A stretch of 43,446 nt of DNA, taken from JBMFOH01 sp049969715 [NCBI: bacterium] (GTDB lineage: Bacteria > DUMJ01). The position numbers and the translations under genes are program-made. The notes beneath the pieces are model-generated. The model ran no database searches, was not told where the DNA came from, and was given only the letters and a program-made list of their open reading frames with translations. The stretch covers positions 1 to 43,446 of the forward strand of contig JBMFOH010000006.1 in the NCBI GenBank assembly GCA_049969715.1, given 5' to 3'. Below are positions 1-43,446 of the stretch, piece after piece. How positions within the stretch are numbered: position 1 is the stretch's first letter; each line of letters starts with the position of its first letter.

Positions 1-382
1 TCATTTTTGTCCAAAACAACCTATTAACTTATGTATCTCTTAAATCTCCCCCTATTGACTTTTTACCGTAGGACTTAACACTCTTAAAACATTATATGCC
101 TATTCTATCACAGTAATGTATCGAACTTTAATTATAAGGTAGTTGTTTCACATCTGATTGATGAGTTAATTTAATATAGGTAATCTCTGATCTTTTTAAT
201 AAACAGGCAAGGATGCCTGTTCTAATAAAGCAAATATTACAAAATTATAATTCTATACACCATTTATGTAACAGTCATATTTTAACAGCGCTAATTTTTT
301 CGGGTAGATTATTTTTAAGGAATGTCGACGACTAGACAACATCTGATTTATATTATAAAATGAGACAACATAATATTGAAGT
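1..382. other. AT-rich gene-poor region
   Basis: All three forward frames are closed by stop codons within about the first 70 bases, and the reverse frame that could end at base 1 is also interrupted early. I see no credible gene here. The only structured element is the short inverted repeat at 202-221. The stretch probably contains the promoter of the gene starting at 410. No -35/-10 pair close to consensus is obvious. The best is TAGACA at 333-338 with TATAAA at 354-359 (15-bp spacer), which is weak. Confidence 0.6.
202..221. repeat. 8-bp inverted repeat (weak hairpin)
   Basis: AACAGGCA is followed by a 4-nt loop (AGGA) and TGCCTGTT, a perfect 8-bp stem. Neither side carries a clear run of T, so this is at best a weak terminator or a processing hairpin for a transcript entering from the left edge. 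Confidence 0.35.
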
Positions 383-409
383 ATGATTAAAATTATAGGA
401 GATTTAGAG

Positions 410-1645
410 ATGGAAATACCGAAGCTTTTAAAGGTAAGGCAGTTCTTCAATAGGGAACGTATAGAAGATATAGAGGATAGGGTAAGAGGGGAGATAGTTA
501 AGTTAGGCATCTCTATAAGACCCGGTTCGGAGATAGCCATTGCAGTTGGTAGTAGAGGGATAAAGAATATTGAGAGGATTGTAAAGGCTACGGTAGATAC
601 AGTAAAGGCTTCTGGAGGAAAACCATTTATCGTTCCAGCTATGGGGAGTCATGGAGGGGCTACAGTGGAAGGGCAGAAGAGACTGTTAGAAGGCTATGGA
701 ATTACAGAAGACTATATAGGTGCACCTATTAGGTCTTCTATGGAGGTTGTAGAACTTCCATCTAATGGGTTAGAGAATAGGGTCTTTATGGATAGATTTG
801 CCTATTCTGCAGATGGGACCATAGTTATAAATAGGATAAAGCCACATACAGACTTTCATGGTGAGGTAGAAAGCGGTTTATTGAAGATGTGTGTAATAGG
901 GTTAGGGAAACACAAACAAGCTATAGAGATCCATAGATTTGGCACATATGGATTGAGACATCTGATACCGCTTACTGCAGAGAAGATTATTAGATATGGC
1001 AATATTCTGTTTGGTATTGGTATAGTGGAAAACGCCTATGATGAGACAATGATAATAGAGGGAGTAATGCCTGAAGAGTTTAGGGAGGCAGATAAGAGAT
1101 TACTTGGTGTAGCAAAGGAGAATATGCCTTCATTACCTATAGAAAGGCTAGACCTTTTAATAATTGATGAAATAGGTAAGGAGATAAGCGGTTCAGGGAT
1201 GGATACCAATATCATAGGTAGGATATATATAGATGGAGAGCCAGAGCCAGAAAAGCCAAGGATTACTAGGATTATGGTTGCTGATCTTACAGAAAAGACC
1301 CATGGAAACGCAATAGGTCTAGGACTGGCGGACTTTACTACTAAAAAACTTTTTGACAAGATAAATTTCGAGGCTACTTACCAGAATGTTGTTACTAGTA
1401 CATTTGTGCTCAGGGGTAAGATACCAGTAATTGCTGAGGATTCGAGAACTGCCATTGAATGGGCTCTAAAAACCTGTGGACCTATAGAGATCGAAGATGC
1501 TAGGATAATAAGGATAAAGAATACGCTCAGTTTAAGTGAACTATATGTATCTAAGAGTGTTCTGGAAGAAATAAGGGATAGAGTAGAGATAATTGGAGAC
1601 TTTATGGATACGTGTAATGAAAAAGGAGAACTGACAGATTTTTAG
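410..1645 (+). CDS. LarA-family (lactate racemase N-terminal domain, DUF2088) protein
   Basis: The 411-residue product belongs to the LarA superfamily, whose characterised members are nickel-pincer racemases or epimerases of 2-hydroxyacids. Visible motifs are GSRG (47-50), GSHGGAT (79-85) and a block around 144-175 with H146, H150, K159 and H175. K159 and H175 are 16 residues apart, the same spacing as the cofactor-linked lysine and nickel-binding histidine of Lactiplantibacillus LarA (K184/H200). The ATG at 410 is preferred over an in-frame ATG at 383 because AGGAGA lies 7 nt before it. The cofactor genes larB, larC and larE are not in the window, so nickel-cofactor dependence and substrate are inference. 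It is followed after 16 nt by the diguanylate cyclase gene, probably on the same transcript. Confidence 0.8.
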   Translation: MEIPKLLKVRQFFNRERIEDIEDRVRGEIVKLGISIRPGSEIAIAVGSRGIKNIERIVKATVDTVKASGGKPFIVPAMGSHGGATVEGQKRLLEGYGITEDYIGAPIRSSMEVVELPSNGLENRVFMDRFAYSADGTIVINRIKPHTDFHGEVESGLLKMCVIGLGKHKQAIEIHRFGTYGLRHLIPLTAEKIIRYGNILFGIGIVENAYDETMIIEGVMPEEFREADKRLLGVAKENMPSLPIERLDLLIIDEIGKEISGSGMDTNIIGRIYIDGEPEPEKPRITRIMVADLTEKTHGNAIGLGLADFTTKKLFDKINFEATYQNVVTSTFVLRGKIPVIAEDSRTAIEWALKTCGPIEIEDARIIRIKNTLSLSELYVSKSVLEEIRDRVEIIGDFMDTCNEKGELTDF

Positions 1646-1661
1646 AAATATTATAAAAAGG

Positions 1662-3326
1662 TTGGGAGATAAGTATATAATAGAAAGAGATAAAATAGGA
1701 AGTCCATATGAGCTTTTAATCTTGGGTATAATTATTGTATTTTCTTTTTTTGTTTCTCAGTGGAATTTTTTATTGTTTCATACGGGCATTGAGTTATACT
1801 CCATCATCATTGGTATTATGATATATATCTTCTCGATGTATTCCTATAAGTATATAAGGAATTGCTATTTCCCCTTTCTTGGAATCGCATATCTTTTTGT
1901 TAGTATTATAGATCTTATACATACACTTGCCTATAAAGGAATGAGTATATTTCCTAACACTACAGCTAATGAGCCCACCCAGCTTTGGATTATTGCAAGA
2001 TATACAGAGAGTATCTCCTTGGCAGTAGCTCCAATTTTTTTCTATAAAAAGATTAAATCTAACTGTCTATTTTCTGTTTACCTTGTCTATGGGGCTGTAT
2101 TAGGCATCTTGATGGCTATGATATTTTATTTTAAGAGTTTCCCTGCTTGTTATGTAGAGGGGGTAGGGCTTACACCGTTCAAGAAGATAAGTGAGTATAT
2201 TATCTCAGGAATTCTAGTTTTGTCTTCATTTATTCTTTGGAAATCTAAAGAAAATCTTGACGATACTGTATTTTCACTTATAACCTTAAGTATATTGGCT
2301 ACTATTATAAGTGAACTCTTCTTTACATTATATATAAGTGTTTATGGAATATCGAATGTAATTGGGCACATCTTTAAGCTTATCTCATTCTATTTTATAG
2401 GGAAGGCATTACTAGAGATGTCGCTTAGATCTCCGTATAAAACCATCTTTGCAGAACTTACAAAGGAGGTAAACACATTTAAGGATTATATAGAGTATGC
2501 CGGTACAATATTTTTATTACTTGATAGGAATGGTAAGGTCTCTCTTATTAACAAAATGGGTTCAGATGTTTTAGGTTATCCTAAGGATGAGATTATTGGG
2601 AAGGACTGGTTTGAAAACTTTATACCTGAGTATACTAGAAAAGAGATTAAAGATTACTTTTTTAGATTGATAGAAGACAGCAATGTACCCAAAGAGGAAT
2701 ATTTAGAAAACTACGTCAGGGCAAGGAATGGGGAAAAGGTAATAAGATGGCATAACTCTCTTCTAAGAGATGAGAATGGCAAGGTATTTGGTGTTCTCTC
2801 GTCGGGAGTGGATTTTACTAGAGAAAAGGAACTAGAGGAACGTTTGACTTATTATGCTACGATAGATGAGCTTACTGGAGTGTACAATAAGAGGATGGGA
2901 CTAGAGATAGTGAGGAGGGAACTTGAGTTAGCTACAATCAAAAACTCTCCAGTTACTATTGTATTTGTGGATACAGATGGACTTAAGATGGTAAATGATA
3001 CATTTGGGCATGTAGAGGGAGACGAGTGCTTAAGGATTATCGCTAGAGTTATAAAGGAAACTATTAGAGGTTCTGATATAGTGTTTAGGTTTGGAGGGGA
3101 TGAATTTATAATTGCATTTATTCAATGCACTATAGACAAGGCAAAAGATATAATGAGAGGGATTACAGATAAGCTTAGTAGGCTTACCCTTGAGCTTAAG
3201 AAACAATATCCTCTCTCTATAAGTTATGGATTTTCCCTCTTTGATCCTAAAAACCCTATCTCCATTGAAGAGCTCATCATTACTGCTGATAAGCACATGT
3301 ATGATATGAAAAGGAGAAGGTCCTAG
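1662..3326 (+). CDS. membrane diguanylate cyclase, MASE3-PAS-GGDEF
   Basis: The 554-residue protein makes c-di-GMP from two GTP at the membrane. An N-terminal block of about seven membrane helices (about 15-255) carries the MASE3-like signature DLIHTLAYKGM (84-94). It is followed by a PAS domain (about 270-388) and a GGDEF domain (about 397-554). The catalytic motif GGDEF is intact at 478-482. An allosteric inhibition site RGSD (469-472) sits exactly five residues before it, so product feedback is expected. There is no EAL or HD-GYP domain. The start is uncertain: the only near-cognate codon is TTG at 1662, directly abutting AAAAGG, which is unusually close. What the MASE3 domain senses is unknown. 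Confidence 0.9.
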   Translation: MGDKYIIERDKIGSPYELLILGIIIVFSFFVSQWNFLLFHTGIELYSIIIGIMIYIFSMYSYKYIRNCYFPFLGIAYLFVSIIDLIHTLAYKGMSIFPNTTANEPTQLWIIARYTESISLAVAPIFFYKKIKSNCLFSVYLVYGAVLGILMAMIFYFKSFPACYVEGVGLTPFKKISEYIISGILVLSSFILWKSKENLDDTVFSLITLSILATIISELFFTLYISVYGISNVIGHIFKLISFYFIGKALLEMSLRSPYKTIFAELTKEVNTFKDYIEYAGTIFLLLDRNGKVSLINKMGSDVLGYPKDEIIGKDWFENFIPEYTRKEIKDYFFRLIEDSNVPKEEYLENYVRARNGEKVIRWHNSLLRDENGKVFGVLSSGVDFTREKELEERLTYYATIDELTGVYNKRMGLEIVRRELELATIKNSPVTIVFVDTDGLKMVNDTFGHVEGDECLRIIARVIKETIRGSDIVFRFGGDEFIIAFIQCTIDKAKDIMRGITDKLSRLTLELKKQYPLSISYGFSLFDPKNPISIEELIITADKHMYDMKRRRS

Positions 3327-3360
3327 CGTCTATATTATGAGCCTTTCAGTGGCAAAAAGT

Positions 3361-4671
3361 TTATTTCTCCCCGTACCTTGTTACAGTAAATCTATAGATG
3401 TTTTCTATCTCATCTATAGCAAGCCCTGCCTTTAGACTAGCTATTCTTAATTGTTCTTCTACTGTGTCCACCCCTTCGAGGTCTGGTAGCAATAGACCTC
3501 TCTGCCATCCCTTTTCTACAATTACTCCATATTTCTTTGGGTCTAACTGAGATATGTCACTTACCCTTTCTGGAGGGTTTAAGATATCTACTGAGTATGA
3601 GAGGTCAGGAAGCTCATCTTCTCCTATCGGATTGAATCTTGGATCTTCTGTGGCGGAACTTATAGCATTATTTATGATCTCATAGGCAAGATTTTCTCTG
3701 GTAGGAGCTATAGTCCCAATGCATCCTCTAAGCTCTCCATGCTTCTTTATGGTAACAAAAGCCCCTGCTCTCCTCTTTAGTTCTTCAGGGATATTTTTAG
3801 GAGAGATAACTCTTCCCTCTCTTACATAGGTCTCTACTGCTTCTTTAGCCAAATTCAGTATATAAGAGGTAAGATCTTCACTGTTTATAGAAATCACCTC
3901 TCCAACTAGATATCCTACGCCAAATGGCCCTTCATAAGACAGAAAATTTGTTCTTATCTTCTTTTCGTCCATAATACCTGCTAACATAACAAGGGAGCGG
4001 AGTCCGCATTCTCCTGCCCTTTCTATAAGGTCGGGGTCAAGATTCAAGTATTCTTTAAGGTCCCCTGATTTTAATATCTCTGCTACCGCTTGGTCAAATA
4101 TCTTTCCCATAGGGTCATAACCAGCTGGAGCATCAGGTAAAAGCCTATGCGACATATCTCCGCTGGCAATAAAAAGCATATCCTCTTCTCCTACCTTATC
4201 TATTACCTTACCAAATGAAAATACCCTCTCTAAAGGTAAGAGTGAAAATGAGAGAAGAACTAATTTTGGCTTATAGTCTAATTCTTTGAGAATATAGTAG
4301 AGCGGAACCATCGCTCCATGGTCAAGGTATACATCTTCTATCTCTCTTACAGGTAACGATGCCTTTTCCGCCTCCTCTATAATCCTTTTTGTAGTAATCC
4401 TATCTGTCTCTAGCTCAAACCTTACATCTGGTGCTCCAAATTCAGAAAAACTCCCATAGAGTCTATCCTGGGTAACTATACCAAAGTAGTTGAAGTATAG
4501 TTCACTATGTGGAGAAACTATTATAATTGTCTTTGGTTTAATCTCCACTACCTTTTTCCCTAGGGTATCCATTGCCTTTACAGTAGAGGAAACATCCTCT
4601 AGATGCATCCCGCCTATCTCTGGAATAATGATAGGAGGATGTGGTGTTACAAAGGCATACTTTATACTCAT
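3361..4671 (-). CDS. AmmeMemoRadiSam system protein: MEMO/LigB-like domain fused to AMMECR1
   Basis: The 436-residue protein joins a class III extradiol dioxygenase/MEMO-like domain (about 1-262) to an AMMECR1 domain (about 265-436). The first has conserved histidines H11 (TPHPP), H55 (SPHSE), H118 (DHG) and H175 (GDMSH), candidates for metal ligands. The second has the family hallmark RGCIGT at 315-320. Such fusions are known from AmmeMemoRadiSam systems, which also include a radical SAM protein. That partner is absent from this window. The biochemical role of the system is not established. It is the last gene of the recO operon, 11 nt after mutL, with a strong GAGGGGG ribosome site. Confidence 0.88.
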
Positions 4672-4682
4672 AATAACCCCCT

Positions 4683-6320
4683 CTATCTTCTGAATTTTTT
4701 GAATATATCTTCACGACTTATCAATTCAATGATAATGGGTCTACCGTGTGGACAAAATCTAAAGTTATTTACTCTAGATAGGTCATCGAGAAGTTTTCTC
4801 ATCTCCTCCATAGTAAGCCTATCACCTAATTTTACTGCACTTTTACAAGCTATCTCCCTCTTAAGTGTGTTTACACTGAGGTCTTTCTCCTCTAAAGGTT
4901 CTAGCAAAGCTTCTTCTAAGTTTATTCTGTCTAAAAAACTAGGGATGGCTCTTACTACTATGCTCTCTGGTCCAGAGATATCACACTCAAAGCCTAATTC
5001 ATTTAATTCCTTAACGATTAGCTCTATCTCTTCATATGGGATGTGAGAGAGATTTATATATTCAGGTTCTAAAAGGAGTTGTGGAATACTTTTTATTTCA
5101 CCAAATGAATCAAATATAACACGTTCATGTGCTACATGTTGATCTACAAGGAAGAGTCCCTTATCTGATGAGCATATAATAAATGTGTTGAGATACTGTC
5201 CTATGGGCTCTAATGGGAATATATCCTTATTATCTGTTGGTATGGGTTCGGTTTCCTTAAAGAGTAAAGTCCTTTCATAGACAGGAAGAGCCTCCTCTAT
5301 CTTACTACTGGCTGACTTAATTGATTGACTCAATGGGTAATGTGTCTGTTTTTCTTTTAGTAGGTCATATATAGCGTTATATACTGCACTGTATGTCTTT
5401 CCCTCCTCGAGAATCTTTATCTCTAACTTTGCTGGATGGATATTTACATCTATAAAACTTGATGGCATCTTAAGGTCAAGTATTATAAAGGGGAATCCTT
5501 TATCCCCTATGGCTTTTGTTACGGCATCTTCTACTACCTTCTGTAGGATGTAGAGTCTTATTACCCTTCCATTTATCGCAAATACTTCTCTTTTTCTATC
5601 AGGATACATCCTAGCCCTTTCTATAATTCCTCTCCCAGATAGATAGGTGGTGGAGAAATTTATCTCTATTGGTTCTAACATTTCTTCAAATAAGATAGAG
5701 GCAACATCCTTAAATATCCCTGTCCCTGGGGTTACAAAGACTTCCTCTCCATCTGATTCTAACCGGAATGAGATCTCTGGATATATGAGTGCATACCTTC
5801 TTACCCAATCTACAGCAAGTGACTTCTCATAGGTATCATTCTTAAGGAACTTTCTCCTTGCTGGGGTATTATAAAATAGATCCTCTACTATTATTCTTGT
5901 TCCCTTTGGGATAAAGGATAACTCTAGACTTTTCTCTATCCCTCCCTCTATTACGTATTTTATCCCTTCATCTCCAGTGTTTGTTTCTAGGATAACTTTT
6001 GAGACTAGTGCGATGCTCGATAGTGCTTCCCCCCTAAAACCTAAGGTAGAGATCCTATAAAGGTCTTTTATATCATCTATCTTACTGGTTGAGTATCTCT
6101 CAAAGACAAAAGGAATGTCCTCTCTTGATATCCCCACGCCATCGTCTCTTACCTCAATTCTTCTCTTTCCTCCTTGGACTATATTTACATAGACATGTCT
6201 AGCTCCAGCGTCTATAGAGTTTTCTAATAGTTCCTTTACTACCGATGCGGGTCTCTCAACTACCTCTCCTGCTGCTATGTGTTGAATTACGTCTTGTGGT
6301 AATCTTTTTATCCTGTTCAC
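4683..6320 (-). CDS. mutL: DNA mismatch repair protein MutL (endonuclease type)
   Basis: MutL couples MutS mismatch recognition to strand nicking. The N-terminal GHKL ATPase motifs are intact: E33-N34, DDGVGI (59-64) and [10 protein letters not shown] (91-100). In the C-terminal dimerisation/endonuclease domain the metal-site motif reads [12 protein letters not shown] (393-404), followed by ACKSAVKLG (491-499) and CPHGRP (523-528). This places it with nicking MutLs of MutH-less bacteria, although two positions of the canonical DQHA(x)2E(x)4E motif differ (A to V, last E to D). At 545 residues it is shorter than many homologues, apparently in the linker. It starts with GTG 6 nt after AGGAGGA, inside the mutS 3' end. 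Confidence 0.95.
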
Positions 6321-8892
6321 TATCTTCCTCCTTTAATGCTTTTGACCATTCAGATATCTTAAGAAGAGCATCAATTGGGGAGAGAAGTTCTACGTGTGTA
6401 TGCCTTAGTTCTTCAATGATTGGATGTTCAATTATGGTGAATAATGGGGGTTGTATAGCCTTCTTTTTAGGAAGAGACTCTTTTTTATTTGTTGTCTCAA
6501 GTGTCTTTAATATCTTGGTAGCTCTTTCTATTATAGACTTAGGAAGACCTGCTAGCTTAGCTACGTATATTCCGTAACTTTTATCTGCTGAGCCTTTCCT
6601 TACCTTATAGAGAAAGGTGACATGGTCTTCCTTCTCCTGTACTGCAACCGTATAGTTTTTTACTCCGTATATCTGACTTTCTAATGCAGTAAGCTCGTGA
6701 TAATGGGTGGCAAATAGGGTACGAGGTCTATCATTCGTAGTTCCTAGATATTCTACCAGTGCCCAAGCAAGACTCATCCCATCATATGTACTTGTACCTC
6801 TTCCTACCTCATCAAATACAATAAGACTCCTTGGAGTAATATTGTTTAAGATCTTGGCAGTTTCCTCCATCTCTACCATAAATGTACTTTGGTTGAGACT
6901 GAGATAATCCTGAGCTCCTATCCTAGTAAATAGTCTATCAACTATCCCTATATGAGCTTTTTCTGCTGGGACAAAACATCCCATCTGTGCCATAATTACT
7001 ATAAGTCCCACCTGTCTCATATATGTTGATTTACCAGCCATATTAGGACCGGTAATAAGGATGATTTGATGTTCTTCTCTATCTAGGTATGCATCATTGG
7101 GTATAAATGTATGCTCTAGAGACCTTTCTACAACTGGATGTCTTCCATCCTTTATCTCTATCCTAAAATCATTTCCTAAAGTAGGTCTGGTATAGCTATT
7201 TATCCTTGAGACATAGGCAAAACTCTGTAGCACATCAAGGGTAGCTATTGCTGAAGATGTTTCTTGGATATCCTTTATCCATTTCCCAGCGGTATCCCTT
7301 AGTTGTAGAAATATATCATATTCTAGGGTATTTAATTTCTCATCGGCACCTAGAATCCTATCTTCAAATGCCTTTAACTCTTCAGTAATGAATCTTTCTG
7401 CATTTACCAATGTCTGTCTTCTTATATAGTCATTTGGTACTAGTGATAGGTTTGACTTTGTAACCTCTATGTAGTAGCCAAATACCTTATTATAACTTAC
7501 TTTTAGAGATTTTATCCCTGTCCTTTCCTTTTCTCTTGCTTCAAACTGAGCCAACCATCTGTTAGAGTTATGCAATATATCTCTAAGTTCGTCCACCTCT
7601 TTGTTAAACCCATCTCTTATGATACCACCTTCGGTGACTGTTAATGGTGGTTCATTCACTATAGCCTTTTCAATAAGTTCTATTAGAGTAGTAAAATCCT
7701 TTATCCTATTCCATATATCTCTAAGAACCTTGGCTTTTGGCGTAAATATCTCTTTAAGAGACATAGCATTTCTTAGAGAATTCTTAAGAGCAATAAGGTC
7801 CCTTGCATTTCCAATGCCACAAGAGAGCCTTCCTATGATACGCTCAAAATCTTCGATATCTTTCAATCGTTCCCTTATCTTTTCACAGTAGTTTTGACTA
7901 TTGAATAGCTCTTCTACTCCGTCTAATCTCTCTTCTATAGAATCTACATCTATAAGTGGATAGATGATCCAGCTCTTAAGTAATCTTGACCCCATTGGAG
8001 TGATGGTATAATTGATGGCACTATAAAGAGTAAACTTAGAACTATTATTAGTACTCTTTAAGAGTTCTAGACTTTCTATAGCTCTATGATCTATCCACAT
8101 ATACTTAGAAGGGTTATACACCTTTACAGGCATTATATGGTTTGGAAGAGTCTTCTGTGTATACTCTAAGTACGCTAGGATAGCCCCTGCGCTCTCTATT
8201 GCTAGGGGCATATCTTCTATGCCAAAGGACGTTAGATTTTGAAGATTATATAGGCTTAAGAGCTTTTCATAGGCAAGATAGTAATCAAAATATTCGGAGT
8301 CAAATTCTGATATAATCCAATTCCTTTTCATCTCTTCCTGGAGAAAGTCAAACGGGTTACTATCTCTAGGTACTACAAGTTCGGAAATATTTAATTTTAA
8401 TAGGCTTTCAAGAAATACCTCCCAGTCTCTTATAGGAAATTGATTCGTATAAAACTCTCCAGTAGATATATCTATGAATGATATTCCGAAGCCTAATTTT
8501 TCGTCTCTTATAACACTTGCTATATAGTTGTTGTTATCAGACTCTAAGGAGATAAAGTTTGTACCTGGGGTAATTATCTTCACGACGTCCCTTTTTACTA
8601 GTCCTTTTGCTAGTTTAGGGTCTTCCAACTGTTCACATATGGCTATCTTATAGCCCTTTTCTAGGAGCCTCGGGATATAATTCTCAGCCGCATGGTATGG
8701 TATTCCTGCCATAGGGATACGGGTATTCTTTCCTATTTCTTTTGAGGTAAGGGTTATCTGAAGCTCCCTACTAGCTATATAAGCATCGTCTTGGAAGAGC
8801 TCATAGAAGTCTCCAAGTCTAAAGAAGAGTAATGTATCAGGATAACTCTTCTTTATCCTTCTGTACTGCTCTATCATAGATATAGAAGACAT
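6256..8892 (-). CDS. mutS: DNA mismatch repair protein MutS
   Basis: The 878-residue protein recognises mismatches. The N-terminal mismatch-binding domain has the Phe-x-Glu motif in GDFYELF (about 27-33). The C-terminal ATPase has Walker A GPNMAGKST (615-623), Walker B LIVFDE (about 690-695), GRGTSTYDG and HYHEL. The ATG at 8892 is chosen: it lies 1 nt after the miaB stop with GGGG 12 nt upstream. The in-frame TTG at 8904 would directly abut that GGGG. The last 20 or so residues, rich in Arg, Ser and Thr, are encoded within the 65-nt overlap with mutL and look like a by-product of it. Confidence 0.97.
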   Translation of the reverse strand: MSSISMIEQYRRIKKSYPDTLLFFRLGDFYELFQDDAYIASRELQITLTSKEIGKNTRIPMAGIPYHAAENYIPRLLEKGYKIAICEQLEDPKLAKGLVKRDVVKIITPGTNFISLESDNNNYIASVIRDEKLGFGISFIDISTGEFYTNQFPIRDWEVFLESLLKLNISELVVPRDSNPFDFLQEEMKRNWIISEFDSEYFDYYLAYEKLLSLYNLQNLTSFGIEDMPLAIESAGAILAYLEYTQKTLPNHIMPVKVYNPSKYMWIDHRAIESLELLKSTNNSSKFTLYSAINYTITPMGSRLLKSWIIYPLIDVDSIEERLDGVEELFNSQNYCEKIRERLKDIEDFERIIGRLSCGIGNARDLIALKNSLRNAMSLKEIFTPKAKVLRDIWNRIKDFTTLIELIEKAIVNEPPLTVTEGGIIRDGFNKEVDELRDILHNSNRWLAQFEAREKERTGIKSLKVSYNKVFGYYIEVTKSNLSLVPNDYIRRQTLVNAERFITEELKAFEDRILGADEKLNTLEYDIFLQLRDTAGKWIKDIQETSSAIATLDVLQSFAYVSRINSYTRPTLGNDFRIEIKDGRHPVVERSLEHTFIPNDAYLDREEHQIILITGPNMAGKSTYMRQVGLIVIMAQMGCFVPAEKAHIGIVDRLFTRIGAQDYLSLNQSTFMVEMEETAKILNNITPRSLIVFDEVGRGTSTYDGMSLAWALVEYLGTTNDRPRTLFATHYHELTALESQIYGVKNYTVAVQEKEDHVTFLYKVRKGSADKSYGIYVAKLAGLPKSIIERATKILKTLETTNKKESLPKKKAIQPPLFTIIEHPIIEELRHTHVELLSPIDALLKISEWSKALKEEDSEQDKKITTRRNSTHSSRRGS

Positions 8893-8893
8893 A

Positions 8894-10174
8894 TCAAATA
8901 ACAACCCCTTTTAATGTATAGCTATTAGCCTCTGTTATCTTTACAGAGACTATCTTTCCTAATTCTATCTTTTCATCTATTATAACCACCTTGTTTGTCC
9001 TTGTTCTTCCTCTTGATTGAGAGTTCCACCGTGTTTTACCCTCTTCTATTAGGACCTCCTGTACTGTTCCTATAAGCTGTTTATTTATCTGTTCAGAGAT
9101 CTCATTTTGAACCCTATTGAATATCTCGTATCTGGATTGTTTAATATTATAGGGAAGATCTGGAAGTTCTGATGCCCTCGTCATAGGTCTTGGAGAAAAG
9201 ATCGCAGAATAGACTTGATCAAATTTTACTTCCCTTATAAAAGTCAATAACTCTTCAAACTCTTCGTCTGTTTCGGTTGGGTATCCTATAATGATATCGG
9301 TGGTAATAGCAATCCCAGGAATATTCTCTCTTATCTTGTCTATGAGGGCTCTATAATGTGTCTTTGTATACCTTCTATTCATTAGTTGGAGTATCCTGTC
9401 ATTTCCTCCCTGTACTGGAAGATGGAGATGTTCACATACCTTTGGCAATTCCTTTATAGCTTTTATAAGTTCATCAGAGATGTCCTTAGGATGTGATGTA
9501 GTAAATCGAATCCTTTCTAAGCCATCTATACCGTTAAGTCGATATAAAAGTTCTGCAAATGTTAGTTCTCCAGGGATATCCTTGCCATAAGAATTTACAT
9601 TCTGACCAAGAAGAGTAACTTCCTTTGTTCCCCTTGAAACGAGTCCTTCTACCTCTTCTATGATGAGATTACTTGGCTTACTCCTTTCTCTTCCTCTTAC
9701 GTAGGGTACTATACAGTAGCTACAGAAGTTGTTACATCCTTCCATAATCCTTACAAATACAGATACAGGACTTTTTTCAGGGATTATTATATTCCATTCT
9801 CCGGGGTTTTCTTCTACATATATCCTTTCTTCTTCCTTAAGAATATCTGGAATATTTAAAAAGTCAAATGTTCCTACAACTTTATCTACATAGGGAAATC
9901 TCTCCAGTATCTTCTCCTTATGTGCCTGAGCATAACAACCTGCCACCACTATAATAGGAGGATGATTATTATACTTGAGCCTTTTGAGCTCTCCTAGTCT
10001 GCCCTCTATTCTTATTTCAGAACGCCTCCTTACTGAGCAGGTATTTAGTATTATTACATCTGCATTAAGAGGAGAATCTACAGGGATATTTCCTTCTCTC
10101 TCTAGAAGAGTACTAAGCTCTTCTGACTGTTTTTCATTCATCTGACAGCCTATTGTCCATATATAAAATTTCAT
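8894..10174 (-). CDS. miaB: tRNA-2-methylthio-N6-dimethylallyladenosine synthase MiaB
   Basis: This radical SAM methylthiotransferase adds the ms2 group to i6A37 of tRNAs. The N-terminal cluster cysteines are C10, C46 and C80. The radical SAM cluster is C147-x3-C151-x2-C154, followed by the family motif IVPYVRGRE. A TRAM domain fills about 365-426. The length of 426 is usual. ATGA overlap with glyS (10171-10174) indicates translational coupling. A second methylthiotransferase, MtaB, is at 21942-23186; the N-terminal motif GCQMN here and GCKTN there separate the two subfamilies. Confidence 0.95.
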   Translation of the reverse strand: MKFYIWTIGCQMNEKQSEELSTLLEREGNIPVDSPLNADVIILNTCSVRRRSEIRIEGRLGELKRLKYNNHPPIIVVAGCYAQAHKEKILERFPYVDKVVGTFDFLNIPDILKEEERIYVEENPGEWNIIIPEKSPVSVFVRIMEGCNNFCSYCIVPYVRGRERSKPSNLIIEEVEGLVSRGTKEVTLLGQNVNSYGKDIPGELTFAELLYRLNGIDGLERIRFTTSHPKDISDELIKAIKELPKVCEHLHLPVQGGNDRILQLMNRRYTKTHYRALIDKIRENIPGIAITTDIIIGYPTETDEEFEELLTFIREVKFDQVYSAIFSPRPMTRASELPDLPYNIKQSRYEIFNRVQNEISEQINKQLIGTVQEVLIEEGKTRWNSQSRGRTRTNKVVIIDEKIELGKIVSVKITEANSYTLKGVVI

Positions 10175-12174
10175 CTCTCTTCTACCCTTGTGAGGTCTCC
10201 AAACGGACTAAAGAGTCTATATGTATTCTTTAATAGAGAAAGCCTATTTATCCTTATCCTTTCATCATCAACCATAACAAACACATTCTTGAAGAATCTC
10301 TCTAATATCTCCACTAGTGGGAGAAGCCTTTCATATCTCTTTTTGAGAGACATATCACCATCTAGATTTACGTTATTTATAAACTCATACAGTGACCTTT
10401 CATCGTCTGTCTCAAAATAACTAGGATTACATATGGGTAGGTCCTCTAGCTCTCTTGTTATCCTAAAGCATCTGACCGCAGCGGTGACAAACTGAGGAAA
10501 TGTCTCTTGAGTAGATAGTTCCTGCAAAGTAACAGCTGTATTTGTTATCTTAGAGACAGAAGTGGTATCTAAACCTAGGGACGACTCTACTAGGTCTCTC
10601 CTTATCCCCTTTCCTACAAGATAATTATAGACCCTCTGGGATATAAATGTCCATATCTCTTTTTTATCCTTGGCATTTAGGATATCCATCAGGGACGATA
10701 ATTCTACATCGATATTACTCTCTCCTAAAAGATATACTAGATTATACGCCTCTTTTCTTAATCCATAGGGATCTTGAGAACCAGATGGCACATAACCTTC
10801 ATTAAATGAAGAGACTATATCGTACATCCTTTCCACAATGGCTAGTAACTTGGCATTAAAATCGTCCGGATTTGCTTCCTCATGGTGATATATAGCCCTC
10901 CAGATTGTTTCTTCTTCCGTCAACCTGGCATATATGCCTCCTATAATGCCATGTAGTTCTGGGAATTCCTTTGCCATCTCAGTAGTTCGGTCTGTCTCAG
11001 AGAGTATAAGAGCATCCTCAAGGTCCTTTTTCCTATCAGATAGAGATAGTACATCTATAAGATAGGAGAGTAAGAAGTTCATCCTCTCTACCTTATCCCT
11101 TAGTGTCCCTCTGGTACCAGGAAGACTTATCTTAGAAAGGTCTTTTACCCTCTCCCTCAATGGGATAGAGGTATCCCTATCATAGAAAAACTTAGCATCA
11201 TCAAATCTGGCACTTATCACCCTTTCATTACCTTTTTTTATGTTTGCTATTGCGTCCTGTCCCATATTGCTTACAATGATAAACCCAGGATAGAGCATTC
11301 CTGTTTTTCTTTTGATAGGGATATATCTCTGATGGTGGACCATAACAGTAGTAAGAACCTCGGAAGGTAATTCCAAAAAGTATTCAGAAAAATTGCCCAG
11401 TATTATATATGGATACTCTACTAGAAATGTAACTTCGTTTAGTAACTCCTCAGTTAGTAACGGCTGAACATTCAAATCTTCTGTTAGTTTATCTACAGTT
11501 TCTAGGATGTATCTTTTTCTCTTGTTGTGGTCAAATATTACATAGGCATTTTCTAATTTCTCTTTGTACTCTTTGGCATTCTTTAGATAGATCTTACCTG
11601 ATGAGAGGAATCTATGACCATACGTATACCTATTACTTTCTATTCCAGCTAGTTTGAATGGAATTATTTCCTCATCCAACAGGGCAACAATCCACCTTAT
11701 GGGGCGAGAGAATACAAACTTGGTCTCTTCCCAGTACATAGGTCTAGGAATATCTAGAGACCTTATGAGTTCTGTAAATATATCTCCAAGTAAGTCCCTT
11801 ACATTTTTGCCCTTTTCTTTTACCTCAGCGAATGCGTATTCCCCCTGAGGAGTTTTCTCAAAGACTATATCCTCTAAAGCACATCCTTGTCTCTCAACGA
11901 AACCAAGTAAGGCTTTAGTAGGTTTCCCATTGTTATCTAGAGAGACACTCTTGGGCGGACCCTTTACCTTCTTTACCTTATCCTCCTGTGCTGGAGACAT
12001 ATCATATATAAATAATGTTAATCTTCTTGGGGTGCCAAATACCTCTATATCCCCACATTTAATACTGTATCTTTCCATTAAGATCTTAGCGTTTCTTTCT
12101 ATCTGGTCTAGAATATCCGGGAATATCCTAGCTGGAAGTTCTTCTGTTCCTATCTCAAGAAGGACTGTTTTCAT
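10171..12174 (-). CDS. glyS: glycyl-tRNA synthetase beta subunit
   Basis: This is the beta subunit of heterotetrameric GlyRS, which contributes tRNA binding. The 667-residue sequence begins with the family signature [12 protein letters not shown] and ends in a helical DALR-like anticodon-binding region. ATG at 12174 is preferred because AGGAG lies 7 nt upstream and homologues begin at this point. A longer in-frame start at 12210 would add 12 residues and lacks a ribosome site. The gene overlaps glyQ by 20 nt, fitting stoichiometric coupled synthesis. Confidence 0.95.
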
Positions 12175-13021
12175 AAGAAACTCCTTTCGTTTCCATATAG
12201 AGTTTGGCACACTCTCTAGCCAGTGCCCTTACCCTTCCTATGTAGGTTACCCTCTCGGTGTAAGATAATATACCTCCGGCATCGAGGAGATTAAAGGTGT
12301 GAGAACACTTGAGGGTATAGTCATAGGCAGGAAGAATAAGTTTAATATCTAGAAGTCTCCTAGATTCTTTTTCATAGAGCTTAAATAGCTCTCTAAGTAG
12401 ATTTCCATCCCCAGTTATGAGAGCATACTTAGACTGTTCTATCTCTTCCTGGAGTCGTATATTTCCATATGATATAGAGCTATTCCAGGAGAGGTCAAAT
12501 ACACTTTCCTTCTCTTGAACATACATAGCGAGCCTTTCTAATCCATATGTAATTTCAGCTGAAACTAATTCTACTGGAAAACCTCCCATCTGTTGGAAAT
12601 AGGTAAATTGTGTAATCTCCATGCCATCAAGCCATACCTCCCATCCTACACCCCATGCTCCAAGGGTTGGCGATTCCCAGTTATCCTCTACAAACCTGAT
12701 ATCATGGAGTATTGGGTCTATTCCTATGTATCTGAGGCTATCTATGTACATATCTATTACATCAGGAGGGGCAGGCTTTAAGATTACCTGAAGCTGATAA
12801 TACTTACAGAGTCTATTTGGGTTTTCTCCAAATCTTCCATCAGCAGGCCTTCTGCTAGGTTGGACATAGGCTACATTCCATCTTTCTGGTCCAAGGGCTC
12901 TAAAAAACGTATCAGGGCTCATTGTTCCCGCCCCAACCTCTATATCATAGGGTTGGGTGATTACACAGTCCTTCTCCTGCCAAAAATAAAGAAGTTTTAA
13001 TATCAATTCTTGAAAGGTCAC
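12155..13021 (-). CDS. glyQ: glycyl-tRNA synthetase alpha subunit
   Basis: This is the catalytic alpha subunit of bacterial alpha2beta2 GlyRS (288 residues), charging tRNA-Gly in the cytosol. Class II features are visible near the N-terminus: [18 protein letters not shown], followed by [19 protein letters not shown] and the block [18 protein letters not shown]. The start is GTG at 13021, overlapping the recO stop as GTGA, with AGAGGTG a few bases before it. Confidence 0.96.
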
Positions 13022-13743
13022 AACTTCACCTCTTCCGACTTTAATTTTATACCTGTGTGATATAGTCTAAAACCTTCTAATATATCGTCTATCTCTTTCC
13101 CTAACATTTGAGGAACCTCTTTCTTTATAGCCTCACTTAACTTCATCCCTTCGTACTCTTTTAGGACCTCTATAGCCTTGCTAGAGGTAAGCATAGCATC
13201 ATTTGTCTTTAGCATACAGTCTCTACAGATTACTCCACCTAAGGAAGGGCTAAAGTAGAAGATATCTTCTCTACCACATATACACCTATCTAACCTTAGT
13301 TTGTAACCAGCTAAAGATATAGCATTAATCCAGAAAAATCTTAATAAAGACTCTATATTAGCATCATACCTATCTAAAGCAGTGAGAACTCCTAATAGAA
13401 GCCTGTAGAAGTTCTCCCCACTATCGTTCTCTGGGGTAATAACTTCAGTAAATTCTAACATCCTAACTGCAGTGAGATATTTATTTAGATCCTTCCTTAT
13501 ATTTGGAAACGCCTTTATGACCTCTACTCCTTTAACAATATCGAACGTCTTTCCTATGTTTATCCATGCCCTTATTGCATTTAGGGGTTCCAAGCTTCCT
13601 GCTAATTTGCTAGAAATCTTTCTAGACCCTCTAGCAACAGCCTTTAATTTTCCTCTTTCTCTAGTAAGAAGAATAATCAATCTATCCCCTTCTCCTATAT
13701 TCTTGTGAGAAAGGATAAGCCCAGTAATGTAATAAGACCTCAT
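13018..13743 (-). CDS. recO: DNA repair protein RecO
   Basis: RecO loads RecA with RecR in the RecFOR recombination pathway. The 241-residue protein has the N-terminal OB fold (about 1-75, with [16 protein letters not shown]) and a zinc-binding cluster C154-x-C156 and C173-x2-C176. It is the first gene of the seven-gene reverse-strand operon. The ATG has no Shine-Dalgarno sequence, but an extended -10 ends only 6 nt before it, so the mRNA is probably leaderless. The start agrees with the conserved N-terminus of the family. Confidence 0.92.
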
Positions 13744-13749
13744 AAAGAA

Positions 13750-13758
13750 ATTATAACA
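13750..13758 (-). promoter_or_regulatory. extended -10 promoter of the recO operon
   Basis: On the reverse strand TGTTATAAT is a perfect TGn-TATAAT extended -10. The best -35 is TTGTAT at 13780-13775, 19 bp upstream. The hexamer ends 6 nt before the recO ATG, so the predicted transcription start coincides with the start codon. Confidence 0.7.
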
Positions 13759-13802
13759 TAAATTTATCTATCTAATACAAATTTTTCTGGAAGGTTATTA
13801 GG

Positions 13803-13831
13803 TTGACATCTATATTCTACATCTATATAAT
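13803..13831 (+). promoter_or_regulatory. consensus sigma-70-type promoter of the MFS-ccdA unit
   Basis: TTGACA (13803-13808), a 17-bp spacer and TATAAT (13826-13831) form a perfect consensus promoter. The ATG of the MFS gene is at 13840, 8 nt after the -10, so the transcript is predicted to begin at or within a base or two of the start codon. It is divergent from the recO promoter within the same 96-bp gap. Confidence 0.85.
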
Positions 13832-13839
13832 AAAGTCCT

Positions 13840-15051
13840 ATGCAAAGGTTATCAACGTTTGAATCGCTTAGATATAGAAATTTTAGGCTCTTCTGGTTTG
13901 GTCAGTTTATGTCTCTTATAGGGAGCTGGATGCAGACTGTTGGCCAGGGATGGCTTGTCCTTGAACTTACTAATTCCTCCTTCCTCTTGGGGTTAGTAAG
14001 TGCCATAGGTTCTTTACCTGTTCTTTTCCTTTCAATCTTTGCAGGGGTAGTGGCAGACAAGGTAAGGAAGAGAAACCTCATTATTGTTACTCAAACATCA
14101 TTGACTATTCTTGCCTTCTCTATTGGGATAATTACCTATATGGGCATAGTAAAATTTTGGCATATACTCGTTATTGTTGCCCTTTTTGGTGTAGCGAATG
14201 CATTCGATATGCCTGCGAGACAGACATTTGTTGTAGAGCTTGTTGACAAAGAGTCCCTTATGAATGCTATTGCTTTGAATTCTTCTATATTTAATGGAGC
14301 AAGAATCATAGGTCCTGCTATTGCTGGAGTGATGGTTTCTTCTATAGGTGTTGCTGGATGTTTTATCTTAAATGCTATAAGCTTTATCCCCGTGATTGTG
14401 GGATTGTCTCTGATAGATGGAGAATTTAGGGTAGACTCTTCTAGTAATGATTCTGTTATTGAGTCTCTAAAAGGAGGTTTTCTGTATCTAAAGGAAAACC
14501 CTAATATCTTTTTTATTATAATAATGGTAGCAATAAATAGTGTGTTTGGAATGCCATATATCACCCTTATGCCTGTTTTTGCTAGAGATGTATTTAAGGT
14601 AGGGGCCCAAGGCTTAGGTTTTCTAATGTCAGCTACTGGGGTAGGAGCTTTGATAGGAGCCTTATTTATAGCTTCTATTGGGAGGTACAAATATAAGGGA
14701 AGACTCCTCATCACTGGAATAATAGGGTTTTCTATCTTTCTGCTCCTTTTTACCATAACTAGGAGCTTTACAGTAGCCATATGGATGTTAGTTTTTACTG
14801 GATTTTGTATGATAGTATTTACGTCTACTGCCAACACTACAGTACAGACTTATACACAGGATGATATGAGGGGAAGGGTTATGAGCTTCTATACTACTTT
14901 TTTTACAGGAATGGCACCTTTAGGTAACTTACAAGCAGGATATCTGGCAAATTTTTGGGGAGCTCCTAAGGCTATCTTCATAGGAGCAGTTATGAATATA
15001 GTAATTGTTATAGTAATCCTGTTAAAGTTGCCTGATATAAAGAATCTATAA
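13840..15051 (+). CDS. MFS transporter, EntS/MFS_3-like exporter
   Basis: The 403-residue, 12-helix membrane protein resembles the EntS/DUF894 branch of the major facilitator superfamily. The N-terminus FESLRYRNFRLFWFGQFMS and the loop VADKVRKRN between helices 2 and 3 are typical. Members of this branch export siderophores, drugs or other small molecules; the substrate cannot be read from the sequence. No Shine-Dalgarno precedes the ATG, in keeping with a leaderless mRNA from the consensus promoter just upstream. ccdA follows after 18 nt. Confidence 0.85.
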   Translation: MQRLSTFESLRYRNFRLFWFGQFMSLIGSWMQTVGQGWLVLELTNSSFLLGLVSAIGSLPVLFLSIFAGVVADKVRKRNLIIVTQTSLTILAFSIGIITYMGIVKFWHILVIVALFGVANAFDMPARQTFVVELVDKESLMNAIALNSSIFNGARIIGPAIAGVMVSSIGVAGCFILNAISFIPVIVGLSLIDGEFRVDSSSNDSVIESLKGGFLYLKENPNIFFIIIMVAINSVFGMPYITLMPVFARDVFKVGAQGLGFLMSATGVGALIGALFIASIGRYKYKGRLLITGIIGFSIFLLLFTITRSFTVAIWMLVFTGFCMIVFTSTANTTVQTYTQDDMRGRVMSFYTTFFTGMAPLGNLQAGYLANFWGAPKAIFIGAVMNIVIVIVILLKLPDIKNL

Positions 15052-15069
15052 AGAAGGAGATGTGTATTT

Positions 15070-15756
15070 ATGAGCAATAATATTTCTCTTTTAGTTGCAT
15101 TCTGGGGTGGAATAATTTCTTTTTTCTCTCCATGCATATTACCATTGATCCCTCTCTACATATCATATATTTCAGGTGTTTCTTCATACTCTTCGGAAAT
15201 CAGGCGTTCACGTTCCTTTTTAATAACTAGAGTCCTAGTCTTTGTCTTAGGGTTCTCTCTCATTTTCACGATCTTGGGAGCATCGGCATCCTTTATAGGG
15301 AATTGGATTATGAACTATAGAGGGATATTTTTACGCATTGGTGGTATCATTCTTATCATATTTGGGGTCTCTTTTCTTGGAATCCTTAAAATTCCATTTC
15401 TATTTAGGGAATTTAAGATAAATATAAAGGGTATTGGTGGTTTTTTTGAATCCTTCCTTTTAGGGATGACATTTGCTTTGGGTTGGACCCCTTGTGTAAC
15501 TCCTATCCTTTCTTCCATCCTTATACTTGCAGCTACCCAGACTTCCATATACAAGGGGATGATGATGTTATTTGTATATGCCTTGGGATTAGGAATACCT
15601 TTTATAGTAGTAGCTATATTTTGGGAAAGGTATATAGCCAATGCCTCCAAGATACGTAGAATAATCCCGTATATCTCATTCATTGGAGGTGTATTCATTA
15701 TCGTAGTTGGTATCTTTATGGTCCTGGGTAGGATGTTTACTCAGATATTCTTTTGA
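15070..15756 (+). CDS. ccdA: cytochrome c biogenesis protein CcdA (thiol electron transporter)
   Basis: The 228-residue protein with about six membrane helices moves reducing equivalents from cytoplasmic thioredoxin across the inner membrane. The two redox cysteines sit in duplicated half-motifs: FFSPCILPLIPLY near residue 18 and GWTPCVTPILSSI near residue 140. No extracytoplasmic thioredoxin, ResA or cytochrome c maturation gene is adjacent. AGGAG precedes the ATG. It probably shares the MFS transcript. Confidence 0.9.
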   Translation: MSNNISLLVAFWGGIISFFSPCILPLIPLYISYISGVSSYSSEIRRSRSFLITRVLVFVLGFSLIFTILGASASFIGNWIMNYRGIFLRIGGIILIIFGVSFLGILKIPFLFREFKINIKGIGGFFESFLLGMTFALGWTPCVTPILSSILILAATQTSIYKGMMMLFVYALGLGIPFIVVAIFWERYIANASKIRRIIPYISFIGGVFIIVVGIFMVLGRMFTQIFF

Positions 15757-15761
15757 ATTCC

Positions 15762-15790
15762 TTGACAAAAATACAGTTAAATGGTAAACT
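15762..15790 (+). promoter_or_regulatory. promoter of the hrcA heat-shock operon
   Basis: TTGACA (15762-15767), a 17-bp spacer and TAAACT (15785-15790) make a good vegetative promoter that starts 5 nt after the ccdA stop. The expected transcription start near 15797 lies just before the CIRCE operator, the usual arrangement for HrcA repression. Confidence 0.85.
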
Positions 15791-15803
15791 TTTTTATGTA
15801 AAG

Positions 15804-15830
15804 TTAGCACTCTACATAATTGAGTGCTAA
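15804..15830 (+). promoter_or_regulatory. CIRCE operator
   Basis: TTAGCACTC (15804-15812), a 9-nt spacer and GAGTGCTAA (15822-15830) match the CIRCE consensus perfectly. This is the HrcA repressor binding site and predicts heat induction of the hrcA-grpE-dnaK-dnaJ operon and its downstream genes. Confidence 0.97.
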
Positions 15831-15843
15831 CAGGAGATGATGA

Positions 15844-16851
15844 GTGAAGATGTTGACAGAGAGAGAAAAGTTAATCTTGAAGGCTGTTGTAGAGGAATAT
15901 ATAGAAACAGGGGAACCTATAAGTTCTAAACTGGTAGCCTCTAAATATTGCCCAAATATAAGTCCAGCTACCATAAGAAATGATATGAGTGTCCTTGAGG
16001 AGATGGGCTATTTTTCTCAACCTCATCCTTCTGCTGGTAGAGTTCCCAGTTTGAAAGGTTATAAGTATTATGTAGAGAATATGTTAATGGAATATAGACT
16101 TTCTTCCCAGCAGAGGATGAAGATAAGAAAGATATTAGTAAATTTAGAGTCAGATATTACTGACTTAAGAGAGGTTATAAAGACTACCTCTTGGGTTATA
16201 GCTCAGCTCTCAAGATTATTAGCGTTCGGCTATGGTCCATTATTAACCGGGAGGTTAGCTAAAAAGATTTGGCTTACCTCTGTAGATGAGAATAGCGTTT
16301 TACTAATTTATATGACAGACTCGGGGGAGGTTGCCCATAAGCTAATAAAGACTAAATATAACCGTGAGAGATTAGAGGCGATTTCTAATTTCTTCTCCTC
16401 TAAACTGGAAAAAGAAGGTATCGAGAAGATAGACATAGAGGAAATGAAGACTTTTCCTCCTGAAGACTTGTCCCTTCTTCAGGAAATTATAAGTTGTTTG
16501 AAAGAGGAAGAATTTTCTTCTGCCCTCTCTTACATAGAAGGGACTGATTATATAGATAGAATCCCAGAGTTTAATGACCCAGAGACACTGAAGATAGTTA
16601 TAGACCTCCTTAATAGAGAAGAGGTAGTAGCTCAAAAGATAAGTGCTGCCATAAATTCTGGGAATACTTGGACTAGCATAGGAGAGAAAGGTAACCTTAC
16701 CTTTATAGCGATACCATATTTTATTAAAGAACATCCTGTAGGTGGAGCAGGTGTGGTAGGTCCGCTGAGAATGAACTATAAGTATATCATTCCCCTTTTA
16801 AATTATATAAGTTCTTGTATGTCTGAGATACTTTCTGTACGTTGGAGGTGA
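15844..16851 (+). CDS. hrcA: heat-inducible transcription repressor HrcA
   Basis: HrcA binds CIRCE and represses chaperone operons, and is usually kept active by GroEL. The 335-residue protein has an N-terminal winged helix (about 1-80) including ISPATIRNDMSVLEEMGY, followed by the GAF-like HrcA domain ending near the conserved block GVVGPLRMNY. GTG at 15844 is 6 nt after AGGAGA and is preferred to the ATG two codons later. It is the first gene of the operon and should autorepress through the CIRCE just upstream. Confidence 0.97.
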   Translation: MKMLTEREKLILKAVVEEYIETGEPISSKLVASKYCPNISPATIRNDMSVLEEMGYFSQPHPSAGRVPSLKGYKYYVENMLMEYRLSSQQRMKIRKILVNLESDITDLREVIKTTSWVIAQLSRLLAFGYGPLLTGRLAKKIWLTSVDENSVLLIYMTDSGEVAHKLIKTKYNRERLEAISNFFSSKLEKEGIEKIDIEEMKTFPPEDLSLLQEIISCLKEEEFSSALSYIEGTDYIDRIPEFNDPETLKIVIDLLNREEVVAQKISAAINSGNTWTSIGEKGNLTFIAIPYFIKEHPVGGAGVVGPLRMNYKYIIPLLNYISSCMSEILSVRWR

Positions 16852-16856
16852 ACCCT

Positions 16857-17372
16857 ATGGAAGAGAATATTACAAAAGAAGAAAATGATATCCATGCAGG
16901 AGAAGGACTTCCTGCTGAAGATATAAATGTTATCAAACATCAGTACGATGAACTTTATGAGAAATATATAAGGCTTGCTGCTGATTTTGATAATTATAGG
17001 AAGAGGATGGTTAGGGAAGTAGAGGAGCTTAAAGATGTAATAAGGGTAGAGCTTATTAAGTCATTGCTTCCTATATTGGATGATATAGAAAGGGCATTTA
17101 ACTCTATTCCTAGAGATAGGGAAGATGGAATGAAAGAAGGCATAGAGATGATATTGAAGAATTTTCAGGGCTGGCTCGGAAATCAGGGGGTAAAGACTAT
17201 AGATATTAGTGGTACATTTGACCCTAGATATCATGAAGTAATAGTGGTGGAAGAGAAAACTGATATAAAGGAGACAAGGATGGAAGAGTTAAGGAAAGGA
17301 TATGTTCTTAACGATAGAGTTATAAGACCTACTATGGTAAAGGTAGTAAGGAGTGTAAAGGAGGGAGAATAG
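16857..17372 (+). CDS. grpE: nucleotide exchange factor GrpE
   Basis: GrpE releases ADP from DnaK. The 171-residue protein has an acidic N-terminal tail, a long coiled coil (about 25-75) and the C-terminal beta domain with the family pattern around GYVLNDRVIRPTMVKV. The ATG at 16857 follows GGAGGTG by 6 nt. A TTG at 16842 overlapping hrcA is in frame but poorly placed. It lies between hrcA and dnaK with 5-nt and 3-nt gaps. Confidence 0.95.
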   Translation: MEENITKEENDIHAGEGLPAEDINVIKHQYDELYEKYIRLAADFDNYRKRMVREVEELKDVIRVELIKSLLPILDDIERAFNSIPRDREDGMKEGIEMILKNFQGWLGNQGVKTIDISGTFDPRYHEVIVVEEKTDIKETRMEELRKGYVLNDRVIRPTMVKVVRSVKEGE

Positions 17373-17375
17373 ATT

Positions 17376-19202
17376 ATGGCTAAAGTAATTGGAATTGATC
17401 TAGGAACTACAAACTCGGTAGTGGCTTTTGTAGAAGGAGGGAAACCTACTGTCATTCCTAATACAGAGGGGAGTAGACTTACCCCTTCAGCAGTGGCATT
17501 TACTCAGGATGGACAGATTTTAGTTGGTCAATTAGCTAAAAGGCAAGCTATATTAAACCCGGAGAGGACTATCCTTTCTATCAAGAGGCATATGGGGACT
17601 AACTATAAAGTGAGGATAGATAATAAGGAGTATACTCCTCAAGAGATCTCTGGAATGATACTTAGAAAACTAAAGGAAGATGCAGAAGCATACCTTGGGG
17701 AGAAGGTAGAAAAGGCAGTAATTACGGTGCCTGCATATTTTAATGACGCTCAAAGACAGGCCACCAAAGAAGCTGGAATTATAGCTGGTCTTGATGTCAT
17801 AAGAATTATAAATGAGCCTACCGCTTCTTCTCTTGCTTATGGATTAGATAAAGAAGGTTCACAGACTATTCTTGTATATGATCTTGGTGGAGGCACATTT
17901 GATGTATCTATATTAGAGATAGGCGAAGGGGTATTTGAGGTAAAGGCTACCAGTGGAGATACCCATCTGGGTGGAGATGACTATGACCAAAGGATTATAG
18001 ACTATCTAGTTGATGAATTTAAAAGGAGAGAGGGGATAGATCTAAGTCAAGATAGGATGGCACTTCAGAGACTCAAAGAGGCTGCTGAAAAGGCAAAGAT
18101 TGAGCTCTCTACATTAATGTCTACTGAGATAAACCTTCCATTTATCACTGCTACCCAGCAGGGACCTAAACATCTCAATATTACTCTAACTAGAGCCCAA
18201 TTCGAAGCTATGACAAGAGACCTTACCGAGAGGACTCGTGAACCTATATATAAGGCTCTCAGTGATGCGAAACTTGACCCTTCTAAGATAGATAAGGTTC
18301 TTTTAGTTGGTGGCTCTACAAGGATGCCTGCTGTTCAAAGATTAGTAAAGGAGATATTTAACAAGGAACCTCGTAAGGATATAAATCCAGATGAGTGTGT
18401 TGCTTTAGGGGCAGCTATTCAGGCTGCTGTCCTTGCCGGTGAAATAAAGGATATAGTTTTACTCGATGTGACCCCTCTATCTCTTGGTATAGAGACATTA
18501 GGTGGTATATTTACTAAGATGATAGAGCGTAATACTACAATCCCTGTGTCAAAGAGTGAGATATTTACTACTGCGGCAGATAATCAGACCTCAGTGGAGA
18601 TACATGTTTTACAAGGAGAAAGACCTATGGCTGCCGATAATCTCTCCTTAGGTAGATTTATACTTGATGGAATTCCACCTGCACCTAGGGGAGTTCCTAA
18701 GATACAGGTAACCTTTGACATAGATGCCAATGGGATTGTCCATGTTTCTGCTAAGGATCTAGCTACAAATAAGGAACAGAGGATTACAGTAAAGGGTGGA
18801 ACAGGATTATCTAAAGAAGAGATTGACCGTATGATGAAAGAGGCTCAGGCTCATGCAGAAGAGGATAAACGTCGTAGAGAAGAGGTAGAGATGAAAAACC
18901 AATTAGATAGTCTCATATATACAGCTGAAAAGGTAGGTAAAGATGCCAGTGGTAAGGTGAGCCAAGACCTCATAGACAATCTTAATAAGACTATAGAAGA
19001 AGTAAGGTCTAGTGATAAATCTAGTGTGGAGAAGATTAAAGAGGCGATAAACAAACTAAATGATGCTATATATAAGATTTCTACTGAACTATATGCAAAG
19101 GCTGGGAATCCTCAACAAGGAAACCCTAATCCTCCTGGAGATGGAGGAGAAGGGAAAAATCAAGGTGGAGATACTATAGATACAGACTATAAGGTTAATT
19201 AA
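17376..19202 (+). CDS. dnaK: molecular chaperone DnaK (Hsp70)
   Basis: The 608-residue ATP-dependent chaperone has all Hsp70 hallmarks: GIDLGTTNS (5-13), [12 protein letters not shown], the ATPase motif [10 protein letters not shown] and the interdomain linker [20 protein letters not shown] helical lid and a glycine- and proline-rich C-terminal tail follow. Family-typical length. It works with GrpE and DnaJ encoded on either side under CIRCE control. Confidence 0.98.
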
Positions 19203-19210
19203 GAGAAGAG

Positions 19211-20365
19211 ATGCCAGGGAAGGATTATTATGAGATCCTGGGAGTGCCGAGAGACGCCTCCCAGGATGATATAAAGAAGGCATATAGAAGATTAGCAAAG
19301 CAGTACCATCCTGATGTAAATAAGGATGACCCTCAGGCAAATGAAAAGTTTAAAGAGATAAATGAAGCCTATGAGGTGTTAGGTGACCCTCAAAAGAGGG
19401 CACAGTATGATAGGTTTGGTACTGTGGGAGAGTCTCCTTTTGGTAGCCAAGGTACAACTGATTTCGGAGGTTATGGGAGCTACTCTGATATATTTAATGA
19501 TATAGATTCTGAATTAAAAGACCTCTTTAATTCATTCTTTGGAGGGAGAAGTAGAACATCTACAAGGAACCCTGCTAGAGGAGCTGATATTAGTGCCTCT
19601 ATTGAGGTGACATTAGAGGATGTCCTTACTGGCGCAGAAAGAGAGCTCGAAGTAACCCGAAGAGAGGTCTGTGATGTATGCAATGGAAGTGGAATAGAGC
19701 CTGGAACTCAGGCAGAGAGATGTCCATACTGTAATGGTACAGGAGAGATTAGAAATGTTAGAAATACCCCATTTGGTCAGATGGTAACTGTAACCCCTTG
19801 TCCTTCTTGCAGGGGTACAGGAAGAATTATTACTCATCCTTGTCATCAGTGCAATGGGAGGGGGATCCTATTCAAGAAAAGAAGGGTATTAGTAAGGATT
19901 CCTCCAGGGGTAGAAGATGGAATGAGATTGAGGCTAAGAGGTGAAGGTGAGGCTGGAAGTTATGGTGGACCTCCAGGTGACCTCTTTGTATTTGTCAGGG
20001 TAAAGTCTCACCCGATATTTAGAAGGGTGGGGGCAGACCTATTGTATGAAACTACTATAGATATGTTTGATGCTGCATTGGGTACAGAGATAGAGGTTCC
20101 AACATTAGAGAAGGGTAGAGAGATAATAAATATTCCTCCAGGTGTTCAGTTTGGTTCTCAATTTAGGTTGAGAGGGAAGGGGCTTCCATATATAAATAAT
20201 GGAGGTAGGGGGGACCTTATTGTGAAGGTAAATATAGAGATTCCTAAGAAGCTTTCTGAAAGGGAAAGAGAACTTCTGGTAGAGATTGCCTCTTTGAGGG
20301 GAAAGAATATTCCTAAAAATGGAAAGTCTTTTTTTGAAAAGGTGAAGAATGCATTTGGAGGATGA
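19211..20365 (+). CDS. dnaJ: chaperone protein DnaJ (Hsp40, type I)
   Basis: The 384-residue co-chaperone of DnaK has an N-terminal J domain with HPD at 33-35, a Gly/Phe-rich segment, and four zinc-binding CxxCxGxG repeats ([32 protein letters not shown]). The C-terminal substrate-binding domains are complete. It starts 8 nt after dnaK and ends directly at the next start codon. Confidence 0.98.
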
Positions 20366-21241
20366 TTGTCTAAGTTTTGGGTAGAGGTAAGTATCTCGTA
20401 TAATAAAAAGAGATTTCTTCATATCGATCTAGAAGATATTATCTCTAGTAAATTTTGGGAATCATATTCTTATGGTGTTGCTATAGATTCTTCTAGTAAC
20501 TATATAAGAATTACTGGATACTTTCCTGTGGATGCGCTCCTTTATACTAGGCTAGAAAGACTTTTTCTCTCTTTAGGAGAGTTTTTGCCCTTTGGGATAA
20601 AAGCTAGCTTTGCTATCTCTAAAGAGTCTGAGTGGCAGAAGTATGGAGATTTTGAACCATTTCAGGTAGGTAGATTCTTTATTATTCCGGATGAGAAATT
20701 TTCTATCGTTCCAGTTGGTGCTATCCCTATATTTATCAAACCTGGAATGGCTTTTGGTACAGGACTGCATCCTACTACGAGGATGTGTATAGAACTGCTA
20801 GAAGAGCTTCCATTAGATGGGAAAACTGGAATAGACGTTGGAACAGGAAGTGGGATACTTGCAATATGTATGCTAAAACTTGGGTGCAGCTATGTGATAG
20901 GCATAGACAATGATTTGGTAGCTATATCTGATGCTAGAGAGAATGCACTAAAGAGTGGAGTAAGAGATAGATTGGATTTAAGAGTAGGCGACCTCTTGAA
21001 TGATTATGAGGGAGAGAAGGTGGATATAATATCTGCCAATTTGCTCCCACAGCTTATGAATCCTATATTCTCTAGGATTAAATTTGTTCTTAACCACGGA
21101 GGGTATATTATAGTAAGCGGATTTTCTAGTGATGATTCTGAAGATATCATAAATATAGCTGGTTCTTTTGGCCTTAACCTTCAAGATTCCCTTTCAAAAG
21201 AAGGTTGGGCTACCCTCCTTCTAAGTTATGACTCTCCTTAG
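20366..21241 (+). CDS. prmA: ribosomal protein L11 methyltransferase PrmA
   Basis: PrmA trimethylates ribosomal protein L11 using SAM. The 291-residue protein has a divergent N-terminal substrate domain, then FGTGLHPTTRMCIELLE and the SAM-binding loop DVGTGSGILAI. The start TTG at 20366 follows the dnaJ stop without a gap, and GGAGG at the end of dnaJ serves as ribosome site 4 nt before it. This placement couples it to the heat-shock operon. Confidence 0.93.
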   Translation: MSKFWVEVSISYNKKRFLHIDLEDIISSKFWESYSYGVAIDSSSNYIRITGYFPVDALLYTRLERLFLSLGEFLPFGIKASFAISKESEWQKYGDFEPFQVGRFFIIPDEKFSIVPVGAIPIFIKPGMAFGTGLHPTTRMCIELLEELPLDGKTGIDVGTGSGILAICMLKLGCSYVIGIDNDLVAISDARENALKSGVRDRLDLRVGDLLNDYEGEKVDIISANLLPQLMNPIFSRIKFVLNHGGYIIVSGFSSDDSEDIINIAGSFGLNLQDSLSKEGWATLLLSYDSP

Positions 21242-21938
21242 ATTTTTTATCGAGGAAACACCACCTATCTTAGATATTAAGGATAGAGAAGTCTTAGCTC
21301 ATATATCAGCTCGGCGTTTTGCCCAAGGAGACGAGATTATTATCTGTAATAGAGAAGGAAAGACCTATAGGTATAAGATAACTAAAAGGAAGAAAGGTTC
21401 TGTAACAGTAGAAAGAGTAGAAGAGATAGATACCTTTAAACCCCAGAGAAGAATAGCCTATGCCCAGTCTATTTTGAAGCCGAGAAAACTTGATCTTATA
21501 ATAACCCTAGGAACTCAGCTAGGAGTAGAGGAATTTGTCTTTTTTATCTCTAAGAGGTCTTCAGTAACGGATATAGAGATTATTGAAAAAAGGATAGAAA
21601 GGTTAAGACATTTAGCTGTGACATCGGCAAGTATTTCTCTTGATAAGGTACCTGAGATAAAGGTATTAGAAAATCTCCTATCTGTTCTAAATATGTTTCC
21701 TCAATCTAAACCCTTTATGTTGTATGAGAATGCTATTGAGAGATTAGACTTAGGGTGGCTTGGTAAGAATAATATAAAGGATATCCTTCTTATTATTGGA
21801 CCTGAAGGTGGATTTGACGGAGAGGAGGTCCAAATGGTAAGAGAAAACGGGGGATTTATATTCTCTCTTGGTGAGAGGATCTTGACATCAGAAGCGGCAG
21901 GGTTAGTTGCCCTCTCTCTTATCCAGTTTGGTATCTAA
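21228..21938 (+). CDS. rsmE: 16S rRNA m3U1498 methyltransferase RsmE
   Basis: This SPOUT-class methyltransferase modifies U1498 of 16S rRNA. The 236-residue protein has an N-terminal PUA-like domain and the C-terminal trefoil-knot motif IIGPEGGFDGEEV followed by SLGERILTSEAAGLVAL. It overlaps the end of prmA by 14 nt and has no evident ribosome site of its own, so translation is probably coupled. Confidence 0.93.
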   Translation: MTLLRFFIEETPPILDIKDREVLAHISARRFAQGDEIIICNREGKTYRYKITKRKKGSVTVERVEEIDTFKPQRRIAYAQSILKPRKLDLIITLGTQLGVEEFVFFISKRSSVTDIEIIEKRIERLRHLAVTSASISLDKVPEIKVLENLLSVLNMFPQSKPFMLYENAIERLDLGWLGKNNIKDILLIIGPEGGFDGEEVQMVRENGGFIFSLGERILTSEAAGLVALSLIQFGI

Positions 21939-21941
21939 TAT

Positions 21942-23186
21942 ATGAAGTTTCGCATATATACATTTGGTTGTAAGACAAATCAATATGATTCAGAATCTTT
22001 AAGGAGGACATTTCTCCAATTTATGGAGGAGGCGATACCTAACGAAGCTCCAGAATTTATCATAGTAAATACATGTGCAGTTACTCATATAGCTGAAAGG
22101 AAGGCTCGAACTCTTATAAGACATCTCCTTAGAGTTTATCCACAATCTAAGTTTGTAGTTACTGGATGTTATGCAGAAAGAGACCCTGAGAGGATAAGAG
22201 AGATGGGAGATATCACTGTGATTGGAAACAGAGAAAAAGAAAAGATTCCTTCTCTCTTATTCCCTAATCTTACATTAAACTCTCCGGTAATAGATAAAAA
22301 GAATAAAAAGATAAGAGCCTTTGTGAAGATTCAGGATGGATGTGATGACTTCTGCTCCTATTGTATAGTGCCTTATGTGAGAGGAAGGGTTCGTTCTAGG
22401 TCTACTGAAGAGATTATAGAAGAGATTAAATCTTTGGTCGAATTAAACTATCCCGAGATAGTACTAACAGGTATACACATAGGAAGATTTGAGGATGATG
22501 GAAAAAGACTTCCTGATTTGGTAAGGCTTATAAATAAAGAGATCCCTAATATAAAGAGGATTAGGTTAAGCTCTCTAGAACCACAAGAGGTAGATGAAAG
22601 TATTATAGAACTTTTTAAGGATATTCCTAATTTATGTCCTCATATTCATTTAGTAGCTCAAAGTGGAAGCAATAAGGTATTAAAAGATATGAAGAGAAAA
22701 TATACAAGAGAGGAGTATCTCTCTCTGATAGAGAAATTTAGGTCTGTTCGGAAGGATATAGAGTTTACTACTGATATAATAGTAGGATTTCCTACAGAAG
22801 AAGAGAATGATTTTAGAAATACTGTGTCTCTGATAGAAGAGATTGGCTTTATTAAAGTCCATATATTCCCTTTTTCTCCTAGACCTGGGACAGAAGCCTT
22901 TAATCTTATGCCGATAGATAAAAAGATAATTAAAGAGAGGGAGGAACTACTTAAAGAGAAAAGTCTAGAGGTTGCTTATACTAAGTTAAAGAAATTTTTG
23001 CATACCCCTCAAAATATATTAGCAGAAGATTTTGATAATGGAATAGTTACCGGCTTTACTCCAACATATGTAAGGGTATATGCTAGGTCAGATCTAAGTA
23101 TAAGGGTAGGAACCATACTGCCTGTTGTTATAGATAGGGTAGAGAAATTAAAGGATAATGTGGTTTTATCTGGGTTTATAGCTTAA
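21942..23186 (+). CDS. mtaB: tRNA threonylcarbamoyladenosine methylthiotransferase MtaB
   Basis: This radical SAM enzyme converts t6A37 to ms2t6A37 in tRNA. The 414-residue protein has N-terminal cluster cysteines C10, C45 and C76, radical SAM cysteines C134, C138 and C141 in GCDDFCSYCIVPYVRGR, and a C-terminal TRAM domain. The GCKTN motif places it with MtaB rather than MiaB. It starts 3 nt after rsmE and ends the CIRCE operon; the trk promoter begins 9 nt later. Confidence 0.92.
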   Translation: MKFRIYTFGCKTNQYDSESLRRTFLQFMEEAIPNEAPEFIIVNTCAVTHIAERKARTLIRHLLRVYPQSKFVVTGCYAERDPERIREMGDITVIGNREKEKIPSLLFPNLTLNSPVIDKKNKKIRAFVKIQDGCDDFCSYCIVPYVRGRVRSRSTEEIIEEIKSLVELNYPEIVLTGIHIGRFEDDGKRLPDLVRLINKEIPNIKRIRLSSLEPQEVDESIIELFKDIPNLCPHIHLVAQSGSNKVLKDMKRKYTREEYLSLIEKFRSVRKDIEFTTDIIVGFPTEEENDFRNTVSLIEEIGFIKVHIFPFSPRPGTEAFNLMPIDKKIIKEREELLKEKSLEVAYTKLKKFLHTPQNILAEDFDNGIVTGFTPTYVRVYARSDLSIRVGTILPVVIDRVEKLKDNVVLSGFIA

Positions 23187-23195
23187 TATATCTAG

Positions 23196-23223
23196 TTGAC
23201 TTTATCCCTTTTAGTGGTATAAT
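23196..23223 (+). promoter_or_regulatory. promoter of the trk potassium uptake unit
   Basis: TTGACT (23196-23201), a 16-bp spacer and TATAAT (23218-23223). The predicted start near 23230 leaves a leader of only about 15 nt that contains the ribosome site AGGTGAT just before the trkA ATG at 23245. Confidence 0.8.
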
Positions 23224-23244
23224 TCCTTAGCTAGGTGATGATAT

Positions 23245-23904
23245 ATGAGTGATGGATATAAAAGGATAGCAGTAATAGGACTTGGAAGATTTGGTTTTTC
23301 TTTAGCTGTAAATCTACAGCGCTTAGGCTGTAATGTAATAGCTATTGATAGCAATATAAATGTGGTAGAGGATATAAAGGATAGTGTCTCTAATGCCTAT
23401 GTTTTAGATGCTACAGATGAAAGAGCATTAGAGGACGTAGGGATAAGAAATGTAGATGCAGCCTGTGTATCTATGGGAAAAGACCTCCAGGCAAGCGTCT
23501 TGACTGCACTTCTTCTAAGAGAGATGGGGGTAAAGTATATCATCTCTACAGCTATGAGTGAACTTCACAAAAAAATCCTAGAGAAAATAGGAGTAGACCT
23601 AGTTATTTCACCAGAAAAGGATATGGGGGCAAGGATTGCCTATAGATTAACACATCCTTCTATTATAGAAAGGATTGAAATCTCCCCTGAAGTAGATATG
23701 ATAGAGGTTGAACCTCCTCATTGGACAATAGGTAAGACACTCCAAGAATTGAACCTTCCCGAGAGCTTCGGGATAAGAATATTTGCTATAAAACGAGGGG
23801 AGAATATTATTACCGAATTAACAGGAAAGACAAAAATCTTTGCTGGTGATAAGGCCTATATATATGGAAGGTATAAGAATCTAGAGGATTTTGTGAGAAG
23901 CTGA
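23245..23904 (+). CDS. TrkA/KtrA-type potassium uptake regulatory subunit (first copy)
   Basis: The 219-residue cytosolic RCK protein gates the TrkH/KtrB channel in response to nucleotide. RCK_N is at about 5-120 with the Rossmann motif GLGRFGFSL, and a TrkA_C domain covers about 135-218. It begins the trk transcription unit, 3 nt before trkH. It differs clearly in sequence from the second copy at 25233-25913, so the two are old paralogues rather than a recent duplication. Confidence 0.9.
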   Translation: MSDGYKRIAVIGLGRFGFSLAVNLQRLGCNVIAIDSNINVVEDIKDSVSNAYVLDATDERALEDVGIRNVDAACVSMGKDLQASVLTALLLREMGVKYIISTAMSELHKKILEKIGVDLVISPEKDMGARIAYRLTHPSIIERIEISPEVDMIEVEPPHWTIGKTLQELNLPESFGIRIFAIKRGENIITELTGKTKIFAGDKAYIYGRYKNLEDFVRS

Positions 23905-23907
23905 TTT

Positions 23908-25236
23908 ATGAAAAGAGAGAATAATCCTTGGCGATTTATAGTATTAAGTTTTTTACTGATTATCCTTACAGGGGCATTTCTACTGTTCTTGCCATTTTCT
24001 TCACGTTCTAGAGAGTTTACTGATCCTCTTACAGCTCTATTTACAGCAACTTCTGCTACCTGTGTTACAGGGTTAGTAGTGGTTGATACAGGTACCTACT
24101 GGTCTCTTTTTGGTCAGATAGTTATTTTTCTTCTTATTCAGTTAGGTGGGATAAGCTATATGACTTTACTAAGTTTTCTGGCATTACTACTTAGAAGGCA
24201 GGTATTATTACATGAAAGGGTTATACTTCAGGAATCTTTAGGAAGTTGGTCTATAAGGGGGGTTATGAGACTGGCTAGGGTTGTATTTTATACAGTAATC
24301 TCTTTTGAATCGGTGGGGGCTATATTATTATTCTTTGTATTTATAAAGGACTATCCTCTTTTAACCGCATTAAAGTTTAGTATATTTCATAGTGTTTCTG
24401 CATTCTGTAATGCTGGATTTGATTTGTTGGGAAATTTTCAGAGTTTTGTTAGATATGTTGATAACCCTCTACTTGTTTTTACTGTTACTACTCTGATTAT
24501 ATTTGGTGGTATAGGATTTATAGTTATTTTTGATGTTAGGAATAATCTAAGATGGGGTAGATTATCGCTCCATTCTAGGATAGTTATAATAACTACAGCC
24601 ATACTAATCTTGGTAGGTACATTAGTAATAACCATTCTTGAGTGGAATAATCCAGGGACTCTTAAATCCCTCTCTCTAAGAGGGAAACTTCTGGGAGCTT
24701 ATTTCCAAAGTGTAACCCCAAGGACTGCAGGGTTTAATACAATCCCGATAGGAAAGATGCATCCTTCTACTTTACTCTTTACAATATTTCTTATGTTCAT
24801 TGGTGCATCCCCTGGTGGAACTGGAGGAGGAATAAAGACTGTTACATTTGTAGTATTACTTTCGGCTGTGAGAGCTACCATACTTGGATACGACAATGTC
24901 GAGATCTTTAAGCGTAGTTTATACTGGGATGCAGTAAGAAAAGCTTGGGCAGTTTTATTCCTATCTTTAAGCTTGATACTAACAAGTTGGTTTATATTAC
25001 TCTTAACTGAAAATGCTCCACCACTTAATATACTTTTTGAAATTGTATCTGGTTTTGGAACGGTAGGACTTTCTACAGGTATAACCCCATCTCTATCTAT
25101 AATAGGAAGGATAATAATAATTTTAAATATGTTTTTAGGTAGAGTTGGCACTGTAGTATTTGGATTTGCAGTTTTTTATTCTTTTAGAAGGAGATCGCAT
25201 ATAGAGTTACCTTACGGAGAGGTGAGTATAGGATGA
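23908..25236 (+). CDS. TrkH/KtrB potassium channel-like transporter
   Basis: The 442-residue membrane protein is the K+ (or Na+/K+) permeating subunit. All four pore-loop selectivity glycines are present: TGL (54-56), NAGF (168-171), TAGFNT (273-278) and TVGLSTG (385-391). The intramembrane gate loop is GASPGGTGGGIKT (299-311). Its length fits KtrB better than the longer enterobacterial TrkH. It is flanked on both sides by RCK regulatory subunits, and its stop overlaps the second one as ATGA. Confidence 0.92.
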   Translation: MKRENNPWRFIVLSFLLIILTGAFLLFLPFSSRSREFTDPLTALFTATSATCVTGLVVVDTGTYWSLFGQIVIFLLIQLGGISYMTLLSFLALLLRRQVLLHERVILQESLGSWSIRGVMRLARVVFYTVISFESVGAILLFFVFIKDYPLLTALKFSIFHSVSAFCNAGFDLLGNFQSFVRYVDNPLLVFTVTTLIIFGGIGFIVIFDVRNNLRWGRLSLHSRIVIITTAILILVGTLVITILEWNNPGTLKSLSLRGKLLGAYFQSVTPRTAGFNTIPIGKMHPSTLLFTIFLMFIGASPGGTGGGIKTVTFVVLLSAVRATILGYDNVEIFKRSLYWDAVRKAWAVLFLSLSLILTSWFILLLTENAPPLNILFEIVSGFGTVGLSTGITPSLSIIGRIIIILNMFLGRVGTVVFGFAVFYSFRRRSHIELPYGEVSIG

Positions 25237-25913
25237 AATTCCCTTGGCAGCGAAGTCCACATATCCCAACGCAGTATGCTGTAATAGGGATAGGAAGATT
25301 TGGAACTTCTGTAGTAGAGACTTTGGTAGAGTTAGGGTATGAGGTTCTGGCAATTGACCCAGAGGAGAAGAATATTGCTCGAGTAAAGGATATTTCTACC
25401 TATTCAATTGTTGTAGATGTGACAAACGAAAAGGACCTCAAAGATGCAGGAATTTCTAATGTAGATGTAGCAATAATATGCCTATCTGATATAGAGGCAA
25501 ATATTTTAGCCACGCTGATAGTAAAAGATCTAGGGGTAAGGTATGTTATCTCTAGAGGATTAAATGACCAACATACAGAGATATTGAGACTTATCGGTGC
25601 AGATCTAGTTGTAACTCCAGAGAAGGAGATGGGGAGAAGGATAGCTCAGAGGATAGTTACCCCTGGGATAATCGATCTTATAGATGCTATGCCAGAGGCT
25701 AGACTCATAGAGGTTTCTCCTATCCCTGAGATAGTTGGAAAGAAGATCAAAGACCTTACTCTTTCTCATAAAGGTATCCTAGTTTTAGGGATAAAGAGGA
25801 ACGGAGATATAATAGTTGTTCCTGAGCCTGAGGAGACAATTGGATCTGAGGATAAGATATACCTCTTTGGAACTGCTGATGCTGTTAGTCCATTTTATAG
25901 TTTTGTGGTATAA
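25233..25913 (+). CDS. TrkA/KtrA-type potassium uptake regulatory subunit (second copy)
   Basis: The 226-residue RCK protein has RCK_N (GIGRFGTSV, then AIDPEEKN) at about 15-130 and TrkA_C at about 145-226. ATGA overlap with trkH implies coupled translation and a shared complex. A promoter for the next genes is embedded in its last codons. Whether it forms mixed octameric rings with the first copy or replaces it under other conditions cannot be told from sequence. Confidence 0.9.
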   Translation: MKFPWQRSPHIPTQYAVIGIGRFGTSVVETLVELGYEVLAIDPEEKNIARVKDISTYSIVVDVTNEKDLKDAGISNVDVAIICLSDIEANILATLIVKDLGVRYVISRGLNDQHTEILRLIGADLVVTPEKEMGRRIAQRIVTPGIIDLIDAMPEARLIEVSPIPEIVGKKIKDLTLSHKGILVLGIKRNGDIIVVPEPEETIGSEDKIYLFGTADAVSPFYSFVV

Positions 25914-25914
25914 T
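25906..25914 (+). promoter_or_regulatory. extended -10 promoter of the ECF-coaX unit
   Basis: TGGTATAAT matches the TGn-TATAAT extended -10 and overlaps the stop codon of the second trkA. There is no good -35; TTAGTC at 25885-25890 is the nearest. The predicted start near 25921 would begin the transcript two bases before the first leader hairpin. Confidence 0.7.
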
Positions 25915-25920
25915 AAGGAA

Positions 25921-26005
25921 AAGGCTTGCACTGAATAAGGCAAGACCATTTTTATTACTATAAATTTCGTCCGGTACCTTATCGGACTGGAACGGAGGTG
26001 TTTTA
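25921..26005 (+). promoter_or_regulatory. structured leader, candidate translational riboswitch
   Basis: P1 pairs 25923-25929 with 25940-25947 (seven pairs with a single bulged A at 25945) around a 10-nt loop. P2 pairs GUCCG (25969-25973) with CGGAC (25983-25987) around the 9-nt loop GUACCUUAU. The P2 loop bases ACCUU (25976-25980) can pair with GAGGU (25995-25999) in the Shine-Dalgarno GGAGGUG. The same loop, CCUUAU (25977-25982), is perfectly complementary to AUAAGG (25935-25940), which spans the P1 loop and its closing base. The two pairings exclude each other. It lies before a vitamin-type ECF transporter gene and coaX, so pantothenate or a CoA-pathway metabolite is the obvious ligand guess. 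No known riboswitch class was recognised by eye. Confidence 0.6.
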
Positions 26006-26689
26006 ATGCATATATCTAATAAAGAGATTGCTTTAGGGGGATTGTTTGGAGGTATTATTCTTTTATTAGGGTTTACCTATCTTGGTTATATACCTTTACC
26101 TACTCCTGCTGGTGCAGCTACTATTATGCATATCCCAGTAATAATAGCAGGGCTTATACTAGGTCCAAGGTTTGGTGCTATCGCTGGTACTCTATTCGGA
26201 GTCTCTGCCGTCTATTATTTCTTAAGTATAGCTCCTCCCTGGGTTCTTTTCCCTGCTAGACCTTTTATAGGAGTAGTCCCTCCTATAGTCTACTATTCTA
26301 TGGTAAAACTCTTAGAGAGGAAAGATGAAAGGTCTGTCAGATGGTTTTCTCTTGTCGTGTCTATCATCCTTTTGGGTATTACCTTAAGACTAAGTTATAT
26401 CAAATTAGGATTTGGTTTTTGGTTCATCCTTCTTTTCTTTCTCCTTCTTTTAGTCATAATCTTCTGGATAAGGAGTTCAGACCCTAGGATAGTTTCCCTA
26501 GCTGTAGCTTCCTTCCTAGGAAGTCTTACTAATACTGTTGGTACTTTAGGGCTGGCTGTGGTTTTTAAGATATTTCCTCTTTCTGCAGCTTTCTCTGTAG
26601 CTATTCTTCAGGGTATACCAGAGGCTCTTTTAGCAGTAATAATCTGTACACCAATAGTGATTGCTATTAACAGAAGGGTTAAGATATGA
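26006..26689 (+). CDS. ECF transporter S component, probably pantothenate (PanT-like)
   Basis: The 227-residue membrane protein with about six helices resembles S components of energy-coupling-factor vitamin transporters. The stretch PLPTPAGAATIMHIPVIIAG followed by LGPRFGAIAGTLFGV fits the family that includes PanT. Substrate assignment rests on the next gene, which encodes pantothenate kinase and overlaps it by 4 nt (ATGA). The ECF energising module (two ATPases and EcfT) is not in this window and may be shared. GGAGGTG lies 5 nt before the ATG, inside the structured leader. Confidence 0.8.
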   Translation: MHISNKEIALGGLFGGIILLLGFTYLGYIPLPTPAGAATIMHIPVIIAGLILGPRFGAIAGTLFGVSAVYYFLSIAPPWVLFPARPFIGVVPPIVYYSMVKLLERKDERSVRWFSLVVSIILLGITLRLSYIKLGFGFWFILLFFLLLLVIIFWIRSSDPRIVSLAVASFLGSLTNTVGTLGLAVVFKIFPLSAAFSVAILQGIPEALLAVIICTPIVIAINRRVKI

Positions 26690-27450
26690 TCGTTGCAATT
26701 GATGTAGGGAATACAAATATAGATGTAGCTTTCTTCCAGGGTTATAAATTAGTGAGGCATTTTGAATTTTCTACAAATATATCTGCTACAAGTTATGAAT
26801 ATGCGATAAATCTTTCTTGGTTGCTGGAGAATAATCAGCTAAGTACAGAAGAGATTGAAGGAGTTGCTATAGCTTCGGTTGTTCCGCCAGTAACGTTAGA
26901 GTTGGAAAGAGCAGTGAGATATCTTTTTGGAGCAAAGCCATTTATAGTCGCTCCTGGGATAAAGACGGGTATCGTTATAGACGTTGAAAATCCTAAAGAG
27001 GTTGGTTCAGACCTTATATGTAATGCTGTTGCCCTTGTGGAGGATTATAAAACATCTGGGATAGTCGTGGATTTTGGTACAGCTATTACTGTCTTGGGGG
27101 TAAAGGATAGGAAGATGTTAGGAGTAGCTATAGCCCCTGGAATATGGACAGCTAGCTCAGCTCTGTGGGAAAGAGCGGCTCGACTATCTCAGGTAGACCT
27201 TTTTATTCCCCCTGAGAGTGTACTAGGCAAGAATACTGTAACTGCTATGCAATCTGGGATTATCTATGGGTTTTCTGGTTTAGTGGATAAGCTTATTTCT
27301 CTGGAGCTAGAGGAAATGAATATTAATCCATTCGTTATAGCTACTGGAGGATGGTCAGAAAGGATAGCTAAATACTGTAGGATGGTCAATATTGTTGATC
27401 CATACCTTACTCTTAAAGGTCTCTGTAGACTGTATGTAAAAAATGTATGA
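26686..27450 (+). CDS. coaX: type III pantothenate kinase CoaX
   Basis: CoaX carries out the first step of coenzyme A synthesis, ATP-dependent phosphorylation of pantothenate. The 254-residue acetate kinase-fold protein has the N-terminal phosphate loop DVGNTN (6-11) and the second one DFGTAIT (129-135). The usual GADR motif reads GSDL (107-110): the catalytic aspartate D109 is kept but the following arginine is leucine. Overlap with the ECF gene suggests pantothenate is taken up and trapped by phosphorylation in one unit. Confidence 0.92.
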   Translation: MIVAIDVGNTNIDVAFFQGYKLVRHFEFSTNISATSYEYAINLSWLLENNQLSTEEIEGVAIASVVPPVTLELERAVRYLFGAKPFIVAPGIKTGIVIDVENPKEVGSDLICNAVALVEDYKTSGIVVDFGTAITVLGVKDRKMLGVAIAPGIWTASSALWERAARLSQVDLFIPPESVLGKNTVTAMQSGIIYGFSGLVDKLISLELEEMNINPFVIATGGWSERIAKYCRMVNIVDPYLTLKGLCRLYVKNV

Positions 27451-27462
27451 AGCCCTGTCCCA

Positions 27463-27492
27463 TTGACTTAAACTAACTGTTTTCTTTATAAT
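27463..27492 (+). promoter_or_regulatory. promoter of the second MFS gene
   Basis: TTGACT (27463-27468), an 18-bp spacer and TATAAT (27487-27492). The GTG start codon at 27499 follows after 6 nt, at the expected transcription start, so a leaderless mRNA is predicted as for the first MFS gene. Confidence 0.75.
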
Positions 27493-27498
27493 AGGACA

Positions 27499-28746
27499 GT
27501 GGATGATAAAACCCAGAGATTAAAAAACAGATGGAGAGAGTCTGTCCTTCTTAGGAATATAGTTCTTCTCTATGCTGAAGTAGCCTTTATTGGTGTCTTG
27601 AATGGAACAATAGGAGTATACCTAGGTGTATTTGCTATAAGATTAGGGGCTTCCAATAATCTTATAGGCCTTCTCTCTTCATTGCCAGCTTTAATTAATG
27701 TTTTGTTGATGTATCCTGCTTCTCAGATTGTAAACAGCTGGCTTAATAAGATAGAGATCAACAAGTGGAGTTTCCTTTTTACAAGGCTTTTGTACCTGCC
27801 GCTTGCCTTTATCCCGTACTTTCCTAATCCTTCCCTTTTTATATTAATTATCGTTACTCTCCTAGCTATACCTGCCTCGGTAGCAAACATTGCCTTTAAT
27901 GTGATGTTTATAGAGTTGGTTCCTTCCTCTCTTAGAGCTACTGTAGTATCAAATAGGAATATGCTTGTTATGTTTATCCAGACCTTTTTTACTATAATAG
28001 TAGGTTACTTGCTCGATAGAGTAATTTTCCCTTTAAATTTTCAACTCGTTATGTTTATAGGATTCCTGTCAAGTATAATAAGCCTGTATCTTATGACCTT
28101 ATTAAGACCTATGAAGATGTCTCTTCCTTCTGAGAAAAGGGAACCTGTCGAATTATCTTCTATATGGACACAATTTAGAGATATATACTTCCTCTTTAAA
28201 GAAGATAGGATATTTATGAGGTATCAGATTGCTACATTTATATATTATCTAGGTCTATATGTCCCTATGCCTCTATTTTCGATAAGAATGGTAAGAGAAC
28301 TCCGTTTCTCGAACTTTGAAGTGGGGCTTACAAACACCTCTGGAGGATTAGCTACTGCTATTTCTTACCCCTACTGGGGAAGAGAGGGGAAGAAGCTTGG
28401 AATAAAGAAAACCCTTTTCTGGTGTAATATAGGAATCTCCTTTTATCCTCTCATATTTAGTCTTTTGAAGAGCCCTTCTCAGGTCGTCCCATTTTCTGCT
28501 GTTGGTGGTTTTTTTAGTGCAGGATTTAGTGTTTTTATATATATGGCTCTTCTTCTCTTTTTATCTCAAGAGAAAAGGGCAGAATATCTAGCAGTAAACG
28601 GTATTATTACAAGTATAAGCCTTACTATTGGACCTATCCTAGGGACACAACTCTCTAGAGTAATAGGAACAACTCCTGTGTTCTTTATTGGCACTGCTAT
28701 AAGGCTTATAGGAACGTATCTACTTTTAAAAACAATACCCAATTGA
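27499..28746 (+). CDS. MFS transporter of unknown substrate
   Basis: The 415-residue, 12-helix major facilitator has an N-terminal segment NGTIGVYLGVFAIRLGASNNLIGLLSSLPAL and a half-molecule repeat. It is not close enough to a characterised subfamily for a substrate call. It starts at GTG 27499 with no ribosome site and a -10 six bases upstream. It is monocistronic, and its stop codon directly abuts that of the convergent ahcY gene. Confidence 0.8.
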   Translation: MDDKTQRLKNRWRESVLLRNIVLLYAEVAFIGVLNGTIGVYLGVFAIRLGASNNLIGLLSSLPALINVLLMYPASQIVNSWLNKIEINKWSFLFTRLLYLPLAFIPYFPNPSLFILIIVTLLAIPASVANIAFNVMFIELVPSSLRATVVSNRNMLVMFIQTFFTIIVGYLLDRVIFPLNFQLVMFIGFLSSIISLYLMTLLRPMKMSLPSEKREPVELSSIWTQFRDIYFLFKEDRIFMRYQIATFIYYLGLYVPMPLFSIRMVRELRFSNFEVGLTNTSGGLATAISYPYWGREGKKLGIKKTLFWCNIGISFYPLIFSLLKSPSQVVPFSAVGGFFSAGFSVFIYMALLLFLSQEKRAEYLAVNGIITSISLTIGPILGTQLSRVIGTTPVFFIGTAIRLIGTYLLLKTIPN

Positions 28747-29973
28747 TTATGTACCCAACTCCCAATTTTCCATATACCTTTTCTGTTCCTCAGTCAATTC
28801 GTCTATAGATATTCCCATTGATTCAAGCTTCCTTCTAGCAACCTCTTTATCTATCTCTAAAGGTACCTCCATAACTCTAGGAGAGAGGTTCCCAGCATTC
28901 TTCACCAAAAATTCTACCGAAAGTGCCTGGTTTGCAAAACTCATATCCATTACACTTGCAGGATGCCCTTCTGCACAGGCCAGATTTAGAAGTCTTCCTT
29001 CTGCTAGTAGATAGAGTTTTCTTCCATCCTTCAGTGTAAACTCTTCCAGATTCTCCCTTATAGTCCTTCTTGATATTGCTATCTCTTCTAAGCCATTTAT
29101 ATCTATCTCCACATTGAAATGTCCTGAATTCCCAAGGATTGCTCCATCCTTCATTAAAAGAAAGTGTTCTTTCCTTATAACACTGGTATTTCCTGTAACT
29201 GTAACGAATATATCTCCATTCTTTGCAGCCTCTCTCATCGACATAACCTCATATCCATCCATAGCTGCTTCTAACGCTTTTATTGGGTCTACCTCAACTA
29301 TAATTACCTTTGTGCCCATACCTCTTGCTCGAGTCGCCAACCCTCTTCCGCATTGTCCATATCCACATACAACAAATGTTTTTCCTGCAAGGAGAATATT
29401 AGTAGCCCTTAAGATCCCATCAATTGTACTCTGTCCAGTGCCATAGCGGTTATCAAAAAAATGTTTTGTCATAGCATTATTTACTGCTATTACTGGCATC
29501 TTTAGTTTTTTCTCTCTTTCTATACTTATAAGTCTATTTACTCCTGTAGTAGTTTCCTCTGTTCCTCCTATTATGTATTCTCCAAACTCCTCCCATCTCT
29601 TATGGAGTGTGGCGGTTAAGTCTCCCCCATCATCCATTATAATATGAGGTTTTATAGAAAGAGCCTCCTCTATATTTTTGTAGTACTCTTCCTGCGAAGT
29701 TCCTCTTCTTGCATATACATTTGCTGTACGTTCCCTGTTTAGAACTTCTACTACGTCATCCTGAGTACTAAGAGGGTTAGAGCCACATAGACTAATTTCT
29801 GCCCCTCCCATCCTAAGTGTTCTAGCTAATACAGCTGTTTCTGTAGTAACGTGAAGACACATTGCAATCCTTATCCCTGCAAAAGGTTTTTCCCTATTAA
29901 AGTCTTCTCTAAGTGATAAAAGGACAGGCATCTGTTTCTCTGCCCATTCTATTCTCAATTTTCCCTTTTCCAT
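28747..29973 (-). CDS. ahcY: adenosylhomocysteinase (S-adenosylhomocysteine hydrolase)
   Basis: The enzyme reversibly splits S-adenosylhomocysteine into homocysteine and adenosine with bound NAD, relieving product inhibition of methyltransferases. The 408-residue sequence has substrate-site motifs MDDGGDLTATLH, GGTEETTTGVNRL and NNAMTKHFFDN, and the NAD loop GYGQCGRG. It is the short form without the extra internal insertion and without the C-terminal Lys-Tyr tail found in mesophilic enzymes, as in Thermotoga and archaea. It is the last gene of the speD operon; its ATG directly follows the AI-2E stop. Confidence 0.96.
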   Translation of the reverse strand: MEKGKLRIEWAEKQMPVLLSLREDFNREKPFAGIRIAMCLHVTTETAVLARTLRMGGAEISLCGSNPLSTQDDVVEVLNRERTANVYARRGTSQEEYYKNIEEALSIKPHIIMDDGGDLTATLHKRWEEFGEYIIGGTEETTTGVNRLISIEREKKLKMPVIAVNNAMTKHFFDNRYGTGQSTIDGILRATNILLAGKTFVVCGYGQCGRGLATRARGMGTKVIIVEVDPIKALEAAMDGYEVMSMREAAKNGDIFVTVTGNTSVIRKEHFLLMKDGAILGNSGHFNVEIDINGLEEIAISRRTIRENLEEFTLKDGRKLYLLAEGRLLNLACAEGHPASVMDMSFANQALSVEFLVKNAGNLSPRVMEVPLEIDKEVARRKLESMGISIDELTEEQKRYMENWELGT

Positions 29974-32594
<2,621 letters not shown>

Positions 32595-33233
32595 TTATAT
32601 CTTCAATATATAGACTTCAGTAGTTCTTGGTAAGGATTCTTTAGTTATCTTTATTGAGTTTGTCTCTAGATATTTTACAGGAAAGGTTATATCTTTTAGG
32701 AATGCTTCTATAGGTTTTATGTTCCATTCCTTGATGTAATTTGTTCTATAATGCATTGGTATAGCTATCTTGGGAACTATCTGTTTTATTATCTCCTGAG
32801 CCTCTTCAGGTTCTATGGTAAAGAAACCTCCAGTAGGTACGAAGAGTACGTCTACATTGCCAATAGTTTTAACTTGTTCCTCGCTTAAAGTCTCCCCCAA
32901 ATCTCCCAGATGGCACAGTTTTATTCCCTCTATTTCTATAACAAAGATGGTATTCTTTCCTCTCTCTTTGCCCTTACTTTTATCATGAAAGGCAGAGACT
33001 CCCTTTATCTTTATTCCAGAAATGTTATACTCCCCTGGAGTCCTTACGACAGCAGGATTCCCTTCTACTCTTTTTACAACATTATGATCGAAATGTTCGT
33101 GAGAGACAGTAACTATGGTTCCCTTTAGTCTTCCTACTGGATAAGGGATCTCCTCTCCAAATGGGTCAGTTACTACTATCCCTGTAGATGATTCAATAGA
33201 GAAGCAGGCATGCCCATTATATGTGATCCTCAT
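32595..33233 (-). CDS. metallo-beta-lactamase fold hydrolase, UPF0173-like
   Basis: The 212-residue protein begins with RITYNGHACFSIE and carries the metal motif HEHFDH (HxHxDH), a further HLGDLG and a late histidine in PMHYR. This is the pattern of the UPF0173 group of MBL-fold hydrolases, for which no substrate is established. The gene overlaps the preceding HAD gene by 17 nt and has GGAGGG before its ATG. Confidence 0.85.
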   Translation of the reverse strand: MRITYNGHACFSIESSTGIVVTDPFGEEIPYPVGRLKGTIVTVSHEHFDHNVVKRVEGNPAVVRTPGEYNISGIKIKGVSAFHDKSKGKERGKNTIFVIEIEGIKLCHLGDLGETLSEEQVKTIGNVDVLFVPTGGFFTIEPEEAQEIIKQIVPKIAIPMHYRTNYIKEWNIKPIEAFLKDITFPVKYLETNSIKITKESLPRTTEVYILKI

Positions 33234-34038
33234 TTTTCCCTCCTTTTACAAGGTCTAATAGATTTTCCCCCCAAAGGTCAGGTCTAAGACCTTCAGGAAG
33301 GCTCTTTAAATCTTCCCTTGAAGTTATTCCACTTAACACTAGGCCTGTTTTACACCCTAATCTTTTTCCAGCCACTATATCTGTTTCTATCCTATCTCCT
33401 ATAAGGATGACATCTCTAGAGTCAACTCTACCTAATTCTTCTAATATCAATTTTAAGCCAAGAATCTCTGGCTTACCTATTACTGTTGACTTTACTCCAG
33501 AGGCAACTTCTACTGCCTTTACTATGCTTCCCCCACCGGGAATTATTCCATCCTCTATTGGGAAAGTAGGATCTATATTTGTGGCTATAAATTTTGCTCC
33601 GTGTATAATAGCTTGTTGGGCATTTGTAAGCTTTTGGAATGTAAAATTCCTATCCATCCCTACTATAACATAGTCTATCGGTGGTTCGTAACTTGACCAG
33701 AATATGTTTTTAAATCCCATCCTATAAAGCTCCCAGACTATTCCTTCTTCTCCTATTATAAATATTCTAGCATTCTTCTGGGTTTCCTCTGAAATATAGA
33801 GAGCTGTAAGATACCCTGATGTAAATATATCTGATTGAGGGATATCGATTCCATATCCTCGAAGGAGTTCTACTACTCTATCTCTTGGCCTAGTAGAATT
33901 ATTGGTGAGATAAACGACCTTATACCCACTTTTTATGAGAAGATCTATTGCCTCTTTTGCTCCTGAGACAAGACTCTTACCTCTTATTACTACTCCATCT
34001 AGGTCAAGGATAATTAATTTTATTCCATTAAATACCAA
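33217..34038 (-). CDS. HAD-IIA family phosphatase (NagD-like)
   Basis: The 273-residue protein has the HAD nucleophile motif DLDGVV (11-16), motif II LTNNS, the motif III region IGKPE and motif IV GDRIETDI. The cap arrangement fits subclass IIA (NagD, 4-nitrophenylphosphatase, phosphoglycolate phosphatase). The physiological phosphate ester is unknown. Start is TTG at 34038, with AAGG a few bases upstream, overlapping the end of speE by 11 nt. Confidence 0.85.
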   Translation of the reverse strand: MVFNGIKLIILDLDGVVIRGKSLVSGAKEAIDLLIKSGYKVVYLTNNSTRPRDRVVELLRGYGIDIPQSDIFTSGYLTALYISEETQKNARIFIIGEEGIVWELYRMGFKNIFWSSYEPPIDYVIVGMDRNFTFQKLTNAQQAIIHGAKFIATNIDPTFPIEDGIIPGGGSIVKAVEVASGVKSTVIGKPEILGLKLILEELGRVDSRDVILIGDRIETDIVAGKRLGCKTGLVLSGITSREDLKSLPEGLRPDLWGENLLDLVKGGKNEDHI

Positions 34039-34966
34039 AGATCCTTTCTCTCCTTGCTACCAATAGAGGCTTATTATCTTCTATTATTACTGTTTCTTTC
34101 TTGATAGCATCTCTTAGGTCTTTGGGAAGACTGAACATCAGTCTATGAGTTTCTCCATCGTAATATTTTAAGCCTTCCAAACCTAACAATTTTAACTTTT
34201 CATTTACTATTTTTTCTTCCACTAAATTAGGGTCCTTCTTTAACGTTCCCATTACAAATCCCCAATCAGAATCGTATAAAGGAACATAAGTATGATAAGA
34301 CCTTACTATAGGGAAAACTTGTTTTAGAGTATTATGAATAGCAGTATGAGCACTATTGTTTATGATAGAGACACTTAATGCCTGGGTAACAAATATTCCA
34401 TCCTCTGTGAGATGTTCCTTTATTGTAGTAAAGAATTCCTTTGTAAATAATTTTGATGCTGGACCCTCTTCTAGAGGCTCTGTAAGGTCACTTATTATTA
34501 CATCAAATCTCTCTTCCGTATTTTCTATGTATCCTCTAGCATCCCCCAAGATGACCTCGGCTCTAGGATCGGAAAAAGACCCCTTAGCCATATTAGGTAG
34601 AAACTCTTTACATAACTCTATTACGTCTTCATCGATATCTATCATAACTACTCTTTCTATTGGATATCTTAAGATCTCTCTAAGTGTGGCTCCTTCTCCT
34701 CCACCAAAGAGTAAGACCTTTTTGGGGCTATCTGATAAGAGCATAGCTGGATGGACTAATGCCTCATGGTATATATATTCATCCTTCTCTGAGGACTGAC
34801 TCTCTCCATCTAGGACAAGCATCCTTCCAAACTGATAACTCTCTAATATCTCTGCTATTTGATAGTTTGTCTCTCTCACTACCAGACTACGTTTTATTCC
34901 ATGTACATGGAATTCGTTTGGAATTATAGACTCTAAAAACCACTGCCAATTATGTGGCTTAGGCAT
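34028..34966 (-). CDS. speE: polyamine aminopropyltransferase (SpeE family)
   Basis: The enzyme transfers aminopropyl from decarboxylated SAM to a diamine or polyamine. The 312-residue sequence shows LDGESQSSEKDEYIYHE, the SAM-site motif GGGEGATLRE, DIDEDVI, GDARGY and DLTEP. GGGEG and D-x-TEP replace the GGGDGG and DSSDP of ordinary spermidine synthases. They resemble thermophile and thermospermine-type or agmatine-using enzymes, so putrescine should not be assumed as acceptor. It overlaps speD by 8 nt, and SpeD supplies its co-substrate. Confidence 0.88.
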   Translation of the reverse strand: MPKPHNWQWFLESIIPNEFHVHGIKRSLVVRETNYQIAEILESYQFGRMLVLDGESQSSEKDEYIYHEALVHPAMLLSDSPKKVLLFGGGEGATLREILRYPIERVVMIDIDEDVIELCKEFLPNMAKGSFSDPRAEVILGDARGYIENTEERFDVIISDLTEPLEEGPASKLFTKEFFTTIKEHLTEDGIFVTQALSVSIINNSAHTAIHNTLKQVFPIVRSYHTYVPLYDSDWGFVMGTLKKDPNLVEEKIVNEKLKLLGLEGLKYYDGETHRLMFSLPKDLRDAIKKETVIIEDNKPLLVARRERIFGI

Positions 34967-35366
34967 ATCTAGTCACCTCCTCTACAGGATGTAGAGTGTG
35001 GATGAATCTATTACCCTCTGAAGGAATGCCTCTTTCTACTTCGGTAAAGTAAACTGACTTAGCTTTCAGACCTTCAGCAATTATTTCACATGCTTTCCAA
35101 GGGTCTGTGTTTTCTCCACAGGTGTATATGTCTACTGCTGCATAACCATATTCTGGCCAAGTATGGATAGATATATGGGATTCAGCTATTACTACTACGC
35201 CACTTACTCCTACAGGGCTAAACTTATGAAATATAGCCTCTTTTACATGAGCATTTGCAGCTATCGCTGCTTTTATCATAAGTTCTCTTATCTTATCTAC
35301 ATTATCCAAAAAATTAGCCTGGCATCCAGAGATTTCCACTAGTATATGGAGCCCGAGAGTTTTCAT
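34959..35366 (-). CDS. speD: S-adenosylmethionine decarboxylase proenzyme, class 1B
   Basis: SpeD decarboxylates SAM to give the aminopropyl donor for SpeE. The 135-residue proenzyme self-cleaves at E62-S63 in the motif ESHISIHTWPEY, turning Ser63 into the pyruvoyl cofactor. The processing and catalytic residues H68 and C83 are present at the same positions as in Thermotoga SpeD. It is the first gene of the seven-gene reverse operon ending in ahcY. The ribosome site is weak, and the promoter could not be placed with confidence. Confidence 0.96.
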   Translation of the reverse strand: MKTLGLHILVEISGCQANFLDNVDKIRELMIKAAIAANAHVKEAIFHKFSPVGVSGVVVIAESHISIHTWPEYGYAAVDIYTCGENTDPWKACEIIAEGLKAKSVYFTEVERGIPSEGNRFIHTLHPVEEVTRYA

Positions 35367-35405
35367 CTCAAGTTCCCAACCCCTTTCTTTATAGAATTTT
35401 TTCTC

Positions 35406-35420
35406 GGATATAAGATATCC
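35406..35420 (-). repeat. inverted repeat in the speD leader
   Basis: GGATAT, a 3-nt spacer and ATATCC form a perfect 6-bp dyad about 40-54 nt before the speD start. It could be a small operator or hairpin. No matching copy was noticed elsewhere in the window. Confidence 0.3.
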
Positions 35421-35466
35421 TTACACAGTTTATAACTATACAGTTTTTTGATAAAAAATGCAAGCA

Positions 35467-35487
35467 CCTATAGGTAACTCCTATAGG
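35467..35487 (-). terminator. probable terminator after the FAH gene
   Basis: CCTATAGG, a 5-nt loop and CCTATAGG form an 8-bp stem 15 nt after the FAH stop. On the reverse strand a run of six T follows, but about 9 nt beyond the stem, so it is an imperfect intrinsic terminator. Confidence 0.5.
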
Positions 35488-35502
35488 CAAAGACTAAGCT
35501 CG

Positions 35503-36390
35503 TTACTCCTCTCTTACTACTCTATTCTTTAAGGTTCCTATACTTTCAACTGAAACCTCTACTATATCCCCTGGATATATAGGGGCTATTCCAGAGGGAG
35601 TTCCCGTAGCTATTACATCTCCTGGTTCTAGCGTCATATGCTTAGATATAAAGGATATTATTTCCGGAATCTTAAATATGAGATTTTTGGTATTGTCTTT
35701 TTGACGGATTTCTCCATTAACCTTGAGTTCGATCTCTAGATTGTGAGGGTCTTTGACATACTCTTTTAGTAAAATAAATGGCCCCATCGGACAAAATGTA
35801 TCAAAACTTTTAGAGCGAAACCATGGGTTTGCTGATTTTAGGTCATACGTCTGCATATCTCTAGCGGTTACATCGTTGATTATTGTATAACCAAACACAT
35901 AGTCTAACGCCCTTTCTTTTGGAACCTCTTTTGCCTTTCTTCCTATTATTAATCCTAGTTCTGCTTCTGGGTCTACTCTAGTGAGCCATTTAGGATAAAT
36001 TATATCTTCCTCGGTAGCTACTATTGAAGAGATCGATTTAGAAAAGAATATTGGCTCTTTTGGTGCTTCGTAACCAGTTTCTCTTGCATGTTCTAGATAA
36101 TTTCTCCCTAGTGCTACTATCTTTGACGGTTTTATGATAGGGGGAAGTATCTTGGGAGAATCTACGTATAGTGGTTCCTCTAATCTATGTGTCTTTATAA
36201 AATCTACCACTTCTCTTAGATACAGAGAGGGGTTCTCCAATGTGAATAAATCATCTATCTTATAAATATGAGCTTCTTTTTCCTCACTGATAAGGGAGTA
36301 GAATCTTATTCCTCTTGAGAGGTCTATAAACCCTCCCCCTGATTCAAGACCTATAAAGGTTCCTTCGTTTAGACAGTTTGCTAGCTTCAT
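35503..36390 (-). CDS. fumarylacetoacetate hydrolase family protein
   Basis: The 295-residue protein has an N-terminal small domain and a C-terminal FAH fold (about 80-295). Metal-ligand acidic residues lie in DPEAELGLIIG, and NDVTARD, KSFDTFCPMGP and GDVIATGTPSGI are family-typical. FAH members act as hydrolases, decarboxylases or isomerases on 2-oxo acids such as acylpyruvates or homoprotocatechuate intermediates, so the reaction here is open. ATG at 36390 follows AGGAGG; a longer frame reaching 36468 would translate through the hairpin at 36443-36474 and is not credible. Confidence 0.88.
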   Translation of the reverse strand: MKLANCLNEGTFIGLESGGGFIDLSRGIRFYSLISEEKEAHIYKIDDLFTLENPSLYLREVVDFIKTHRLEEPLYVDSPKILPPIIKPSKIVALGRNYLEHARETGYEAPKEPIFFSKSISSIVATEEDIIYPKWLTRVDPEAELGLIIGRKAKEVPKERALDYVFGYTIINDVTARDMQTYDLKSANPWFRSKSFDTFCPMGPFILLKEYVKDPHNLEIELKVNGEIRQKDNTKNLIFKIPEIISFISKHMTLEPGDVIATGTPSGIAPIYPGDIVEVSVESIGTLKNRVVREE

Positions 36391-36442
36391 ACCTTCCTCC
36401 TTTTTAAGTGATATAATACTTTTGTATATTTTATCATAATAC

Positions 36443-36474
36443 CTGGGTGTGCGTAATATTCTACGCACACCCAG
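36443..36474. terminator. perfect 13-bp hairpin between the Spy-like and FAH genes
   Basis: CTGGGTGTGCGTA and TACGCACACCCAG are perfect inverted repeats around a 6-nt loop (ATATTC). The hairpin begins 7 nt after the Spy-like stop and ends about 50 nt before the FAH ATG. No T-run follows on either strand, so it may be a rho-assisted terminator, an RNA stabiliser that separates the expression levels of the two genes, or an operator. Confidence 0.6.
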
Positions 36475-36481
36475 CCTGAGT

Positions 36482-36916
36482 TTAGTAGCCTGGCCAATAT
36501 TCTCTCTTAGAAAGATTTAATAACTGCTGTGGAGAAAGGATTTTAGCTAGTTGCTGTGCATAGTCGGTATAATAGGTAAGGAGTTCATCATTTAGTCCGC
36601 CGATGTCAGATGTCTTGTTAGATAGAGAGATGTTAGTACAAGCTACGAGGTCTTGAATTTCTTTAAAGATACTCTGTATCTTACCGGTATATTCATTCTG
36701 AAGGGCTCTAATTTTTTCAACCTGCATAGGAGTAAGGTTCAAAGTTCCGAGCTTTGTGATATCTATGCCTTGAGAGAAATATGTTACAGGGCTAACATAG
36801 AGTGCCCATGGGGTAGGATTAGAAGATGGAATAACCCATAGCGGAGAAGAAAAGGCTACCTGACTAATACTGGTAAGTATCGCTAAGCTTAGTAATATCG
36901 CTCCGTATCTTTTCAT
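36482..36916 (-). CDS. small exported Spy/CpxP-like protein
   Basis: The 144-residue protein has a signal peptide (about 1-23, charged KR, hydrophobic core, cleavage near AFSS). The mature part contains LNLTPMQVEKIRALQNEY and a second helix pair ending AKILSPQQLLNL. The repeated LTxxQ-type motifs and an all-helical forecast resemble the Spy/CpxP/CnrX group of periplasmic chaperones and metal sensors. Identity is too weak for a firm name. AGGAGGTG precedes the ATG. It is divergent from pstC. Confidence 0.7.
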   Translation of the reverse strand: MKRYGAILLSLAILTSISQVAFSSPLWVIPSSNPTPWALYVSPVTYFSQGIDITKLGTLNLTPMQVEKIRALQNEYTGKIQSIFKEIQDLVACTNISLSNKTSDIGGLNDELLTYYTDYAQQLAKILSPQQLLNLSKREYWPGY

Positions 36917-37014
36917 CTAAATTCACCTCCTTTCTCTTCTATATCCTTAAATTTTTTTAATTACTTAAATTTAGACGATTATATTTCTTGTTTTATTTCA
37001 AAAGGAAGATGTTC

Positions 37015-37031
37015 TTAACAATTTCTTAAAG
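37015..37031 (+). promoter_or_regulatory. possible PhoP-like direct repeat before pstC
   Basis: TTAACA (37015-37020) and TTAAAG (37026-37031) are separated by 5 bp, the spacing of PhoP boxes in Bacillus. Only two half-sites are present instead of four, so this is suggestive only. Confidence 0.3.
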
Positions 37032-37049
37032 AAACGGGTATTGATTCTA

Positions 37050-37079
37050 TTGCTATAATATTTTCTAATAATATAGAAT
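37050..37079 (+). promoter_or_regulatory. possible pstC promoter
   Basis: TTGCTA (37050-37055), an 18-bp spacer and TAGAAT (37074-37079) would start transcription at about the pstC ATG (37089). An overlapping perfect TATAAT at 37054-37059 without a good -35 is an alternative. Neither option gives pstC a Shine-Dalgarno sequence. Confidence 0.4.
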
Positions 37080-37088
37080 ATTACTGTC

Positions 37089-37988
37089 ATGGGGATAAAG
37101 GAAAGGGCGATTTATCTCTTAATAGCAATAATAGCTAGTATTGCTATCTTGAGTGTAATTCTTATATTTGTGTTTGTAGCAAAAGAAGCCTTACCTGTTC
37201 TCTTTAATCCAGAGATAAAGAAAGAAGCTAATTTAAAGGTATTCTTTTTTACTAAAGATTGGCAGCCAGTCGGAGAGTATCCTAAATACTCTTTTCTTCC
37301 TCTTATAGTAGGAACCCTTAAGGTTACTCTGGTAGCATTGATGGTTGCCTTACCTCTTTCGTTAGGTGCCGCTCTCTTTACTGCAGAATTTCTTCCACGA
37401 GAGATAAGAGAGTTCATAAAGCCTATTATTGAGTTGTTTTCAGCCATTCCTTCTGTAGTCCTTGGCTTTTTTGCCCTTATGAACATAGCTTCTTGGGTAC
37501 AGACGGTATTTCACTCAGTGTCAAGATTAAATGCAGTTACTGCTGGTTTTGCACTTGCTTTTGCTGTGATACCTATTACATATACCATATGTGAGGATGC
37601 CTTGAATGCCGTTCCTAGAGAGTTGAGAGAGGCTAGTCTTGCTTTAGGGGCTACAAAATGGCAGACAGCAGTAAAGGTTGTATTACCTGCTGCTTCAGGA
37701 GGAATTTTTGCTGGTGTGATGCTGGGACTTACAAGGGCTATTGGAGAAACTATGATCGTCCTTATGGTCTCTGGTAATGCTGCTCAGATTACTTTGAGTC
37801 TTTTAGATTCAGTAAGAACAATTCCTGCTACTATAGCTGCAGAAATGGGAGAAGTAGCCTTTGGAAGTGCCCATTATGCCACCTTATTCTTTTTAGGACT
37901 TCTCCTTTTTTCTGTTACATTTATAATAAACTACACTGCTAGTATCCTTATCGAGAGGACTCAAGTAAGATTGAGAGGTGGTAAATGA
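37089..37988 (+). CDS. pstC: phosphate ABC transporter permease PstC
   Basis: PstC is one of two inner-membrane permeases of the high-affinity phosphate importer. The 299-residue protein has about six helices and the ABC permease EAA-type loop [20 protein letters not shown]. It is the first gene of the operon. The usual first gene pstS, for the phosphate-binding protein, is missing, and the upstream gene is a divergent Spy-like protein. No ribosome site is visible before the ATG. ATGA overlap with pstA. Confidence 0.95.
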   Translation: MGIKERAIYLLIAIIASIAILSVILIFVFVAKEALPVLFNPEIKKEANLKVFFFTKDWQPVGEYPKYSFLPLIVGTLKVTLVALMVALPLSLGAALFTAEFLPREIREFIKPIIELFSAIPSVVLGFFALMNIASWVQTVFHSVSRLNAVTAGFALAFAVIPITYTICEDALNAVPRELREASLALGATKWQTAVKVVLPAASGGIFAGVMLGLTRAIGETMIVLMVSGNAAQITLSLLDSVRTIPATIAAEMGEVAFGSAHYATLFFLGLLLFSVTFIINYTASILIERTQVRLRGGK

Positions 37989-38830
37989 GATTTAGAGAAA
38001 GGGTCTATATAACACTTACCGCCTTGTCAGTTGTTGTTATTGTCGGTTTACTTGGTTTTATCTTATTTGATATAGTAAAGAATGGAATAAGTGTTATAAA
38101 TTGGGAGTTTCTAACTCAACCTCCAAAAGAAGGGATGACAAAGGGGGGAATATTTCCTGCCATCTATGGAACCATTGTTAGAGTTCTATTAATGCTGATC
38201 TTTGTTGTTCCCACTGGAATCTTTACCGCTGTTTACCTTAACGAATATGGAAGAGACTCTAAATTTTCAAGATGGATAAGAATAGCTATCAATAATCTCT
38301 CAGGAGTTCCTTCTATCGTTTTTGGATTATTTGGAATGGGATTTTTTGTCATCTTTCTGAGATTAGGAGCAGGGTTACTTTCTGCCGCTTTGACCGTAGG
38401 AATCCTTACTCTTCCTGTAGTAGTGACCTCTACTGAAGAGGCATTAAAGTCTGTACCAAATTCTTATAGAGAGGCTGCTTTTGCCTTGGGGGCTACTAAA
38501 TGGCAGGTAATAAGAACAGTGGTTTTGCCGCAATCCCTTCCAGGTATACTTACTGGAGCTATCCTTAGTGTAGGTAGAGCAGCTGGAGAGGTAGCTCCTC
38601 TTTTGTTTACTGGAGTTGCTTATTATCTACCTTATCTACCTACCTCTATTTATGACCAATTTATGGACCTAGGTTATCACATATATATTATGACGACTCA
38701 ATCCTTTGATGTTGACGCCACTAGACCTATCCAATATGGTAGTACATTGGTCCTTCTTATGCTAACCTTTTTGCTCAATCTTGTGGCTATATTTATAAGG
38801 TCTAAGATAAGACGAAGGAGTATTAGATAA
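37985..38830 (+). CDS. pstA: phosphate ABC transporter permease PstA
   Basis: PstA is the second permease of the Pst importer, 281 residues with about six helices. The cytoplasmic coupling loop reads [23 protein letters not shown], which contacts PstB, and the block [12 protein letters not shown] is typical of the family. It overlaps pstC (ATGA) and shares a base with the pstB start (TAATG). Confidence 0.96.
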
Positions 38831-39615
38831 TGGATGAAAAGGATACAAAGATAAAAATATCAGTTAGAGACCTAAATATATATTATGGAAACTTTTTAGC
38901 ATTAAGAAATATCACCGTAGATATTCTTGAGAAAAGTATTACTGCTATTATAGGCCCATCGGGATGTGGAAAATCAACCTTTTTAAGGGCACTAAATAGG
39001 ATGAACGAACTCCTCCCTAATGTAAGGACTGAGGGTCAGGTTATTATAGATGGAGAAAATATATATGATCCAAAGGTAGATATAGTGTCTCTAAGGAGAA
39101 AGATTGGAATGGTTTTTCAGAGACCAAATCCTTTTCCTAAGTCTATATTTGAGAATGTAGCCTTTGGCCTTCGTATCCAAGGGATAAAGGATAAAGAAAG
39201 GATAGAGGAGACCGTAGAGCTTAGCCTAAGGAGAGCTGCCCTTTGGGATGAGGTGAAGAATAAACTAAACTCTTCAGCGTTAGACCTTTCTGGAGGTCAG
39301 CAGCAGAGGTTATGTATAGCAAGGGCACTTGCTGTTCAACCTGAGATAATCCTTATGGATGAGCCTGCCTCTGCACTTGATCCTATCGCCACCCTTAGGA
39401 TAGAAGAGTTGATGAGAGAGTTAAAGGAAGAATATACGATTGTAATTGTGACTCATAATATGCAACAGGCAGCTAGGGTTTCTGATTTTACTGCATTTTT
39501 CTTGACAGATGAAGGTAGGACTGGTATGCTTATAGAGTATGGAGAGACTTCCCAGATATTTACCCTACCTAAAGATTCGAGGACAGAAGGATATATAACG
39601 GGAAGATTTGGCTAG
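38830..39615 (+). CDS. pstB: phosphate ABC transporter ATP-binding protein PstB
   Basis: PstB is the ATPase of the Pst importer, 261 residues. Walker A is GPSGCGKST (42-50), the signature [11 protein letters not shown], Walker B IILMDEP, D-loop SALDP and switch histidine VTHNM. The insertion [16 protein letters not shown] after Walker A is typical of PstB. Translation is coupled to pstA. Confidence 0.98.
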
Positions 39616-39626
39616 TGGAGGCATTT

Positions 39627-40289
39627 ATGATATCCCCCAGATATGCTTTTGATGAAGAGTTGAAGAAATTAAGGATAGACCTGTTAAGAATGGGAACATT
39701 GGCTAGGGAAGCTATAAGTAACTCTGTTAAAGCACTCATAGATAGAGATGCAAAGCTTGCCGATGATATCATTGCTGGAGACGATGTTGTAGATAAGATG
39801 GACCTAGAAATAGAGATGAAGTGTATGGAACTTATAGCTAGGCAACAGCCAATGGCAAGAGACCTAAGAGTCATAGGGACAATACTTAAAACTATCACAG
39901 ACCTAGAAAGGATAGCAGACCATGCAGTAGATATAGCAAGAATAGCTAAGATTCTTGTTGATCAGCCGCCATTAAAGCCATTTATAGACATCCCTAGGAT
40001 GTGTGAGATATCACTTTCTATGCTTGATGACGCACTAAAATCTTTTGTAGATGAAGATATAGAGCTGGCTAAGAAGATGTGCGAAAGAGATGACCTTGTT
40101 GATGCACTCTATAATCAGGTATTTAGAGAGCTTCTAACTTATATGATGGAAGATCCTAAAACGGTTACTAGAGCTATATATCTTATTCTTGTAGGTAGAT
40201 ACTTAGAAAGGGTAGCAGATCATGCGACAAATGTGGGAGAAAGAGTAGTATATATGGTGACAGGAGTTTTAAAGGAATTAAATGTATAA
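39627..40289 (+). CDS. phoU: phosphate signalling/uptake regulator PhoU
   Basis: PhoU restrains Pst transport and the PhoR-PhoB type response when phosphate is plentiful. The 220-residue protein is a pair of three-helix bundles with acidic metal-binding repeats, ending in LERVADHATNVGERVVYMVTG. ATG at 39627 lies 5 nt after GGAGG and is preferred to the GTG at 39615 that overlaps the pstB stop. Its end overlaps tyrS by 8 nt. Confidence 0.94.
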   Translation: MISPRYAFDEELKKLRIDLLRMGTLAREAISNSVKALIDRDAKLADDIIAGDDVVDKMDLEIEMKCMELIARQQPMARDLRVIGTILKTITDLERIADHAVDIARIAKILVDQPPLKPFIDIPRMCEISLSMLDDALKSFVDEDIELAKKMCERDDLVDALYNQVFRELLTYMMEDPKTVTRAIYLILVGRYLERVADHATNVGERVVYMVTGVLKELNV

Positions 40290-41511
40290 GGATGATATTG
40301 ATGTATTATTGAGAAATACTGCTCAAGTTATATCTATTGACGAATTAAAAGAAAGGTTAGAGGAGTCTTATAGATTAAAGAAGCCATTGAGGATAAAGCT
40401 TGGGGTGGACCCTACTGCTCCTGACTTACACCTAGGACACTATGTAGGTTTAAGGAAGCTGAAGGAATTTCAAGATCTAGGTCATACTATAGTTTTTGTT
40501 ATAGGGGACTTTACTGCTAGGATTGGAGATCCTTCAGGCCGATCAGAGACAAGGAAGCCACTTTCTGAGGAAGAGGTAAAGGTTAATGCAGAGACCTATG
40601 CCAAGCAGGTATTCAAGGTTTTAGATAAAGAGAAGACAGAGGTAAGATTTAATAGCGAGTGGTTGGAAAAGCTTACTTCTATAGAGATTATAAGGCTTTC
40701 TAGTCATTATACGGTAGCCAGAATGCTTGAGAGGGATGACTTCGAAAAGAGGTTTACCGAAAATAGACCTATAAGTATCCATGAGTTTTTATATCCACTC
40801 TTTCAGGCGTATGATTCGGTAGCTATCTATGCTGATATAGAAACAGGTGGGACAGATCAGACGTTTAACCTTATTGTAGGAAGAGAGATTCAGCCTATTT
40901 ATGGGCAGAGACCTCAGATAGTTTTTACCTGGCCTCTCTTGGAGGGAACAGACGGGGTGATGAAGATGAGTAAGAGTTATGGAAACTACGTTGCTCTAGA
41001 GGATCCACCACAAGAGATGTATGGTAAACTTATGTCTATCCCAGACTCTTTAATAATCAAGTATCTGGAACTTCTTACGGATTTCCCTACTTCTACTATC
41101 AGAAGTTGGGAGAGGGAGATGCAGTCAGGTCTTAATCCTAAATTGGTTAAAGAGGAGTTGGCGATAGCAATTGTTTCTACATTTTATAGCAGAGAACAAG
41201 CATTAGAATGTAAAGAGGAATTTAATAAGGTGTTTGCTCAAAAGGAGATTCCAAGTGATATCCCTATTTCGAAACTTTCTAAGGATTATTTTAGAAGTCC
41301 AGTATCATTAGTAGATATATTGGTAGTGGTAGGTCTTGTCTCATCTAAGAGTGAGGCGAGGAGAATTATACGGCAGAGAGGTATAAGGGTGAATGGTTCA
41401 GTGGTAGAAGATCCGGATATTCGTATAAGAATAACTCCTGGGCTTATACTTCAGGTGGGGAAACGTAGATTTCTAAAACTAGAGCCGGTGGAGATGGAGG
41501 GAGATTGCTAA
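40282..41511 (+). CDS. tyrS: tyrosyl-tRNA synthetase, TyrZ-like
   Basis: The 409-residue class I synthetase has HLGH (50-53) as the HIGH motif and KMSKS (228-232). A C-terminal S4 RNA-binding domain covers about 345-405 (SKSEARRIIRQRGIRVNG). The HLGH variant and length place it with the TyrZ-type branch. The start overlaps phoU by 8 nt, which is an unusual link of a housekeeping synthetase to the phosphate operon. No internal promoter or T-box leader is possible in the overlap. Confidence 0.96.
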   Translation: MYKDDIDVLLRNTAQVISIDELKERLEESYRLKKPLRIKLGVDPTAPDLHLGHYVGLRKLKEFQDLGHTIVFVIGDFTARIGDPSGRSETRKPLSEEEVKVNAETYAKQVFKVLDKEKTEVRFNSEWLEKLTSIEIIRLSSHYTVARMLERDDFEKRFTENRPISIHEFLYPLFQAYDSVAIYADIETGGTDQTFNLIVGREIQPIYGQRPQIVFTWPLLEGTDGVMKMSKSYGNYVALEDPPQEMYGKLMSIPDSLIIKYLELLTDFPTSTIRSWEREMQSGLNPKLVKEELAIAIVSTFYSREQALECKEEFNKVFAQKEIPSDIPISKLSKDYFRSPVSLVDILVVVGLVSSKSEARRIIRQRGIRVNGSVVEDPDIRIRITPGLILQVGKRRFLKLEPVEMEGDC

Positions 41512-42011
41512 ATAACACTATGGATGTGTCTCCTGAGATAAAGATGGCTGAGGAGAAGATTAATAGAGGTGATATAGGAGAGGCTATAGAAATCTTAGAA
41601 GTCTATCTTAATGATCATCCGAATGACTATTATGCAATCAATAAGTTAGGTGTGGCTTTTGTTTATGATGGTAAGACAAATAGTGCTAGGGAATGCTTCT
41701 ACAGGGCTATAGAAATAAACCCAAAATTTGCACCTTCCTATAGTAATATAGGAAACCTGTTTACTGAAGAGGGTAAATATGAAGAGGCGTTATATTGGTA
41801 TAAGAAGGCTTTAGAGATAGATCCACAGTTCAGTAGTGCCAGGACTAATCTAGCGCATCTCTATCGTTTGACAGGTAGGATAGATATGGCAGTAGAGGAA
41901 CTAAAGAGGACCTATCATAGAGATGATGGAAAGGGAAGTCTTACTAGAAACTGGTGGTTATGGATTTTGGTAGTCATTGCCATCATATACTTTGTATATA
42001 GAGGTATATAG
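41505..42011 (+). CDS. TPR protein with C-terminal membrane anchor
   Basis: The 168-residue protein contains about three tetratricopeptide repeats (about 10-120; for example PSYSNIGNLFTEEGKYEEAL) and ends in a single hydrophobic helix WWLWILVVIAIIYFVY, about 150-165. It therefore looks tail-anchored with the repeats facing the cytosol. TTG at 41505 is favoured because GGAGG lies 4 nt upstream and the gene overlaps tyrS; the ATG at 41520 has no ribosome site. It is probably a scaffold; the partner is unknown. Confidence 0.75.
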   Translation: MLNNTMDVSPEIKMAEEKINRGDIGEAIEILEVYLNDHPNDYYAINKLGVAFVYDGKTNSARECFYRAIEINPKFAPSYSNIGNLFTEEGKYEEALYWYKKALEIDPQFSSARTNLAHLYRLTGRIDMAVEELKRTYHRDDGKGSLTRNWWLWILVVIAIIYFVYRGI

Positions 42012-42026
42012 AAAGGAGGAATTTGT

Positions 42027-42296
42027 ATGCCTTTATTTGGGAGAAGGGAATCGAAAGGTGCTGACCCTACTCAGATGCTTAACGATTTAAAGGTAGTATG
42101 CCAAAAGTATCTAGGAACTAAAGGAGAGGAAATTCTGCAATCTTCTTTAGGTAGTATAGGGAAAAACCCTACTAATTTTACTGTAGATGATATGACTCCA
42201 CTTATAAATAAGCTTATAGACCATCTTGTGAATCCTCTTAAAAAAGCAGATTTTCGTGCAGAGTTATTTGAAATAAGAAGGAGATATTCTGGCTAA
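42027..42296 (+). CDS. small protein of unknown function (89 aa)
   Basis: I do not recognise this protein. It starts with a basic MPLFGRRESKG segment, then a mostly helical region with MLNDLKVVCQKYLG and MTPLINKLIDHLVNPLKKADF, and ends with a basic helix RAELFEIRRRYSG. There is no signal peptide, membrane segment or cysteine pair. A strong AAGGAGG precedes the ATG, and codon use matches its neighbours, so it is very likely translated. It sits between a TPR scaffold and the export locus. Confidence 0.7.
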   Translation: MPLFGRRESKGADPTQMLNDLKVVCQKYLGTKGEEILQSSLGSIGKNPTNFTVDDMTPLINKLIDHLVNPLKKADFRAELFEIRRRYSG

Positions 42297-42308
42297 TAAT
42301 CTATTTAG

Positions 42309-42770
42309 ATGACTTTAAAGTTAGAGAAATGTCCTCATAGTAAAGAGTTAATTCTTTCTTTGGAAAAACTTGGAGAAGAGAGTGGAGAGGGATTTACATT
42401 TTCTGTAATAAGGTTGCTTTGGGAATGGTACGATCTACCTTCTTCTCCTATAAAGGATATATATTGGGATGTAATGGAAGAGCTGATCGATGTTGAACCT
42501 TGGATTAAGAGTGAGGCTCAAGCTCTTTCTCGTCTCTATGGTGACGATATAGAAGAAGCGAGTAGAGAGATAGCTTTTTATGTCCTGCAGATAGAGTTAT
42601 TAAGGAGAGGCCTGATGATAGAGAAGGATAAGATTAAAACTTATGAGTCTCGTCTTGGCAAAGATAGGGACCTCTTTGTCGGAATATTGAGGGATTTTCA
42701 GAGTGTCCTAAAGGGAGAGTCATCTTCTTATCAGTGGAGAGCTTTGGCAGAAAGATTGAGGTGGATGTAA
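42309..42770 (+). CDS. hypothetical helical protein (153 aa)
   Basis: I do not recognise a family. The protein is soluble, acidic in the middle and rich in predicted helices (EEASREIAFYVLQIELLRRGLMIEKDK) with several tryptophans. It lies 12 nt after the 89-residue gene and 1 nt before the polysaccharide export gene, so it belongs to the same transcript. No strong ribosome site is visible. An assembly or regulatory role in envelope polysaccharide export is only a guess from position. Confidence 0.65.
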   Translation: MTLKLEKCPHSKELILSLEKLGEESGEGFTFSVIRLLWEWYDLPSSPIKDIYWDVMEELIDVEPWIKSEAQALSRLYGDDIEEASREIAFYVLQIELLRRGLMIEKDKIKTYESRLGKDRDLFVGILRDFQSVLKGESSSYQWRALAERLRWM

Positions 42771-42771
42771 G

Positions 42772-43446
42772 ATGAATTTTAAGGTCTATATAATTATCGT
42801 TCTTTTGATCCTTTTATCTTTTTTTACTAGTATATTAGATGCTCAAGTTACCTCTAGTTTTCAGAATAACCCTGTTTCTCAAACAGAAGGTTTGGAGATT
42901 CCTATAACAGATGATTATATGCTTGGTCCAGGTGACAGATTAATGATTTCTATTAATGGAAAGGTTGTCAATGAAAGCTACGAATTGATAGTGTCGGCTG
43001 ATGGAAATATATTGATCCCTACTATAGGACCAATATATGTAGCGGATATTTCTATAAAGGCTTTAAAAGAGAAGTTAGGAAGGATAATCCCTAAATATTA
43101 TAAAGATGCCCAGTTTTCTCTTATATTCCTTTCTCCCAGAACATTTAAGGTGTTTGTAACTGGACAGGTTGTTTCTCCTGGGACAGTTACTGTGAGAGCA
43201 CTGACTAGGCTTCAAGAGGCTCTTACTATGGCAGGAGGAGTATTACCCAATGGTTCATACCGATATATTCAGATAACAAGGGTAAAGGATAATAAGAAAA
43301 TAATTTTTACTGTAGACCTTTATAGGTTTTATAAAAAAGGAGATACTAGTAGTAATCCTTATCTAGAAGCAGGGGATGTAATATACGTACCTGTAATGAA
43401 AGAGAGTGTAAAGATATTAGGGCAAGTAAGGTCTCCAGGGGAGTAT
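42772..43446 (+). CDS. polysaccharide biosynthesis/export protein, Wza-like (3' end outside window)
   Basis: The visible 225 residues have a signal peptide (about 1-24, without a lipobox cysteine), then a polysaccharide export (PES) domain beginning YMLGPGDRLMISING, followed by an SLBB-type domain around FVTGQVVSPGTVTVRALTRLQEALTMAGG. A second SLBB unit begins near the window edge (KILGQVRSPGEY). Wza-type proteins form outer-membrane polysaccharide channels, supporting a two-membrane envelope. The gene continues past base 43446. Confidence 0.88.
   Translation, partial: MNFKVYIIIVLLILLSFFTSILDAQVTSSFQNNPVSQTEGLEIPITDDYMLGPGDRLMISINGKVVNESYELIVSADGNILIPTIGPIYVADISIKALKEKLGRIIPKYYKDAQFSLIFLSPRTFKVFVTGQVVSPGTVTVRALTRLQEALTMAGGVLPNGSYRYIQITRVKDNKKIIFTVDLYRFYKKGDTSSNPYLEAGDVIYVPVMKESVKILGQVRSPGEY

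Follow-up and report, generated by a model that had tools for sequence, protein, structure and literature searches.

A tandem pan RNA lies ahead of genes for putative pantothenate uptake and phosphorylation

Results

A short leader ahead of an ECF S component and coaX

The window analysed here, a 43,446-nucleotide stretch of contig JBMFOH010000006.1, contains a short 5′ leader that follows a trkA-like gene and precedes two overlapping genes whose products probably import and phosphorylate vitamin B5 (Table 1). The first gene encodes the S component of an ECF transporter, with a PF12822 match of 57 bits against a cut-off of 30.7; searches of its product against NCBIfam and against solved structures gave no match. 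Import of pantothenate is its putative function, assigned from gene rows in which such S genes occur with panBCD and coaX. PanU of Bacillus subtilis, the S component of an ECF pantothenate transporter (PMC11487621), is likewise an ECF S component; no riboswitch or RNA motif was found in the text of that paper. The second gene is coaX (PF03309, 194.9 bits; NF009855, 243.4 bits with a cut-off of 233). An MFS transporter gene (27499-28746) comes after coaX, keeps this position in two of the close relatives introduced below (L001 and L002), and may be part of the same operon.

From the letters of the DNA, an earlier sequence-only reading had predicted a transcription start just downstream of an extended -10 element. 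This element is present, and TGN-TATNAT also occurs in the leaders of the three closest S-component relatives (L001-L003, 77 to 79% identity), where it lies 10 or 11 bases upstream of the RNA motif, compared with 6 in the window. A sigma-70 promoter scan that required a -35 element as well found no promoter in 25700-26100.

Table 1. Positions of the leader, its parts and its neighbours in the window, and of four pan sites ahead of OPT-family transporter genes elsewhere
Feature	Sequence	Position	Strand	Basis or remark
trkA-like gene	window	end 25913		upstream neighbour of leader
Extended -10, TG-G-TATAAT	window	25906..25914	+	sequence; predicted start near 25921
Leader, about 85 bases	window	25921-26000		starts directly after extended -10; two hairpins; Shine-Dalgarno at end
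pan hairpin 1	window	25923..25947	+	fold, descriptor scan, covariation, conserved bulged A; bulged A 25930 and 25945; inner pairs 25931-25939, 25932-25938; closing pairs 25923-25947, 25924-25946
A/T-rich linker between hairpins, variable length	window	25948..25967	+	alignments
pan hairpin 2	window	25968..25994	+	fold, covariation, bulged A, Rfam pan alignment; 25968-25975 with 25986-25994, plus 25977-25978 with 25984-25985; closing pair 25968-25994; bulged A 25976, and 25991 or 25992
Lineage-specific alternative hairpin, incompatible with pan hairpin 2	window	25969..25987	+	25969-25976 with 25980-25987; energies
Shine-Dalgarno GGAGG	window	25994..25998	+	sequence; first G is closing base of hairpin 2
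ECF transporter S component, putative pantothenate uptake	window	26006..26689	+	PF12822; gene rows
coaX, type III pantothenate kinase	window	26686..27450	+	PF03309, NF009855, TIGR00671; 4-base overlap with S gene
pan ahead of OPT-family gene	L154	3463-3556	-	
pan ahead of OPT-family gene	L163	3426-3509	-	
pan ahead of OPT-family gene	L114	1501-1585		
pan ahead of OPT-family gene	L125	1501-1597		

The leader belongs to the pan RNA family

The same reading had proposed a structured, conserved leader RNA ahead of the two genes and was reminded by it of the described pan motif. Both ideas proved right. At gathering scores an Rfam scan of the window reached no family; with the threshold lifted, the pan model RF01749 matched the leader from model position 1 to 92 at 30.5 bits (E 9.7e-4), so that the comparison with Rfam pan suggested earlier yielded a match that spans the entire model and scores below its gathering score of 36.2. 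Homologous leaders do pass this score: the L003 leader reaches 42.3 bits, and at 21 of 60 homologous S-gene loci scanned RF01749 attains at least the gathering score in the stretch immediately ahead of the S gene, although the L001 and L002 leaders are not among the matches at that score.

A covariance model built from eight leaders (R1) extended this picture. Over 80 homologous S-gene loci it matched 70 at E<=1, nine of them with E-values between 0.016 and 0.25, and 61 at E<=0.01, a count that includes seven loci also used to build the model. All matches lie on the coding strand, with 5 to 53 bases between their end and the match to the S protein. Ten loci were unmatched at E<=1 (L004, L006, L008, L012, L021, L024, L032, L039, L068 and L070); among these, L008, L032, L039 and L068 have a pan or pan-like match at a greater distance upstream, where panB or an ECF module follows it. 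A further model (R3), made from 55 leaders without the window or L001-L003, scores the window leader at 56.4 bits (E 7e-11), its alignment having been made with R1, which had included these four. The second-best R3 match in the window (36394-36471, minus strand; 14.7 bits, E 0.42) was taken as chance, as was an sR4 match to the same stretch as the leader (10.5 bits, E 4.4). A whole-genome search with the Rfam model, in which 150 candidates per genome were scored, missed L001 and L002, and R1 recovered both; counts from the genome search are therefore lower bounds.

By its sequence the leader is thus a tandem pan RNA, a published orphan cis-regulatory motif, and has the two-hairpin layout of most members. 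In view of the end-to-end match to the Rfam model and the homologous S-gene leaders above threshold, we rejected a new riboswitch class.

Two hairpins, each with two bulged adenosines

Alignment of homologous leaders, which had been proposed as a check on the stems, revealed compensatory changes that conserve a pair of hairpins, both with two bulged A residues. Across 69 distinct leaders, in an alignment fitted to the structure, 86.8% of cells are paired and 19 of the 21 pairs show two-sided changes, whereas at most 40.7% of cells remain paired when the partner positions are slid by 1 to 3 columns. The eight-leader alignment, which was not fitted to the structure, gives 95.8% paired cells and two-sided changes at 13 of 21 pairs, with at most 45.2% when slid; on this alignment one of five covariation measures, the number of further pair types, did not rise above shuffles (411 of 500 reach the value). 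The bulged positions A25930, A25945, A25976 and A25991 carry A in 70, 70, 68 and 71 of 71 leaders, respectively, and a descriptor for tandem hairpins with two bulged A residues found one place on both strands of the window, the leader itself, compared with two places in 20 one-strand shuffles.

The minimum-energy fold of the window leader contains both hairpins, with a z-score of -3.38 and none of 200 shuffles equally stable. The corresponding z-scores are -2.27 for L001 (8 of 200 shuffles equally stable), -5.22 for L002 (0 of 200) and -3.77 for L003 (0 of 200). The first stem of the sequence-only reading, P1 (25923-25929 with 25940-25947, bulged A at 25945), is real and incomplete: the second bulged A and the two inner pairs listed in Table 1 had been omitted.

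Loop pairings and a possible alternative hairpin in the window lineage

For the second stem, P2 (25969-25973 with 25983-25987), the proposed letters do pair, with five of five pairs present in the window and in each of L001-L003, but the conserved fold is a different one, namely pan hairpin 2. As a conserved stem P2 was rejected, two of its five pairs being broken in 52 and 61 of 69 leaders; over these leaders 57.6% of its cells are paired, against 54.9% in shuffles (0 of 500 as high) and at most 48.1% when slid.

On P2 the earlier reading had built a switch in which a single loop has two competing partners, the P1 loop and the Shine-Dalgarno sequence. The window letters are indeed complementary in both combinations, and each of L001-L003 retains four of the five loop-Shine-Dalgarno pairs. 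The six-base loop-loop complement, however, has three of six pairs in each of these relatives and, over the leaders, reaches 45.1% paired cells compared with 46.2% for shuffles; the loop-Shine-Dalgarno pairing stands at 68.5% against 68.5%, with no two-sided change, and complementarity within a leader is similar to that between mismatched leaders. Neither loop pairing is held by covariation in close or distant relatives, and a switch with this logic is very improbable.

Mutually exclusive folds of another kind are possible in the window lineage. An 8-base-pair hairpin that includes P2 (Table 1) would compete with pan hairpin 2: for the isolated 27-base segment the two have energies of -10.0 and -9.8 kcal/mol, respectively, and for the isolated segment of L001-L003 -10.0 and -9.9 kcal/mol. 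The segment, GTCCGGTA-N3-TATCGGAC, is identical in the window and L001-L003 except for one loop base. Across 71 leaders the energies favour the alternative hairpin, with a median difference of -3.1 kcal/mol; the coded pan form omitted extra inner pairs outside the window and L001-L003, and we therefore restrict the comparison to these four.

These energies raise a refinement of our preferred explanation for the window lineage, in which an effector would choose between pan hairpin 2, with the end next to the Shine-Dalgarno sequence paired, and the alternative hairpin, with that end free. The near-equal isolated energies and the nearly invariant segment speak for such a bistable hairpin. The comparison is of four related sequences only, and their invariance may reflect mere close kinship; in the full window leader the two alternative-hairpin pairs examined have a probability of 0.02, whereas six of seven pairs examined in pan hairpin 2 lie at 0.96-0.98 and the seventh, beside a bulge, at 0.49; and the P2 stem that the alternative includes is mostly broken elsewhere. 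On balance we consider the bistable hairpin unlikely.

Hairpin 2 runs into the Shine-Dalgarno sequence

In 70 of 71 leaders the closing pair of pan hairpin 2 leads straight into the Shine-Dalgarno sequence, and in these a start-like codon comes 9 to 15 bases further on. In the minimum-energy fold of the window leader the hairpin gains three pairs that reach into this sequence, and the Shine-Dalgarno bases 25994-25998 have unpaired probabilities of 0.02-0.49. The anatomy of hairpin 2 supports control of ribosome access, with the reservation that adjacency alone is no proof of occlusion; it fits translational control, and the leader probably acts on translation.

Other pan sites are built differently. 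A terminator-like hairpin lies within 150 bases downstream at 7 of 16 pan sites in other contexts (shuffled mean 0.15), as against none of 71 S-gene leaders. The 16 sites are those before synthesis genes or Anaerolineae ECF modules, excluding a coaX-first site and the four OPT sites described below; among the seven cases, the L088 hairpin probably falls within a coding region, and two Anaerolineae sites are nearly identical to each other. Because terminator-like hairpins occur at other pan sites and at none of the S-gene leaders, pan seems to have been joined to two expression platforms, one transcriptional and one translational, of which the window has the latter.

Genes behind pan RNAs

The first description of the pan motif names panB, panC and aspartate decarboxylase genes behind it, in Chloroflexi, Firmicutes and delta-Proteobacteria, and B. 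subtilis has the motif as well (PMC2864571, Weinberg et al. 2010). Two later sources place it ahead of panB-panC and of a gene for aspartate decarboxylase (PMC5670726, PMC4342826), and another reports its detection without, in the passage concerned, naming a gene (PMC4634765); the texts of PMC7266159, PMC9481103 and PMC11477304 contain no pan or pantothenate terms. The window RNA matches the whole Rfam model and, like the motif described in PMC2864571, has pantothenate-pathway genes downstream. In contrast to the contexts given there, the genes encode an ECF S component and CoaX in place of synthesis enzymes, and hairpin 2 runs into the Shine-Dalgarno sequence.

Rows that combine the old and new contexts link the S gene to pantothenate. 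In Halanaerobacter jeridensis (L008) a pan RNA of 36.4 bits precedes a panB-panC-panD-S-birA-coaX row, and in L068 the S homologue stands behind panB-panC-panD. At two Anaerolineae loci (L032, 124-4215; L039, 207-4297) a pan-like RNA is accompanied by a terminator-like hairpin and heads a row of two ATPase genes of the ECF module, the EcfT gene, the S gene and coaX; the pan matches of these loci, at 36.0 and 33.0 bits, are below the gathering score.

We then surveyed 196 genomes of one class with a model (R2) that was trained on S-gene leaders and is thus biased toward them, and found 69 sites in 65 genomes. The first recognised gene downstream, considered for 68 sites, is an S component at 58, a DUF2520 reductase gene at three, and panB, panC and coaX at one each; coaX lies within the examined downstream stretch at 25 of the 58 S-first sites. 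In L085, L086, L088, L098 (pan match below the gathering score) and L105, the pan match and panB are separated by a gene for a DUF2520/Rossmann reductase (1657-2526 in L085), a candidate ketopantoate reductase.

At the four other sites none of the reference genes comes first. Here the RNA is followed by a Shine-Dalgarno sequence, a reading frame that encodes just 7 to 24 residues, an OPT-family transporter gene (PF03169 in all four) and a type II pantothenate kinase gene (PF03630 in all four; NF009842 above its cut-off in L154). Three of these pan sites are above the Rfam gathering score and one, L163, is below. The row is a candidate operon for the salvage of CoA precursors; Opt1 is reported to import such precursors (PMC12406275). 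The short frames, e.g. MIKFIFISN and MLKFIISS, are possible leader peptides.

Two further observations were made on these sequences. At L161, L163, L164, L165, L168, L172, L173 and L174 the second pan hairpin, together with the Shine-Dalgarno sequence, seems by eye to be the only one present, and these may be single-hairpin pan RNAs. A Clostridiales-2 RNA (RF02937) lies closely downstream of the S gene in L053 and L055 (3822-3902 in each), which come from two related MAGs.

Many pan RNAs occur in genomes that lack a match to the synthesis genes. The genomes of L001-L003 (G001-G003), the three that were found for their phylum-level group, each have one pan site by R1 and no panB or panC match, in which they too differ from the contexts named in PMC2864571; in the class survey 39 of the 65 pan-positive genomes have no panB match. 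Genome completeness is not stated, and these absences are therefore provisional. In G001-G003, where neither gene was matched, pan would control uptake and the kinase only.

Discussion

In this study we have identified the leader of a putative pantothenate uptake gene and coaX as a tandem pan RNA. We consider it likely that an effector signalling sufficient coenzyme A closes hairpin 2 and thereby represses the S gene and coaX. The effector, either a product of the CoA pathway or a protein that reports on it, would bind the bulged-A hairpins, hold hairpin 2 closed and keep the ribosome off the S gene, with coaX being repressed along with it by coupling. When CoA falls, hairpin 2 would open, and uptake and phosphorylation of pantothenate would rise; in the window lineage the opened hairpin might perhaps refold into the 8-base-pair alternative. 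Both the direction of control and the identity of the effector are what we infer from sequence and gene context. Since the full-leader ensemble closes hairpin 2 without an effector, the effector might instead open it.

What the effector reports can be narrowed down from the genes behind pan. Pan stands before synthesis, uptake and kinase genes and, in genomes without a panB or panC match, before uptake plus kinase genes, which suggests that it governs the whole supply of coenzyme A, beyond the synthesis of vitamin B5, and points to a downstream product over pantothenate. Two kinase families controlled together with uptake and synthesis argue for a signal after the kinase step. Repression of uptake and synthesis by pantothenate itself would agree with the recognised pan contexts, which concern the supply of pantothenate or CoA; it explains poorly why coaX and the OPT-linked type II kinase gene are behind pan, as it would make little sense for its own substrate to repress a kinase, whereas CoA could sensibly repress all these genes. 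We therefore hold pantothenate as the ligand to be quite unlikely and favour an end product of the coenzyme A pathway.

Whether this signal would reach the RNA through a protein is the second question. CoaX is a dimer. The small, simple bulged-A hairpins favour a protein partner, as the discoverers proposed (PMC2864571); together with the tandem layout and the frequent proximity of coaX, they give substance to the idea that pan senses nothing itself and is a mere binding site for a dimeric regulatory protein. Such a protein would report on the status of CoA or pantothenate, place one subunit on each hairpin and block the ribosome. Against this, no gene for such a partner was found, and some sites of the class survey have, by eye, the second hairpin only, which sits poorly with a strict dimer site. 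CoaX as a universal RNA-binding partner is further weakened by two genomes (G026 and G227) that have a pan RNA above the gathering score (L053 and L055) and, in searches for type II and type III kinases, matched neither; these are related MAGs and possibly incomplete. In our estimate the dimeric protein has somewhat less than an even chance, roughly on a par with a metabolite that binds the RNA directly. It overlaps our preferred explanation, a signal of CoA sufficiency that closes hairpin 2, whose effector may be protein or metabolite.

Like attenuators and Shine-Dalgarno-occluding riboswitches, pan is a conserved RNA that is accompanied by terminator-like hairpins or a Shine-Dalgarno sequence depending on context; unlike these in general, it has no ligand report that we could find, and in the open-licence literature we found no report of an effector for pan since 2010 or of pan upstream of ECF or OPT genes. 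Two reviews name CoA as a ligand conspicuously without a riboswitch (PMC10043782, PMC9971707). It is tempting to regard pan as this missing natural riboswitch for coenzyme A or a metabolite of its pathway, with a regulon of synthesis genes, ECF and OPT transporters and type II and III kinases and with two platforms; we consider this doubtful. If true, sensing by the RNA would make up for the feedback missing from these kinases. The pantothenate kinase of Staphylococcus aureus is of type II, and type III kinases are also refractory to feedback by CoA. For the S. aureus enzyme this property is given in the title of a reference cited by PMC11487621.

Finally, the frequent link of pan to pantothenate uptake and to two kinase families, even in genomes without a panB match, shifts which effector to test. 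CoA, late intermediates of its pathway and proteins present in auxotrophs would come before pantothenate or the synthesis enzymes, and the pan leaders of S genes, being short translational leaders, are suited to reporter tests.
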